Below are positions 1-64,000 of a stretch of DNA of 64,000 nt, one piece after another. A model generated the notes under the pieces. It was not told where the DNA came from and made no database searches. It was given only the letters and a program-made list of their open reading frames with translations. Both the position numbers and the translations under genes were made by a program. The number at the start of each line of letters is the position of its first letter. Positions within the stretch are counted from its first letter, which is position 1. This DNA comes from Reyranella massiliensis 521 (GTDB taxonomy: Bacteria > Pseudomonadota > Alphaproteobacteria > Reyranellales > Reyranellaceae), in assembly GCA_945862125.1 (NCBI GenBank), contig CAMAYC010000005.1, positions 1 through 64,000 of the forward strand. Direction: 5' to 3'.

Positions 1-179
1 ATGTTGGGGCCCGGCGCGAGCTGGCCGAGGCTGTAGTAGTGCATCAGTTCTGGGAAGGTCACCCAGTGGTAGGTGTCGACCGTGAGCTGCTTCAGCTCCG
101 GGAAAGCCGCCATGCCGCCGCCGACCGTCAGCAGCGAGATGTAGCCAAAGACAGTGGCCAGATCGAGGAACTGCTTCAT
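1..179 (-). CDS. chrA: Chromate transporter, second subunit (partial, cut by window edge)
   Basis: The visible 59 residues begin MKQFLDLATVFGYISLLTVG and contain the GGGMAAFPEL and LGQLAPGPN signatures of the ChrA family of inner-membrane anion transporters. The ATG overlaps the TGA of the preceding half-gene (ATGA at 176-179), so the two are translationally coupled. ChrA occurs either as one long two-domain protein or as two short one-domain proteins that act together; this locus has the split form. The C-terminal part lies outside the window. Family assignment is firm; the true substrate (chromate or another oxyanion) is inferred from the family. Confidence 0.82.
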   Translation of the reverse strand, partial: MKQFLDLATVFGYISLLTVGGGMAAFPELKQLTVDTYHWVTFPELMHYYSLGQLAPGPN

Positions 180-793
180 GGCGCAGGATCCTTCGTCTGG
201 ACGTCCTGGGCGGCTTTGCCTTCGACTGTTTTCCGGGGGCGGTGCCACCAGATGGCGAGCGCAGCCATGCCGACCATTACGTAGGGCACCGGCACATGGA
301 AGAACGCGACCAGCACCGCGGTCAGTGCCACGAAGACATAGTCGGCGATCTCGATCAGCATCTTGGCGCCCAACTGCACCATGACGACCGTGATCAGCCC
401 GACAGCGCCGGCCGCGATCGCATGCAGGAAGGCCAACGACACCGGATCGTCGCCGCCGATGCCGTAGGCGAAGGCGGCCGCAGTCATGAGCGAGGCACCG
501 GGCAGGCACATGCCCAGCGCCGCGACGAGGGCCCCCGGCCAGCCGCGCAGGCGGTCGCCGGCCAGGATCGACATATTGGTGGCGTTGAGGCCGGGCAGGC
601 TCTGGCTGATCGCCATCAGCTCGACGAAGGTGGGGTCGTCGAGCCAGCGGTAGCGCGCGACCAGGCCGGTGCGGAGGTAGGCGATCACGCCGCCGCCCAG
701 GCTGGTGGCGCCGATCATCAGGAAGCCCAGGAAGAGGTGCCACAGCGACGGCGGCGGCGCCACGGGCAGGGCAGCGGCCGGCGACTTGCTCAT
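176..793 (-). CDS. chrA: Chromate transporter, first subunit
   Basis: This 205-residue membrane protein carries the ChrA N-terminal-type signatures: a glycine-rich TSLGGG segment, then a QSLPGLNATN motif and the GDRLRGWPGAL stretch, with several hydrophobic helices. The start chosen is ATG at 793 (MSKSPAAAL), overlapping the upstream stop by 4 bp, rather than a longer upstream extension. With the following partial gene it forms a split ChrA pair, expected to move chromate or a related oxyanion across the inner membrane. The upstream partner in the same operon is an uncharacterised soluble protein. Confidence 0.85.
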   Translation of the reverse strand: MSKSPAAALPVAPPPSLWHLFLGFLMIGATSLGGGVIAYLRTGLVARYRWLDDPTFVELMAISQSLPGLNATNMSILAGDRLRGWPGALVAALGMCLPGASLMTAAAFAYGIGGDDPVSLAFLHAIAAGAVGLITVVMVQLGAKMLIEIADYVFVALTAVLVAFFHVPVPYVMVGMAALAIWWHRPRKTVEGKAAQDVQTKDPAP

Positions 794-1743
794 TCGTGGG
801 CTTGCGGCGGGTTGCCCTTCAGGCGGTAGACCGCGCCTGTCTTGGTCGTGGTGAGCGCCAGCCAATCGCCGGCGACCTGCTGCAGTTCGAGGAAGAAGCG
901 CTCGCAGGCCTGCAGCGCCTTGTGGCTGATGTCGTTGGGGCCGGGGAAACGGAGCTGGTAGGCGAATTCGCCGACGAAGGCGTGGTGGTCGCCGCGCGAG
1001 CGCCAGAGGCCGAGATTGGCCGTGGCCGCGGTGTGATGGCCGAAGTCGAGCAAGCAGATGTCCTGCAGCAGTTCCTCGACGATGGTCTGGTTGACCAGCG
1101 AGACGTCATCGGCGCCGTCGTCGCTCGCAATCACCGAGAGGGCCGGGAATATCTGCGTGAGCTCGGGCAGCGACATATGCCCGAGCGACGACATCACGGT
1201 ACGCGCCGCCTGGGGCGCCTGGCTGAGGCCAAACTCGACATTGTGCGAGAGCAGGCGGCGCATCCCGCCGATCCGCTCCTTGAGCGGCATGATCTCGAGC
1301 TTGAACTTGATCTTGTACTTGCCGTCGATCCGGGGCCGGACGTCGATCGCCTGGGCCTTCGCCATATTGTCGCTGCGGTACTTGAAGACGATCTCGGGAT
1401 CGCCGATGGCAAATCCGTCCTCGTAGGCAATACGACGCCGGCAGATGAACGAGTTGTTGTAGAGGTGGTACTTGCCGGTATCGAGGAATAGGACCTCGCG
1501 CACTTCGGGTCGCTTCTGCTCTTTCGAGGCGTGCTGATAGCCGATCCCGGTCGCCGACGCGGCGCGCTGCACGAGTCCCGCGAACTCCTTGAAGACGTGC
1601 GCCGAGGTGAAGCGCTCGGGCTTGAGGATAAGCTTGCACTGCAGATAGCCCAGCTCGTCGCAGCGCCTGCCATCTTCATAGGTGCCAGCATACTGCTCGG
1701 ACAGCCAAGTCTTGAGGACCGAGTCTTTTGCGTCGTTGGTCAT
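790..1743 (-). CDS. Uncharacterised protein with weak CYTH-like features, coupled to chrA
   Basis: The 317-residue product has no signal peptide or membrane helices. I do not recognise the family with certainty. Residues 83-104 (EVLFLDTGKYHLYNNSFICR) followed by EIVFKYRS at 118-124 and a KYKIKFKLEI strand look like the alternating strands of CYTH/triphosphate-tunnel proteins (a 'YxDT...L...LRxR' strand pair followed by a basic strand), but this is by eye only. ATG at 1743 is preceded by GGGGAG and is a better start than an upstream extension that adds an arginine-rich low-complexity leader. Its TGA overlaps the chrA start, so it is probably co-expressed with the transporter. Function unknown. 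Confidence 0.7.
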   Translation of the reverse strand: MTNDAKDSVLKTWLSEQYAGTYEDGRRCDELGYLQCKLILKPERFTSAHVFKEFAGLVQRAASATGIGYQHASKEQKRPEVREVLFLDTGKYHLYNNSFICRRRIAYEDGFAIGDPEIVFKYRSDNMAKAQAIDVRPRIDGKYKIKFKLEIMPLKERIGGMRRLLSHNVEFGLSQAPQAARTVMSSLGHMSLPELTQIFPALSVIASDDGADDVSLVNQTIVEELLQDICLLDFGHHTAATANLGLWRSRGDHHAFVGEFAYQLRFPGPNDISHKALQACERFFLELQQVAGDWLALTTTKTGAVYRLKGNPPQAHE

Positions 1744-1868
1744 GCTTACTCCCCAGCGGAGCGTAACGTGTCGCAATCGCGCTGTCATCCGAGCCGTACG
1801 GCGGGCGGCGCTCACTCGACATGTGGAATATTCATTGCCTCTCCGGTGACGGGGTTCGATCATGGCGC

Positions 1869-2312
1869 ATGTTCGAAAACCTCGTGCTCGCCACCTTCAT
1901 GGTCGGACTGACCGTGTCCATTCACCTCGGCGGGCTGCTCGGGCTGCTGTGGATCCTGCGGGACCGCGCCCACAGGCTGCGGCCCCACGAAAGCCGCGCA
2001 GGCCAACTCGCCGTCATCCTGCTTGTGGTCCTTGGTCTCGTCGCCATTCACACGATCGAGATCTGGCTTTATGGCTTCGCTTTCTGGGCCATCGGTGCCG
2101 TCCGAGATTTTGAATCGGCGCTTTATTTCTCTACCGTGACCTTCACCACACTCGGCTACGGCGACATCGTCCTGGACGGCAAGTGGCGGCTGTTCGGCGC
2201 CATCGAGGCGGGCAACGGGCTGATCCTTTTCGGCTGGTCGACGGCGTTCCTGCTCTCGGTCATGAGCCGCCTGCGGATGCTCGAGCACGACTGGCTTGAA
2301 GGGCCCAAGTAA
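1869..2312 (+). CDS. Two-pore-domain-type potassium channel-like membrane protein
   Basis: The 147-residue protein has hydrophobic segments at about 5-30, 45-70 and 108-128, with the K+ selectivity filter TLGYGD at residues 94-99 following a short pore helix. This is the Ion_trans_2 (bacterial KcsA-like) architecture with an extra N-terminal helix and no cytoplasmic RCK or nucleotide-binding domain. It would sit in the inner membrane, probably as a tetramer. ATG at 1869 is preferred because the upstream extension is polar and lies in the divergent promoter region. It is transcribed away from the chrA operon. Confidence 0.82.
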   Translation: MFENLVLATFMVGLTVSIHLGGLLGLLWILRDRAHRLRPHESRAGQLAVILLVVLGLVAIHTIEIWLYGFAFWAIGAVRDFESALYFSTVTFTTLGYGDIVLDGKWRLFGAIEAGNGLILFGWSTAFLLSVMSRLRMLEHDWLEGPK

Positions 2313-2408
2313 GTCCGGGATATCGCTGGGGAGCCAACGAGGACGGCCATGAGAAAGTCTCGGCCTGACGCGCTGGCGTCCCGGGGAGCGATGCGCTAGT
2401 CGGAGATC

Positions 2409-3620
2409 ATGCAGACCGACAATCGTTTCCTTCCGCCGGGCCTCGTCTCCTCGCTGAGCGGCCCCATCGGCACCTTGCCCGAATCGCCCATCTCCGATGT
2501 CGCCATGAGCGTGTTCGGCGATCCCGACGTCGTGCCGCTGTGGTTCGGCGAAGGCGATCTCGTGACGCCCGATTTCGTGCGCGAAGCAGCGGCCAAGGGC
2601 CTGCAGGCGGGTGAGACCTTCTACACGTGGCAGCGCGGCATTCCCGAGCTGCGGGCCTCCATCAGCGCCTATACCGAGCGGCTCTATAGCATCAAATGCC
2701 CGGTCGACCGCATCAGCGTCACCACCGGCGGCATGCAGGCGATCCTGCTTTCCGTGCAGATGCTGGTCGATCCCGGCGACAATGTCGTGATCGTCTCGCC
2801 GATCTGGCCGAACATCACGTCGGCCACCAAGCTGATGCGGGGCGTGCCGAAGTACGTGGCGCTCGAGCGCACCGCGAGGGGCGGCTGGACGCTGGACCTG
2901 CAGCGCGTATTCGATGCGGTCGACGAACGCACGCGCGCGATCTTCGTCAATTCGCCGGGCAACCCGACCGGCTGGATGATGTCGTCGGACGAGCAGCGCG
3001 CGCTGCTGGATTTTGCCCGCAAGCGCGGCATCTGGATCATGGCCGACGAAGTCTATGCCCGGCTGATCTACAGCAAGCGCCCCGACGGCCGCCAGGTGGC
3101 GCCGTCGTTCCTGGAACATGCCGGTCCCGACGATCCGCTGATCGTGCTCAACAGCTTCTCCAAGCCGTGGGCGATGACGGGCTGGCGCCTGGGCTGGCTC
3201 ACCCACCCGGCACAGCTCGGCGACCAGATTGCCAAGCTGGTACAGATCAATACTTCAGGTGCGCCGGCCTTCCTGCAGCGGGGCGCGATCGCCGCCATCG
3301 AGAAGGGCGACGATTTCCTGGCGCAGATGGTCGAGCGCTGCCGCGCCGGCGGCGAGCAGGTATTCCAGCGCCTCTCGGGCCTGCCCAGGGTCACCATCGC
3401 GCGGCCGGAAGCAGCGTTTTATGCCTTCTTCTCGGTCGATGGCGTCGAGGACACCATGGCCTTCTGCAAGAAACTCGCGAAGGACTACAAGGTCGGTCTG
3501 GCGCCCGGCGAAGCCTTCGGCCCGGGCGGCACGGGCAACATCCGGCTCTGTTTCGCTTCCGGCGCCGACCGGCTGAGCAAAGGCCTCGACCGCATCGAAG
3601 CGGCGATCAAGGCGTTATGA
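2409..3620 (+). CDS. Pyridoxal-phosphate aminotransferase, class I/II
   Basis: The 403-residue protein shows the fold-type I aminotransferase layout: TTGGMQAI near residue 105, the NSPGNPTGW substrate and cofactor loop, the MADEVYARL aspartate/tyrosine motif, the PLP-binding Lys252 in SFSKPWAMTGWRLGW, and a C-terminal NIRLCFA arginine motif. It transfers amino groups from an amino acid to a 2-oxo acid; the exact substrate cannot be read from sequence (aspartate- or alanine-type are both possible). Seven bases separate it from the next gene, an exporter ATPase, so co-transcription is likely. Confidence 0.88.
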   Translation: MQTDNRFLPPGLVSSLSGPIGTLPESPISDVAMSVFGDPDVVPLWFGEGDLVTPDFVREAAAKGLQAGETFYTWQRGIPELRASISAYTERLYSIKCPVDRISVTTGGMQAILLSVQMLVDPGDNVVIVSPIWPNITSATKLMRGVPKYVALERTARGGWTLDLQRVFDAVDERTRAIFVNSPGNPTGWMMSSDEQRALLDFARKRGIWIMADEVYARLIYSKRPDGRQVAPSFLEHAGPDDPLIVLNSFSKPWAMTGWRLGWLTHPAQLGDQIAKLVQINTSGAPAFLQRGAIAAIEKGDDFLAQMVERCRAGGEQVFQRLSGLPRVTIARPEAAFYAFFSVDGVEDTMAFCKKLAKDYKVGLAPGEAFGPGGTGNIRLCFASGADRLSKGLDRIEAAIKAL

Positions 3621-3627
3621 CCTGCGA

Positions 3628-4407
3628 ATGTCCCAAAGCCCCTCCATCGATGTCCGGCACCTGCGCAAGGTGTACGGCGAGATCGTCGCGGTCGACGACC
3701 TGACGTTCACGGTGCAGCCCGGCACCGTGCTCGGGCTGCTGGGTGGCAACGGCGCCGGCAAGACCACGACCATCGCCATGCTGCTGGGCCTGCTCGAGCC
3801 GACCGCCGGCCAGATGGAAGTGCTGGGCGTCGACATGCTGAAGCGGCGATACGCGGCGCTGCCGCGCATGAATTTCTCCTCGCCCTACGTCGACCTGCCG
3901 CATCGCCTGACCGTGCGCCAGAACCTCGTCTTCTACGGCAGGCTCTACGGCGTGAAGGGGCTCGACGCCCGCATCGGCGAGTTGGCCGAGCGCATGCAGC
4001 TCGCCGACTTCCTCGAGCGCCCGGCGGGCAAGCTCTCGGCCGGCCAGAAGACACGCGTGGCGCTGGCGAAGGCGCTGATCAACCGGCCCGCCGTGCTCCT
4101 GCTCGATGAGCCCACGGCTTCGCTCGATCCCGACACCGCCGACTGGGTGCGCAGCTACCTCAAGGAATATCAGGCCGAGACGCACGCCACGATCCTGCTC
4201 GCCTCGCACAATATGAGCGAGGTCGAGCGGCTCTGCGACGACGTGATCCTGCTGCAGAAGGGCAAGGTCTTCGAGCGCGGCAGCCCGCGCGAGCTGATCG
4301 AACGCTTCGGCCGCGAGGACATGGAGGAGGTGTTCCTCGACATGGCGCGCGGCCGCGGCCGAGGGCAGGGGCTCGATGCGCTGCGGAAAGGGGAGGCGGC
4401 ATCGTGA
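3628..4407 (+). CDS. ABC-2 type exporter, ATP-binding protein
   Basis: This 259-residue ATPase has Walker A GGNGAGKTTT, a slightly variant signature LSAGQKTRVALAKAL, Walker B VLLLDEPTASLD and the switch histidine in LLASHNMSE. It belongs to the ABC-2/NodI/CcmA-like exporter group that powers a small-domain permease. The GTG start of the permease gene overlaps its stop by 4 bp, so the two form one transporter. The exported substrate is unknown; drug, polysaccharide or lipid export are all possible. Confidence 0.9.
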   Translation: MSQSPSIDVRHLRKVYGEIVAVDDLTFTVQPGTVLGLLGGNGAGKTTTIAMLLGLLEPTAGQMEVLGVDMLKRRYAALPRMNFSSPYVDLPHRLTVRQNLVFYGRLYGVKGLDARIGELAERMQLADFLERPAGKLSAGQKTRVALAKALINRPAVLLLDEPTASLDPDTADWVRSYLKEYQAETHATILLASHNMSEVERLCDDVILLQKGKVFERGSPRELIERFGREDMEEVFLDMARGRGRGQGLDALRKGEAAS

Positions 4408-5201
4408 GCGGCTCCCTCGAGCGGATATACGCCCTGGTCATGCGCCACATCTACCTGTGGCGCAGTTCGGTGATGCGGCTGGTCGATTCGATCTACTGGC
4501 CGGCCGTGCAGATGGTGATGTGGGGCTTCATGACCCAGTACCTGCTGCCGCAGGCCTCGTTCGTGGCTCAGGCGGCGGGCGTGCTGCTGTCGGGCCTGCT
4601 GCTCTGGGAAGTCGTGGTGCGCGGCAATCTCTCGCTCAGCATCGCCTTCCTGGAGGAGATGTGGTCGCGCAACCTCGGCCATCTGTTCGTGAGCCCGATC
4701 CGCTCGTGGGAGATGGCGACCGGCATCATCGTCGTGGCCCTGCTGCGCACCTTGCTGGGCCTGATCCCGGTGTCGCTGATGGCCTGGGCTTTCTTCGGCT
4801 TCTCCATCTATACGCTCGGCCTGCCGCTGATCGCCTTCTTCGCCATCCTGCAGATGTTCTCCTGGTCGATCGGGCTCGCGATGTCGGGCATGATCATGCG
4901 CGTCGGCCAGAGTGCGGAGAGCTTCGCCTGGGCCGCCGTCTTCATCCTGATGCCGGTGAGCGGCGTCTACTATCCCGTTTCGGTGTTGCCGCACTGGCTG
5001 CAGGTGATCGCCTGGGGCCTGCCGCCGGCCTACGTCTTCGAAGGCATGCGCGCCATCCTGGCCGAGAAGACCGTGCATTGGGACATGATGGGGATCGCCT
5101 TCGCGCTGTCGGCGGTCTACCTGGTCGTGGGCTTCCAGATCTTCCAGTGGTTCTTCCGTGCCTCGCGCCGCGCCGGTACACTGCTGGGCCAAGGTGAATA
5201 G
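4404..5201 (+). CDS. ABC-2 type exporter, permease
   Basis: The 265-residue protein begins with GTG overlapping the ATPase stop. It has six hydrophobic segments and the ABC-2 permease consensus region near the C-terminal third (VSGVYYPVSVLPHWLQVIAW followed by LPPAYVFEGMRA). It is the inner-membrane partner of the preceding ATPase, probably working as a dimer. Substrate unknown. Confidence 0.88.
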   Translation: MSGSLERIYALVMRHIYLWRSSVMRLVDSIYWPAVQMVMWGFMTQYLLPQASFVAQAAGVLLSGLLLWEVVVRGNLSLSIAFLEEMWSRNLGHLFVSPIRSWEMATGIIVVALLRTLLGLIPVSLMAWAFFGFSIYTLGLPLIAFFAILQMFSWSIGLAMSGMIMRVGQSAESFAWAAVFILMPVSGVYYPVSVLPHWLQVIAWGLPPAYVFEGMRAILAEKTVHWDMMGIAFALSAVYLVVGFQIFQWFFRASRRAGTLLGQGE

Positions 5202-5216
5202 AAGGAGACGCAGCGA

Positions 5217-5597
5217 GTGAAGTCGATACGAACCCTTGTTGCCGTTCTCCTCGCCTTAAGCATCGCGGCCTGCACCACGACCGGCCTCACCACCAAGCCG
5301 CAGCCGACCCCGCCGCTGTGGACCTCGTCCTACAACGTTGGCTACACGGTCATGGCGAACTGTCTCGCGGCACAGCCGATCGCCGGCTTCGCGGGCGTGG
5401 CGCAGATCGAGGCCAACACGGCGGTCGTGACGCTCACCCTGAGCGACGGTACGCCGATGAACATCCGCTTCATCGTGCAGCGGACGGGGCCCGGCACCAG
5501 CGTCGTGGAGTGGCGGCGCCTGTTGACGGTCGGTGGTTGGGAACCGATCGACGGCGACGCCCGCAATCGCGCCGACACCTGCGGCGGACTTTCCTGA
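5217..5597 (+). CDS. Small predicted lipoprotein
   Basis: The 126-residue protein starts at GTG 5217 behind an AAGGAGA ribosome site. It has a lipoprotein signal peptide with lipobox LSIAAC (Cys19 would be lipidated), then a threonine-rich linker and a compact domain of about 90 residues with two later cysteines (CLAAQP and the C-terminal DTCGG). No family is recognised. It lies 15 bp after the ABC permease, so it may be an envelope accessory of that exporter, which is an inference from position only. Confidence 0.75.
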   Translation: MKSIRTLVAVLLALSIAACTTTGLTTKPQPTPPLWTSSYNVGYTVMANCLAAQPIAGFAGVAQIEANTAVVTLTLSDGTPMNIRFIVQRTGPGTSVVEWRRLLTVGGWEPIDGDARNRADTCGGLS

Positions 5598-5604
5598 GAC
5601 CCGG

Positions 5605-6447
5605 TCAGCGCGCGGTGAGAATCTGCTGGCAGGCCGGCGGCAGTTTCGGTCGATAGGGTTTTACTGCGGCGCCGGCCGGCGGCGGCGTGAGCGGCGCCTT
5701 GCGGAACCATGAATCGAGCGCCTCGCCGCAGCCGTCATCGTCTGAGTAGGCCGCCTGCGGCTGGCACTGCGGATTGCCCGGCGGGCATTGGAGCCTGACA
5801 TGGAAGTGCTCGTCGTGGCCGTACCAGGGCACGAGCTTGCGCAGCCAGGCGCGATTGCCGGTGGCGGTGTTGCAGATCCGCTGCTTGATCCACTTGTTGA
5901 CGAACATCCGGTCGACCCCCGGCGCCGTCGCGGCCATTCGCAGCAGCGCCATGTGCTGGTCGGTGAACACCGATTCGTCGACGCCGCCATCGTCGCCGCG
6001 CACCAATGAGCGGAGCCGCGGGTTCTCGCGGTCGGGCGGCGCCCGGCGCGCGCCGGGCTGGCGTTCGAACCAGATGTCGACATCGAGGCCGACCTGATGG
6101 CTGGCGTGGCCGAAACTCATCGGGCCGCCGCGGGGTTGGCCGATGTCGCCGATGTAGAGCTGGCTTTGCCCGGCGGCCCGCACCTGCTCGGAGAAGTTCT
6201 TGATGAAGTCGAGGGTGACCGGATGGCCCCAGTTGCGGTTGCGGCTGAGGCGAATCGCCTCGTACCCCGGCCCTTCCGTGGGCAGGGCCTGCGCGCCCTG
6301 GATGCAGCCGGCGGAGTAGAAGCCGACGACCTGGGTCGGCCCGGGTGAGGGGCTGGACACCTGGCTCCATTCCTGCGCCGAAGCAGAGGAAATCGCCAAG
6401 GCAGTCGCCAAGATCGCTGCGAGCAGCGGAACCACGAAACGCATCAT
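5605..6447 (-). CDS. mepA: Penicillin-insensitive murein endopeptidase
   Basis: The protein is 280 residues from ATG 6447, with a cleavable signal peptide ending in SSASAQ. MepA-type LAS metallopeptidase motifs are present: SFGHASHQVGLDVDIWF supplies the first zinc ligands and YGHDEHFHVRLQCPP the second set. MepA cleaves D-alanyl-meso-diaminopimelate cross-links of peptidoglycan in the periplasm. A start at 6486 is possible but would add a polar leader before the signal peptide and overlap the divergent gene. It converges on the lipoprotein gene, leaving seven bases between stops. Confidence 0.9.
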   Translation of the reverse strand: MMRFVVPLLAAILATALAISSASAQEWSQVSSPSPGPTQVVGFYSAGCIQGAQALPTEGPGYEAIRLSRNRNWGHPVTLDFIKNFSEQVRAAGQSQLYIGDIGQPRGGPMSFGHASHQVGLDVDIWFERQPGARRAPPDRENPRLRSLVRGDDGGVDESVFTDQHMALLRMAATAPGVDRMFVNKWIKQRICNTATGNRAWLRKLVPWYGHDEHFHVRLQCPPGNPQCQPQAAYSDDDGCGEALDSWFRKAPLTPPPAGAAVKPYRPKLPPACQQILTAR

Positions 6448-6484
6448 CTTGTTGGGAGGATAGACGGCCGGTAAGACTTTGCCC

Positions 6485-7303
6485 ATGGCCGACTACGCCC
6501 ACATCCTCCTCGCCCGCGAGGGCGCGATCGCCCGGCTCACGCTCAATCGTCCGGGGCGGCGCAACGCGCTCACGCACGCCATGATGCTCGAACTGGAAGA
6601 TGCCTTCATCCGCGTCCGCGACGATCCAGCCTGCCGTGTGCTCGTGCTGCGCGGGGCCGGCGGTCATTTCTGTGCCGGCGGCGACCTCGATGCCATGGCA
6701 GACATGCCGCCGAAGCCGGGGAATGGCGCGCGCGATCCGCTGATAGGGGCGTACCGCCAGTTCGGCGACGCGCTGCTGACCCTCGATGCCCTGCCGCAGG
6801 CAACCATTGCGGTGGTCGAGGGTTCGGCAGTCGGCGCTGGCTTCGGCATGGCCTGCTGTTCGGATGTGGTGATCCTGCACGAGAGCGCCAGGTTCGGCCT
6901 GCCCGAGCCCAAGGTCGGCTTCATCCCGTCCCAGGTCATTCCCTTTGTGTTGCGCCGCCTCGGCGAGGGGCCGGCGCGCGATCTTGCGGTTACGGGACGG
7001 GTCATCGATGGCGCCGAGGCGCATCGGCTGGGCATCGGCCGTTATCTGTGCAGCAGCATTGACGAGATCGAGGCGACGCAGCAGGCGCTTTTGGAGGATC
7101 TCCTGAAGATGGAACCGCAGGCGCTGGCCACGGCAAAGCGTCTGGTGCTGGCCTCGGTCACGGAGGATGATCGGGCGGTGCTCGATGATGCGGCCGAGAG
7201 CCTGGTCGGCCTGTTGCGCCGGCCCGAGGCGGCGGAGGGGATCAAGGCCTTCAAGGCCAAGATGCTGCCGGGCTGGGCGAAGGGTCGAGCGGAGGAGAGA
7301 TGA
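6485..7303 (+). CDS. Enoyl-CoA hydratase/isomerase family protein
   Basis: The 272-residue crotonase-fold protein has the two oxyanion-hole stretches typical of the family: GAGGHFCAGGDLDAM and VEGSAVGAGFGMACCSDVV, followed by FGLPEPKVGFIP. It acts on a 2-enoyl-CoA or related acyl-CoA; the pathway is not evident. ATG 6485 is chosen; a TTG two codons upstream is possible. The stop overlaps the next start (ATGA, 7300-7303), coupling it to a TauD-type dioxygenase. Confidence 0.88.
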   Translation: MADYAHILLAREGAIARLTLNRPGRRNALTHAMMLELEDAFIRVRDDPACRVLVLRGAGGHFCAGGDLDAMADMPPKPGNGARDPLIGAYRQFGDALLTLDALPQATIAVVEGSAVGAGFGMACCSDVVILHESARFGLPEPKVGFIPSQVIPFVLRRLGEGPARDLAVTGRVIDGAEAHRLGIGRYLCSSIDEIEATQQALLEDLLKMEPQALATAKRLVLASVTEDDRAVLDDAAESLVGLLRRPEAAEGIKAFKAKMLPGWAKGRAEER

Positions 7304-8139
7304 TGCGCAACTATCGCCACATCGAGGTGCGACCGATCTCGGGCGCGCTGGGGGCTGAAATCCATGGTGTCGACATTTCCCGCACGCTCGAGGACGACGT
7401 CGTCGGCGAAGTGCGACAAGCGCTGCTCGACCATCTTGTCGTCTTCATGCGCGACCAGAATGCCACGCCGCTCCAGCAACTCGCCTTCGCGCGCAAGTTC
7501 GGCGAGCCGATCGAATATCCGCAGCTGAAGGGCCTGGCGGAGTCGCCGCTGATCACGCCGGTGGTGAAGCTCGAGCATGAGCGCAACAATTTTGGCGGCA
7601 TCTGGCATTCCGACACGACGTATCTGGCCGAGCCGCCGATGGGCAGCATGCTGCTGGCGCGCGAGGTCCCGCCCTATGGCGGCGACACCATGTTCGCCAA
7701 CCAGTACCTGGCCTATGAAGCGCTGTCGGACGGATTGAAGAAGGCGCTTGATGGTCTGGTCGGCGTCAGCTCCTCGGCCAAGGCCGACGTCACCAAGACG
7801 CGCGAGGACCGGATGAAGGCGGCCGGCGCCGAACTGAAGGTCATGACGGCGGAACACCCGATCGTGCGCACCCATCCCGAGACCGGGCGCAAGGCGCTCT
7901 ACACGTCGGATGCACACACCGCCCACATCAAGGGATGGACGGAGAAAGAGAGCCTGCCGCTGCTCCGCTTCCTGTGGGAGCACCAGACCCGGCCGGAGTT
8001 CACCTGCCGCTTCCGCTGGCAGGTGGGCTCGCTCGCCTTCTGGGACAATCGCGCGGCCATGCACAATCCCATCAATGACTATCACGGCCACCGCCGAGTC
8101 ATGCACCGCATCACCCTGGCGGGCGACAAGCCGCGCTGA
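7300..8139 (+). CDS. TauD/TfdA-family Fe(II)/2-oxoglutarate dioxygenase
   Basis: The 279-residue protein contains the iron-binding HxD motif in GIWHSDTTYL, the distal histidine and 2-oxoglutarate-binding arginine in HRRVMHRITL, and the FWDNRAAMHN stretch of the TauD family. These enzymes hydroxylate substrates such as taurine, alkyl sulfates or aryloxyacids next to a leaving group. A GGAGGAG site at 7291-7297 precedes two consecutive ATGs (7300 and 7303). Coupling to an enoyl-CoA hydratase suggests a small catabolic unit; the substrate is unknown. Confidence 0.88.
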   Translation: MMRNYRHIEVRPISGALGAEIHGVDISRTLEDDVVGEVRQALLDHLVVFMRDQNATPLQQLAFARKFGEPIEYPQLKGLAESPLITPVVKLEHERNNFGGIWHSDTTYLAEPPMGSMLLAREVPPYGGDTMFANQYLAYEALSDGLKKALDGLVGVSSSAKADVTKTREDRMKAAGAELKVMTAEHPIVRTHPETGRKALYTSDAHTAHIKGWTEKESLPLLRFLWEHQTRPEFTCRFRWQVGSLAFWDNRAAMHNPINDYHGHRRVMHRITLAGDKPR

Positions 8140-8166
8140 GTTCGGCGGCCCCTACTGGAGAAAAGC

Positions 8167-9483
8167 ATGCTTGAATTCGGGGGCCTGCTGGCCGTTATTC
8201 TCCTTGTCGCCGCCAACGGCTTCTTCGTGGCGGCCGAATTCTCCCTCGTCGCCGTCCGCCGCAGCCGAGTCGTCGAACTGGTCGCCGCCGGAAAGATGAA
8301 TGCCAAGGCGCTGGAGCGCGCCCTGGAGCATCTCGACTCCAACCTTGCCGCCACCCAGCTCGGCATAACCATCTCCTCGCTGGCGCTCGGCTGGATCGGC
8401 GAGCCCGCGATCGCACACCTGATCGAGCCCGTGCTGGCCGGCAGCGTCGGATCGATTGCCGGGATCAGCGCCTATGCCATCGCGGTCGCGCTCTCGTTCA
8501 TCGTCATCACTGCGTTGCATATCGTGCTGGGCGAACTCGCGCCCAAGAGCCTGGCTCTCCAGCGCAGCGAAAGCACGGCGCTTTGGATCGTGCGGCCTCT
8601 CGGCCTGTTCCGCTGGCTGTTGAGCCCGGCGATTGCCGTGCTGAACGGCCTCGGCAATCTCGTGCTTCGCCTCTGTGGCCTGAAGCCCGGGACGGGCGAG
8701 GCGGCGCTGCATTCGACCGGCGAGCTGAAGCTCCTGGTCGCCGAAAGCCAGGAGGCGGGCCTGCTGCAGGAGACGCAGGAGGAAGTCGTGGTACGGGCTC
8801 TCGATATCGGAAGCCGTCGCATCGGCGAGATCATGACGCCGCGCACCGACGTCGACTGGATCGATGCCGGCGACGATCCGGCGGCAATCCTGAAAACCAT
8901 CCTCGACAGCCGGCACGAGCAGCTCCTCGTCGCGCGGGGCACCGTCGACGAACTACAGGGCGTGGTGGCGAAGCGAGACCTGCTCACCCAGGTGCTTGGC
9001 GGCGGCGCGCTCGATCCGCTTGCCGTGATCGGCAAACCGCTCCTGGTCCATGAATCGACATCGATCTTTGCGGTGCTGGACCAGTTCAAGCAGGCGCCGG
9101 TGCGGTTGGTGGTGGTCGTCGACGAGTACGGCGGGCTGGAGGGGATCGTCACCCAGTCCGATCTGTTGGAAGCGCTCGCGGGCGATCTGCCCGGCCTGGA
9201 AGGCGAGGAGCCGGACATCTTCGAATGCGACGACGGCGCGTTGCTCGTCGACGGCATGGCGCCGGTCCACGGCGTCTTCGAGCGGCTCGGCCTCAAGCTG
9301 CCGGACAAGGTCGGGTTCCACACCATCGCGGGCTTCGTGCTGGGCGAGTTCGGCCGCCTGCCCAAGGCCGGCGAGTGGTTCACCTACCAGGACTGGCGCT
9401 TCCAGGTCGTCGACATGGATGGAAGACGCATCGACAAGCTGCGGGTAACCCGCGAGCCTAGCGGGCCGGCGGCGCCAGGGTGA
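8167..9483 (+). CDS. CNNM/HlyC-CorC family membrane protein
   Basis: The 438-residue protein has an N-terminal DUF21 (CNNM) transmembrane domain (about residues 1-190), a pair of CBS domains (about 210-335, with the MTPRTDVDWID start and DEYGGLEGIVTQSDLLEAL), and a C-terminal CorC_HlyC domain (about 350-430). Such proteins are implicated in Mg2+/Co2+ efflux or in membrane adaptation; the old name hemolysin is misleading. Its last 26 bp overlap the convergent acylase gene. Confidence 0.88.
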   Translation: MLEFGGLLAVILLVAANGFFVAAEFSLVAVRRSRVVELVAAGKMNAKALERALEHLDSNLAATQLGITISSLALGWIGEPAIAHLIEPVLAGSVGSIAGISAYAIAVALSFIVITALHIVLGELAPKSLALQRSESTALWIVRPLGLFRWLLSPAIAVLNGLGNLVLRLCGLKPGTGEAALHSTGELKLLVAESQEAGLLQETQEEVVVRALDIGSRRIGEIMTPRTDVDWIDAGDDPAAILKTILDSRHEQLLVARGTVDELQGVVAKRDLLTQVLGGGALDPLAVIGKPLLVHESTSIFAVLDQFKQAPVRLVVVVDEYGGLEGIVTQSDLLEALAGDLPGLEGEEPDIFECDDGALLVDGMAPVHGVFERLGLKLPDKVGFHTIAGFVLGEFGRLPKAGEWFTYQDWRFQVVDMDGRRIDKLRVTREPSGPAAPG

Positions 9484-11902
9484 GCGTACCGACCGCGGTG
9501 CGGGCATTCTCCGCGCGGGTGCCGGCGATCTCGATGTAGCGCAGCGCCTGCCAGCGCTCGACGAAGTTGCGCGACCAGGGCGACAGCATGTTGCCCGACT
9601 GGCCGAGCGGGATGGCGAAGCGGCTGTTGTCGAGATCGGCGAAATCGTAGACGGCGCGATAGCCGGCGCCATGCGTGGCATCGAAGGGCCGCGGCCCGCG
9701 ATACGAAGGCTGGGCGCGGTTGAGCGTCTGCGCGCCGCCGTCCGAGGGGAAGCGCACCGAGGCGAGGTCGCGCAGCAGCGGCACGCCGTCGAACAGCGGA
9801 TGGCGGTGGACCGCGAGGTGCGCGCGGCCCCATTGCCACTTGTCGAGGTCGGCGCCTTGCTGCCTTGCGATGCTGTCGAGCGCCCGCTCGAGTGCCTGCG
9901 CGATGGCATCGTCGCAGGTCTCGGTGGTGCGCGTGCCGCCGTCGTCGCACCAGCCCGGCTTTTCCCGCAGGATGCGCGCCAGCAGGGCGACGTTGGGCGT
10001 GGTCAGCGATTCGTAGAGCGCTTCGCCCAGCTCGTCGGCTAGCAGGCCACGCTGCAGTTCGGTGAGCCAGGCGGTGTAGATCAGCGGCTCCGGCCGGCCC
10101 GCCAGCATGAAGTGGTTCCAACTCGCCAGCGCGGCGTGCGCCTTCGCGGCGCGCGGGTTGCGCGGTGCCGACTTCAGCAGCAGCGGCACCATGTCGACCG
10201 CATCGAGCGAGAGATTGTCGGCCTGGATCACGATCATGCCGTAGACGGGATGGCGCTCGACCTCTTGCAGCATCTGGTTGGCGCGGCGCTGGCGATAGGG
10301 CTCGGCCCAGTCCCGGCTGATGAAGTAGCGGTAGTTGTCCGGCACCACGCGGGCGTTGGCGTTGACGAGGACGCCGCTGGCCGGATTGTAGGCACGGGGG
10401 AGCGCGTCGAACGGCACGAAGCCCGCCCAGTCGAATTCGCCGGTCCAGCCCGGCACCGGCATCGAGCCATCGCCCTTGCGCCGAATCGGCACGCGCGCCG
10501 GCGAGAGCAAGCCGGTGTTCCCGGCGGTGTCGGCATAGACTATGTTCTGCATCGGCGAGACGATCTTGCGCGCCGCCGTCTGGAATTCTTCCCAGTTCTG
10601 AGCCAGGCCGAGGCGGGCGAAGCCTTCGCCCGAGGTGTCGGCGCCGTCGAGCGCGGTGGCCTGCAAGGCCAGCACGTGGCCGGCCGGTGAGAGGTTGGCC
10701 GGGTCGTCACGACGGGCCAGGAAATCGTCGATCACCACGCCATGCCGGGTCTGGCGCACGCGCAGCGACACGGGCTCGCCCCACAGGACATTGATCGTCT
10801 CTTCGCGCACCGCGAACGGCCTGGCGCCGTCGGGGGTGATGTAGCGGCCGGGATCGGTCGGATCGACGCGCTCGACGAAGAGATCCTGGCTGTCGAGGTT
10901 GGTGGTGGTGAATCCCCAGCCGATGGTGCCGTTGTGGCCGAGCACGATGGCGGGCGAGCCCGGCGAGGAAGCGCCGCGGATGTCGAAGCCCGGCCCGACC
11001 AGGCGCGCGAGATACCAGATGCCGGGAAAGGTGAGCGCCAGGTGCGGATCGTTGGCGAGCAGCGGCTTGCCCGACACGGCATGGGCGCCCGACAGCACCC
11101 ATTCGTTCGAGGCCTCGCGCTTCTGCGTCGCGTTATTGTCAGTGGCGCGATAGAGCCGATCGAGGTCGATGCCCTGCGTCGCGGCACGCACCAGCGACAG
11201 CGTGGCGTCGCCGTTGTCGCCCGACGGCTCGATCAGGAATTTCACGCCGTCATCGCCGATCTTGCGGGCGAGGCGCAGCCTCAGGAGTTCGGCGCGCCAA
11301 TTGCCGTCGAGGCCGAGCGCCATCAGCTTGCCCCACACCAGCGAATCGGCAGGCCGCCACGGCTCGGGCCGGTAGCGGCCGCCCGACAGAAGTTTGAGGA
11401 GGGTGAGCTCGAGCCCGTACTGCTGGTCGTCGTCCTTCAGCCAGGCGTTGACGCCGGCGGCGTAGGCTTCGAGCTGGGTCCGCGTGCCGGGCGACAGGGC
11501 ATTCACGCTTTCGCTGGCCTGGCGGTACAGTCCGAGGCCGCGCATGGTGCGGTCGGTGTCGATCAGGCCGCTGCCGACCACCGACGGCGGCACGATCTCG
11601 GAGAGGCGGCCCTGGCCGAGCCGGCGCGTCATTTCCATCTGCCAGAAGCGGTCCTGGGCATGGACGTAGCCAAGGCCAAAGGCGGCATCCTCGATCGATC
11701 CCGCGATGATGTGCGGCACCGCGTTCTTGTCGCGCTGGATCTCGACCGGGGCTTTCAGGCCGGCCGCCTCGACTTGGCCGCTATAAGGCGGCAGTGCGCC
11801 ACGCACCTGGAAATAGGTGCCGATCAGGAAGATCAGGACCGCAAGCCCGAGGCCGGCCACGAACTTCGCGAGACCGGCACCGATACGGACGAGTGCCCGC
11901 AC
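9458..11902 (-). CDS. Penicillin acylase family Ntn hydrolase
   Basis: The 814-residue protein starts at GTG 11902 with a hydrophobic signal or anchor helix (about residues 10-30). The precursor splits into alpha and beta chains; the nucleophilic serine that would start the beta chain lies in REASNEWVLSG, followed by KPLLANDPHL and the NGTIGWGFTTTN region. Length matches penicillin G acylase and acyl-homoserine-lactone acylases. It hydrolyses amide bonds of an N-acylated substrate, probably in the periplasm. Which acyl amide is used cannot be read from sequence; quorum-signal degradation is one family role. Confidence 0.87.
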   Translation of the reverse strand: MRALVRIGAGLAKFVAGLGLAVLIFLIGTYFQVRGALPPYSGQVEAAGLKAPVEIQRDKNAVPHIIAGSIEDAAFGLGYVHAQDRFWQMEMTRRLGQGRLSEIVPPSVVGSGLIDTDRTMRGLGLYRQASESVNALSPGTRTQLEAYAAGVNAWLKDDDQQYGLELTLLKLLSGGRYRPEPWRPADSLVWGKLMALGLDGNWRAELLRLRLARKIGDDGVKFLIEPSGDNGDATLSLVRAATQGIDLDRLYRATDNNATQKREASNEWVLSGAHAVSGKPLLANDPHLALTFPGIWYLARLVGPGFDIRGASSPGSPAIVLGHNGTIGWGFTTTNLDSQDLFVERVDPTDPGRYITPDGARPFAVREETINVLWGEPVSLRVRQTRHGVVIDDFLARRDDPANLSPAGHVLALQATALDGADTSGEGFARLGLAQNWEEFQTAARKIVSPMQNIVYADTAGNTGLLSPARVPIRRKGDGSMPVPGWTGEFDWAGFVPFDALPRAYNPASGVLVNANARVVPDNYRYFISRDWAEPYRQRRANQMLQEVERHPVYGMIVIQADNLSLDAVDMVPLLLKSAPRNPRAAKAHAALASWNHFMLAGRPEPLIYTAWLTELQRGLLADELGEALYESLTTPNVALLARILREKPGWCDDGGTRTTETCDDAIAQALERALDSIARQQGADLDKWQWGRAHLAVHRHPLFDGVPLLRDLASVRFPSDGGAQTLNRAQPSYRGPRPFDATHGAGYRAVYDFADLDNSRFAIPLGQSGNMLSPWSRNFVERWQALRYIEIAGTRAENARTAVGTLTLAPPAR

Positions 11903-11906
11903 GGTC

Positions 11907-13064
11907 TCAGCCGCCGATGTAGGACAGGATGGCCTGGCGGTCGCTGTCGAGATCGGGCGCGGCGCGTCGCGTCTTCGGGTCCTCGAAGGCGGACATCTTC
12001 AACGGGTTGCCGGCGAGCGTCAGCGTACCGCCGCTGCCGTCCGGTACCTCGACCAGCATGTTGCGCGCCGCGACCTGCGGATGGGCAATGGCCTGCTTCA
12101 CGTTATTGATCGGGCCGCACGGCACGCCGCCCTTGGAGACGACGGCGATCCAGTGATCGGTCGTGTTGGTCTTCAGCACCGACTCGATCTCGTGCTTCAG
12201 TTTCTTCTGGGCTTTCTGGCGCAGCGCGTTCGACTTGTACGCGGGGTCGGTCGCCATGTCGGGCCGGCCGAGCGCCTCGCACATCTTGATGAACAGGCTG
12301 TCGTTGCCGGCAGCGATGATCATCGAGCCGTCGGACGTGGTGAAAGCCTCGAACGGCGTGATGGTCGGGTGGCGCGCGCCGAGCGGGCCGGGGATTTCCT
12401 TCTCGACCGTGTAGCGCATGATCGCGTTCTCGAGCAGCGCGAGCTGGCAGTCGAACATCGCGATATCGACCTTGGTGGACTCGCCGGTCTTGAGGCGATG
12501 GACGATCGCGGCGTTCACCGCGACGGCGGTGTAGAGGCCGGCGCCGATGTCGCCGATCGACATGCCGACGCGGGAGGGCGGCTGCCCCTCGTTGCCGGTG
12601 ATGCTCATGATGCCGCCCTGGCCCTGCATGACCATGTCGTAGGCGGGATCCTTGGAGTTCGGGCCGGTGTGGCCGAAACCGGAGGCCGAGGCGTAGATCA
12701 GCTTGGGATATTTCTTGTGCAGCGTCTCCCAGCCGTAGCCCAGCTTCTCCATCGTGCCGGGGCGGAAGTTCTCGACCACCACGTCGGCCTTCTCGAGCAG
12801 CTTCTCGAAGATCTTGCGGTCGGCGTCGCTCTTGAGGTCGAGCGCGATGCTTTCCTTGCCGCGGTTGACCGAGGCGAAGTAGGTCGACTTGCCGTTGATG
12901 AAGGGACCGTAGGCGCGGGCGTCGTCGCCGCCCTTGGGCGGCTCGACCTTGATCACCCGCGCGCCCATCTCGGCCATCAGCAGGGTGCAGTAGGGTCCGG
13001 CCAGGATGCGGGAGAGGTCGACGACGACGATGCCCGACAGGGGGCCTTTGGTGTTCTGGGTCAT
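11907..13064 (-). CDS. Class III CoA transferase (CaiB/BaiF family)
   Basis: The 385-residue protein begins with the family opener LSGIVVVDLSRILAGPYCTL, has KVEPPKGGDDAR and RGKESIALDLK, and the catalytic aspartate in DPAYDMVMQGQGG. Family III transferases move CoA between carboxylic acids via acyl-enzyme anhydrides. It lies four bases upstream of the acylase gene on the same strand and just downstream of the EamA gene, so the three may be one unit. Candidate substrates (formyl-, carnitinyl-, succinyl-CoA) are not distinguishable. Confidence 0.9.
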   Translation of the reverse strand: MTQNTKGPLSGIVVVDLSRILAGPYCTLLMAEMGARVIKVEPPKGGDDARAYGPFINGKSTYFASVNRGKESIALDLKSDADRKIFEKLLEKADVVVENFRPGTMEKLGYGWETLHKKYPKLIYASASGFGHTGPNSKDPAYDMVMQGQGGIMSITGNEGQPPSRVGMSIGDIGAGLYTAVAVNAAIVHRLKTGESTKVDIAMFDCQLALLENAIMRYTVEKEIPGPLGARHPTITPFEAFTTSDGSMIIAAGNDSLFIKMCEALGRPDMATDPAYKSNALRQKAQKKLKHEIESVLKTNTTDHWIAVVSKGGVPCGPINNVKQAIAHPQVAARNMLVEVPDGSGGTLTLAGNPLKMSAFEDPKTRRAAPDLDSDRQAILSYIGG

Positions 13065-13073
13065 CCCAGTTTC

Positions 13074-13949
13074 TTAGCCAGTGGGCCGTCGTGAATCCAG
13101 CCACACGTTGGCAGCGGCGGCGGCAATGACGATGGCGCCGCCGATCAAGGTGAGGTCGTCCGGCTTTTCGCCATCGAACAGCCACACCCAGATCGGCCCC
13201 AGGACCAGTTCGAGCAGGCCAAGCAAGGCAGCCCGGCCGGCGGGAATGCGCTTGAGGCTGGCCATGTAGAGCAGGAGTCCCCCAACGAGCTGGCCGGGAC
13301 TGAGCGCAAAGAGCCAGGGCACCTGCGACCATGTGACATTCTCGGGATGGGCGAAGGGGAGCGCGACCAGGCCCGATATCACACCCGCCAGCCAGATCGC
13401 CGGCGCCATGCCGACATCGCGGCGATGGCGCACGACCACGTAGTTGCCGCTCATGCAGAGCACGACGATGAACGCCACCGCCATCCCGGCCAGCGCGCCG
13501 GCCTGCAGGGAGCCTGCGACGCTGATGGCAAGCCCCACGACCGCGACCGCCATGGCGAGGACGGTATGGGTGTGCAGTTTCTCGCCGAGGAAAAGCCGGG
13601 CCGCGATCGCGGTAATGAAGGGCGTCGCCCCGAACATGATCAGGACGTTGGCCACGGGTGCGAGACCCAGCGCCAGAATGAAGGACACGAAGCTGCCGGC
13701 GAGCAGAACCGCGCTCAGCAGCAGGGCGGGGCCCGCATTGCGAACGTCGATCCAGATGCGGCGATACTGCCACAGCAGCAGGGGCAACATCGTGACCACG
13801 AGGAAGGCGGAACGCCAGAACGAGACGTCCCAGGCGGGCAGGTCGATGCGGCGGACGATGACGCCCGCAGTGCTGAAGATCACGGCGGCAGCGACCGCAC
13901 AGAAGGCACCGAGCGCCGCGGAGCCAGGGGAAGGTGGAGGAGTTGCCAT
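13074..13949 (-). CDS. EamA/DMT-superfamily transporter
   Basis: The 291-residue protein from ATG 13949 has ten hydrophobic segments in two EamA repeats, with the typical ends GATPFITAIAARLFLGEKLH (repeat 1) and LLELVLGPIWVWLFDGEKPD (repeat 2). It is an inner-membrane drug/metabolite exporter of unknown substrate. A long antisense-like extension upstream of 13949 is not credible because it runs opposite the hydrolase gene and is arginine- and histidine-rich. Confidence 0.87.
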   Translation of the reverse strand: MATPPPSPGSAALGAFCAVAAAVIFSTAGVIVRRIDLPAWDVSFWRSAFLVVTMLPLLLWQYRRIWIDVRNAGPALLLSAVLLAGSFVSFILALGLAPVANVLIMFGATPFITAIAARLFLGEKLHTHTVLAMAVAVVGLAISVAGSLQAGALAGMAVAFIVVLCMSGNYVVVRHRRDVGMAPAIWLAGVISGLVALPFAHPENVTWSQVPWLFALSPGQLVGGLLLYMASLKRIPAGRAALLGLLELVLGPIWVWLFDGEKPDDLTLIGGAIVIAAAAANVWLDSRRPTG

Positions 13950-13979
13950 CTTGGTTCCGGCTGTGAATAAGGACTGGCC

Positions 13980-14972
13980 GTGCAGACGTCCATTGCTTCT
14001 CTCGATCTCCCAACCTTTCGCCCCCGCTTCCCCTGGTGGGGCGGCGACCTGCAGACCGTCGCCAACCGGCTGCGGCCCGCCCGGACCAGCCTCGCGCCAC
14101 ATGCCAGCGAGCGGCTTTCGTTTCCTTTGGCGGACGGCACGGGCGACACGTTGCTCGCCATGTTCGATCGGCCCGCGGAGCCGCGGTCTGGCACACCGCT
14201 GGTTTTGCTGATCCATGGCCTGACCGGCGCCGAAGACAGCCACTATATGCGGAGCATGTCGTGGTTGATGCTCGAGCGCGGCCATCGCGTCCTGCGCCTC
14301 AACCTGCGCGGCGCGGGTCCGTCGCGGGCGCTCTGCCGCGAGCACTACTACGCCGGCCGCAGCCAGGACTTCCGGATGCTGCTGGCGCTGCTGCCGGAAG
14401 ACCTCACGCGGGACGGGCTGGTCGCGGTCGGCTATTCGCTGGGCGGCGCGATGCTGTTGAAGTATCTCGGCGAGGAGGGCGGGGCATCGCCCCTCAAGGC
14501 GGCGGCCAGCGTCTGCGCCCCGATCGATCTGGCCATCACCTGCCGCAACATGATGCGCACCCGCAACGGGCTCTACCACCACCACATCCTGAGACAGATG
14601 AAGATCGAAGCGACAGGCGAGGGAGCCGTGCTCTCGGCCGAGGAGCGCAGCGGCATCCTGCGCGCGCGCACGGTGTGGGAATACGACGACGTCTTCATCG
14701 CGCCGCACTACGGCTTCGGTACCGCAGAGAATTACTACGAGACCTGCAAGCCGCTGCGCTTCATGGCGGACATCCGCGTGCCGACGCTCGCCCTGGCGGC
14801 GGGCGACGATCCCTGGATTCCCGAAGCGCTCTATCGCGGCTACGACTGGGCGGCCAACAAGGCGCTCGTGCCGCTGCTGCCGGGGGCAGGCGGCCATGTC
14901 GGCTTCCACGGCGCGGGGAGCGAGCAGCCGTGGAGCGACATCGCCATCGCGAGGTTCTTCGACCATGGGTGA
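13980..14972 (+). CDS. Alpha/beta hydrolase, YheT-like
   Basis: The 330-residue protein starts at GTG 13980. It shows FPWWGGDLQTVANRL, the oxyanion HGLTGAEDSHYMRS segment, the nucleophile elbow GYSLGGAM (serine), and late DDPWIP and GGHVGF motifs supplying the aspartate and histidine. This matches the YheT/ABHD1-3 group of esterases, whose physiological substrate is poorly defined. It is divergent from the EamA exporter with a 30-bp gap. Confidence 0.88.
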   Translation: MQTSIASLDLPTFRPRFPWWGGDLQTVANRLRPARTSLAPHASERLSFPLADGTGDTLLAMFDRPAEPRSGTPLVLLIHGLTGAEDSHYMRSMSWLMLERGHRVLRLNLRGAGPSRALCREHYYAGRSQDFRMLLALLPEDLTRDGLVAVGYSLGGAMLLKYLGEEGGASPLKAAASVCAPIDLAITCRNMMRTRNGLYHHHILRQMKIEATGEGAVLSAEERSGILRARTVWEYDDVFIAPHYGFGTAENYYETCKPLRFMADIRVPTLALAAGDDPWIPEALYRGYDWAANKALVPLLPGAGGHVGFHGAGSEQPWSDIAIARFFDHG

Positions 14973-15107
14973 GGCCGACCCGATGACCTTGCTTATAAGT
15001 ATTGTCGGTTCTCTCGCGGCCCTCATCCTGGCGTGGCGGGCCTATCGTGGTGCGTCGGCCGAGCAGGAGGAGCGCAAGCGGGAGAAAGAAGAGCGCGACC
15101 GGCGGCG

Positions 15108-15111
<4 letters not shown>
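14965..15111 (+). CDS. Small single-pass membrane protein
   Basis: A 48-residue frame starts at ATG 14965, overlapping the hydrolase stop by 8 bp (an internal ATG at 14983 is the alternative). It encodes one hydrophobic helix (MTLLISIVGSLAALILAW) followed by a highly charged tail of Glu, Lys and Arg ending EERDRRR. This topology, a helix plus a charged cytosolic coil, is common in genuine small bacterial membrane proteins, but there is no recognisable family. It converges on the Nudix gene, with a 4-bp overlap of ends. Confidence 0.5.
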
Positions 15112-18913
<3,802 letters not shown>

Positions 18914-18924
18914 GGAGAAGTATC

Positions 18925-19806
18925 ATGGCGAAAATCGCCTTCATCGGTCTCGGCAACATGGGTGGCCCGATGGCCGCCAACCTCGCCAAGGCGCAGCATC
19001 ACGTGATCGCCTTCGACCTGTCGGACGCAGCCGTGGCGGCCGCGGTCGAGAAAGGCGCGCACAGGGCGGCTTCGGCAGCGGAGGCGGTCAAGGGCGCCGA
19101 GATCGTCGTTACCATGCTGCCGGCCGGCAAGCATGTGCGCGAGGTCTACGAGAAGGACGTGCTGCCCAACGTCGCCAAGGGCACGCTGCTGATCGACTGC
19201 TCCACCATCGACGTCGACAGCGCCCGCCACGTCGCGGCGCTGGCCGGGAAGGCGGGCATGGAGATGGTCGACGCGCCGGTGTCGGGCGGCGTCGGCGGCG
19301 CCACGGCGGGGACGCTCACCTTCATGGTCGGCGGTGGCGACGGCGCCTTTGGCAAGGCCAAGCAGATCCTGGAGAAGATGGGCAAGAACATCGTGCACGC
19401 AGGTGCCAGCGGCAACGGCCAGGCCGCCAAGATCTGCAACAACATGATCCTGGGCGTCTCGATGGTCGCCGTCAGCGAGGCCTTCATGCTCGCCAAGCGG
19501 CTGGGCCTCGATGCCCAGAAGATGTTCGACGTCGTGTCGACCTCGTCGGGCTCCTGCTGGTCGCTGATCAACTACTGTCCGGTGCCGGGCCCGGTGCCGG
19601 CGTCGCCCGCCAACCGCGACTACCAGGCGGGTTTTACCGCGGCGATGATGCTGAAGGACCTCATGCTGGCCCAGCAGGCGGCGAGCGCGGCCGGCGCCAG
19701 CACGCCTCTGGGGGCCGAGGCGGCGCAGCTCTTCAGTCTGTTCGTCAACAGCGGCAATTCGGCCAAGGATTTCTCGGGCATCATCAAGATGCTGGACGGC
19801 AAGTGA
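18925..19806 (+). CDS. mmsB: 3-hydroxyisobutyrate dehydrogenase
   Basis: The 293-residue protein has the Rossmann opener IAFIGLGNMGGPMAANL, the substrate motif DAPVSGGVGGATAGTLTFMV and the catalytic-lysine motif GNGQAAKICNNMI of the beta-hydroxyacid dehydrogenase family. It oxidises 3-hydroxyisobutyrate to methylmalonate semialdehyde with NAD+. ATG 18925 is preceded by GGGAGAAG. It completes a three-gene valine-degradation set; the methylmalonate-semialdehyde dehydrogenase is not in the window. Confidence 0.93.
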   Translation: MAKIAFIGLGNMGGPMAANLAKAQHHVIAFDLSDAAVAAAVEKGAHRAASAAEAVKGAEIVVTMLPAGKHVREVYEKDVLPNVAKGTLLIDCSTIDVDSARHVAALAGKAGMEMVDAPVSGGVGGATAGTLTFMVGGGDGAFGKAKQILEKMGKNIVHAGASGNGQAAKICNNMILGVSMVAVSEAFMLAKRLGLDAQKMFDVVSTSSGSCWSLINYCPVPGPVPASPANRDYQAGFTAAMMLKDLMLAQQAASAAGASTPLGAEAAQLFSLFVNSGNSAKDFSGIIKMLDGK

Positions 19807-19813
19807 GGCCCTG

Positions 19814-20500
19814 ATGATCACACTCTACGATCTCGCTTTCGACGACGATCGTCGCCCCAGTCCGTTCTGCTGGCGCGCCAAGTTCGCGCTCGCGCACAAG
19901 GGTCTCGACTACACCAATGTGCCGATGGGGTTCACCGAGAAGGAGAAGATCGCCTTCGCCGATTCCAAGACCGTGCCGGTGATCCAGGACGGCGAGAAGC
20001 CGGTCAAGGACAGCTGGGCCATCGCCGTCTACCTGGATGAAATGTATCCGGAACGGTTGCTGCTCAAGAGCGAGATGGGCCGCTCCTACGCACGCTTCAT
20101 CAACGGCTGGGCCGACGTCGTGGTGAACGGCGCGATCTTCCCGATGGTGGTGGGTGATCTCTATGACCGCGTGCGGCCGCAGGACAAGGAATACATCGCC
20201 GAGTCGCGCGGCGCGCGGCTGGGCACGAAGGACTTCACGTCTTTCCAGGCCAAGGCGCGGGAGAAGGGACTGACGGCGTTCCGGGCGGCGCTCGAGCCCG
20301 CGCGCCGGGCATTGCGCGAGCAGAAGTTCCTGTCGGGCGCCGAGGCCGCCTATCCCGACTATATCCTCGCCGGCACCTTCATGTGGCCGCGCACGATCAG
20401 TCCGCTCGAGCTCCTGGAAGCCGACGACCCGGTCTATGCCTGGCGCGAGCGCATGCTCGACCTGTTCGACGGGATGGCCCGCAAGGCGAAGGCGGCGTAG
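19814..20500 (+). CDS. Glutathione S-transferase family protein
   Basis: The 228-residue protein has an N-terminal thioredoxin-like domain (ITLYDLAFDDDRRPSPFCWR with a PFC motif near residue 17, then TVPVIQDGEKPVKDSWAIAV with the cis-proline and glutathione-contacting serine) and an all-helical C-terminal domain. It starts 7 bp after mmsB, so is probably co-transcribed. Substrate unknown; roles could include isomerisation or detoxification of reactive acyl intermediates such as methacrylyl-CoA, which is a speculation from context. Confidence 0.83.
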   Translation: MITLYDLAFDDDRRPSPFCWRAKFALAHKGLDYTNVPMGFTEKEKIAFADSKTVPVIQDGEKPVKDSWAIAVYLDEMYPERLLLKSEMGRSYARFINGWADVVVNGAIFPMVVGDLYDRVRPQDKEYIAESRGARLGTKDFTSFQAKAREKGLTAFRAALEPARRALREQKFLSGAEAAYPDYILAGTFMWPRTISPLELLEADDPVYAWRERMLDLFDGMARKAKAA

Positions 20501-20526
20501 AAGTCGAAAGATCCTGGGAGTAGGCC

Positions 20527-21036
20527 GTGCCGGACACAGACGCAAAACCCTTCGATCCGGCCGAGCACCGCTTCGGGCCGACGCACTGGTTCGAAGACCT
20601 GAAGATCGGCCAGAAGTTCTATATCAACTCGCGCACCCAGACTGAGGCGCTGTTCTCCGCGTTCCAGCTTGCGAGCGGCGACAATCACCCGATCCACTAC
20701 GATCGCGAATACTGCAAGGCGCTCGGGCATCGGGACATGCTGGCGCACGGGCTGCAGGTGGCGATCCAGGGGGCGGCCGGCGGCGGGATCTTTCCGCATG
20801 TCGTGGGCGAGTCGCTGGTCGGGTTCCTCGAACAGTCGTCGCGGTTCCTGAAGCCGGTCTATGTCGGCGACACGCTCTATCCAATGCTGACGGTGAGCGA
20901 GCTGAAGCCGGGCCGCACGACGGGCGTTGCCGTTCTGAAGCTCACCATCCACAACCAGAAGGGTGAGTTGGTGAGCGACGGCGAGCACAAGTATCTTATC
21001 AAGAAGCGGCCACAGCAAAGGGGAACGGGACCATGA
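20527..21036 (+). CDS. MaoC-family hot-dog dehydratase
   Basis: The 169-residue protein starts at GTG 20527 and has the MaoC hydratase-2 dyad region in SGDNHPIHYDREYCKALGH (Asp and His), with KPVYVGDTLYPMLTV later. Such enzymes hydrate 2-enoyl-CoA or dehydrate 3-hydroxyacyl-CoA. It overlaps the next start by 4 bp, linking it to a small ABM-domain protein. Substrate unknown. Confidence 0.85.
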   Translation: MPDTDAKPFDPAEHRFGPTHWFEDLKIGQKFYINSRTQTEALFSAFQLASGDNHPIHYDREYCKALGHRDMLAHGLQVAIQGAAGGGIFPHVVGESLVGFLEQSSRFLKPVYVGDTLYPMLTVSELKPGRTTGVAVLKLTIHNQKGELVSDGEHKYLIKKRPQQRGTGP

Positions 21037-21317
21037 TCGGCGTTATCGCGAAACTGACCATCAAGCCTGGGACCAACACCGATTTCGAGGCGACAATGAA
21101 GGCCTTGCAGGCCAAGGTGCAGGCCGACGAGCCGGGCAACAAGCTCTACGCCCTGCACAAGACGGCGGACGTTAATGTCTACGTCATGCTGGAACGATAC
21201 GATGACCAGGCGGCCTTGGATGCGCATCGCGCGGCGCCGCACTTCAAGGAACTCGGCCGCAAGCTCGGCGACTATCTCGCCGGCCGCCCTGACGTCCAGG
21301 TGATGCAGGAAGTCTGA
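21033..21317 (+). CDS. ABM-domain putative quinol monooxygenase
   Basis: The 94-residue protein fits the antibiotic-biosynthesis-monooxygenase (YgiN-like) dimeric alpha/beta-barrel fold: MIGVIAKLTIKPGTNTDFEA, a central YALHKTADVNVYVMLERYDD strand pair and a HRAAPHFKEL helix with the typical histidine. YgiN acts on menadiol; other members act on heme or polyketides. It is coupled to the MaoC gene (ATGA overlap). Confidence 0.82.
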   Translation: MIGVIAKLTIKPGTNTDFEATMKALQAKVQADEPGNKLYALHKTADVNVYVMLERYDDQAALDAHRAAPHFKELGRKLGDYLAGRPDVQVMQEV

Positions 21318-21357
21318 GGCCCGGACCGGGCATCAGCACGGATTGTCGAGAGGATCG

Positions 21358-22425
21358 ATGGAAGGCTTCTTTCACCGGCATACCAAGCCCGGCACGGCGC
21401 CCGGCACGCTCGAAGGGCGTGCGCCGGTAAAGGACGAGGCGCTCGACTTCACGCTGGTGGAGTACACGGCGGACGATGTCCAGGTCGTGCATGGCGTCGA
21501 GGTCGACGAGTGCCGCTTCCATCTCGGCACGCCCGGCCACACCTGGATCGATGTCGCCGGCCGCCCGAGCTCGGACATGCTCCGCGACCTCGGCATGGCC
21601 TTCAACCTGCATCCCCTGGCGCTCGAGGACGTGTTCCACGCCAACCAGAGGAGCAAGCTCGACCTCTACGAAGGGCAGGGCTTCATCGTCCTGAACGACC
21701 CGGCGTACGAGGACTGCGAGCTGAGGAGCCGGCAAGTCAGCATCTTCTTCGGCGACAACTATGTGATCTCGTTCCACGATCACAAGGCCGATATCTTCAA
21801 GGCGGTGCGCGACCGCATCGAGACTGCCGGTTCCCGGCTGCGCACCTTCGGCATCGACTACCTCGTCTATGCGCTGATCGATCTGGTCGTCGATCGCAAG
21901 TTCCCGCTGATCGAGGCGCTTTCGAGCCATATCGAGGAGTTGGAAGAGGAGGCGCTCGGCCATCCGACGAAGGATACGCTGGCGCACATCCACCAGGCGC
22001 GGCGCGCGCTGGTGGCGTTCCATCGCATCCAGTGGGCCGAGCGGGAGACCGTACTGGCCGTGATGCGGCCCGATGTGCCCTACATCATGCCGGAGACGCG
22101 GACCTACCTGCGCGACTGCTTCGACCATGCGGTGGCGGTACTCGATCTCGTCGAGAGCTACCGGGAAATGACCAATGGCCTGATGGAAGTCTATCTCATG
22201 GACTCGTCCAATCGCATGGCCGAGGTCATGAAGACGATGGCAATTATTACCGTGTTCTTTATGCCCCTCAGCTTCCTCGCCGGTATCTATGGCATGAACT
22301 TCGACACCCAGCTCGGCAACATGCCCGAGCTCGGCTGGAAGTACGGCTATTATTTCTTCTGGGTGATGGTCGTGGTGATCGTGGGCAGCATTTTCTTCTG
22401 GTTGAAGCGCAAACGCTGGATCTGA
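21358..22425 (+). CDS. corA: CorA-family magnesium/cobalt transporter
   Basis: The 355-residue protein has a large cytosolic N-terminal domain and two C-terminal helices. The first ends in the invariant YGMNFD (GMN) motif, followed by a periplasmic loop (NMPELGWKYGY) and a basic tail KRKRWI. It forms a pentameric Mg2+ channel. ATG 21358 with GAGAGG just upstream is preferred over a TTG at 21343. Confidence 0.92.
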   Translation: MEGFFHRHTKPGTAPGTLEGRAPVKDEALDFTLVEYTADDVQVVHGVEVDECRFHLGTPGHTWIDVAGRPSSDMLRDLGMAFNLHPLALEDVFHANQRSKLDLYEGQGFIVLNDPAYEDCELRSRQVSIFFGDNYVISFHDHKADIFKAVRDRIETAGSRLRTFGIDYLVYALIDLVVDRKFPLIEALSSHIEELEEEALGHPTKDTLAHIHQARRALVAFHRIQWAERETVLAVMRPDVPYIMPETRTYLRDCFDHAVAVLDLVESYREMTNGLMEVYLMDSSNRMAEVMKTMAIITVFFMPLSFLAGIYGMNFDTQLGNMPELGWKYGYYFFWVMVVVIVGSIFFWLKRKRWI

Positions 22426-22430
22426 GTCCC

Positions 22431-23423
22431 ATGCATCGAATCTTCGGTTCCGAACTTTCGCCCTACTCGGTGAAGGTCCGTTCCTTCTTTCGCTACAAGA
22501 ACGTGGCCCACGAATGGATCCTGCGCTCGCCCGCGGTGCAGGCCGAGTTCCAGAAATACGCCAAGCTGCCGCTGGTGCCGCTGGTGGTGACTCCCGAGGG
22601 GGAAGGCTTGCAGGATTCGACGCCGATCCTCGAACGCTTCGAGGCGTCGACGCCGGAACCCTCGACCGTTCCCGCCGACCCCGCGCTCGCCCTCGTCTCG
22701 GCGCTGCTTGAGGAGTACGGCGATGAGTGGGGCAACAAGTGGATGTTCCACTATCGCTGGCGCTACCAGCCCGACGTCTGGTCGACCGCCGAGCGCATCG
22801 CCGTCCAGATGATGGAAGCCCAAGGCACGCTGGCCGTGGCGCAGGCGCGCGCAGCAGTGGCCGACCGCATGATGGGCCGGCTGGGATTCGTGGGGTCGAA
22901 CGACAAGACCCAGCCATTGATCGAGGCTTCGTTCAAGCAGGCGTTGGCGCTGCTCGACGCCCATCTCGCCGGGCGGCCTTATCTGTTGGGTGGTCGGCCG
23001 GCGATGGCCGATTTCGGACTGTGGGCCCAGCTCTACGAGGCCGCCACCGACCCGACACCGGGGGCGATCATGCGGGCCTCGGCGCCGCATGTGCTGGCCT
23101 GGGTGCAGAGGATGGTTTCGCCCAAGGCCGACGGCGCGTTCGAGGCCTGGTCTGCGCTGGCGCCGACGCTCATGCCTTTGCTCAAGGAGGAGGTCGGCGC
23201 GCTTTTCTTGCCGTGGTCCGTAGCCAACGCCGCGGCGATTGCGGCAGGCGACAAGATGTTCAGCCTGTCTTTAGGCGGCACGGCGTGGTCGCAGGAGCCG
23301 CAGAAATACCACGCGCGCTCGCTGGCCGAGATCCGGCGGAAGTACGCCGCTGCGAAGGGGGCGCCCAGCCTGGAGACAATCCTCCGCGAGAGCGGCTGCC
23401 TCGGTGCGCTAACGCAGGCTTGA
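22431..23423 (+). CDS. Glutathione S-transferase-like protein, long form
   Basis: The 330-residue protein begins MHRIFGSELSPYSVKVRSFF, a thioredoxin-fold GST N-terminal with serine/tyrosine in place of a CxxC, followed by a cis-proline segment LPLVPLVVTPEG and DSTPILERFE. A helical domain with GRPYLLGGRPAMADFGLW follows, as in GSTs, plus an extra C-terminal 90 residues. It lies 5 bp after corA. Function unknown; it converges on the TSUP gene with a 15-bp overlap. Confidence 0.8.
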   Translation: MHRIFGSELSPYSVKVRSFFRYKNVAHEWILRSPAVQAEFQKYAKLPLVPLVVTPEGEGLQDSTPILERFEASTPEPSTVPADPALALVSALLEEYGDEWGNKWMFHYRWRYQPDVWSTAERIAVQMMEAQGTLAVAQARAAVADRMMGRLGFVGSNDKTQPLIEASFKQALALLDAHLAGRPYLLGGRPAMADFGLWAQLYEAATDPTPGAIMRASAPHVLAWVQRMVSPKADGAFEAWSALAPTLMPLLKEEVGALFLPWSVANAAAIAAGDKMFSLSLGGTAWSQEPQKYHARSLAEIRRKYAAAKGAPSLETILRESGCLGALTQA

Positions 23424-24155
23424 GACGATCAGCGTTGCCCCCGAGAGGGTGAGCAGACCGAGAATGATGCGCCGGAATCCGGTGTCGTCGACGCGACCAT
23501 ACAGCATCAGGCCGAGCCGGGCGCCGATGAGGGTCACAGGCACCGTGATCGCGGCCCAGATGAAGAAGGTGCGGTCGAGGAAGCCCGCGATGCCGGCCGA
23601 GAGCAGCGCGAGCAGCAGGATGCTCATGTTGTAGGGTTGATTGACGCCACGCTGTTCGCTCTTGCCGAAACCGCGCAACTGCGCCCAGATCGCCGGCGCC
23701 GGGCCGCTGAGGCTCGCCATGCCACCCAGGACGCCGCCGGTGAAGCCCACGGCCGCGTCGGCGGCGCGGCCGCCGCCAGTGATGATGGGAGGCCGTCGCA
23801 CGAAGGCCATCCAGGCGCTGTAAAGTATCAGCAGGCTTCCGACGCCGATCTTCAGCGGGCTCGGGCGGACGTGTTCGAGCAGCATGGTGCCGATCGGCAC
23901 GCCGACGATGCCGGCGGCCATCATCGGCCACAGCCGCGGCCAGCGCACCCCCTTCCAGATCGTCGGCAGGGATTGCAGGTGGCCCATGACGCCGCAGAGC
24001 GCGGTGAGGGGCGCGGCGGTGAGCGGCGACATCGCCTGCAGCCAGAAGCCCAGTGCCACCAGCGCGTAGCCGGTGCCGCTCAGCCCGTTGACGAAGCCCG
24101 CGGCCAGCGCCCCGGCGGCGACGATCGCGATGTCGCCGGGGGGCGGCAGGTCCAC
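23409..24155 (-). CDS. TSUP (TauE/SafE) family permease
   Basis: The 248-residue protein starts at GTG 24155 and has about eight hydrophobic segments, with the two family repeats marked by GFVNGLSGTGYALVALG near the N-terminus and GFTGGVLGGMASLSGPAPAI in the middle. TSUP proteins export or import sulfite, sulfoacetate or related anions. It is next to glutaryl-CoA dehydrogenase on the same strand (5-bp gap). Substrate unknown. Confidence 0.87.
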   Translation of the reverse strand: MDLPPPGDIAIVAAGALAAGFVNGLSGTGYALVALGFWLQAMSPLTAAPLTALCGVMGHLQSLPTIWKGVRWPRLWPMMAAGIVGVPIGTMLLEHVRPSPLKIGVGSLLILYSAWMAFVRRPPIITGGGRAADAAVGFTGGVLGGMASLSGPAPAIWAQLRGFGKSEQRGVNQPYNMSILLLALLSAGIAGFLDRTFFIWAAITVPVTLIGARLGLMLYGRVDDTGFRRIILGLLTLSGATLIVSSLR

Positions 24156-24160
24156 GCCGG

Positions 24161-25396
24161 TTATGCCCCGGACGAGAAGGCCTGGATGCCGGTCATGGCG
24201 CGACCGAGGATCAGAGCATGGACGTCGTGCGTGCCCTCGTAGGTGTTCACGGCCTCGAGGTTCATGACGTGGCGGATCACGTGATACTCGTCCGACACGC
24301 CGTTGCCGCCGTGCATGTCACGGGCGACGCGGGCGATATCGAGCGCCTTGCCGCAGTTGTTGCGCTTGATCAGCGAGATCATCTCCGGCTGGGCGTGGCC
24401 CGCGTCCTTGAGGCGGCCGACGCGCACGCAGGCCTGCAGGCCGAGCGCAATCTCGGTCTGCATGTCGGCCAGCTTTTTCTGGATGAGCTGATTGGCGGCC
24501 AGCGGCCGGCCGAACTGCTTGCGATCGAGCGTGTAGTTACGCGCCTGCTTCCAGCAGAACTCGGCGGCCCCCATGGCGCCCCAGGCGATGCCGTAGCGGG
24601 CGTTGTTGAGGCAGCCGAATGGACCGCCAAGGCCGGCGACGTTGGGCAGCATGTTCTCCACCGGCACCATGACTTCGTCCATCATGATGCCGCCGGTCAC
24701 CGAGGCGCGCAGGCTGAACTTGCCTTCGATCTTGGGGGTCTCGAGACCCTTCATGCCGCGCTCGAGGATGAAGCCGCGGATGGCGCCGCCGTCGAGCTTG
24801 GCCCAGATCACCAGCACGTCGGCGATCGGCGAATTGGTGATCCACATCTTGGAGCCGGAGACCTTGTAGCCGCCGGGCACGGTCACGGCGCGGGTCTTCA
24901 TGCCGCCGGGATCGGAGCCATGGTCGGGTTCGGTCAGGCCAAAGCAGCCGACCCATTCACCTGTCGCGAGCTTCGGCAGGTACTTCATGCGCTGTTCTTC
25001 GGTGCCGTAGGCGTAGATCGGATGCATGACCAGCGAGGACTGCACGCTCATGGCCGAGCGGTAGCCCGAATCGACCCGCTCGACTTCACGCGCGACCAGG
25101 CCATAGGAGGTATAGTTGGCGCCGGCACAGCCGTACTTCTCGGGGAGGGTGGACCCCAAGAGGCCGAGGGCGCCGAACTCGTTCATGATCTCGCGGTGGA
25201 ACTTCTCGTGCCGGTTGGCCTCCAGCACCCGTGTCATGAGCTTGTCCTGGCAGTAGTCTCGGGCAACGTCGCGGATCGCGATCTCGTCCTCGGTCAGCTG
25301 GTCGTCGAGGAAGAACGGGTCCTCCCAATCGAAGGGCTTGGCGTCTGAACTGATGCCCTTGGCGGCGCTCTTGATCGGTGTTGCGGCGGTGGCCAT
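24161..25396 (-). CDS. gcdH: Glutaryl-CoA dehydrogenase
   Basis: The 411-residue ACAD has [37 protein letters not shown] and the catalytic [20 protein letters not shown] stretch characteristic of glutaryl-CoA dehydrogenases, which oxidise and decarboxylate glutaryl-CoA to crotonyl-CoA in lysine and tryptophan degradation. An AGGAG site precedes ATG 25396. Length and N-terminus ([13 protein letters not shown]) fit the subfamily. Confidence 0.92.
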
Positions 25397-25485
25397 TTGC
25401 TGCTCCTGGCTATTTCCGCCGGGTCTTATCAGTCGGAAGCAGTCGCGCCAACTCGCGCGGGCGAGGAATGGCGCATTTTATTGCG

Positions 25486-26286
25486 CTAGCCGGGCATGCC
25501 CGCGCTGCTTCTGCCTGTGAGGGTGCGGAAAATCTCCAGGTTGAGGCGGCCGAAGGCCTCGGAGGCACGCAGTTCCACGGTGCGGGGTCGCGGCAGGTCG
25601 ATCCGGAGGTCCGCCGCGATGCGGCCGGGGCGGGGCGACATCACCACCACGCGATCTGACAGGAACACGGCCTCGGGGATGGAATGGGTGACGAACAGCA
25701 CGGTCTTGCGCGCCTCGCGAGCGAGGTCGCGCTCGCCCCAGATGCGCAGCAGCTCCAACGCCATGTCGTCGCGGGTCATGGCGTCGAGCGCGCCGAACGG
25801 CTCGTCCATCAGCAGGAGCGGCGGATCGAGCAGCAGGGCGCGGCAGAGCGAGGCACGCTGCTGCATGCCGCCGGAGAGTTCGCGCGGCAGCTTGTCGGCA
25901 AAGCCTTGCAGCCCGGCCATGTCCAGAAGGTCGAACGCACGCTTGCGCAATGCGCCCGGATCCTTGCCGGCTAGCTCGGCCGGCAGAAGCACGTTCTCCA
26001 GGATAGTCCGCCATTTCAACAGGATGGGGGCCTGGAACACCATGCCGACGTCGGGAATCGGCTGCGTGACCTCGCGGCCGGCAACGGTAATCCTGCCGGC
26101 CGTCGCGGGCCGCAGTCCGGCCACGATGCGAAGCAGGGTCGACTTCCCGCAACCGCTCGGGCCCACCAGCGAGACGAACTCGCCGGCTTCCACCGACAGC
26201 GATATGCCGGCGAGGGCCTCGACCGGGCCGCTCGCCGCTTCGTAGATCATGCCGACCTTGTCGAGGTCGATCAGCTTGTGGGTCAC
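25486..26286 (-). CDS. NitT/TauT-type ABC importer, ATP-binding protein
   Basis: The 266-residue ATPase starts at GTG 26286 and has Walker A GPSGCGKST, signature LSGGMQQRASLCRAL and Walker B LLLMDEPFGALDAMTR. These match the nitrate/sulfonate/taurine-type family. It is the last gene of a three-gene importer transcribed as permease, binding protein, ATPase. Confidence 0.92.
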   Translation of the reverse strand: MTHKLIDLDKVGMIYEAASGPVEALAGISLSVEAGEFVSLVGPSGCGKSTLLRIVAGLRPATAGRITVAGREVTQPIPDVGMVFQAPILLKWRTILENVLLPAELAGKDPGALRKRAFDLLDMAGLQGFADKLPRELSGGMQQRASLCRALLLDPPLLLMDEPFGALDAMTRDDMALELLRIWGERDLAREARKTVLFVTHSIPEAVFLSDRVVVMSPRPGRIAADLRIDLPRPRTVELRASEAFGRLNLEIFRTLTGRSSAGMPG

Positions 26287-26317
26287 GCAGAACGCCAGTG
26301 CCGGTATCGGTGCGACG

Positions 26318-27313
26318 TCAGTTCTTGGGCATTTGCACCAGGGTGTAGAAGTCCTTCGAGTAGATGTCCTTGCACTCGACCTTCTTGGGCAGACCCATGT
26401 AGGTGTTCACCAGGTCGACCGAGGCGCACATCTTCTTGTCGTCGATCCAGCCGATGCCGTTCTTGGCGTAGCGGTCAGTCTTCATCAGGCCGAGGCCCAG
26501 CAGCATGTTCGGCGTCATCAGCTCGACATCGACTTCGGGCACGCGCTTCTTGAAGATCTCCATCGCGGCCTTCGGGTCGGCCATGACATCGCGCCAGCCC
26601 ATGTAGGAGGCTTCGAGGAAGGCCTTCAGAACCTGCGGCCGCTCTTTCATCGTCTTCGCGCTGGCAATGATCGACATGGAATACATGTCGAAGCCGAAGT
26701 CGGCCCATTGCATCATCACGACGTTGCCCTTGCCGGCTGCCTTCTCGTAGAGCGGCAGGCCGGTCGAGTAATCGCCGACGCCGTCCATGCGCTTCTCGGC
26801 AACGGCGGCGATCTTGGCGGCGGGTTCGATATTCACCCAGGTGACCTTGGATGCGTCGATGCCGTTCAGCTTGGCGAAGGCCGGAAAAATCTGGCGCTGG
26901 CTGTCGCCCGGAGGCGCTCCGAGCGTCGCGCCTTCGAGATCCTTGGGCTTGTTGAGGGGCTTGCCCGAGAGGCTGAAGATGTTGAGCGGGGTCTTGTCGA
27001 ACACCATGCCCACGACCTTGACCGTGGTGCCGCGCGCGGCGGAGGCGATGACGACGGCGGCGTCGGCGAGGCCGGCATCGGCGCGGCCGGTGTCGACTTT
27101 GGCGATCGAATCGCCCGAACCCTTGGAATTCTCAAGCGTCACGTCGAGGCCTTTGGCCTTGTAGTAGCCCTTGTCGAGCGCCACCCAGTAGGCGGCGTGG
27201 TCGCCGACGGCGAACCAGTTCAGCGCAAAGGTGAACTTCTCCTGGGCCACGGCCGGCGTCGCGGCGGTCGCGGCGAAGGCGGCTGCAAGTGCGATGGACG
27301 TTCTACGGAACAT
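26318..27313 (-). CDS. ABC importer substrate-binding protein, NMT1/THI5-like
   Basis: The 331-residue protein starts at ATG 27313 behind GGAGG and has a signal peptide ending in TPAVAQ. The mature part, starting FTFALNWFAVGDHAAYWVAL, is the NMT1/THI5-like fold, with a GRADAGLADAAVV segment for ligand contacts. Relatives bind hydroxymethylpyrimidine precursors, riboflavin, taurine or aromatic sulfonates. The ligand here is unknown. It lies between the permease and ATPase genes. Confidence 0.88.
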   Translation of the reverse strand: MFRRTSIALAAAFAATAATPAVAQEKFTFALNWFAVGDHAAYWVALDKGYYKAKGLDVTLENSKGSGDSIAKVDTGRADAGLADAAVVIASAARGTTVKVVGMVFDKTPLNIFSLSGKPLNKPKDLEGATLGAPPGDSQRQIFPAFAKLNGIDASKVTWVNIEPAAKIAAVAEKRMDGVGDYSTGLPLYEKAAGKGNVVMMQWADFGFDMYSMSIIASAKTMKERPQVLKAFLEASYMGWRDVMADPKAAMEIFKKRVPEVDVELMTPNMLLGLGLMKTDRYAKNGIGWIDDKKMCASVDLVNTYMGLPKKVECKDIYSKDFYTLVQMPKN

Positions 27314-27344
27314 GACGATCCTCCATGATCGGGTAAGCGTTGAA

Positions 27345-28112
27345 TCAGTCGACGCCCTCGGCCCACGGCGCCCACAGGTGCGCAGCGAGCACGACGGCGC
27401 CATAGAGCGCGAGACCGACGGCCGAAATCCAGATCAGCGCGGCGAACGCCACCGAGGTGTTCATGCTGCTCTGGGTGGTGACGATGACGTAGCCCAGGCC
27501 CCGTTGAGAGGCCACGAACTCGCCCACGATGGCGCCGACGACGGCGGCAGTCGCGGTGATTTTCAGCGCGCTCAGGATATAGGGAAGCGCGTTGGGGATA
27601 CGGATTTTTACGAAGATCTTCCACTTCGGTGCGTTGAACACGCGGCCGAGGTCGAGCATGTCGGCCTCTACCTGGCTGAGACCGACCGCGGTGTTGATGA
27701 CAACCGGGAAGAAGCCGATCAGCGCCCCCATCAGCATGTTCGGGAAGATGCCGTAGCCCATCCAGATCAAGAACAACGGCGCGATCGCGACCTTGGGCAG
27801 GGTGTTGACGAACACCAGGAACGGCACAAGCGCGTTGGCCAGCAGCGGCGACCAGGCGATGGCGACACCCAGCGCAACGCCGACGACGGCAGCCAAGAGG
27901 AAGGCGCCGATGATCTCCAGCGTCGTCGCCCAAATATGTGGAATCCATGAGGTATCGCCATGCCACAGCGCGTTCCACACCGAGAGGGGGGCGGGCAGCA
28001 GGTACTCACGGATGCCGCCGAAGCTGACGGCGGCCTGCCAACTCGCCAGAAGGAACGCGAACAGCACGAGCGTCGGCCAGTATTGGCGGCTGAGGTGGGA
28101 GAATTTCGTCAT
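27345..28112 (-). CDS. NitT/TauT-type ABC importer, permease
   Basis: The 255-residue protein has six hydrophobic segments and the EAA-loop region around LGRVFNAPKWKIFVKIRIPN and GAIVGEFVASQRGLGYVI typical of SsuC/TauC-type permeases. As the first gene of the importer it is divergent from the sugar-isomerase-like gene; the 120-bp gap at 28113-28232 should hold both promoters, although I cannot point to convincing -10/-35 boxes there. Confidence 0.9.
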   Translation of the reverse strand: MTKFSHLSRQYWPTLVLFAFLLASWQAAVSFGGIREYLLPAPLSVWNALWHGDTSWIPHIWATTLEIIGAFLLAAVVGVALGVAIAWSPLLANALVPFLVFVNTLPKVAIAPLFLIWMGYGIFPNMLMGALIGFFPVVINTAVGLSQVEADMLDLGRVFNAPKWKIFVKIRIPNALPYILSALKITATAAVVGAIVGEFVASQRGLGYVIVTTQSSMNTSVAFAALIWISAVGLALYGAVVLAAHLWAPWAEGVD

Positions 28113-28232
28113 CCGCGCCGAGCGATGAACCTGTTCATCGCTTTCGTCCCGCTGATATCATGTGCGTGCATTCGTTCAGACTGGCGAACGCGCATTTGCC
28201 CGTCAAGTTTGGCGGTTGGGCGAGGATCATCG

Positions 28233-29051
28233 GTGAAGCTGTCTCTGTGCAATGAAGTCATCCGAGAGCTCTCGTTCGAGCGGCAGTGCGAGCTGGCGGC
28301 GGGCCTCGGCTATCACGGTCTCGAAGTCGCGCCGTTTACCCTGGGCGACGATGCATGGCGCATGCCAGCGTCGCGACGGGCGGAGATCCGCAGCGCCTGT
28401 GCTGACACCGGGATCGCCGTGAGCGGACTGCATTGGCTGCTGGCTGCACCGGCAGGCCTCTCCATCACTACCTCCGACCGCGCGGTCTGGCAGAAGAGCG
28501 TCGAAGTCTTGCGCGCCCTGGTCGAACTCTGCGCCGATCTCGGCGGTGACTATCTCGTGCATGGCTCACCGGCACAGCGTCGCATCACCGAGGCGGAAGA
28601 CGGCCGACGGGCGGAAGAGGCGTGGCGCATCGCGGCATCGGAGGCGGGCCAGGCCGGCGTCACCTATTGCCTGGAGCCGCTCGCCCGGCCCGACTGCAAT
28701 TTCGTCAATACGCTGGCCGAGGCCGCCGACGTGGTGAAGCGCAACGGCAATCCAGCGCTCGCCATCATGATCGACACTCTGGCCGCGGGCCTGGAAGAGG
28801 AAGAGCCGGTCGCTGACGCCGTCAGGCGCTGGATGCCGAGCGGCCTGATGGCGCATGTGCAATTCAACGACCGCAGCAAACGCGGGCCGGGGCAGGGCGA
28901 CGACAGGTTCGCGCCGATCGTGCGGGCGCTCAAGGAAGCGGGCTATACCGGTTGGGTGGCGATGGAGCCCTTCGTCTACGAGCCCGACGGTCCGACCTGC
29001 GCCGCGCGGATGATTGGCTACGTCGCGGGGCTTCTGGAGCAAAGCGCATGA
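28233..29051 (+). CDS. Xylose-isomerase-like TIM-barrel protein (sugar phosphate isomerase/epimerase family)
   Basis: The 272-residue protein starts at GTG 28233 with GAGGAT upstream. AP-endonuclease-2/xylose-isomerase-like TIM barrel features include ELAAGLGYHGLEVAP, metal-ligand segments CLEPLARPDCNF and IMIDTLA, VQFNDRSKRGPGQGDDRF, and GYTGWVAMEPF. The family includes hydroxypyruvate isomerases, tagatose epimerases and inosose dehydratases. It begins a run of overlapping catabolic genes, so the substrate is probably a small hydroxy- or keto-acid or a sugar derivative. Confidence 0.85.
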   Translation: MKLSLCNEVIRELSFERQCELAAGLGYHGLEVAPFTLGDDAWRMPASRRAEIRSACADTGIAVSGLHWLLAAPAGLSITTSDRAVWQKSVEVLRALVELCADLGGDYLVHGSPAQRRITEAEDGRRAEEAWRIAASEAGQAGVTYCLEPLARPDCNFVNTLAEAADVVKRNGNPALAIMIDTLAAGLEEEEPVADAVRRWMPSGLMAHVQFNDRSKRGPGQGDDRFAPIVRALKEAGYTGWVAMEPFVYEPDGPTCAARMIGYVAGLLEQSA

Positions 29052-30493
29052 AAGTGAAACTGGAGCAGGTCGATCGCTTCGAGCGCGATGTCCGGTTGAG
29101 GCTGCCGTTCCGGTTTGGCGTCATCACTGTCACCGAAAGCATCCACGCCATCGTGCGGGTGCGGATTGCCCTGGCGGACGGGCGGACCAGCGAGGGCGTC
29201 GCGGCCGAGGCGCTGGGTGCCAAGTGGTTTGAGAAAAGCCCGGCCTTCACCGACGCGCAGAACCTCGACCAACTCCGCCAGTCACTCGACATCGCCATCG
29301 GCCATTATAAGGCGCGTGGCTCCGACACGCCCTTCGGCCTGTTCGCCGGCACCTACCGTCAGCAGCACGCGCGCGGCGCCGAACTTGGCCTCAATCCGCT
29401 GGTCGCTTCCTACGGCCCGGCACTGCTCGACCGCGCCATCCTTGATGCCCTGGGCAAGGCGACGGGGCAGTCCTTTGCGCAGATGATCACGAGCAACGTG
29501 CCGGGCATCGTGGCGACGGACCTCACGCCGGACATCAAGGACTCCCAACTTCAACCCTTTCTCGCGAGCCTGAAGCCGGGCGAGGCAATCGACCTCCGCC
29601 ATACCGTGGGCCTGGTCGATCCGCTGACGGCGGCCGATCGGCCGGCCTCGGAGCGGGTCAACGACGGCCTGCCGGAAACACTGGAGGATGTCGTCTCCTA
29701 CTATCGCGGCCGCTACTACAAGCTGAAGGTCGGCGGCGACATCAAGGCCGATCTCGACCGGCTTTCGCGCATCGCTGCGGTCCTCGATGCCGGCGCGGGC
29801 GACTATCGCGTCACCTTCGACGGCAACGAGCAGTACGACGACGTCGACGGCATCGTCGAACTCTGGCGCAAGGTCGAGGAGACCCCGGCGCTGACGCGCA
29901 TGGTTAATGCGACGCTCTTCATCGAGCAGCCGATCAAGCGCGCCGCCGCGCTCAGCCGTCCGGTGACGGCGCTGGCCCAATATCGATCGGTAATCATCGA
30001 CGAGTCGGATGGCGAACTGTCATCCTTCCCGACCGCACTGACGCTGGGCTATTCCGGCGTTTCCAGCAAGAACTGCAAGGGCTTCTATAAATCGATCCTG
30101 AATGCGTCCCGCGTCGCGCGGTTGAACGAAGAAGCCGGCAATGCGCGCTACTTCATGTCAGCGGAGGACCTGACCACCGGTCCCGGCACCAGTGTCCAGC
30201 AGGACCTGGTGCTCGTCTCCCTGCTCGGTCTCACCCATGTCGAGCGCAATGCGCATCATTTCATCGATGGCATGTCGGGTGTGCCCGAGGACGAACAGAA
30301 GGCGTTCGTGGCGGCACATCCCGCGCTCTACGAGAAGCTGCCGGGCAAGCCGGCGCGCCTGAAGGCAAAGGGCGGCAAGCTGGCGCTGGGCTCGCTCGGC
30401 GTCCCGGGCTTCGCCGTCGGCGCCGAACTCGATTTCAAGTCGATGCGCGCCATGCCGGCTGCACCCAAGGAACGACTGAAGGCCTCGACATGA
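29048..30493 (+). CDS. Enolase-superfamily enzyme (mandelate racemase/muconate cycloisomerase-like)
   Basis: The 481-residue protein overlaps the previous stop (ATGA). Candidate enolase-superfamily catalytic residues are the KxK motif in YYKLKVGG, the metal ligands DGNEQY and FIEQP, and IDESDG. It is longer than typical mandelate racemases (about 370-400) and carries extra sequence both between the capping domain and barrel and at the C-terminus. It should abstract the alpha proton of a carboxylate substrate with Mg2+. The exact reaction (dehydration, racemisation, cycloisomerisation) is unknown. Confidence 0.82.
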   Translation: MKVKLEQVDRFERDVRLRLPFRFGVITVTESIHAIVRVRIALADGRTSEGVAAEALGAKWFEKSPAFTDAQNLDQLRQSLDIAIGHYKARGSDTPFGLFAGTYRQQHARGAELGLNPLVASYGPALLDRAILDALGKATGQSFAQMITSNVPGIVATDLTPDIKDSQLQPFLASLKPGEAIDLRHTVGLVDPLTAADRPASERVNDGLPETLEDVVSYYRGRYYKLKVGGDIKADLDRLSRIAAVLDAGAGDYRVTFDGNEQYDDVDGIVELWRKVEETPALTRMVNATLFIEQPIKRAAALSRPVTALAQYRSVIIDESDGELSSFPTALTLGYSGVSSKNCKGFYKSILNASRVARLNEEAGNARYFMSAEDLTTGPGTSVQQDLVLVSLLGLTHVERNAHHFIDGMSGVPEDEQKAFVAAHPALYEKLPGKPARLKAKGGKLALGSLGVPGFAVGAELDFKSMRAMPAAPKERLKAST

Positions 30494-31518
30494 CAAAGCT
30501 ACCGGATCGCTTCGACTCGGTTGAGGCCATGGAAGAGTTCATGACCATGCCGTCGGAGGCGCTGATCGCCGACCTGGCCAAGGCGCCCGGCGACATCATG
30601 GTGCTGGGCGTCGGTGGCAAGATGGGGCCGACGCTTGCGCGCATGGCCAAGCGGGCGGCGCCGGAGAGAAAGGTGATCGGGGTTGCCCGATTTAGCGAGA
30701 AGGGTGTGCGCGAGCGGCTCGCCAAGGCGGGCGTCGAGACGATTGCGGCCGATCTGCTGGACCGCGCCGCGCTCGAGCAACTGCCCAAGGCGGCCAACAT
30801 CGTGTTCATGGCCGGCCGCAAGTTCGGCGCCGCTGGCAACGTGCCGCTCACCTGGGCGATGAACGTGCAGGTGCCGGCGATGGTCGCCGAGATCTTCAAG
30901 GCCTCGCGCATCGTGGCCTTTTCGACGGGCTGTGTTTACCCGTTCGTGCCTGTCGAAAGTGGCGGTGCGACCGAGGATGTGGCGCCTATCCCGCCGCCCG
31001 GTGATTACGCGACTTCGTGTGTCGGCCGCGAGCGCATGTTCGAGTATTTCTCGGCCGAGCATGGCACGTCGGGTCGCCTGTTCCGGCTGAACTACGCCAT
31101 CGACATGCGCTACGGCGTCCTGCACGACATCGGCCGCAAGGTTCGCAACGGCGAAGCCATCGATCTGACGATGGGGCATGCCAACGTCATTTGGCAGGGC
31201 GACGCCAATTCCGTGGCGCTGCGTTGTCTCGCCCACGCGACAGTGCCGACGACGCCGATCAACGTGACCGGCCCGGAGACTTTCGAAGTTGCCAAGGTCG
31301 CCGCCGAATTCGGCAAGCAGTTCGGCAAGACGCCCAAGCTAACTGGAACGCCGGCGCCGACCGGCTGGATCAACAATGCGGCGCGCATGGTCAAGGAGTT
31401 CGGGCCGCCCAGCGTGTCTCTGCAGAAGATGATCGAATGGACGGCCGATTGGCTGTTGCGCGACATGGCCACCCTCAACAAGCCCACGCACTACGAGGTC
31501 CGCGATGGCAAATACTGA
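30490..31518 (+). CDS. NAD-dependent epimerase/dehydratase-like protein lacking the usual YxxxK lysine
   Basis: The 342-residue protein has an internal Rossmann opener VLGVGGKMGPTLARMAKR after a helical N-terminal segment of about 35 residues. An FSTGCVYPF strand follows, as in extended SDRs. The expected YxxxK reads Tyr173-Ala-Thr-Ser-Cys177, so the catalytic lysine is replaced by cysteine. The C-terminal region binds substrate (NVTGPETFEVAKVA). It overlaps both neighbours by a few bases. It may be a non-canonical dehydratase or a binding protein; function unknown. Confidence 0.8.
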   Translation: MTKLPDRFDSVEAMEEFMTMPSEALIADLAKAPGDIMVLGVGGKMGPTLARMAKRAAPERKVIGVARFSEKGVRERLAKAGVETIAADLLDRAALEQLPKAANIVFMAGRKFGAAGNVPLTWAMNVQVPAMVAEIFKASRIVAFSTGCVYPFVPVESGGATEDVAPIPPPGDYATSCVGRERMFEYFSAEHGTSGRLFRLNYAIDMRYGVLHDIGRKVRNGEAIDLTMGHANVIWQGDANSVALRCLAHATVPTTPINVTGPETFEVAKVAAEFGKQFGKTPKLTGTPAPTGWINNAARMVKEFGPPSVSLQKMIEWTADWLLRDMATLNKPTHYEVRDGKY

Positions 31519-32374
31519 CGTCCTGGACGTCACGCGGATCGATCCCGGCCTCGCCGAAGCGGTATGGCCGCTCTCGATCGAGGCAGGCTGGAACCAGAAT
31601 GTCGCCGACTGGCGCTTTATGCTCGCGGCCGGACGGGGCTTCGGTTGCCGCGGCGCAGACGGGAAATGGCAGGCGAGCTCCCTGGTGCTGCCGCTGGGCC
31701 AGAAGCTTGCCTGGATCAGCATGGTGCTGGTGACCACGGACCGCCGCCGCTTCGGTCTGGGCTCCAGTCTGTTGAAGCGATGCATTACCGAGGTGCGCGA
31801 GGCCGATGCCGTCGCCGGTCTCGATGCGACAGAGGCGGGGCGGCCGATCTATCTGAAGCTGGGCTTCCATGATCTCTATGGGATTGCGCGCTGGCATCTC
31901 GATCGGGTGAAGGACGGCGCGATCGCCCCCCCGGCGGGGATTGCGATCAGGCCCTTTGTCCTGGCGGATCTACCGAAGCTTGCGACCTACGACCGGCCAT
32001 TGAGCGGCATGGAGCGGCCGACGATCCTGGCCCATCTCGCCATGCGCCAGCCGGGGCTCGCTTTCATCGCGGAGACGGGCTCGGGTCGGTTGACCGGTTT
32101 CGCACTGGGCCGCGAAGGCCGGTTCGCGACGTCGCTGGGGCCGGTGGTGGCCGACAGCGAGGCCATTGCGCTCGCCTTGATCGCGCGGGCGACGGAAGCG
32201 GCGCCGGGCCCCTTCATCCTGGATGTGCCGGAGGCCCATCGTGAGATCAGGGCTTGGCTGGAAGCCCAAGGTGCGGTCTCGCCACGCGGTTACATGCGGA
32301 TGACCCTGGGTGAGGCCAAGCGGCTGGACGATCCCAGCCATGTCTTCGCGCTCGCTGGGCCGGAATTGGGCTAG
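31505..32374 (+). CDS. GNAT-family N-acetyltransferase, tandem-domain
   Basis: The 289-residue protein starts inside the end of the epimerase gene (14-bp overlap). The first domain carries the acetyl-CoA loop TDRRRFGLGSSLLKRCI and the YLKLGFHD strand. A second GNAT-like half starts about residue 145 (IRPFVLADLPKL) and contains GFALGREGRFATSLGPVVA. It resembles the YitH/HolE-type double-GNAT proteins. The acceptor is unknown. Confidence 0.83.
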   Translation: MANTDVLDVTRIDPGLAEAVWPLSIEAGWNQNVADWRFMLAAGRGFGCRGADGKWQASSLVLPLGQKLAWISMVLVTTDRRRFGLGSSLLKRCITEVREADAVAGLDATEAGRPIYLKLGFHDLYGIARWHLDRVKDGAIAPPAGIAIRPFVLADLPKLATYDRPLSGMERPTILAHLAMRQPGLAFIAETGSGRLTGFALGREGRFATSLGPVVADSEAIALALIARATEAAPGPFILDVPEAHREIRAWLEAQGAVSPRGYMRMTLGEAKRLDDPSHVFALAGPELG

Positions 32375-32375
32375 G

Positions 32376-33458
32376 ATGACGAACATGACCATGGACAAGG
32401 CATTGCATTGGCGCGACCTGCCCGCGCCGGTTCTGTCGCTTCTGCGGGACGGCGCGGTGATCCCCGCGCATCCGCTGGCGCTGGGTCCCGACAGGAAATT
32501 CGACAAGCAGTCCCAGCGCGCGATCGGCCGCTATTATGTCGACGCCGGCTCCGGCGGACTTGCCGTCGGCGTCCACTCGACTCAGTTCGCCATCCGCGAG
32601 GTCGGGCTCTACCGGCCGGTCCTGGAGCTTGCGATCGAGACGGCGCGCGAGTGGACCGACCGTCCGCTGGTGATGATCGCGGGTGCGGTCGGCAAGACGG
32701 CGCAGGCGGTCGAGGAGGCTCGCACGGCGCGTTCGCTCGGCTACCACGCGGTGCTGCTGTCGCTCGCCGCCTTGAAGGGCGCCAGCGAGGACGAACTGAT
32801 CGAGCATTGCACGGCGGTTTCGCGCGAGATGCCGCTGATCGGCTTTTACCTGCAGACCGCGGTGGGCGGCATCGCCCTGTCGCGGGCCTTTTGGGCACGC
32901 TTCGCCGCCATCGACAACGTCGTGGCGATCAAGGTCGCGCCGTTCAATCGCTATCGCACGCTCGACGTCGCCTTCGGGATTGCCCAGGCGCACGCCGAGG
33001 AGCGCATCACGCTCTACACCGGCAACGACGACCACATCGTGCCCGATCTCGTGACTCCCATGGTCGTGCGGACCGGCAACCGTGAGATCACCCTGCGCTT
33101 CCGGGGCGGCCTGCTCGGGCACTGGAGCGTGTGGACGCGGGGCGCCGTGAAGCTCCTGGAGCGGCTGAAACTCTCGGTCTCGTCCGGCGCCGTTCAGCCG
33201 GAGGTGCTGGCACTCGATTCGTTCGTGACGGATTGCAACAGCGTGGTCTTCGATGTCGATCATGACTTTGCCGGCTGCATTCCCGGCTGCCACGAGATAC
33301 TGAGGCGGCAGGGGCTGATGAACTCGATCGAGTGCCTCGATCCGCACGAAAGGCTGAGCCCGGGCCAGAGTGAAGGCATCGACCGGCTCTATGCGACTTA
33401 TCCCGAGCTGCACGACGATGCCTTCGTCGCGGCCAATCTCGAACGGTGGCGGGCCTAG
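32376..33458 (+). CDS. Dihydrodipicolinate synthase family aldolase
   Basis: The 360-residue protein (from ATG 32376; ATG 32385 with AGGA upstream is an alternative) is a DapA/NAL TIM-barrel lyase. It has the Schiff-base lysine in NVVAIKVAPFNRYRT and a tyrosine in IGFYLQTAVGG equivalent to the DapA proton-relay residue. It is 60 residues longer than DapA. It likely performs a retro-aldol on, or dehydration of, a keto acid produced by the enolase-superfamily neighbour; this is inferred from clustering. Confidence 0.82.
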   Translation: MTNMTMDKALHWRDLPAPVLSLLRDGAVIPAHPLALGPDRKFDKQSQRAIGRYYVDAGSGGLAVGVHSTQFAIREVGLYRPVLELAIETAREWTDRPLVMIAGAVGKTAQAVEEARTARSLGYHAVLLSLAALKGASEDELIEHCTAVSREMPLIGFYLQTAVGGIALSRAFWARFAAIDNVVAIKVAPFNRYRTLDVAFGIAQAHAEERITLYTGNDDHIVPDLVTPMVVRTGNREITLRFRGGLLGHWSVWTRGAVKLLERLKLSVSSGAVQPEVLALDSFVTDCNSVVFDVDHDFAGCIPGCHEILRRQGLMNSIECLDPHERLSPGQSEGIDRLYATYPELHDDAFVAANLERWRA

Positions 33459-33461
33459 CCG

Positions 33462-34871
33462 GTGAACGATCTCTTCGCGACCCACGATGCCCTGGCCGTC
33501 GGCGAACTGGTCAAGGCGCGCAAGATCGGCGTGCGCGAACTGGTGGACGGCTCGATCGCGCATTTGCGCAAGCTCAACGAGTCGCTGAACGCCATCACGG
33601 ATTTCTACGACGGCGCATTGCTCGACAAGTCCGTCGCGGCGGCGGGCGAGGGACCGTTCCACGGCGTGCCCTTCGTCGTGAAGCAGCTCATGGCCGACTG
33701 TGCCGGCACGCCGACGACATTGGGGTCGAAGTTCTTCGCCCAGCAGCCGGTGGCTGCGGCCGACAGTGCTGCGGTGGCCCGCATGCGCCGCGCCGGGCTG
33801 GTGATCGTGGGCCGCAGCAACACCAGCGAGTTTGGGCTCGCGCCCACGACGGAGCCCGCCTTCGGCGGCGCGACCGTGAACCCGTGGCGCAAGGATCTCT
33901 CGCCCGGCGGCTCGTCGGGCGGGTCGGCGGCGGTCGTTGCCGCACGCGGCCTGCCGATGGCGCACGCGACCGACGGTGGCGGCTCCATTCGTATTCCGGC
34001 GGCCTTGTGCGGTCTGTTCGGGCTGAAGCCGTCGCGCGGCCGGGTCAGTCTGGCGCCGATCGGTGAGACCTTGGCAGGCGCAGGCGCGCAGCATTGCGTG
34101 TCGATATCGGTGCGCGACAGCGCCGCGCTGCTCGATGCGCTGGCGGGCGGCGAGCCGGGTGATCCTTATCGGTCGCCACCGGCCGACGGCACGTTTCTCG
34201 ACGCCACGCGGCGTGCGCCGGGCAGGCTGCGGGTGGCCTTCATGCAGAAGCCGGTGGGTGGCGCGCCGCTCGATCCGGTGTTGGTCGACGCAGTCGAGCA
34301 GACGGCAAAACTGCTGGCCGGCCTCGGCCACCATGTCGAAGAGGCGGCGCCTGACTACGACGCCGCTGCCCTGGGGGCGGCTTTCGGGACCGTGATGTCC
34401 GCCAACACTTTTACCAACATCCAGATCCGGGCGGGCGGCCGCGTGCCGGGACCGGACGACCTGGAACCGGTGACGCGGCTTTACGCCGAGCGGGGGAAGG
34501 GCTTTTCCGCCAACGACTATATTCGTGCCGTCCAGACGTTCCACCGCACCGGCCGGATGCTTGGGGCCTTCCTGACGCGGTATGACGTCCTGCTCTCACC
34601 GACGATTGCACGGGCGAGCCTGCCGCTGGGCGAGGTCCGGATGGACGGATCGCTCGAGCAATACGAGGAAGCGCTCGCGCCGATGATTCCCTTCACGGCG
34701 GTGTGCAACGCCACCGGCGTGCCGGCCATGTCGGTGCCTCTGGCATGGACCGGCGAGGGTCTTCCCATCGGCCTGCATTTCGTCGGGCGCTTTGGCGCCG
34801 AAGAAATGTTACTCTCTCTGGCAGCACAGCTTGAGCAGGTCCGGCCCTGGCGCGAAAGCCGGCCGACCTAG
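33462..34871 (+). CDS. Amidase (amidase-signature family)
   Basis: The 469-residue protein starts at GTG 33462. The Ser-cisSer-Lys triad is visible: Lys in PFVVKQLMAD, the serine loop GGSSGGSAAVVAARG and the nucleophile region DGGGSIRIPAALCGLFGLKP. Amidase-signature enzymes hydrolyse carboxamides or transfer ammonia. GatA is unlikely because there is no gatB or gatC alongside. It follows the aldolase gene by 3 bp. Confidence 0.9.
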   Translation: MNDLFATHDALAVGELVKARKIGVRELVDGSIAHLRKLNESLNAITDFYDGALLDKSVAAAGEGPFHGVPFVVKQLMADCAGTPTTLGSKFFAQQPVAAADSAAVARMRRAGLVIVGRSNTSEFGLAPTTEPAFGGATVNPWRKDLSPGGSSGGSAAVVAARGLPMAHATDGGGSIRIPAALCGLFGLKPSRGRVSLAPIGETLAGAGAQHCVSISVRDSAALLDALAGGEPGDPYRSPPADGTFLDATRRAPGRLRVAFMQKPVGGAPLDPVLVDAVEQTAKLLAGLGHHVEEAAPDYDAAALGAAFGTVMSANTFTNIQIRAGGRVPGPDDLEPVTRLYAERGKGFSANDYIRAVQTFHRTGRMLGAFLTRYDVLLSPTIARASLPLGEVRMDGSLEQYEEALAPMIPFTAVCNATGVPAMSVPLAWTGEGLPIGLHFVGRFGAEEMLLSLAAQLEQVRPWRESRPT

Positions 34872-34893
34872 GCTTATTGGGAGAAGGGGGAGT

Positions 34894-35322
34894 ATGCGCA
34901 CTATCATCGCGGGGTTTATCGCGGGCTTCGTCAGCGTGCTGATTTTCCATCAGCTCGGGTTTTTGATCTCCAACGAGCTTGGCCTGACGAAGGCACAACT
35001 CTACAGCATGCGTCCCTTGCCGCCTTTCGGGGTCCCGACGATCCTGTCGGCGGCTTTCTGGGGCGGGCTGTGGGGCATGGTGGGCGCCTATGTCGTGCCG
35101 CGGTTGCCGCCGACCTTCGATGGGCCCTGGGGCTGGATGCTGTTCGCCGGCGTGTTCGTCACCCTGGTCAACTGGTTCGTCGTACTGCCGATCAAGGGCG
35201 CACCGATCGGCGGCGGCTTCCGGATGCCCGGCGTCGTTGTCGTGCCGCTGGTCTATGCCTTCTGGGGCTTCGGCATGTGGCTCATCATCGGTCTGGTGCG
35301 TCGGGCGCTGCGCTGGAAATAG
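34894..35322 (+). CDS. Small four-helix membrane protein, unknown function
   Basis: The 142-residue protein starts at ATG 34894 after a GAGAAGGGGG site. It has four hydrophobic segments (about 1-22, 47-68, 80-100, 114-135), with a short conserved-looking loop RLPPTFDGPWGWMLFAG. No characterised family is recognised. It lies between the amidase and the amidohydrolase on the same strand and may be part of the same transcript. Confidence 0.75.
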   Translation: MRTIIAGFIAGFVSVLIFHQLGFLISNELGLTKAQLYSMRPLPPFGVPTILSAAFWGGLWGMVGAYVVPRLPPTFDGPWGWMLFAGVFVTLVNWFVVLPIKGAPIGGGFRMPGVVVVPLVYAFWGFGMWLIIGLVRRALRWK

Positions 35323-35342
35323 ACAGACCCGGAAATATCACC

Positions 35343-36179
35343 ATGTTGATCGCCGACGCCCAAGTCCACATCTGGGGCGCCAATACGCCGGAACGGCCTT
35401 GGCCGGCGCGCGCAGAGCCGCACCGTGCGCCGCTCGGCAAGGATGAGCTGCTGGCCGAGATGGACAAGGCCGGTGTCGACCGCGCGATCCTGGTGCCGCC
35501 GTCATGGGAGGGTGATCGCAACGATCTCGCCCTGGAGGCCGCCTCTGCGCATCCGGACCGTTTCGCCATCATGGGCCGCTTCGATCCCGACGCGCCCGGC
35601 GCGCGCGGTCTGGTCGCGGGCTGGAAGAAGCAGAAGGGCATGCTCGGCATGCGCTTTACTTTCCACACCGACCTCCTGCGCCAGCCGCTGCTCGACGGCC
35701 GCTTCGACTGGGTGTGGGGCGAGATGGAAAAGGCCGGGATCCCGGCGATGGTCCTGTTCCATCACGAATACATGCATCTCGCCGACAGGGTCGCCGAGCG
35801 CTATCCCGGCGTGCGCCTGGTGCTCGATCATCTCGGCCTGAAGAGCAGCAAGGACGTCTCGGAGGCGGCGAACTTTGCCACCCTCGACAACGTGCTGGCG
35901 TTGGCCAAGCGGACGAACGTAGCCGCCAAGGTCTCGGCGATGCCGTGCTACGCCGACGACAAGACCTATCCCTTCAGGTCCGTGCATCGGCATATCCGCC
36001 GCGTCTTCGATGCCTTTGGGCCCAAGCGCACGTTCTGGGGGACCGACCTGTCGCGGCTGCCCGGCAGCTATCGCCAGGGTGTGACCATGTTCACCGAGGA
36101 AATGTCCTGGCTGAAAGGGGCCGATCTCGAGGGCGTGATGGGCCGCGGCCTTTGCGACTGGCTCGGCTGGAAGGTCTGA
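35343..36179 (+). CDS. Amidohydrolase family (ACMSD/PDC-hydrolase-like) protein
   Basis: The 278-residue protein starts MLIADAQVHIWG, the DxHxW form of the metal-binding opener of amidohydrolase 2 proteins. It has LFHHEYMHLADR, a LVLDHLGLK histidine strand and the catalytic FWGTDLSRLPGS aspartate. Relatives hydrolyse lactones (2-pyrone-4,6-dicarboxylate, sugar lactones) or decarboxylate aromatic acids. It closes the catabolic run and is tail-to-tail (4-bp gap) with the UGSC operon. Confidence 0.87.
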   Translation: MLIADAQVHIWGANTPERPWPARAEPHRAPLGKDELLAEMDKAGVDRAILVPPSWEGDRNDLALEAASAHPDRFAIMGRFDPDAPGARGLVAGWKKQKGMLGMRFTFHTDLLRQPLLDGRFDWVWGEMEKAGIPAMVLFHHEYMHLADRVAERYPGVRLVLDHLGLKSSKDVSEAANFATLDNVLALAKRTNVAAKVSAMPCYADDKTYPFRSVHRHIRRVFDAFGPKRTFWGTDLSRLPGSYRQGVTMFTEEMSWLKGADLEGVMGRGLCDWLGWKV

Positions 36180-36183
36180 GCCG

Positions 36184-37155
36184 CTAGAGCGCGCGCGTCA
36201 CAGTCTGGGAGGCGCCGCCCCAGATCGGCAGGTAGGTCATCTTGTAGCCAGCGCCGCCGGTGACGATGGGGTGAATGGCGTCGGGCGCGCTGGCGACGCC
36301 GTCACCTTGCTCGAAGACATGGCGCTGCACGCGCGCGATGTCCCAGCCGTCGTGGCGCACGATCTTCTCGGCCATCTCGAGCGGCAGGAGGAAGACCTGC
36401 TCGCCGCGCTCGTTCTTGCGGTGAATGCCCGCCATGACGATGTCGGCCTTCATCGCCGTCACGATCGGCGACAGGATCGCCTCAGGCGTGGCGCCTTCGC
36501 CGTCGCCCGGTAGCACCTCGGCGGTCCCGGAGACGCCCATCACCGTGATGGCGCTGGCATCTTTGCCGAGTCCGCGACGCGCGGTCAGCGTGGGGAAGGG
36601 GCCATCGTTGCGTTCGGCAAAGCAGAAGCTGTACTTGCCGGGCTGACCCATGGTCGCCATGTCGCCCACATCGGAGCGCGCGCCGCCGATGTTGCGGATC
36701 ACGAGCTGCAGCGCGCGACCGATGCTGGCGTTGGCGCGGTTTCCAGGACCGAGGCAGTTGGTGCCGGCATTGATGCCCAGCGTGCGGGCGATCGGACCGT
36801 GGACGCAAAGCGCCACGCAGGCGGTGCCGGTGGTCGTGGCGATGCCGAGGATGTTGAAGCCGGGTTCGAGGATCGCTTCGGCCGCGGCCAGCACGATCGG
36901 AATTTCCTTCGGCAGCGCGCCTGCGATCACGCACTGGTAAGCAACGGCTTCGGGCGTCAGCTCGCCGAACATCGGCGGCAGCATGCCGCGCGACTCGCCA
37001 CGAGTGGCGATGTTCGCGACCATCGCCTCGAGCCGCCGCTGAGTCGGCGGCACGAGCGGCAGGCCGTCGCTGAGCTCGGCCTCGGTCAGGATCTGCTGGG
37101 CAGCTTCCCAGCCCGTCGATTCCTCGACGACGGGCCAGCCGCTCCACTCGCTCAT
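36184..37155 (-). CDS. Uncharacterised partner protein B of the UGSC operon
   Basis: The 323-residue soluble protein has no recognised family function. It is a paralogue of the preceding gene product, aligning from the ELSDGLPLVPP start through LEPGFNILGIATTTGTAC, NAGTNCLGPGNRANASIGRA and KYSFCFAE. Cys113, Cys134 and Cys178 are shared with the paralogue. The ATG overlaps the upstream TGA by 4 bp, so it is translationally coupled. Together the two paralogues probably form a heteromeric complex with the selenoprotein; conserved cysteines suggest a redox or metal role (inference). It is the last gene of the operon. Confidence 0.8.
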   Translation of the reverse strand: MSEWSGWPVVEESTGWEAAQQILTEAELSDGLPLVPPTQRRLEAMVANIATRGESRGMLPPMFGELTPEAVAYQCVIAGALPKEIPIVLAAAEAILEPGFNILGIATTTGTACVALCVHGPIARTLGINAGTNCLGPGNRANASIGRALQLVIRNIGGARSDVGDMATMGQPGKYSFCFAERNDGPFPTLTARRGLGKDASAITVMGVSGTAEVLPGDGEGATPEAILSPIVTAMKADIVMAGIHRKNERGEQVFLLPLEMAEKIVRHDGWDIARVQRHVFEQGDGVASAPDAIHPIVTGGAGYKMTYLPIWGGASQTVTRAL

Positions 37156-38186
37156 TGGATGCGCGTGCAGGCGACCATGGTGCCGCCGAACGACGGGATG
37201 AACGCCGAGTGCTTGCCCGGACCGCCCGCCACGGTGATGTGGATGTCCTGCGAGGAACGGCCAATGCGCAGCCAGTCGCCGTCGCGCTTGTGGCCGGTGG
37301 CCTCGTAGGTCTCCATGTTTTGCTTGGAAACGCGGCTGACATGGACGCGCGAGCGGGTCCACAGCTCCTCGCGGATGGTCTCGATGGTGAAGCCGTCGCG
37401 CTTCAAGGTCGCGGCGTGCTCCGGGCCGATGATGACGAACATCGGGCCCTTGCCATAGATCGTGTTGGCGCCGGGATTGGCCATGCCGCCGGCGAAGGTC
37501 GTCAGCAGGCCGTCGCCAGTGGTCGAGCCGTGGTCGTTGAGGTTGTGCGGGCCTTCGCCCGACATCACCGTCACCACGCTGTCGGTGGCCGCGAAGCCGC
37601 GCTGCACGTGATACGGCGCCCAGGGGTTCTCCTCCTCGTTCTCGCCGAAGCAGAAGGTGAACTTGGCGGGATTGCCCTGGGTCGACCGGTCCATCTCGCC
37701 GGGCTTGGCACCGGCGATGTTGAGCAGCATCAGGCCGAGCGCGCGGCCGATCGTGGCGTTGGCCTGCCAGCCCTGGCCGAAGCAGTTGGAGCCGCAGTTG
37801 ACGTTGAGCTCCTTGCGGATCGGTCCGTTGATCATGACCATCGGCGCGCAGGAGTGCGTGGTCGCGAGCGTGCCGTGCAGGTTGAAGTCGGGTTCCAGCA
37901 CGCTGCGCAGCGCAGCCGTCACCACCGGGAAGTATTCCGGCTTGCAGCCTGCCATCACGGCGTTGGCCGCCATCGCCTGGATTGTCGGCACGATCTGGCG
38001 CGGCGGCACGGGCGAATAGGGCCGATTGTCGCCGCGCACCGTGTCGACGAACTTCGCCACCTTGGCCTCGGTCGGCACATAGAGCGGCATGCCGTCGCTC
38101 CAGCCCTGTTGCGTGGCGAATTCGTTGAAGGCCTCGACATCCATGTCGGCGATGTCGATGACTTCCTGTTCGGCGATATCCGTCAT
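37152..38186 (-). CDS. Uncharacterised partner protein A of the UGSC operon
   Basis: The 344-residue soluble protein starts at ATG 38186, overlapping the TGA that ends the UGSC protein. It shares the order of motifs with the downstream paralogue: WSDGMPLYVPTEAKV, EPDFNLHGTLATTHSCAP, NVNCGSNCFGQGWQANATIG and NPAKFTFCFGENEE. Conserved cysteines are 113, 135 and 179, with an extra Cys131 and Cys81 in this copy. No known enzyme motif is recognised. The tight coupling to a UGA-containing gene makes its yield partly dependent on read-through upstream. Function unknown. Confidence 0.82.
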   Translation of the reverse strand: MTDIAEQEVIDIADMDVEAFNEFATQQGWSDGMPLYVPTEAKVAKFVDTVRGDNRPYSPVPPRQIVPTIQAMAANAVMAGCKPEYFPVVTAALRSVLEPDFNLHGTLATTHSCAPMVMINGPIRKELNVNCGSNCFGQGWQANATIGRALGLMLLNIAGAKPGEMDRSTQGNPAKFTFCFGENEEENPWAPYHVQRGFAATDSVVTVMSGEGPHNLNDHGSTTGDGLLTTFAGGMANPGANTIYGKGPMFVIIGPEHAATLKRDGFTIETIREELWTRSRVHVSRVSKQNMETYEATGHKRDGDWLRIGRSSQDIHITVAGGPGKHSAFIPSFGGTMVACTRIQ

Positions 38187-38701
38187 GTCTTCGTCGCCTC
38201 GAGAAGGCCCTTGGTCGCGGTTTCGATGCGCTCGCGCAGCTCCTCGGCGTTGAGGCCGCCCACCGGGTGCTTCACGACGATAAGCTTGGGCTCGATCTTG
38301 CGGGCTTTCGCCTGGGCAAGCACGAGCGGCTTGAAGGTCTCAGTAGCGATCACGTAGGACGTGATGCCGAGTTTTTCGAGTTCGATGCTGTCGTGGAAAC
38401 TCCACGATGAACAGGACCCTCAATCCCCTAGCGCAAGGAGCGCCGCGCGATACTTCCCGGCGACCGCCTGAATCAGGTCCTTTGGGGCGGCCTGACTGGC
38501 GCTGTTCTTGGCGTGAAACTCGATGTTGTCGACGTTGCGGAAGGCGCCGAGCTTGGCCTTTATGCCCTCGAGCAGCTCGCGTGCATTCGGCTTGGAGTTA
38601 GACATGAGCGCGATCGGGTCGGTCGCCCAGTTGATCGGCTTCAGCGCCACCGTGGGTCCCGCGGCGGCCGCGAGACCAAACGTCGGATTGACGATACGCA
38701 T
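38183..38701 (-). CDS. UGSC-family selenoprotein with in-frame UGA (Sec94)
   Basis: The frame starts at ATG 38701 behind AGAGGAG and runs 93 codons to a TGA at 38422-38420. It continues in the same frame for 78 codons to a TGA at 38185-38183 that overlaps the next start. Read as selenocysteine, the junction is LALGD-Sec-GSCSSWSFHDS, a UxxC redox motif. The second half is coherent protein (IELEKLGITSYVIATETF, then LIVVKHPVGG and an amphipathic tail ending EATKT). A SECIS-like hairpin follows the UGA directly. The product is 172 residues with Sec94 and Cys97. The UGSC motif names a family I recall from selenoproteome surveys, whose function is unknown. An ordinary annotation would truncate it at residue 93 and leave 38183-38419 empty. 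A point nonsense mutation is the alternative, but is less likely. Confidence 0.88.
38388..38414 (-). promoter_or_regulatory. Bacterial SECIS-like hairpin after UGA Sec codon
   Basis: In the mRNA, counting from the base after UGA, bases 14-19 (CGUGGA) pair perfectly with 23-28 (UCCACG) around a GUU loop, and 6-9 (CUGU) pair with 29-32 (ACAG), leaving UCAU bulged on the 5' side. The GU of the loop is at positions 20-21, the same register as the GU in the apical loop of the E. coli fdhF SECIS as I recall it, which is where SelB binds. The extra bulged uridines are also on the 5' side, as in bacterial SECIS elements. Confidence 0.75.
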
Positions 38702-38713
38702 GATCGCTCCTCT

Positions 38714-39589
38714 TCAACTCGCTTTGGTCAATGCCGCCACCACGGCTTTGGCTGTGCGCTGGCCGTCGGCGATGGCATCGGACAGATAAGGACGTCCGCC
38801 GGCCCGTACGTCGCCTGCGGCAAATACGGTGGGCACCGATGTGCGTCCATCTTCATCGACCACGATATGCCCTGAGGCGTCGCGTGCAAGCGTTTCCGGC
38901 AGGAATTCCGCAGCGGGAGACTGGCCGACATAGACGAACACTGCGCTGGCCGGAACTGTGTTCCGCGTTGCTCCGGATTCGACCACGATCGACTCCAGGC
39001 CGTTGTTGCCTTCGAGCCCGACAATGCGGCCGTCGATGAAGGCAAGACCCTCGGGTTTCTCGTCCGGCGGCGATCCGATCACGGTGACCGATCCGGCCAG
39101 CCCGATCAGTTCGCGGGCTTCCATGGCGGCCCAGCCTTCCGCGCCGGCGACCACGACCGGCAAGCCCGTGTAGAGCGGGCCGTCGCAGGCAGCGCAATGT
39201 GAGATGCCGCGGCCCTCGTAGTCGTCTTCGTTGGCGAGACCAAGCCGGCCCTTGTTGAGGCCGGTCGCAACCACGACGGCGCGGGATGTGTAGCGCTCGC
39301 CGTCGGCCGTCTCGACTGTCCACGGACCATCGCCGGACAGCTTGGTGACTTCGCCGAAGCCGATTTCCACGCCAGCGACAACGGCGTCGTCGGTCAGAAG
39401 CGAGGCCATCTGCGTGCCGCTGAAGATCTCGTCGAAATCGTGCAATTCGCCCAGGTTGATGAGCACGCCGCCCGGGGCGAGCTTGTCGAGGCACAGGCAC
39501 TTCAGGCCGGCCCGTGCAGCTTCGGTGGCAGTGGTGAGGCCGGCGGGGCCGGCACCGATGACGATGACGTCGTGAGTGAGCGTATTCAT
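38714..39589 (-). CDS. Thioredoxin-reductase-like FAD-dependent oxidoreductase, atypical NAD(P) site
   Basis: The 291-residue flavoprotein has the FAD motif DVIVIGAGPAGLTT (residues 7-20), a redox-active CAAC at 132-135 (HCAACDGPLY, compare CATCDG of TrxR) and the C-terminal FAD segment VFAAGDVRAGG. The second dinucleotide site is degenerate: AGAEGWAAMEA instead of GGGxSAxxEA, and no HRRxxxR follows (VTVIGSPPDEK). It may therefore not use NADPH in the standard way. It lies 12 bp upstream of the selenoprotein gene as the first gene of the operon and is the natural electron donor for its UxxC centre (inference). Confidence 0.87.
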   Translation of the reverse strand: MNTLTHDVIVIGAGPAGLTTATEAARAGLKCLCLDKLAPGGVLINLGELHDFDEIFSGTQMASLLTDDAVVAGVEIGFGEVTKLSGDGPWTVETADGERYTSRAVVVATGLNKGRLGLANEDDYEGRGISHCAACDGPLYTGLPVVVAGAEGWAAMEARELIGLAGSVTVIGSPPDEKPEGLAFIDGRIVGLEGNNGLESIVVESGATRNTVPASAVFVYVGQSPAAEFLPETLARDASGHIVVDEDGRTSVPTVFAAGDVRAGGRPYLSDAIADGQRTAKAVVAALTKAS

Positions 39590-39644
39590 GGCGGCCACTA
39601 ATCCGGATTTGCGAAGCGAAGTGCAAGCGGCTTGACTTGGGAAG

Positions 39645-39675
39645 CTTCCATACCTAGTGATACTAGGTATGGAAG
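39645..39675. promoter_or_regulatory. Perfect 13-bp inverted repeat, probable PadR operator
   Basis: CTTCCATACCTAG at 39645-39657 is mirrored exactly by CTAGGTATGGAAG at 39663-39675, with spacer TGATA. The right arm covers the ATG (39669) of the padR gene. A TTGACT at 39632-39637 and TAGTGA at 39655-39660, 17 bp apart, could be the padR promoter, with its -10 inside the palindrome. This placement fits autorepression, and it sits in the 79-bp divergent gap that also serves the UGSC operon. The regulator binding here is inferred, not shown. Confidence 0.7.
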
Positions 39676-40007
39676 CTGAAATGCTCAAAGGACACCTCGA
39701 TGCCATCGTCCTCGCGGCGCTGGAGGGTGGGCCGGCGCACGGCTACGCCATCATAGAAACCATCAGACGCGGCAGCACAGACACTTTCGACTTGCCGGAA
39801 GGGACCGTCTATCCGGCGCTTCACCGCCTGGAAGAGGCTGGGCTGCTCTCCAGCGCGTGGATGGTCCCGCCCGGCGGTCGTCGCCGCCGCATGTATTCGC
39901 TGACCAAGGCGGGCTCGGCCGCCCTCGCGGATCGTCGCAAGGCGTGGGGCCGCTTCTCGCACGCCGTCGATGCGCTCCTTGGGGGAGGTCGCGCATGGCC
40001 GGCATAA
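39669..40007 (+). CDS. PadR-family transcriptional regulator
   Basis: The 112-residue protein is a winged-helix PadR regulator: LKGHLDAIVLAALEGGPAHG, GYAIIETIRRGSTDTFDLPE, GTVYPALHRLEEAGLLSS and the wing GGRRRRMYSLTKAG. ATG 39669 is used (an upstream GTG at 39657 falls within the palindrome). It is coupled to a membrane protein by a 13-bp overlap, an arrangement common for PadR genes paired with HAAS/DUF1700-type membrane proteins. Confidence 0.9.
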   Translation: MEAEMLKGHLDAIVLAALEGGPAHGYAIIETIRRGSTDTFDLPEGTVYPALHRLEEAGLLSSAWMVPPGGRRRRMYSLTKAGSAALADRRKAWGRFSHAVDALLGGGRAWPA

Positions 40008-40612
40008 TCGAACAGTATGTCGCTGGCTTGCGGCGTGACCTCGACTTCGATCCGGTGCTCTCCGATCGCCTCTCGGAGGAGGTCGAATCGCATTTGCGCG
40101 ATGCGGCCGAAGCCGACCCGGCGTGGCCGTCGCCCGAAGCGGAGCGCCGCGCCATCGCCCGCTTCGGTCTTGCCCGCGAGATGGCGGCCCGGTTCGCATC
40201 GGATGCCATCGACCGTCAGGCGAAGCGCAGCTGGGTCATGCTGGCCGCCACGGTCGCGGTTACCTTCATCGCGATGCGGCTCCGGGTGATGTGGCTCGAC
40301 GATCTGGGCGGCTCGGTTTCGACGCTGGCACCTTTTGTCGACCGCTACGCCTTCATCGCGGCACTCCTGGTCGGCACGGTCGGCTGGTTCACCTTCCGGC
40401 GCTCGGTGCTGCCGCTGGCGATCTGTCTTGCGGGTCTGGCGGCGTCGATCGCTGCCGGCATCGCGCGCGCCGGCCTGTTCGTCGACGGCGCGCCGCTGCA
40501 TGTGCTGTTGCCGGCCGCGGGCGAGATCGCGCTGGTCGGTCTGCTGTCGTGGGAGATCTTCGCCCTGCACCGGCGCCTTCGGCGTACCGTAGCTCTGAGG
40601 GGGCCAGGATGA
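39995..40612 (+). CDS. HAAS/permease-prefix-like membrane protein, PadR-linked
   Basis: The 205-residue protein starts at ATG 39995 after GGGGGAGG. Its soluble N-terminal helical domain (about 1-75, IEQYVAGLRRDLDFDPVLSD, then a repeated acidic/arginine helix ending AIARFGLAREMAARF) resembles the prefix domain encoded next to many PadR regulators. Four hydrophobic helices follow. It may act with PadR as a membrane sensor; this is inferred from genomic pairing only. Confidence 0.75.
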   Translation: MAGIIEQYVAGLRRDLDFDPVLSDRLSEEVESHLRDAAEADPAWPSPEAERRAIARFGLAREMAARFASDAIDRQAKRSWVMLAATVAVTFIAMRLRVMWLDDLGGSVSTLAPFVDRYAFIAALLVGTVGWFTFRRSVLPLAICLAGLAASIAAGIARAGLFVDGAPLHVLLPAAGEIALVGLLSWEIFALHRRLRRTVALRGPG

Positions 40613-41214
40613 TGGGCCGATGGCGGTTGGTCGGAGTCCTGTCGTTCCTGGTGGCGGCGATGACCGCCGGGCTGATCATCAGTCACGGCGGTGACGTCGA
40701 CGGCATGCGCGTCGCGATCCGCGCCACGGCTCGCACCTCGCTGGTGCTCTTCGTCATGGCGTTCACCGCGAGCGCGCTGGCCGAGTTGTTGCCCAGCGCG
40801 GCGACGCGCTGGCAGCGCCGCAACCGCCGCTATCTCGGCGTCTCCTTCGCCGTCTCGCATTTCATCCATCTTGGCGTGATCGTCGCACTTGCGTCGGTCG
40901 ATCGGGTGTTGTTCTGGCAACTCACCAATATTGCGACGATCGTGCTGGCCGGCTCGGCCTATCTTTTCATCGCCGCAATGGCGGCGACGTCGTTCGACCG
41001 GACGGCGGCCTGGCTCGGCCCGCGCAAGTGGCGGCTGCTGCATCTCGTCGGTGGCTGGTACATCTGGATCAGCTTCGCGATCGCCGTCGGTAAGCGTGTG
41101 CCGCTCGACCGCTTCTACTGGCCCATGGCGGCGCTCGTGCTGGTCGCCGCGATCGTGCGGCTGCTCGCCATGCTCCGGCGCAACCGCCGGCAAGCCGCGA
41201 TCAGCGCCCCATAA
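40609..41214 (+). CDS. Ferric-reductase-like transmembrane protein
   Basis: The 201-residue protein overlaps the previous stop (ATGA) and has six hydrophobic helices. The histidine-bearing segments SFAVSHFIHLGVIVAL and RLLHLVGGWYIWISFAIAV, spaced as in ferric-reductase/MsrQ/YedZ-like domains, suggest b-type heme ligation. No flavin or NAD(P) domain is attached. It would sit in the inner membrane and carry electrons; partner unknown. It is probably part of the PadR operon. Confidence 0.78.
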   Translation: MMGRWRLVGVLSFLVAAMTAGLIISHGGDVDGMRVAIRATARTSLVLFVMAFTASALAELLPSAATRWQRRNRRYLGVSFAVSHFIHLGVIVALASVDRVLFWQLTNIATIVLAGSAYLFIAAMAATSFDRTAAWLGPRKWRLLHLVGGWYIWISFAIAVGKRVPLDRFYWPMAALVLVAAIVRLLAMLRRNRRQAAISAP

Positions 41215-41377
41215 GGACTCTCCTGCCGTGATTCATCGCGAAGACCTGGATGTGGTCCGCGATTTGCACACGGACCAATAGAGATCGTCCATTTCAATCC
41301 TCCCCGGAAGGCCGGTACATTGGCGGCCAAGAGCCGTTGCGCCGTCGGAGGTTGCAGGGCAGGGGGAAGGCAAGGGC
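41215..41377 (+). other. Intergenic leader of the liv operon
   Basis: These 163 bp separate the PadR operon from livH. No convincing terminator hairpin or small gene is visible; the purine-rich GGCAGGGGGAAGG just before 41378 is the livH ribosome-binding region. The promoter of the liv operon is expected here, but I cannot assign its boxes. Confidence 0.4.
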
Positions 41378-42292
<915 letters not shown>

Positions 42293-42296
42293 GCAG

Positions 42297-43708
42297 ATGG
42301 GCGCGCGTCTGTCTTCAATGCTGAAAGACGCGGGCCTCACGGCCTTCGTGGCGGCGGCCCTCGGAATTTTCGTGGTCGGGTTCCGCACGGTCGATGTCGG
42401 TCGCGGGCTGACCTTCGACTATCATCTCGTCGATCTTGCGGTCGCCGTGGTCACGATCTTCTTCGGACGGCTCGGCTTGTCGCTTGCCGCAAACGGCCTG
42501 CGCTGGCCGGCCATGGTGTTGGGCGCCGTGATGATCGCGGTGGGCGCGTCGCCGCTCCAGCTTCCGTCGGGCTTCTTGCACTGGTTCGTGGCCCTGGGCG
42601 GCGTGCTGCTGGTGATCCGCGGCGCCTGGCCATGGGCCAACGATGCCATGACGGCGGCAGCAACGTCGCCGTCGGGAGTGGCGGTCGGCCGAGCCGGTGC
42701 GAAATGGTCGGGCTGGCTGCTGCTGGCTGCAGCCGTGGCGATGCCGTTCACACCCATCGCCGACCAGAAGACCATGGATCTCGGGGTGCTGATCCTGACC
42801 TACGTGATGCTGGGATGGGGCCTCAACATCGTGGTTGGGCTCGCGGGCCTGCTCGACCTCGGCTATGTCGCCTTCTATGCCGTCGGCGCCTATTCCTATG
42901 CCTTGCTCAGCACGCAGCACGGGCTGGGTTTTTGGACGGTGTTGCCGCTCGCCGGGATGATGGCCGCGCTGTTCGGTGTCGTGCTGGGGTTTCCGGTGCT
43001 GCGCCTGCGGGGCGACTACCTCGCCATCGTGACCCTGGGCTTCGGCGAAATCATCCGGCTGGTCATCCTCAACTGGTTCGATCTCACGAACGGTCCGGCC
43101 GGCATCGGCTCGATCCCCGGGCCGACACTGTTCGGTGCGGTGTTCGCCGAGACCCCGCCGCCGGGCAAGCAGACCGTTTCGGAGATGCTGGGGATTCCCT
43201 TCGACGGCAATCACCGGCTGATCTTCCTCTATTATATCATCCTGCTCCTGGCGTTGATCACCAACCTCTTCACTCAGCGGATGCGGCGTCTGCCGGTCGG
43301 CCGGGCCTGGGAGGCGCTGCGCGAGGACGAGACCGCGTGCCGCGCGCTCGGCATCAACCCGACCAACACCAAGCTCACGGCCTTTGCCGTGGGCGCCATG
43401 TTCGCGGGCTTCGCCGGCTCGTTCTTCGCGGCCAAGCAACGCTTCATCAGTCCCGAGAGCTTCGTCTTCATCGAATCGGCGATCATTCTCGCCATCGTCG
43501 TGTTGGGTGGCATGGGCAGCCAGATCGGTGTCGTGCTGGCCGCAGTGCTGCTGATCGGCCTGCCCGAATGGTTCCGCGACCTCGGAAGCTACCGCATGCT
43601 GGCCTTCGGCCTCGCCATGGTGCTGATCATGGTGTTCCGTCCCCGCGGCCTGGTCTCCCATCGTGAGCCGTCGCTGCGGCTGCATCCAGTCAGACCGGCA
43701 GGCAGCGG

Positions 43709-43712
<4 letters not shown>
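42297..43712 (+). CDS. livM: Branched-chain amino acid ABC importer, permease LivM-type
   Basis: The 471-residue protein has an N-terminal extension of about 150 residues with several extra helices before the LivM core ([60 protein letters not shown]). The extension is found in a subset of alphaproteobacterial LivM proteins. It overlaps livG by 4 bp. Confidence 0.93.
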
Positions 43713-44522
<810 letters not shown>

Positions 44523-44530
<8 letters not shown>

Positions 44531-45251
44531 GCCGCCGATCCTCTCGGTGAAGGGCGTGGAAACCTTCTATGGCGCCATCCAGGCGCTTCATGGCGTCGAC
44601 CTCGAGGTAGCCAAGGGCGAGATCGTGGCCCTGATCGGCGCCAACGGCGCCGGCAAGTCGACCCTGCTGATGACCATCTGTGGCAATCCACGCGCCAGGG
44701 CAGGCACGATCCGGCTCGACGGCGAGGACATCACGGCGATGCCGACGCACGAGATCGTGCGGCGCGGCGTGGCCCAAGTGCCGGAGGGACGGCGAATCTT
44801 CCCGCGCATGAGCGTCCTCGAGAACCTGCAGATGGGCGCCACGCTCGCGGCACCCGCGCACTTCGCCGGTGACCTCGAGCGGGTATTCGCGATGTTTCCC
44901 CGGCTCGCCGAACGGCGAGACCAGCGTGGCGGCACGCTGTCGGGCGGCGAACAGCAGATGCTGGCAATCGGCCGGGCGCTGATGAGCCGGCCGCGGCTCC
45001 TGCTGCTCGACGAGCCGTCGCTCGGGCTGGCGCCGCTGATCGTGCGTCAGATCTTCGAGGTGATCGGCCGGATCGCGCGGGAGGAGGGGATGACGATCTT
45101 CCTGGTCGAGCAGAATGCCTATCACGCGCTTCGCCTGGCCGACCGTGGCTATGTGCTGGCCAACGGGCGGGTTCGGTTGAGCGGCGCTGGCCGGGACCTG
45201 CTGGCGAATGCCGAAGTCAGGGCGGCCTATCTCGAGGGCGGCCACGGATGA
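44523..45251 (+). CDS. livF: Branched-chain amino acid ABC importer, ATPase LivF-type
   Basis: The 242-residue ATPase has Walker A GANGAGKST, the LivF marker VPEGRRIFPRMSVLENL, signature LSGGEQQMLAIGRAL and Walker B LLLLDEPSLGLAP. ATG 44523 is preferred over an upstream in-frame start at 44490 inside livG. It overlaps the following small membrane-protein gene by 4 bp. Confidence 0.95.
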
Positions 45252-45610
45252 GTCCCGTCGATGCCTTCATGTTCGAGTGGTTCGGCGACACGCTGTTCAA
45301 CGTGCTGCTGTTCAACCTTGTGGTGATCGGGCCGGCGTCGTTCGCGGCCGGCCATGCCGTTGCCACGACGTGGCGCCATTGGGGCCAGATGGTGTTTTAC
45401 ACCGGACTTCTTTCGGCAACGCTGCGCTTTCTCGACTATGCATTGGCGGGGGGCGAGCTGTGGTCGGTAGCCGGCTTTTTGCTGGGCTGGGGCGTCCAGA
45501 TGGCGATTGGCGCCTTCGCCTATCGCCTGACGCAGACGCGCCAGATGGTCCGGCAGTATCCATGGCTCTACCAGCGCAAAGGCTTGCTGGGCTGGGAGGA
45601 GCGGCACTAA
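45248..45610 (+). CDS. Small three-helix membrane protein of the liv operon (DUF6867-like)
   Basis: The 120-residue protein is coupled to livF (ATGA overlap) and precedes the binding-protein gene. It has three hydrophobic segments (about 14-38, 48-66, 72-92) and a basic tail ending in YPWLYQRKGLLGWEERH. I believe similar proteins (DUF6867) occur beside liv genes in related bacteria, so it may be an accessory of the importer; function unknown. Confidence 0.78.
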   Translation: MSPVDAFMFEWFGDTLFNVLLFNLVVIGPASFAAGHAVATTWRHWGQMVFYTGLLSATLRFLDYALAGGELWSVAGFLLGWGVQMAIGAFAYRLTQTRQMVRQYPWLYQRKGLLGWEERH

Positions 45611-45661
45611 TCTAGCGGCAATGCTCCACATCCGTGGAGGGGCCCCAGCAGGGAGACAAGC

Positions 45662-46774
45662 ATGAAGAAAACCTACGGTATGCTCGCCGTCGCAGCCGTT
45701 GCCTTGATGGCGACGCCGGCGCTCGCGCAGATCAAGATCGGCACAGCCGGTCCGATGACCGGCTCGAACGCCGCGTTCGGCGAACAGCTCAAGCGTGGCG
45801 CCGAGATGGCGGTTCAGGACATCAATGCCGCCGGTGGCGTGAACGGCCAGAAGCTCGAGCTGACGATCGGCGACGATGCCTGCGATCCCAAGCAGGCGAC
45901 TGCCGTTGCCAACAAGATGGTGTCGGACAAGGTAGCGTTCGTCGCCGGCCATTTCTGCTCGGGCTCGTCGATTCCGGCGTCGGACATCTACAAGGAAGGC
46001 AAGATCCTGCAGATCACGCCGGCCTCGACCAATCCGAAGCTCACCGACGATGCGGCCGCCAAGGGCAACACCACGGTGTTCCGTACCTGCGGCCGTGACG
46101 ACGTCCAGGGCGCCACCGTTGGCGCCTACATCCTCAAGAACAACAAGGCCGCCAAGGTGGCGATCCTTCACGACAAGTCGCCGTACGGCAAAGGCGTGGC
46201 CGACGAGACCAAGAAGGCCCTGAACAAGGGCGGTCTCAAGGAGACGATGTACGAGGCCTACAACGACACCGACAAGGACTTCGCCGCGCTGATCAACAAG
46301 ATGAAGCAGGCGAAGATCGACATCATCGTTCTCGGTGGCTACCACACCGCGGGTGCGCTGATCATCAAGCAGGCCCGCGAGCAGGGACTTGCTGCGAAGA
46401 TGATGGGCTTCGACTCGCTCGAGACCGCCGAGTTCGCCCAGCTGGGCGGTGCGGCGACTGACGGCGTGCTGATGTCGTTCCCGCCCAAGGCCGAGGACGA
46501 TCCGAAGAACGCGGCGCTCGTGAAGAAATTCCGTGACGCCAAGTACAACCCTGAGGGCTACACGCTCTTCAGCTATGCCGCCGTCAAGGCGTGGGCGGAC
46601 GCTGCCAACAAGGCCAAGTCGATCGATGCCGCAACCGTCGCCAAGCAGCTTCGCACGGGCAAGTACGACTCCGCCGTCGGCGTGCTCGAGTTCGATGCCA
46701 AGGGCGACATCAAGGACGCCGTCTACGACATCTACGTCTGGAAGGACGGCAAGTCGTCTCCCATCAAGAAGTAG
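45662..46774 (+). CDS. livK: Branched-chain amino acid ABC importer, periplasmic binding protein
   Basis: The 370-residue protein has a signal peptide ending TPALAQ and a type I periplasmic binding fold: IKIGTAGPMTGSNAAFGEQL, a ligand-loop CSGSSIPASDIYKEG, TPASTNPKLT and GYHTAGALIIKQA. Its start follows GGGAGACAAGC at 45653. It ends the operon directly ahead of a strong terminator. Specificity (Leu/Ile/Val or another amide or aliphatic amino acid) is family inference. Confidence 0.93.
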   Translation: MKKTYGMLAVAAVALMATPALAQIKIGTAGPMTGSNAAFGEQLKRGAEMAVQDINAAGGVNGQKLELTIGDDACDPKQATAVANKMVSDKVAFVAGHFCSGSSIPASDIYKEGKILQITPASTNPKLTDDAAAKGNTTVFRTCGRDDVQGATVGAYILKNNKAAKVAILHDKSPYGKGVADETKKALNKGGLKETMYEAYNDTDKDFAALINKMKQAKIDIIVLGGYHTAGALIIKQAREQGLAAKMMGFDSLETAEFAQLGGAATDGVLMSFPPKAEDDPKNAALVKKFRDAKYNPEGYTLFSYAAVKAWADAANKAKSIDAATVAKQLRTGKYDSAVGVLEFDAKGDIKDAVYDIYVWKDGKSSPIKK

Positions 46775-46791
46775 TCCGAGACCGATGACAG

Positions 46792-46819
46792 AAAGGCCCG
46801 GCGCATGCCGGGCCTTTTT
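46792..46819 (+). terminator. Rho-independent terminator after the liv operon
   Basis: AAAGGCCCGGC at 46792-46802 pairs with GCCGGGCCTTT at 46807-46817 around a GCAT loop, an 11-bp perfect stem followed by a T run. It lies 18 bp after the livK stop. Confidence 0.9.
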
Positions 46820-46932
46820 GTTGCGATTTCAGCGTCTTGTGGCTCGCTTCCCACGATTTTGGGGGCCGGTAGCGTCGCCACCCCGGATATGGTATCCGGG
46901 GTCTCAACAGCTAGAGGGGATCGATCGTCGAG

Positions 46933-47373
46933 ATGGCGGGGGCCACCATCGCGGTCGCGTCGGATCATGCCGGCTTCGACCTGAAGGAACTGCTCAAGCG
47001 TGACCTGCAGCAAGCGGGCCACGATGTGCTCGACCTCGGCACAAATTCCGCCGAATCCGTCGATTATCCCGACTTCGGCAAAGCCATGGCGGAGGCGATC
47101 GGTTCGGGCAAGGTGGGGCGCGGCGTCCTGGTCTGCGGCACCGGCATCGGCATTTCGATTGCCGCCAACCGCCATCCCAAGGTGCGGGCTGCCCTCGTGC
47201 ATGATGTCACCTCGGCCCGGCTGTCGCGCGAACACAACGACGCCAACGTCGTGGCCTTCGGTGCACGCCTGATCGGTGTCGAGGCCGCCCGGGAGGCGTT
47301 GAAGATCTTTCTTGCGACCCCGTTCGAAGGCGGCCGGCATGCCGGCCGCGTCGCCAAGCTTTCGAAGGACTGA
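46933..47373 (+). CDS. rpiB: Ribose-5-phosphate isomerase B
   Basis: The 146-residue protein has [17 protein letters not shown], the active-site cysteine loop [14 protein letters not shown] and [16 protein letters not shown], all typical of RpiB/LacAB isomerases. It interconverts ribose-5-phosphate and ribulose-5-phosphate in the pentose phosphate pathway. It starts the next transcription unit, 113 bp after the liv terminator, and is followed 5 bp later by glyA, an order common in alphaproteobacteria. Confidence 0.94.
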
Positions 47374-47378
47374 ACGAC

Positions 47379-48686
47379 ATGAGCCAAGCTGCTGCCAAGT
47401 TGTCGGACTCGCCGCTGCCGATGTTCACCAGGAGCCTCGCCGAGGCTGATCCCGCGGTCTACGCCGCGGTGAAGGGTGAACTCGCCCGCCAGCGCGAGCA
47501 GATCGAGCTGATCGCCTCGGAGAACATCGTGTCGCGCGCGGTGCTCGAAGCGGCCGGTTCGGTACTCACCAACAAATATGCCGAGGGCTATCCCCGCCGG
47601 CGCTACTACGGCGGCTGCGAGGAGGTCGACAAGGCCGAGGATCTCGCCATCGAGCGCGCCTGCAAGCTGTTCAACTGCACCTTCGCCAACGTCCAGCCGC
47701 ACTCCGGCGCACAGGCCAACCAGGCCGTGTTCATGGCGCTGCTCAAGCCCGGCGATACGTTCATGGGCATGGCGCTGGACCAGGGCGGCCATCTCACGCA
47801 CGGGTCGCCCGCCAACCAGTCGGGCAAGTGGTTCAAGGTCGTGTCCTATGGTGTTAAGGCCGACACCCATCTGATCGACTACGAGCAGATGGAAGAGGTG
47901 GCGCGTCGCGAGAAGCCCAAGCTGATCGTGGCCGGCGCCTCGGCCTACTCGCGCCACATCGACTGGGCGCGCTTCCGCAAGGTCGCGGACGAGATCGGCG
48001 CCTTCTTCATGGTCGACATGGCGCATTATGCCGGCCTGGTCGCGGCCGGCGTTTATCCCAGTCCGCTGCCGCATGCCCATGTCGTCACCACGACGACGCA
48101 CAAGACGCTGCGCGGCCCGCGCGGCGGCATGATCCTCTCGAACGATGCCGAGATCGGCAAGAAGATCAACTCGGCGGTATTTCCCGGCCTTCAGGGCGGT
48201 CCGCTGATGCATATCATCGCCGGCAAGGCGGTGGCCTTCGGCGAGGCGCTGCGGCCGGACTTCAAGGTCTATGCCCAGAACGTCATCGACAATGCGCGGG
48301 CGCTGGCGGCCGCGCTGACTGAACGCGGCCTGAAAATCGTCTCGGGCGGCACCGACAGCCACGTCATGCTGGTCGACCTGCGCCCGAAGAAGGCGACCGG
48401 CGTTTCGGCCGAGAAGGTTCTCGACCGGGCCGGCATCACGACCAACAAGAACAGCATTCCGGGCGACCCGGAGAAGTACACGGTCACGTCGGGCGTGCGC
48501 CTGGGATCGCCGGCCGGTACGACGCGCGGCTTTGGCACGGCCGAGTTCCGCCAGATCGGTCACCTGATCGCCGACGTGCTCGACGGAATCGCCAAGAACG
48601 GCCCGGACGGTGACGCCCAGGTCGAACAAGAAGTACGGGGCAAGGTCCAAGCACTTTGCGCCCGCTTTCCGATCTACCGCGACTGA
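47379..48686 (+). CDS. glyA: Serine hydroxymethyltransferase
   Basis: The 435-residue PLP enzyme has the family signatures [31 protein letters not shown] and the cofactor lysine in [16 protein letters not shown]. It converts serine and tetrahydrofolate to glycine and 5,10-methylene-THF, the main one-carbon source. Length and motifs are complete. Confidence 0.97.
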
Positions 48687-48721
48687 CAACGCGCAAAGCC
48701 ACAAAATAACAGGGGGACTAG

Positions 48722-49189
48722 ATGCGCTGTCCATTCTGCGGTCACGAGGACACTCAGGTTAAGGACTCGAGACCGACCGACGATAATTCGGCGATCCGCC
48801 GCCGGCGCTACTGCCCGTCGTGCGGCTCGCGTTTCACCACCTTTGAGCGCGTGCAGCTGCGCGAGCTGACGGTGGTGAAGAAGAACGGCCAGCGCGTGCA
48901 GTTCGACCGCGACAAGCTCGCGCGTTCGATCTCGGTGGCCTGTCGCAAGCGGCCGGTCGATCCCGAGCGCGTCGAGCGCGTGGTCAACGGTATCGTGCGG
49001 CGCCTCGAAAGCTCCGGCGAGAGCGAGATTCCCTCGACCCAGATCGGCGAGCTGGTGATGGACGCGCTGCGCGCGCTCGATCCGGTGGCCTATGTGCGGT
49101 TCGCCTCGGTCTATCGCAATTTCCGCGAGGCCCGGGACTTCGAGGAGTTCATCTCCGATCTCGCCGAGACGGCCAGCCTCAAGGACTGA
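48722..49189 (+). CDS. nrdR: Transcriptional repressor NrdR
   Basis: The 155-residue protein has the zinc ribbon [18 protein letters not shown] plus [16 protein letters not shown] (four cysteines) and an ATP-cone domain (about 49-139, [20 protein letters not shown]). It represses ribonucleotide reductase genes in response to dATP/ATP. It starts behind AGGGGG. The conserved glyA-nrdR-rib order is seen here. Confidence 0.97.
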
Positions 49190-49193
49190 CGCG

Positions 49194-50273
49194 ATGATGC
49201 GCGCGGCGCTCGCGCTGGCGCGCCGTTCGCTCGGGCGCACCTGGCCCAATCCGGCCGTAGGCTGCGTGATCGTGCGCGACGGACGCGTGATCGCGCGCGG
49301 CCGCACACAGGATGGCGGTCGCCCGCACGCCGAGGCCGATGCGATCGCCAATGCACGCGAATCCCTGAAGGGGGCGACGGTCTTCGTGACGCTCGAGCCG
49401 TGCGCCCATCACGGCAAGACGCCGCCGTGTGCCGATGCATTGATCGCAGCCGGTGTCGGCCGTGTCGTTTCGGCGCTGGAAGATCCCGACCCGCGCGTTA
49501 AAGGGCAGGGACATGCGCGCCTGGCGGCGGCGGGCATCGAGGTCGAGATCGGCGAGGGCGCGGCGGCAGCGGCCGAGATCAACGCCGGATTCTTCCTGCG
49601 CGTGAAAGAGGGCAGGCCGCTCTTTCACCTCAAGATCGCAAGCTCGCTCGATGGCCGCATCGCCACGGCCTCGGGCGAAAGCCGATGGATCACCGGCGAG
49701 GCGGCGCGGGCCGACGGCCATCGACTGCGCAGCCTTCACGACGCGATCCTGGTCGGGTCCGGCACTGTCGCGGCTGACGATCCCGAACTCACCTGCCGGC
49801 TGCCCGGCCTCGCCGCCTATTCGCCAGACCGCATCGTGCTCGATTCGGCGGCTGGCATGTCGCCTGCCTCCAAACTTGCGGCTACCGCGCAAGCGACGCC
49901 GGTACTCCTTTTTCATACGCGCGCGCCAGCGTCGCAGGCTGCGCGGTTGCGCGAGAAGGGGATCGACGTCATTGAGGTGCCGGCGAGCGGCGAGGGTCGG
50001 GTCGATGTTTCTGCGGTTGCCAAGGCGCTCGGCGGACTGGGGTATTCGAGTGTGCTGATCGAGGGCGGCGGCCGGATCGCGGCGGCCTTCTTGAAGGCGA
50101 ACCTGGTCGACCGGATCAGCAGCTATCGCGCGGGGATCGTCCTGGGCGAGGACAGCCGCTCTGCGGTTGGGCCCATGTCGCTCGACCGCCTCGATTTCGC
50201 GCCCCGGTTCAGGCTGGTTTCCAGCCGGCCCGTGGGCACCGACACACTGGAAACCTGGTACAGGCGGACGTAA
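49194..50273 (+). CDS. ribD: Bifunctional riboflavin deaminase/reductase RibD
   Basis: The 359-residue protein has an N-terminal cytidine-deaminase-like domain with zinc ligands in GGRPHAEADAI and LEPCAHHGKTPPCADAL, and a C-terminal reductase domain (FHLKIASSLDGRIAT, SRWITGEAARADGHRLR, VLIEGGGRIAAAFL). It performs the second and third steps of the riboflavin pathway. ATG 49194 is 4 bp past the nrdR stop. Confidence 0.95.
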   Translation: MMRAALALARRSLGRTWPNPAVGCVIVRDGRVIARGRTQDGGRPHAEADAIANARESLKGATVFVTLEPCAHHGKTPPCADALIAAGVGRVVSALEDPDPRVKGQGHARLAAAGIEVEIGEGAAAAAEINAGFFLRVKEGRPLFHLKIASSLDGRIATASGESRWITGEAARADGHRLRSLHDAILVGSGTVAADDPELTCRLPGLAAYSPDRIVLDSAAGMSPASKLAATAQATPVLLFHTRAPASQAARLREKGIDVIEVPASGEGRVDVSAVAKALGGLGYSSVLIEGGGRIAAAFLKANLVDRISSYRAGIVLGEDSRSAVGPMSLDRLDFAPRFRLVSSRPVGTDTLETWYRRT

Positions 50274-50281
50274 GTACGACC

Positions 50282-50896
50282 ATGTTCACGGGAATCGTCA
50301 CGGATATCGGCGAGATCGCCACGGTGGCGCCGGGCGGACAGGCGGGCGCCAAGGCCGGCGATCGCCGGTTCGTCGTGCGCACCAAGCACGACATGAAGCC
50401 GATCGCCATCGGCGCGTCGATTGCCTGCTCGGGCTGCTGTCTCACGGTGGTCGAGAAGGGCGGCGACTGGTTTGCCGTCGAAGTCTCGGGCGAGAGCCTG
50501 GCCAAGACGCATCTCGGCGACTGGGCGGCCGGCAGCCGGATCAACCTGGAATTGTCCCTGAAGCTCGGCGACGAGTTGGGAGGGCACCTCGTCTACGGTC
50601 ACGTCGATGGCGTCGGCAAAGTCGTTTCCATGACGCCCGAAGGCGGCAGCGTGCGCTTCGTGTTCGAAGCCCCCGCCGATATCGCGCGATTCATCGCCGC
50701 CAAGGGCTCGGTGGCGATCGACGGCATTTCCCTCACGGTCAACGAAGTCGACGGCAACCGCTTCGGCGTGAACGTGATTTCCCATACCCAGGCCGTTACG
50801 ACCCTGGGGCAGGCCAAAGTCGGCCAGCGGGTCAACCTTGAGGTCGATATGCTCGCGCGTTACGTTGCGCGATTGTTGGAGCACGGAAAATCATGA
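50282..50896 (+). CDS. ribE: Riboflavin synthase alpha subunit
   Basis: The 204-residue protein has two lumazine-binding repeats: MFTGIVTDIGEI ... SGCCLTVVEK in the first and GHLVYGHVDGVGKVVS ... VAIDGISLTVNEVD in the second. It converts two lumazines to riboflavin. It lies 8 bp after ribD and overlaps the next start by 4 bp. Confidence 0.96.
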   Translation: MFTGIVTDIGEIATVAPGGQAGAKAGDRRFVVRTKHDMKPIAIGASIACSGCCLTVVEKGGDWFAVEVSGESLAKTHLGDWAAGSRINLELSLKLGDELGGHLVYGHVDGVGKVVSMTPEGGSVRFVFEAPADIARFIAAKGSVAIDGISLTVNEVDGNRFGVNVISHTQAVTTLGQAKVGQRVNLEVDMLARYVARLLEHGKS

Positions 50897-52065
50897 GCGC
50901 GCTCGAAAAGGACGCCTGGCGGATTACCTTCGGTGAAGTGAAGGCCGCCGCCGAGGACATCATCGAGGAGGCCCGCAAGGGCCGGATGTTCATCCTTGTC
51001 GACGACGAGGACCGCGAGAACGAGGGCGATCTCGTGATCCCGGCCCAGTGGGCGACGCCCGAGGCCATCAACTTCATGGCCAAGCATGCCCGCGGCCTCA
51101 TCTGCCTCGCCATGACCCGTGAGCGCGTCGAACAACTCGGCCTGCCGCTGATGGCGCAGAACAACGGCACCCGGCACCAGACTGCCTTCACCGTCTCGAT
51201 CGAGGCGCGCGAGGGCGTGACCACGGGCATCTCCGCCGCCGACCGCGCACGCACGGTGCAGGTCGCGATCGACCCGTCGTGCGGTCCGCAGGACATCGTG
51301 ACGCCGGGCCACGTCTTCCCGCTGGTCGCCCGCGACGGTGGCGTGCTCGAGCGCACCGGCCACACCGAATCGGCCGTCGACCTCGCGCGGCTGGCCGGCC
51401 TCACCCCGGCCGGCGTGATCTGCGAGATCATGAACGACGACGGCACGATGGCGCGCCGTAACGACCTCATCACCTTCGCGCAGCGTCATGGCCTCAAGAT
51501 CGGCACCATTGCCGACCTGATCGCCTACCGCCGCCGCTACGATTCGATCGTGAAGCGCATCAGCGAGACCGCGCTCGACAGCACCTACGGCGGCGATTTC
51601 CGCTGCGTTGTGTATGTGAACAAGGTGACGATGGCGCAGCACGTGGCGCTGGTGAAGGGCGATCCTGCGACAGGCGGCCCGATCATGGTGCGCATGCACG
51701 CGGTCAATCTCTTCACCGATACGCTGGGCCAGCGCAGCGGCGGCCGCGGCGGCGAGATCGAGGCCTCGATGCGCGAGATCTCCAAGGAAGGCCGCGGCAT
51801 CATCGTGCTGATCCGCGAGCCGCTCACCGTCGTGCTAGCCGAACAGCGCCGCCGCGCCGGCGAGCCGATCGAGCCGGCGGGCCAGGAACTGCGCGACTAC
51901 GGTGTCGGCGCCCAGATCCTGATCGACCTCGGCGTCAAGGAGATGGTGCTGCTGACCAACAGCAAGAAGAGCGTGGTCGGTCTCGAAGGCTTTGGTCTCA
52001 AGATCACCGGCCAGAAGCCCGTACCCGGCCGCCCGTCGCAGAAATCCCCGTCGCAGAACTCGTAG
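50893..52065 (+). CDS. ribB: 3,4-dihydroxy-2-butanone-4-phosphate synthase with degenerate GTP-cyclohydrolase-II-like domain
   Basis: The 390-residue protein has an intact N-terminal DHBP synthase domain (FILVDDEDRENEGDLVIPA, TRHQTAFTVSIEA, GHVFPLVARDGGVLERTGHT). The C-terminal half aligns with GTP cyclohydrolase II but lacks its zinc cysteines: the expected HSECLTGD reads RMHAVNLFTD and the CDCG region reads SGGRGG; EGRGI is retained (KEGRGIIVL). So it makes the four-carbon riboflavin precursor, while GTP opening must be done by another RibA elsewhere. This resembles the RibBX type of protein. Confidence 0.9.
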   Translation: MSALEKDAWRITFGEVKAAAEDIIEEARKGRMFILVDDEDRENEGDLVIPAQWATPEAINFMAKHARGLICLAMTRERVEQLGLPLMAQNNGTRHQTAFTVSIEAREGVTTGISAADRARTVQVAIDPSCGPQDIVTPGHVFPLVARDGGVLERTGHTESAVDLARLAGLTPAGVICEIMNDDGTMARRNDLITFAQRHGLKIGTIADLIAYRRRYDSIVKRISETALDSTYGGDFRCVVYVNKVTMAQHVALVKGDPATGGPIMVRMHAVNLFTDTLGQRSGGRGGEIEASMREISKEGRGIIVLIREPLTVVLAEQRRRAGEPIEPAGQELRDYGVGAQILIDLGVKEMVLLTNSKKSVVGLEGFGLKITGQKPVPGRPSQKSPSQNS

Positions 52066-52075
52066 TGCGCTGATC

Positions 52076-52552
52076 ATGTCGACACGGACGGAAACCCCGA
52101 CGGCCCGACCGGCGGTCGACGGCGTCAAGGGTGCGCGCATCCTGATCGTGGAGTCGCGTTACTACGTCGACATCGCCGATGCGCTGATTGCCGGGGCCGA
52201 ACGCGAGATCAGGAAGAACGGCGCCACCTCGGAGCGCGTCGTGGTGCCCGGGGCCTTCGAGATTCCGGGTGCCATCGCGCTGGCTGCCCGCCACTACGAT
52301 GGCTTCGTGGCTTTGGGCTGCGTTATTCGCGGCGAGACCACGCACTATGATTATGTCTGCGGCGAGAGTGCGCGCGGGCTGATGGACCTAGCAATCCAGC
52401 AAAAGCTGGCCATCGGCTACGGCATCGTCACGGTCAACAATGCCGACCAGGCGTGGGCGCGCGCCGCGATCGACCGGGGGGACAAGGGCGGCGATGCTGC
52501 CCACGCGTGCCTCGCCATGGTGGCGCTCGGCCGTCGTTGGCGGAAATCGTGA
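52076..52552 (+). CDS. ribH: 6,7-dimethyl-8-ribityllumazine synthase
   Basis: The 158-residue protein has the lumazine synthase motifs VVVPGAFEIPGAIALAAR, GCVIRGETTHYDYVC and the C-terminal KGGDAAHACLAMVAL. It forms lumazine from the ribB and ribD products. A short variable N-terminal extension precedes the core. The nusB GTG overlaps its stop by 4 bp. Confidence 0.95.
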   Translation: MSTRTETPTARPAVDGVKGARILIVESRYYVDIADALIAGAEREIRKNGATSERVVVPGAFEIPGAIALAARHYDGFVALGCVIRGETTHYDYVCGESARGLMDLAIQQKLAIGYGIVTVNNADQAWARAAIDRGDKGGDAAHACLAMVALGRRWRKS

Positions 52553-53016
52553 GCGACCAGCCCTCTCCCAGCCGCCGGCAGGCGGCGCGGCTGGCTGCCG
52601 TGCAGGCGCTGTACCAGTGGCAGGAAGGCCAGCACGGGCCGGCGGAGATCATCGAGCAGTTTCTCGGCGTGCGGACCGGCGAGGCGGGCGAGGGCGGCAT
52701 GCGCCGCGATGCCGACCGGCCATTGTTCAAGGACGTGGTTGAAGGTGCCGCCCAGCACAAGGAAGAGCTCGAGCAGATCGTGTCGGCTGCGCTGGCGCAG
52801 GACTGGACCTGGGCGCGTATCGACCGACTGGTGCGGGCGATCCTGCTGGCCGGCGCCTATGAGCTGGTTCATCGCGGCGACGTCCCGCCGCGCGTGGTCA
52901 TCAACGAGTATGTCGAGATCGCGCATGCCTTCTACGACCAGGGCGAGCCGAGCTTCATCAACTCCGTGCTCGACCGCGTGGCGCGTCAGGTGCGGCCGGC
53001 CGAACTCGTGAAGTAA
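52549..53016 (+). CDS. nusB: Transcription antitermination factor NusB
   Basis: The 155-residue all-helical protein has SRRQAARLAAVQALYQWQEG at the N-terminus and VVINEYVEIAHAF ... FINSVLDRVARQ at the C-terminus, as in NusB. It binds boxA RNA with NusE for rRNA antitermination. The start is GTG 52549, coupled to ribH, a widespread alphaproteobacterial order. Confidence 0.94.
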   Translation: MSDQPSPSRRQAARLAAVQALYQWQEGQHGPAEIIEQFLGVRTGEAGEGGMRRDADRPLFKDVVEGAAQHKEELEQIVSAALAQDWTWARIDRLVRAILLAGAYELVHRGDVPPRVVINEYVEIAHAFYDQGEPSFINSVLDRVARQVRPAELVK

Positions 53017-53023
53017 GCGGGCG

Positions 53024-54010
53024 ATGGCGTCCCGCCGGCGAGTGGGTGAGTTCGAGCTGATTGCCCGCCATTTCGCGCCGCTTGCCCGGAGCTTCGCCGG
53101 TGCCGGCGGTCTCGAAAGCGACAATGCCTTTCTGTCTGCAGATGGACGCCACGACACCGCGGTAAAAACCGACACGGTGGTCTCCGGCGTTCATTTCCTC
53201 GACGGCGAAGCGCCGGAGCGCGTGGCGGCAAAGGCGCTCCGGGTGTGTCTGTCGGACCTCGCGGCCGGCGGCGCCGCGCCGCTCGCCTATCAACTGTCTC
53301 TGGCGCTGCCCCAGGGCTGGAAGGAGCGGTGGATCGAGGGCTTTGCCCGGGGGCTGGCGGCGGATCAACGCCGCTACGGCATCGTGCTCTGTGGCGGCGA
53401 CACTGTCGTCACGCCGGGCCCGCTCACCATCACCATCACGGCGTTCGGCAAGGTGCCCCGCGGCAAGGGGTTGGGACGCGCCGGCGCGCATGTCGGCGAC
53501 GAACTCTGGGCGAGTGGTACGATTGGCGACGGGGCGCTGGGCCTGCTGGTCGCGCGTGGCGGGCTGAAATGGCTGGGCGCACGCGATCGCAAGATGCTGG
53601 AGGAGCGGTATCGCCTGCCGCGGCCACGCACCGCGCTGGGAAAGCGCCTGATCGGCATCGCGCGCGCGGCAGCCGATGTTTCCGACGGCTTGTTGGCCGA
53701 TGCCGGTCACGTCGCCTCGGCATCGCGGCTCGCCGTTCACATCGAACGCGGGGAGGTGCCGCTGTCCGGTGCGGCCCGGCGGGCGCTGGCCCTTGCGCCG
53801 CCATTGTGGGCCAACGTGCTGGGCGGCGGCGACGACTATGAACTGGTGATCGCCGTGCCGCCGCGCAAGCGGGCGGCGTTGCTGGCGGCAGCGCATCTGG
53901 CCGGTGTGCAGGTGACGCCGATAGGCCGCTTCGAGCGTGGCGGCGGCGGGCGACTGACGGTCGACGGCAAGACCATGAAGGTACCTCGCGCGGGCTACGT
54001 TCACTTCTGA
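53024..54010 (+). CDS. thiL: Thiamine-monophosphate kinase
   Basis: The 328-residue protein has the AIR-synthase-like ThiL fold: KTDTVVSGVHFL, ALRVCLSDLAAGGAAP, LCGGDTVVTPGPLTITIT and ADVSDGLLADAGHVAS. It phosphorylates thiamine monophosphate to the active cofactor. The usual GDDAAV opener is SDNAFL here, a modest variation. It lies 7 bp after nusB. Confidence 0.93.
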   Translation: MASRRRVGEFELIARHFAPLARSFAGAGGLESDNAFLSADGRHDTAVKTDTVVSGVHFLDGEAPERVAAKALRVCLSDLAAGGAAPLAYQLSLALPQGWKERWIEGFARGLAADQRRYGIVLCGGDTVVTPGPLTITITAFGKVPRGKGLGRAGAHVGDELWASGTIGDGALGLLVARGGLKWLGARDRKMLEERYRLPRPRTALGKRLIGIARAAADVSDGLLADAGHVASASRLAVHIERGEVPLSGAARRALALAPPLWANVLGGGDDYELVIAVPPRKRAALLAAAHLAGVQVTPIGRFERGGGGRLTVDGKTMKVPRAGYVHF

Positions 54011-54087
54011 GGGCCGCGTTTGCTGCGCGGCTGAACCGCGCCACAGGAGTGGCCGCCTCCAGCCCGGCCGACTAGAGTGCGCACCCA

Positions 54088-55317
54088 ATGGATGGATCGA
54101 TCAAGGGACTGGAAACGCCGGCGATGCCGACGCGAATTCCGCCGCGCGCGCTGCGCAACATTGCATTGCTGGCGATGTGTCAGGCGTTGACCCAGAGCAG
54201 CAACACGCTGATGTTTGCGTCGTCGGCGCTGGCGGTGCTCACCATCGTCTCACCCGACATGCGCATGTGGGCGAACATGCCCATCACCATGCAGCATCTC
54301 GGCGTCATGCTGACGGTGTTTCCCGCCTCGATGCTGATGATGCGGCGCGGCCGCAAATTCGGGTTCCGTACCGGCTCGGTGATGGGCATGGTCGGCGCGT
54401 CTTTGGCGGCCCTGGGCCTCGGCCTCGGCAGCTTCCCGCTGATGTGCCTGGGCGGCATTTTCCTCGGCAATGCCATTGCCAACATGCAGCTCTACCGCTT
54501 TGCCGCCGTCGAGCTGGCGCCCGGCGCGTTTCGAGCCCAGGCCATCTCCTACGTGACGGCGGGCGGCGTAATTGCCGGTATCGTCGGGCCCAGCCTGGCA
54601 CGCTTCACGCCGGACCTCTGGGTGCCGCTGTTCCAGGCGAGCTTCGTGGCCGTCGTGTTCGTTCACATCCTCGTCTTCATCATCCTGGGCTTCATCGAGT
54701 TTCCGGCGGTGAAGCCTGAGGACACCGCCGGGCCGCAGCGGCCGCTGTTCGAGATCGTGACGCAGCCGGCCTACATGGTGGCCTGCGGAGGCGCCATCAT
54801 CGCCTTTGGCGTCATGTCGTTCGTCATGGCGGCCTCACCGCTGGCCATCGTCCAGTGCGGCCTGAGCCGGACCGAGGCGCCGATCACCATCTTTGTTCAC
54901 GTCATGGGCATGTTCGTGCCGTCGTTCTTCACCGGCCACCTGATCGCCCGTTTCGGCATCTTCAACATCATGACCGCCGGCGTGGCGATCCTGGTCGCCG
55001 GCGTGGCGGTGGCCTTGATGGGGGTGACCGAATGGCACTTCCGGGTCACCATGACCCTGAACGGGCTGGGCTGGAACTTCCTGTTTGTCGGCGCCACGAC
55101 GCTGCTGACGACCACCTACCGGCCGTCGGAGCGTGGCAAGGCCCAAGCCTTCAACGATTTCATGGTCTTCGGCGTCACGACCGTGGCCAGCCTGATGGCC
55201 AGCGTGGTCCTGGAACTTCAGGGCTGGGCTGTCCTCAACTATGTGGCCCTGACCCTGGTCCTTGTCGCGCTGGCCTTCATCACCGTCTTCCGCCTGCGGC
55301 ATCCTTCCCGCGTTTGA
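54088..55317 (+). CDS. MFS transporter
   Basis: The 409-residue protein has 12 hydrophobic segments with an MFS loop MMRRGRKFGFRTGSVMGM between helices 2 and 3 and the matching C-terminal-half region FFTGHLIARFGIFNI. The start may be ATG 54088 or the later ATG 54124. No substrate motif is recognised. Nearby genes are housekeeping, so context gives no clue. Confidence 0.85.
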   Translation: MDGSIKGLETPAMPTRIPPRALRNIALLAMCQALTQSSNTLMFASSALAVLTIVSPDMRMWANMPITMQHLGVMLTVFPASMLMMRRGRKFGFRTGSVMGMVGASLAALGLGLGSFPLMCLGGIFLGNAIANMQLYRFAAVELAPGAFRAQAISYVTAGGVIAGIVGPSLARFTPDLWVPLFQASFVAVVFVHILVFIILGFIEFPAVKPEDTAGPQRPLFEIVTQPAYMVACGGAIIAFGVMSFVMAASPLAIVQCGLSRTEAPITIFVHVMGMFVPSFFTGHLIARFGIFNIMTAGVAILVAGVAVALMGVTEWHFRVTMTLNGLGWNFLFVGATTLLTTTYRPSERGKAQAFNDFMVFGVTTVASLMASVVLELQGWAVLNYVALTLVLVALAFITVFRLRHPSRV

Positions 55318-55470
55318 CGCCAAGTCTTTGAGGCAATGGGACTATTCCTACTGCCTTAGTTGCGCGTACCGGGCCGTTCTGTCATTTTCCGCCCGCCTCG
55401 CGCCGGGGGGAGTTTATGACTTCGGCGAGCGCAGGGCTGAAAATGCCGAAAAAACAATAGGTTAGAAACG

Positions 55471-57576
<2,106 letters not shown>

Positions 57577-57599
57577 GGCGGCGATACCGAACGCTACGG

Positions 57600-57631
57600 A
57601 AAAGCCCCGGTCCAAAGGACCGGGGCTTTTT
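57600..57631 (+). terminator. Rho-independent terminator after hppA
   Basis: AAAAGCCCCGGTCC at 57600-57613 pairs with GGACCGGGGCTTTT at 57617-57630 around an AAA loop. The stem is perfect and is followed by a T run. It lies 23 bp after the hppA stop; it also reads symmetrically toward the convergent bamE gene. Confidence 0.9.
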
Positions 57632-57683
57632 CTATGTCTCCATCGAAGAGCGGGCCGGTGGGCCGAGCCCCCGGCGCAAGACC

Positions 57684-58178
57684 TCAGATCCCGCCGCCGC
57701 TGGTCGATGCGCCCTGGTTGGTGGGATTCTTGCCGGCCGGATTGAACTTGCCGACGTTGCCGAGGATCTGTTCCAGGACCGTCAGTTCCTTGCCTGAAGT
57801 TGGCGTGATGCGCTGGACCATGGCGATGTTCTCGGCCTCGGCCAGATCGTAGTTCTTGATGCCTGCGATGCGTCCGGAGTCGTTGAACGTGACCTGGATC
57901 ACCTTCTGTTCGGTGATGACGGGCTTCAGGAAGGCGAACGATTCCTGGGTTTCGCTGATGTAGTACCAGATGTTCGGATTGAAGGTGGATACGGCCGAGG
58001 GCGAGCCGACCAGCCGAATGACGTCCTCGCGGCTCTGGGTGCCCACTTCGAGCTTCTCGACCGAACCAGGTGTCGGGGCGAAGCCTCGTTGGTTGAAATT
58101 GGGGTCGCAACCGGGCAGCGCCACCAGGAGAGGGGCGAGCAGGGCACCGGCGAGGGCGAAGGAGGCAATGCGGCGCAT
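57684..58178 (-). CDS. bamE: Outer membrane assembly lipoprotein BamE (SmpA/OmlA)
   Basis: The 164-residue protein has a lipoprotein signal with lipobox LVALPGC (Cys26). The mature SmpA/OmlA domain follows (GSVEKLEVGTQSREDVIRLV, GSPSAVSTFNPNIWYYIS). BamE stabilises the BAM complex that inserts outer-membrane beta-barrels. A glycine/serine/asparagine-rich tail (QGASTSGGGI) extends beyond the domain. It is divergent from the cytochrome-assembly chaperone gene, with 105 bp between starts. Confidence 0.92.
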   Translation of the reverse strand: MRRIASFALAGALLAPLLVALPGCDPNFNQRGFAPTPGSVEKLEVGTQSREDVIRLVGSPSAVSTFNPNIWYYISETQESFAFLKPVITEQKVIQVTFNDSGRIAGIKNYDLAEAENIAMVQRITPTSGKELTVLEQILGNVGKFNPAGKNPTNQGASTSGGGI

Positions 58179-58283
58179 GTGTGGGTCTTGCGTAGGGCTT
58201 GGGTTCCGGGGAAAGACGGTGCACAACATGTCGCGACGTTCGTTCCGGGTCAACTTGGGCCGGTGAGCGCAGGGAGCTGGATC

Positions 58284-58778
58284 GTGTTTCGCCGTCAGAG
58301 CGCCGAAGACAAGTTTGCTGCTGCTTTCTATAAGCGGACGGCGGAGCACGCGCGCGTCCCGGAGTTGTTCGATGCCTGCGGCATTCCCGACACGCTTGAT
58401 GGCCGGTTCGATGCGCTGGCCCTGCACGCCGCACTTGCCATAGATCGCCTGCGACGCGAGCCGGACGGCGAGCGGCTGGCGCAGGCCTTCTTCGATGCCA
58501 TGTTTCGCCACCTCGACATCACCTTGCGTGAACTCGGCGTCCAGGACCTGGGCGTAGGACGGCGAATCAAGATCATGGCCGAGGGGCTGCACGGGAGGGC
58601 GCTTGCCTACCGCGAGGCGCTGGCCGGCGGTCCGACGCCGCTGGCTGAAGTCTTGCGGCGCAATGCCTATGGCGGTAGGCCGCCTGCCGATAACGCCATG
58701 GTGGGCCGCCTCGAAGCCTATGTCGCCGCCTATGCCGGAAAGCTCGCCGAAATGCCGCTCAATGATCTAATAAAATAG
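58284..58778 (+). CDS. Ubiquinol-cytochrome c chaperone (CBP3 family)
   Basis: The 164-residue protein, from GTG 58284 with AGGGAG upstream (an earlier GTG at 58263 is possible), fits the CBP3/UQCC1 family: FDALALHAALAIDRLRRE, AFFDAMFRHLDITLRELG and GRRIKIMAEGLHGRALAYRE. In mitochondria the homologue assists cytochrome b synthesis for complex III; the bacterial role is presumed similar. It is followed by the DUF177 gene after 9 bp. Confidence 0.88.
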   Translation: MFRRQSAEDKFAAAFYKRTAEHARVPELFDACGIPDTLDGRFDALALHAALAIDRLRREPDGERLAQAFFDAMFRHLDITLRELGVQDLGVGRRIKIMAEGLHGRALAYREALAGGPTPLAEVLRRNAYGGRPPADNAMVGRLEAYVAAYAGKLAEMPLNDLIK

Positions 58779-58787
58779 ATTAGGAAA

Positions 58788-59372
58788 ATGTCAGAACAGA
58801 TTGATAATAAACTAAAATCAGAAATAGAGCGGATCATAGACCTGGATCGACTGGGCAGATCAGGTTCGGCCGTTGAGATCGCAGCCACCGAGAGCGAATG
58901 CGCTGCCCTGGCTAAACGGTTCGGCTTTCTCTCCCTTCAAGGATTCGCCGCCCGCGTTACGGTGGACTTGCAACTGGGCGAGCAGGTCATCGTCGAGGGT
59001 CGACTGCGCGGGAAGATCGTGCAGGCCTGCGTTTTGACCCTGGAGCCGGTGACCCAGGAACTCGACGATGCTTTCCGGATCGTCTTCCAGAAGGATCTGG
59101 CCGAGGAGCGCGATCCGGAGAGCGGTGAGGCCGTGCTGAACGCCCAGGCCGATGCGCCGGAGCCGCTGGCTGGAAATATGCTCGATGTCGGCGAGATCGT
59201 CGCCGAGCAGCTCTCGCTGGCGGCCGAACCCTATCCGCGCCGTCCAGGTGTGAAATTGGAGGATGTTCTGCCCAAGTCCAAAGGCGGCCCCCGGCGCGGC
59301 GCGCCCGGTCAGCAGCGCCATCCCTTTGCCGGCCTGGCTGCCCTCAGAGACAAGCCCCGCCGTGGCCGCTAA
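58788..59372 (+). CDS. DUF177/YceD family protein (23S rRNA accumulation-type)
   Basis: The 194-residue protein has the YceD-type core: VDLQLGEQVIVEGRLRGKIV, a single central cysteine (VQACVLTLEPVTQEL) and acidic segments including NMLDVGEIVAEQLSLA. Genes of this family sit directly before rpmF and are linked to 23S rRNA or ribosome assembly. The first codons (SEQIDNKLKSEIERIID) are AT-rich compared with neighbours, which may aid translation initiation. Confidence 0.88.
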   Translation: MSEQIDNKLKSEIERIIDLDRLGRSGSAVEIAATESECAALAKRFGFLSLQGFAARVTVDLQLGEQVIVEGRLRGKIVQACVLTLEPVTQELDDAFRIVFQKDLAEERDPESGEAVLNAQADAPEPLAGNMLDVGEIVAEQLSLAAEPYPRRPGVKLEDVLPKSKGGPRRGAPGQQRHPFAGLAALRDKPRRGR

Positions 59373-59483
59373 ACTGTTGCAGTGGTGGAACGATTTAGCT
59401 AGAGAAGGCCGCCCGCCGCGCCGTTAGAGCGCGGCTCAGCTTTTTGGGGCCTGCGTTGGCGCGGCCCCGTCGTGGAGATCGTT

Positions 59484-59678
59484 ATGGCTGTTCCCAAGAA
59501 AAAGATTTCTAAATCCCGCCGCAACATGCGCCGGTCGCACCACGCGGTGCCGATCATGGCATTCGTCGAATGCAAGAATTGCGGCGAGCACAAGCGGCCG
59601 CACATGGTCTGCTCGCACTGCGGATACTACCGCGAAGACATGCCGGTCCTGGCCGACGCGACGTCGGCCGAGAAGTAG
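59484..59678 (+). CDS. rpmF: 50S ribosomal protein L32
   Basis: The 64-residue basic protein begins [19 protein letters not shown] and has zinc-type cysteines [23 protein letters not shown] 59484 is chosen over an upstream in-frame start. It precedes plsX and fabH, the classical rpmF-plsX-fabH order. Confidence 0.97.
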
Positions 59679-59730
59679 GCCGCAGCGCGCCGCCGGCAAT
59701 GCGCTGGCAACCGATAGGCAGAGCATCCCC

Positions 59731-60801
59731 GTGAGCGTGGGCAAGGTCGTTCTGGCACTTGACGGAATGGGCGGCGACAATGCGCCCGAAGTCATCGTGA
59801 ACGGAGCCGACATTGCCCGTGAACGCTACCCCGGCGCGTCCTTCCTGCTGTTCGGCGATCCGGCTCGGCTGAAGCCGCTGGTCGACCGGCGCAAGGGCCT
59901 GGCACAAGCTCTGGAGATCGTGCCCGCCGAGGACGCGGTCAGCCCTGACGACAAGCCGTCTTTCGCTCTACGCCGCCGCCGCCAGTCGAGCATGTGGCTG
60001 GCAGTCGACGCCGCCGCCCAGGGGCGCGCCGACACGGTGGTGTCTGCCGGCAATACCGGCGCCCTGCTGGCCATCTCCATGGTTGCCATGCGCATGCTCG
60101 AAGGTGCGCACCGACCTGCGCTCGCCTCGTTCATGCCTACCAAGCGGGGCGAGACGGTCATGCTGGATCTCGGCGCCAATATCGAATGCGATGCCGACAA
60201 TATCGCGCAGTTCGCCGTCATGGGCAGCGTGTTCGCGCAGGTCCTGCTGGGCCTCAGCGAGCCGACGGTGGGCATTCTGAATGTCGGCTCCGAGGAATTG
60301 AAGGGACACGAGGAACTGCGGCAGGCGGCCGCCATGCTGCGCCGCAAGGGCTCGCCGGTCTTGTTCCATGGGTTTATCGAGGGCAACGATATCGGCGCCG
60401 GCAAGGTGGATGTCGTCGTCACCGACGGCTTCACCGGCAATGTGGCGCTCAAGACCATCGAGGGTACGGCCAAGCTCACCTTCAGCTTCGTCAACGACGC
60501 CTTCCGGACCTCGACCTTCGCCAAGATCGGCTATCTTTTCGCCTCGGGCGCCTGGACCAAGCTGCGCAAGCGCGTCGACCCGCGGCGTTACAACGGCGGT
60601 GTTTTCCTTGGCCTCGACGGCGTTTGCGTCAAGAGCCACGGCGGAACGGATGCGCTGGGCTTTGCCTATGCCATCGGCGTGGCGATCGACATGGTCCGCT
60701 ACGAATACAAGAACAAGCTGGTCGAAGGACTTGCCAAGATGCACGCCGCCGCGTCGACCGCGGAAGCGCCTGCACTGCAGGCAGGCGGAGGAAGCGCGTG
60801 A
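59731..60801 (+). CDS. plsX: Phosphate acyltransferase PlsX
   Basis: The 356-residue protein, from GTG 59731, has [56 protein letters not shown] and [16 protein letters not shown]. It makes acyl-phosphate from acyl-ACP at the membrane for phospholipid synthesis. The fabH GTG overlaps its stop by 4 bp. Confidence 0.96.
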
Positions 60802-61769
60802 TCCGTTCCGTTATTCAGGGATGCGGCTCCTATTTGCCGGCGCGCGTGGTTACCAACGCCGATCTCGCCAAGACGATGGATACCTCCGACGAGTGGATCC
60901 AGCAGCGCACCGGCATTTGCCAGCGCCATATTGCGGCCGAGGGCGAGATGACGTCCCATCTGGCGCTCAAGGCCTCGGAGCGCGCGCTCGAGCATGCCGG
61001 CCTGAAGGCGTCCGACCTCGATCTCATCGTGCTGGCGACAGCGACGCCGGATGAGACGTTTCCCGCCACGGCGACCCGCGTGCAGGCAGGGCTCGGCATG
61101 ACCAAGGGGGCGGCCTTCGATGTCCAGGCGGTCTGCGCCGGTTTCGTCTACGGCCTTTCGGTGGCCGACAGCCTGATCAAGAACGGCCTCGCATCGACGG
61201 CGCTGGTGATCGGCGCCGAGACCTTTTCCCGCATTCTCGACTGGGACGATCGCGGCACCTGCGTGCTGTTCGGCGACGGCGCCGGCGCAGTCGTGCTCAA
61301 GGCCGAGCAGGGGGCAGGGACGACAGCCGACCGGGGCGTGCTCGCCAATGCCCTTCATTCCGACGGCCGCCAGCACGACATCCTCTATGTCGACGGCGGG
61401 CCATCCTCGACGAGGACCACCGGCTTCCTGCGCATGGAAGGCAAGGAGGTCTTCAAGCATGCCGTCGTCAACATGGCGGCGGTCGTGGGCGAGGTGCTGG
61501 CCAAGGCGGGCCTGGAGACCAAGGACATCGACTGGCTGGTGCCCCACCAGGCGAACAAGCGCATCATCGACGGCACCGGCCGCAAGCTTGGCCTGCCGCC
61601 CGAGCGCGTGGTCGTCACAGTCGACCGGCATGCCAACACGTCGGCGGCCTCTATTCCGCTCGCCCTCGATGCGGCGGTGAAGGACGGGCGCATCAAAAAG
61701 GGCGATCTGCTGCTGCTGGAAGGTATCGGCGGCGGCCTTGCCTGGGGCGCTTCGCTGGTCCGCTGGTGA
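60798..61769 (+). CDS. fabH: Beta-ketoacyl-ACP synthase III
   Basis: The 323-residue condensing enzyme has the catalytic Cys in [14 protein letters not shown], His in [12 protein letters not shown] and Asn in [14 protein letters not shown]. It starts fatty-acid synthesis by condensing acetyl-CoA with malonyl-ACP. The N-terminal [15 protein letters not shown] and [10 protein letters not shown] are typical. Confidence 0.97.
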
Positions 61770-61917
61770 ATTTTCTCGGCCGCCAGAGCGATTGAAACAA
61801 ATTCGTCCGCAACGGAACGAGAACAGACACCGATTCAAGTCCAGCCGCTATCCTCCTGATATTGACCGCTTTCCGACCTTAGAGTAAGGATTAAGTGGGG
61901 GAAGGAAGGGTACCGGA

Positions 61918-62223
61918 GTGGACGGCCGGACTATCACACGTGCAGATCTGAGCGAGTCCGTGTTCCAGGAAGTGGGACTGTCTCGCAATGAATCCAGCGA
62001 CCTCGTAGAGACGATTCTCTCCGAAGTCGTGGAAGCCTTGGCGCGTGGCGAGTCGGTGAAGATCTCGTCTTTCGGGAGTTTCACGGTTCGCGACAAAGGG
62101 CAGCGCGTTGGCCGCAATCCGAAGACGGGGCAGGAAGTACCGATCCTGCCGCGACGTGTACTCGTCTTTCGTGCGTCGAACGTCCTTAAATCTCTGATCA
62201 ATGGGGCGCCCGGCGAGAGCTAG
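61918..62223 (+). CDS. ihfA: Integration host factor alpha subunit
   Basis: The 101-residue HU/IHF protein has [40 protein letters not shown] and [18 protein letters not shown], with the IhfA-type arm and a GTG start at 61918. It bends DNA with IhfB. The 148-bp gap before it has no gene and probably contains its promoter. MerR follows 35 bp later. Confidence 0.94.
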
Positions 62224-62258
62224 AGCTAAGGGGTAGTTGGGGAAACGTGGGGGTTATC

Positions 62259-62792
62259 ATGGCCGTTTCGGCTCAGACCGTCGAAAGGCGGGTTGAAAAG
62301 TCGGCGCAGGCGTTTCGCACGATCAGCGAAGTCGCGACCGAACTGGATGTGCCGCAGCATGTGCTGCGGTTCTGGGAAAGCAAGTTCAGCCAGGTTCGTC
62401 CGCTCAAGCGGGGCGGCGGCCGGCGGTACTATCGGCCGGAGGACATCGACCTCCTGCGCCGCATTCGCACACTGCTCTACGACGACGGCTACACCATCAA
62501 GGGCGTGCAGCGCCTTCTGAAGGAGAGCCGTGGCCGCCTGCCGCAGCCGCAGCGCCTCGATCTGGCGGCGGAAAGTGCGCTCGAAAGCCTGCGGATCGTG
62601 TCGGCGCGCGCCGAAGCGATGACCGGCGGCGCTGTCCGGCAGCCGCTGCCGCGCACCGGCCCGCAACCGTCGACCACCACGCCGCGGGCCGCCATGCTGG
62701 ACCTGCACAAGCGCCGGGAAATCGAAACGGTGCTGGAAGACCTCGAACAGGCGCTGACGCAACTGCGCAGCACCCTGAAGGCTCAGAACTAG
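62259..62792 (+). CDS. MerR-family transcriptional regulator
   Basis: The 177-residue protein has the MerR winged helix [40 protein letters not shown] and a C-terminal coiled coil that includes [20 protein letters not shown]. It has no cysteine metal-binding motif in the C-terminus. It starts at ATG 62259 with GGGGGTT upstream. The pairing with ihfA is widespread in alphaproteobacteria; its regulon is unknown. Confidence 0.9.
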
Positions 62793-62926
62793 GTCGGGAC
62801 CTGGGATCGCTGCCGGGGGGCAGCGGTTCGAGGGCTTGGACCGCAGATCAGGTAGCCGTCTCCGGAAACGGTGACATCCACCTGATTTGTTTGGCTTTTT
62901 CGGCATCGTCAGAGGGGGACGCCGCC

Positions 62927-63232
62927 GTGTTGTCCAGCCGTCTTCTCGCGCAGCAATCTGCGCGGTCATTCGATTCTTTATCGTTCAATGACAACGAGTT
63001 GGAAGGCAATCTTCCAGCACTCGCCGAGATGCTTTACCTGCGCCGTGGCCTCACGCAGGCGGGCGGCAAGCTGCCGCTGTTCGATCTCGACGGCCAGGAT
63101 GTCGATGCCACCGTTGTCCGCCGCTGTGTCGAGCGCGGCTGGGCCGAGCCCTGGTTCAACAATCCGCTGAAGCCGGACTGGCTGGTGTGCAAGCTCACCG
63201 ACGCGGGCCGCCGGGTGGCGACGGCGCCGTAG
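62927..63232 (+). CDS. Small uncharacterised protein
   Basis: The 101-residue protein starts at GTG 62927 behind AGAGGGGG; a TTG at 62891 is an alternative. It contains LPALAEMLYLRRGLTQAGGK, LPLFDLDGQDVDATVVRRCV and WLVCKLTDAGRRVA, suggesting a compact winged-helix-like fold, but no family is recognised. It converges on the MFS gene with a 38-bp overlap of ends. Confidence 0.7.
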   Translation: MLSSRLLAQQSARSFDSLSFNDNELEGNLPALAEMLYLRRGLTQAGGKLPLFDLDGQDVDATVVRRCVERGWAEPWFNNPLKPDWLVCKLTDAGRRVATAP

Positions 63233-64000
63233 CGATCAAGCTCACGGCGGCGGCGACGACCATCAAGGCAGCGGCCAGCAGGAACGGCGCGCCGGGCATA
63301 GACGCCAGCAGCCAGGCAAACGTCACGCTGAACAATCCCGGCGCCAGCAGGCCGGCCAGGCTCCGGACCGAGCTATTGGCGCCCTGCAATTGGCCCTGCT
63401 CGGACTCGCTCACCCGCCGGCTCATCATGTCCATGGCGGCAGGCCCCGCGATACCCCACAGCGCCATGATCGGAACTCCGACCAGGAACCACGCGCCTGT
63501 GGGCGCCAATCCGTAGACCGCCATGCCGACGCCGCCGATCAGGAGGCCGGCAAACAGGGCGCGCCGCGGGCCGAACCGTGCGACCACCGGCCCGACCAGA
63601 AGCCCCTGGACGAGGGCGCTGCAAATTCCGACGAACGCCAGGGTGAGGCCGACAGTCGTCTCGCCCCAGCCGTAGCGATAGGCGGCGTAGAGCACGAACA
63701 CCGACGGCAGGACGTAGTGGGCGACGTTGGCGAGGAAATCCACCACTGCCAGCCCGATCAGCTGCCGATGGCGGCCCAGCAGCCTGAGCGAACCCAGCGG
63801 ATTGGCACGCTTCCAGGCGAACGCCATTCGCTTTTCCGGCGGCAGCGATTCCGGCAGGACGAACCAGCCGAAGGCGGCGTTGATCAGACAGGCCGCCGCC
63901 GATACCCAGAACGGCAGGCGCGGATCGAGGCCGCCCAGCAGGCCGCCGATGGCTGGGCCCAGGATGAAGCCTGCGCCGAACCCCATGCCGATGATGCCGA
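63195..64000 (-). CDS. TetA-like MFS transporter (partial, N-terminus outside window)
   Basis: The 267 visible residues begin inside the motif GMGFGAGFILGPAIGG, characteristic of the TetA/TCR drug-H+ antiporter subfamily (end of helix 5), and run through helices 6-12 with VVARFGPRRALFAGLLIGG as the loop 8-9 motif. The 5' part is cut by the window edge. It would export a drug or metabolite across the inner membrane; tetracycline specificity is not implied. Confidence 0.87.
   Translation of the reverse strand, partial: GIIGMGFGAGFILGPAIGGLLGGLDPRLPFWVSAAACLINAAFGWFVLPESLPPEKRMAFAWKRANPLGSLRLLGRHRQLIGLAVVDFLANVAHYVLPSVFVLYAAYRYGWGETTVGLTLAFVGICSALVQGLLVGPVVARFGPRRALFAGLLIGGVGMAVYGLAPTGAWFLVGVPIMALWGIAGPAAMDMMSRRVSESEQGQLQGANSSVRSLAGLLAPGLFSVTFAWLLASMPGAPFLLAAALMVVAAAVSLIATAPSPPGGPRR

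Follow-up and report, generated by a model that had tools for sequence, protein, structure and literature searches.

The window analyzed here (the whole 64,000-nucleotide stretch of DNA) carries a selenoprotein gene of the UGSC family next to the gene for a protein that we call P2, and we consider it highly probable that the first encodes a genuine selenoprotein and the second its obligate partner. UGSC is a named selenoprotein family from metagenome papers of 2007-2008, and the gene described here is a further member of it. A first-pass annotation of this DNA had given the family name, which is indeed established in Pfam (PF24696), in NCBIfam (NF041046) and, in the portions available, in PMC2398784, PMC9312934 and PMC13188914; it had also held that the family's reaction is not established, and we found no paper on UGSC function in the literature searched. 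What is new here is the obligate P2 partner and a similarity to PrdB-like proteins, neither of which was found in that literature. The features of the locus are collected in Table 1.

Table 1. Features of the UGSC locus and its surroundings in the window
Feature	Position	Strand	Remarks
UGSC-family selenoprotein gene	38183..38701	-	172 residues, Sec at 94; PF24696, NF041046
In-frame UGA as selenocysteine, U-G-S-C motif	38420..38422	-	TGA at the same place in 72/73 class homologues
Bacterial SECIS-like hairpin	38391..38407	-	7-bp stem TCGTGGA/TCCACGA, loop GTT, 12 nt after the UGA
P2, 344 aa, without known family	37152..38186	-	Starts within the UGSC stop (ATGA); next to UGSC
P3, second P2-family copy, 323 aa	36184..37155	-	ATGA overlap with P2; 30% identical to P2
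Thioredoxin-reductase-like flavoprotein, Pyr_redox_2	38714..39586	-	12 nt upstream of UGSC
Convergent catabolic genes: DHDPS-like, amidase, 142-aa predicted membrane protein, amidohydrolase	32310..36179	+	
Liv-type ABC uptake: LivH, LivM, LivG, LivF, binding protein	41378..46774	+	Conserved nearby in the genus

The UGSC frame opens with the ATG at 38701 on the minus strand and runs through 93 sense codons to the TGA at 38422-38420, after which Gly-Ser-Cys and 75 further sense codons (78 in total) lead to a TGA stop at 38185-38183 that shares an ATGA with the start codon of P2. The coordinates, the length of 172 residues, the placement of U at 94 and the ATGA overlap had all been given in the first-pass annotation and were exact. 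Its argument that a random stop would not leave so long a tail is weak, since base composition at 65% GC gives 78 more stop-free codons a chance of ∼14%. A gene caller using ordinary stop codons does end at the UGA, as had been predicted. The description of the gene as hidden fits only in part, the family having been known since 2007-2008 and having both Pfam and NCBIfam models. Both the unremarkable length of the tail and the behavior of ordinary callers would also suit a reading in which translation truly ends at the UGA, or in which the UGA marks a sequencing error or a lesion in a pseudogene, so that only a 93-residue protein or nothing is made. It is conservation, and not the length of the open tail, that excludes chance. 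The PF24696 model matches residues 3-168, on both sides of the UGA, with an E value of 2.2e-35 and 122.8 bits against a cut-off of 25; the NF041046 score of 116 bits, obtained with Cys substituted for Sec, lies slightly below its cut-off of 125. When compared with six relatives, the part after the TGA has a dN of 0.09-0.28 at a synonymous divergence of ∼0.7-1.0, a constraint equal to that of the upstream part. We surveyed 289 genomes of the class to which this alphaproteobacterium belongs and found 73 UGSC genes in 28 of them, with up to 8 paralogues per genome; 72 of the genes, from many genera, contain exactly one TGA, at the same place, and the remaining one (G246) has Cys. With the tail under purifying selection, and with the covarying hairpin and the SelB co-occurrence described below, we give almost no credence to a stop, error or lesion in this gene, and as a general explanation such a reading is already refuted. 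Reading TGA as Trp or under another code was set aside because neighboring genes here end in TGA.

The first-pass annotation had proposed searching for homologues and for the selenocysteine machinery. Homologues extend past residue 94, align Sec or Cys there and are conserved on both flanks: in an alignment of 62 class proteins the residue-94 column holds Sec 61 times and Cys once, and Sec/Cys94, Gly95 and Cys97 are invariant, which places U94, G95, S96 and C97 on the conserved U/C-G-S-C motif. The motif that had been called redox-active is thus present and conserved, and its redox role is one that we infer. The machinery is also complete, with a tRNA-Sec (anticodon TCA) that shares a contig with SelB, SelA (read from sequence) and a formate dehydrogenase operon, and with a SelD match on another contig. 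The first of these loci (L017, G000:C155, 704-10724) encodes in a row formate dehydrogenase subunits, FdhE, SelA, a Sel1-repeat-like protein, SelB and tRNA-Sec; the SelD match (G000:C48:18928-19842) lies inside an open frame of 763 residues, more than twice the profile length and possibly a fusion. This genome has three UGSC genes, each with one in-frame TGA. Across the class, SelB occurs in 41 of 289 genomes, namely in 27 of the 28 with UGSC versus 14 of the 261 others (Fisher p 1e-26), and the single UGSC genome that lacks it is 77% complete. Named genomes from many phyla give the same picture, as only 2 of 75 UGSC-bearing loci have non-Sec forms only. Both are Cys forms, one in Mycobacterium szulgai, in whose genome no SelB scored above the cut-off, and the other in a Binatia MAG. 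Some distant members (L162, L202 and L207) read UGSS and have no second cysteine.

A hairpin with a perfect stem follows the UGA, its loop beginning with G. Described bacterial SECIS elements lie immediately 3' of the UGA, and their apical loop is small and includes a G (PMC1088965); the hairpin in the window fits this description. Its stability was ordinary when a 71-nt stretch was compared with shuffled versions (z -0.43), and Rfam has no family at the site; since the hairpin did not stand out by stability, we turned to covariation. In all 69 Sec genes, codons 6 and 8 downstream of the UGA have third bases capable of pairing, either as TGG with xxC (13 genes) or as TGC or GCC with xxG (56 genes), so that this inner stem pair is maintained by coupled codon changes throughout and the encoded residues change jointly: Trp goes with Phe or Ile, and Cys or Ala with Leu, Met or Thr. 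For nine fused proteins of the divergent TPAVLR subgroup the best hairpin differs, and pairing there was counted by bases only. A second set, which partly overlaps the first, pairs in 78 of 81 genes. Among 60 typical genes, 93% of cells are paired, compared with 54% or less once the partner position is shifted, a count that reflects related sequences and is not a probability; the same genes contain 13 double changes versus 2.9 in shuffles. The G246 Cys gene has no stem. In the Binatia Cys gene (L168, 137-644) the outer stem is kept and the inner pair is broken, a possible fossil SECIS. Taken with the family match across the UGA, the Sec machinery and the conserved TGA, the hairpin supports the selenoprotein reading that had been proposed from the DNA alone.

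P2 belongs to a family of ∼340-residue proteins that is nearly always found with UGSC and is fused to it in some genomes. A same-strand P2 lies within 300 bp of UGSC, or is fused to it, for 67 of 70 class UGSC genes; when searched from the P2 side, UGSC is nearby in 75 of 80 named loci. Eleven class proteins are UGSC-P2 fusions, and the P2-family genes of this genome number exactly four, all adjoining its three UGSC genes. P2 homologues in named MAGs are 83-91% identical, which places the organism as Reyranella-like. The invariant residues are D31-G32, P34, P38, G121, R148 and E182, joined by the near-invariant Cys81 (the conserved MAGC cysteine), which is absent from P3; P3 also occurs in the other window-type operons. 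In P3 and the family copies L042, L050 and L062, Ala replaces the MAGC cysteine, as if these sequences were the degenerate subunit of a pair. In Chloroflexi loci (L172, L206, L163), up to three UGSC-P2 pairs follow one another in tandem over a few kb, suggesting paralogous substrate variants. In Poribacteria (L197, L200, L205), P2 stands without UGSC in the DNA stretch examined, and the genomes carry SelB. P2 has no Pfam or NCBIfam family, its sole UGSC match there stemming from a fused alignment row, and neither single-sequence nor profile searches found a PDB match.

The setting in the window departs from that of the typical family. Full-length sequence, the U-G-S-C motif, near-universal Sec and the SECIS-like hairpin are shared with the UGSC family (PF24696, NF041046; PMC2398784 and PMC13188914, in the portions available), but the gene falls in a distinct 'SSWSFHDS' subgroup whose operon holds P2, P3 and the thioredoxin-reductase-like gene, a context of which the available portions of these two papers gave no description. 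A UGSC protein joined to a conserved domain appears as the UGSC/Unknown_1 fusion of the GOS data in the available part of PMC2398784 (Figure S1A), to which the fusions of 550-660 residues found here are similar; the GOS fusion occurred in a restricted set of sequences, whereas here P2 is the normal partner of UGSC. The flavoprotein upstream carries a CAAC motif at 39185-39196 (its start codon is a predicted one, and its frame opens at 39706). A homologue lies upstream of UGSC in most window-type operons and is absent beside many other UGSC types. The convergent catabolic block is conserved in the genus, and its association with UGSC is limited to the genus. Elsewhere, UGSC neighbors include TctC receptors, Liv-type permeases, amidohydrolases and an FAA hydrolase, and our survey of neighbor genes indicated no single substrate.

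Structure prediction gave a confident model for UGSC (AF2, pLDDT 91.8), an alternating beta/alpha domain of flavodoxin-like topology in which Sec sits at the end of strand 3, directly before helix 3. Foldseek matches of this model in the PDB are flavodoxin/Rossmann-like and weak, and no thioredoxin appears in the top 50; sequence-based PDB searches, with single sequences and with profiles, found nothing for UGSC. The thioredoxin fold suggested in the available text of PMC2398784 is therefore unlikely. UGSC shares the UxxC redox motif with thioredoxin-like selenoproteins and differs from them in this predicted fold. The model of a UGSC-P2 fusion reached a pTM of 0.91, and its Foldseek matches cover only stretches of the size and kind of the UGSC half; because the best PDB matches are UGSC-type, the P2 half has no recognizable solved relative.

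The UGSC profile resembles, specifically but weakly, the Sec domain of the PrdB/GrdB reductases (GRDB). PrdB-like Sec proteins of related bacteria contain LLVPVUPACTRAVG...GIPT, and an hhalign profile alignment places Sec on Sec with an E value of 7e-4 at a probability of only 26%, which leaves homology suggestive. The score of 31.7 compares with maxima of 23.9 among 200 column shuffles and 23.7 among 111 decoys. An A1-A2 profile score of 128 was set aside as an artefact caused by the fused proteins in A2. In both UGSC and PrdB/GrdB (PF07355), a hydrophobic stretch precedes the UxxC and a helix-like segment follows it, leading to a G-I/V-P/T strand, and both would be multi-subunit systems in what is probably a catabolic setting. 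They differ in that UGSC lacks the N-terminal GRDB region and is not matched by PF07355 (no match in any of the 62 members at a maximum E of 10), and a profile comparison of P2 with PrdB-like proteins showed no similarity. This genome has two GRDB/PrdB-like matches of its own (G000:C10:40502-40714 and G000:C253:710-922). Members in relatives (L087-L124) carry the UxxC motif LLVPVUPACTRAVG with an in-frame TGA. Of 101 related genomes, 43 have GRDB matches, and Stickland fermentation is not known from these bacteria.

These observations suggested to us, as the best reading, that UGSC and P2 form an NADPH-fed selenoreductase for small-molecule catabolism, a proposal built on the pairing, the conservation and the predicted fold, from which we infer the reaction, the substrate and the electron path. 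The reductase mechanism, with UGSC supplying the catalytic, Sec-bearing half of a two-component enzyme, we put slightly below an even chance. The selenolate would sit at a helix N-terminus in the flavodoxin-like domain, as seems to be the case for the Sec of PrdB/GrdB, and would attack or reduce a substrate held by P2/P3. Sec would then form a selenenylsulfide with Cys97, and the neighboring NADPH-dependent flavoprotein would recharge UGSC, with electrons passing from NADPH to FAD, the CAAC motif, the UGSC selenenylsulfide and finally the P2/P3-held substrate. Because Cys97 is replaced by Ser in the few distant UGSS proteins, its resolving role would not be universal.

Two other functions were weighed. 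A peroxide or disulfide reductase would account for the UxxC motif and the thioredoxin-reductase-like neighbor, and most marine selenoprotein families are described, in the available part of PMC2398784, as thiol-oxidoreductase homologues or as having a thioredoxin-like fold. We regard this function as improbable for UGSC, given a predicted fold that is not that of thioredoxin, the strict pairing and fusion with P2, the catabolic enzymes and uptake systems nearby and the many paralogues in some genomes. Flavodoxin-like folds are found in non-redox enzymes too. The pair might accordingly be a Sec-nucleophile lyase, hydrolase or transferase whose reductase-like neighbor only maintains a reduced selenol, and both the UGSC types that lack that neighbor and the UGSS members would agree with this; set against the invariance of U/C94 and C97 across the class alignment and a best remote match to a reductase family, however, a non-redox enzyme seems unlikely.

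Returning to the selenoreductase, the many paralogues, each with its own set of neighboring uptake and hydrolytic genes, suggest a single chemistry that serves many substrates. UGSC and P2 may represent a large unrecognized superfamily of two-subunit selenoreductases outside Stickland fermenters, remotely equivalent to the glycine/proline reductase of clostridia: UGSC would be the Sec subunit, P2 would activate the substrate and paralogous pairs would serve many catabolic substrates; we hold this wider proposal tentatively, as a real possibility short of an even one. The codon-coupled swap of Trp/Cys and Phe/Leu is a clear example of a protein sequence shaped by an RNA signal. For the family as a whole, an obligate partner, a likely fold and a candidate mechanistic relative make what was an 'unknown redox protein' a two-protein enzyme open to testing.
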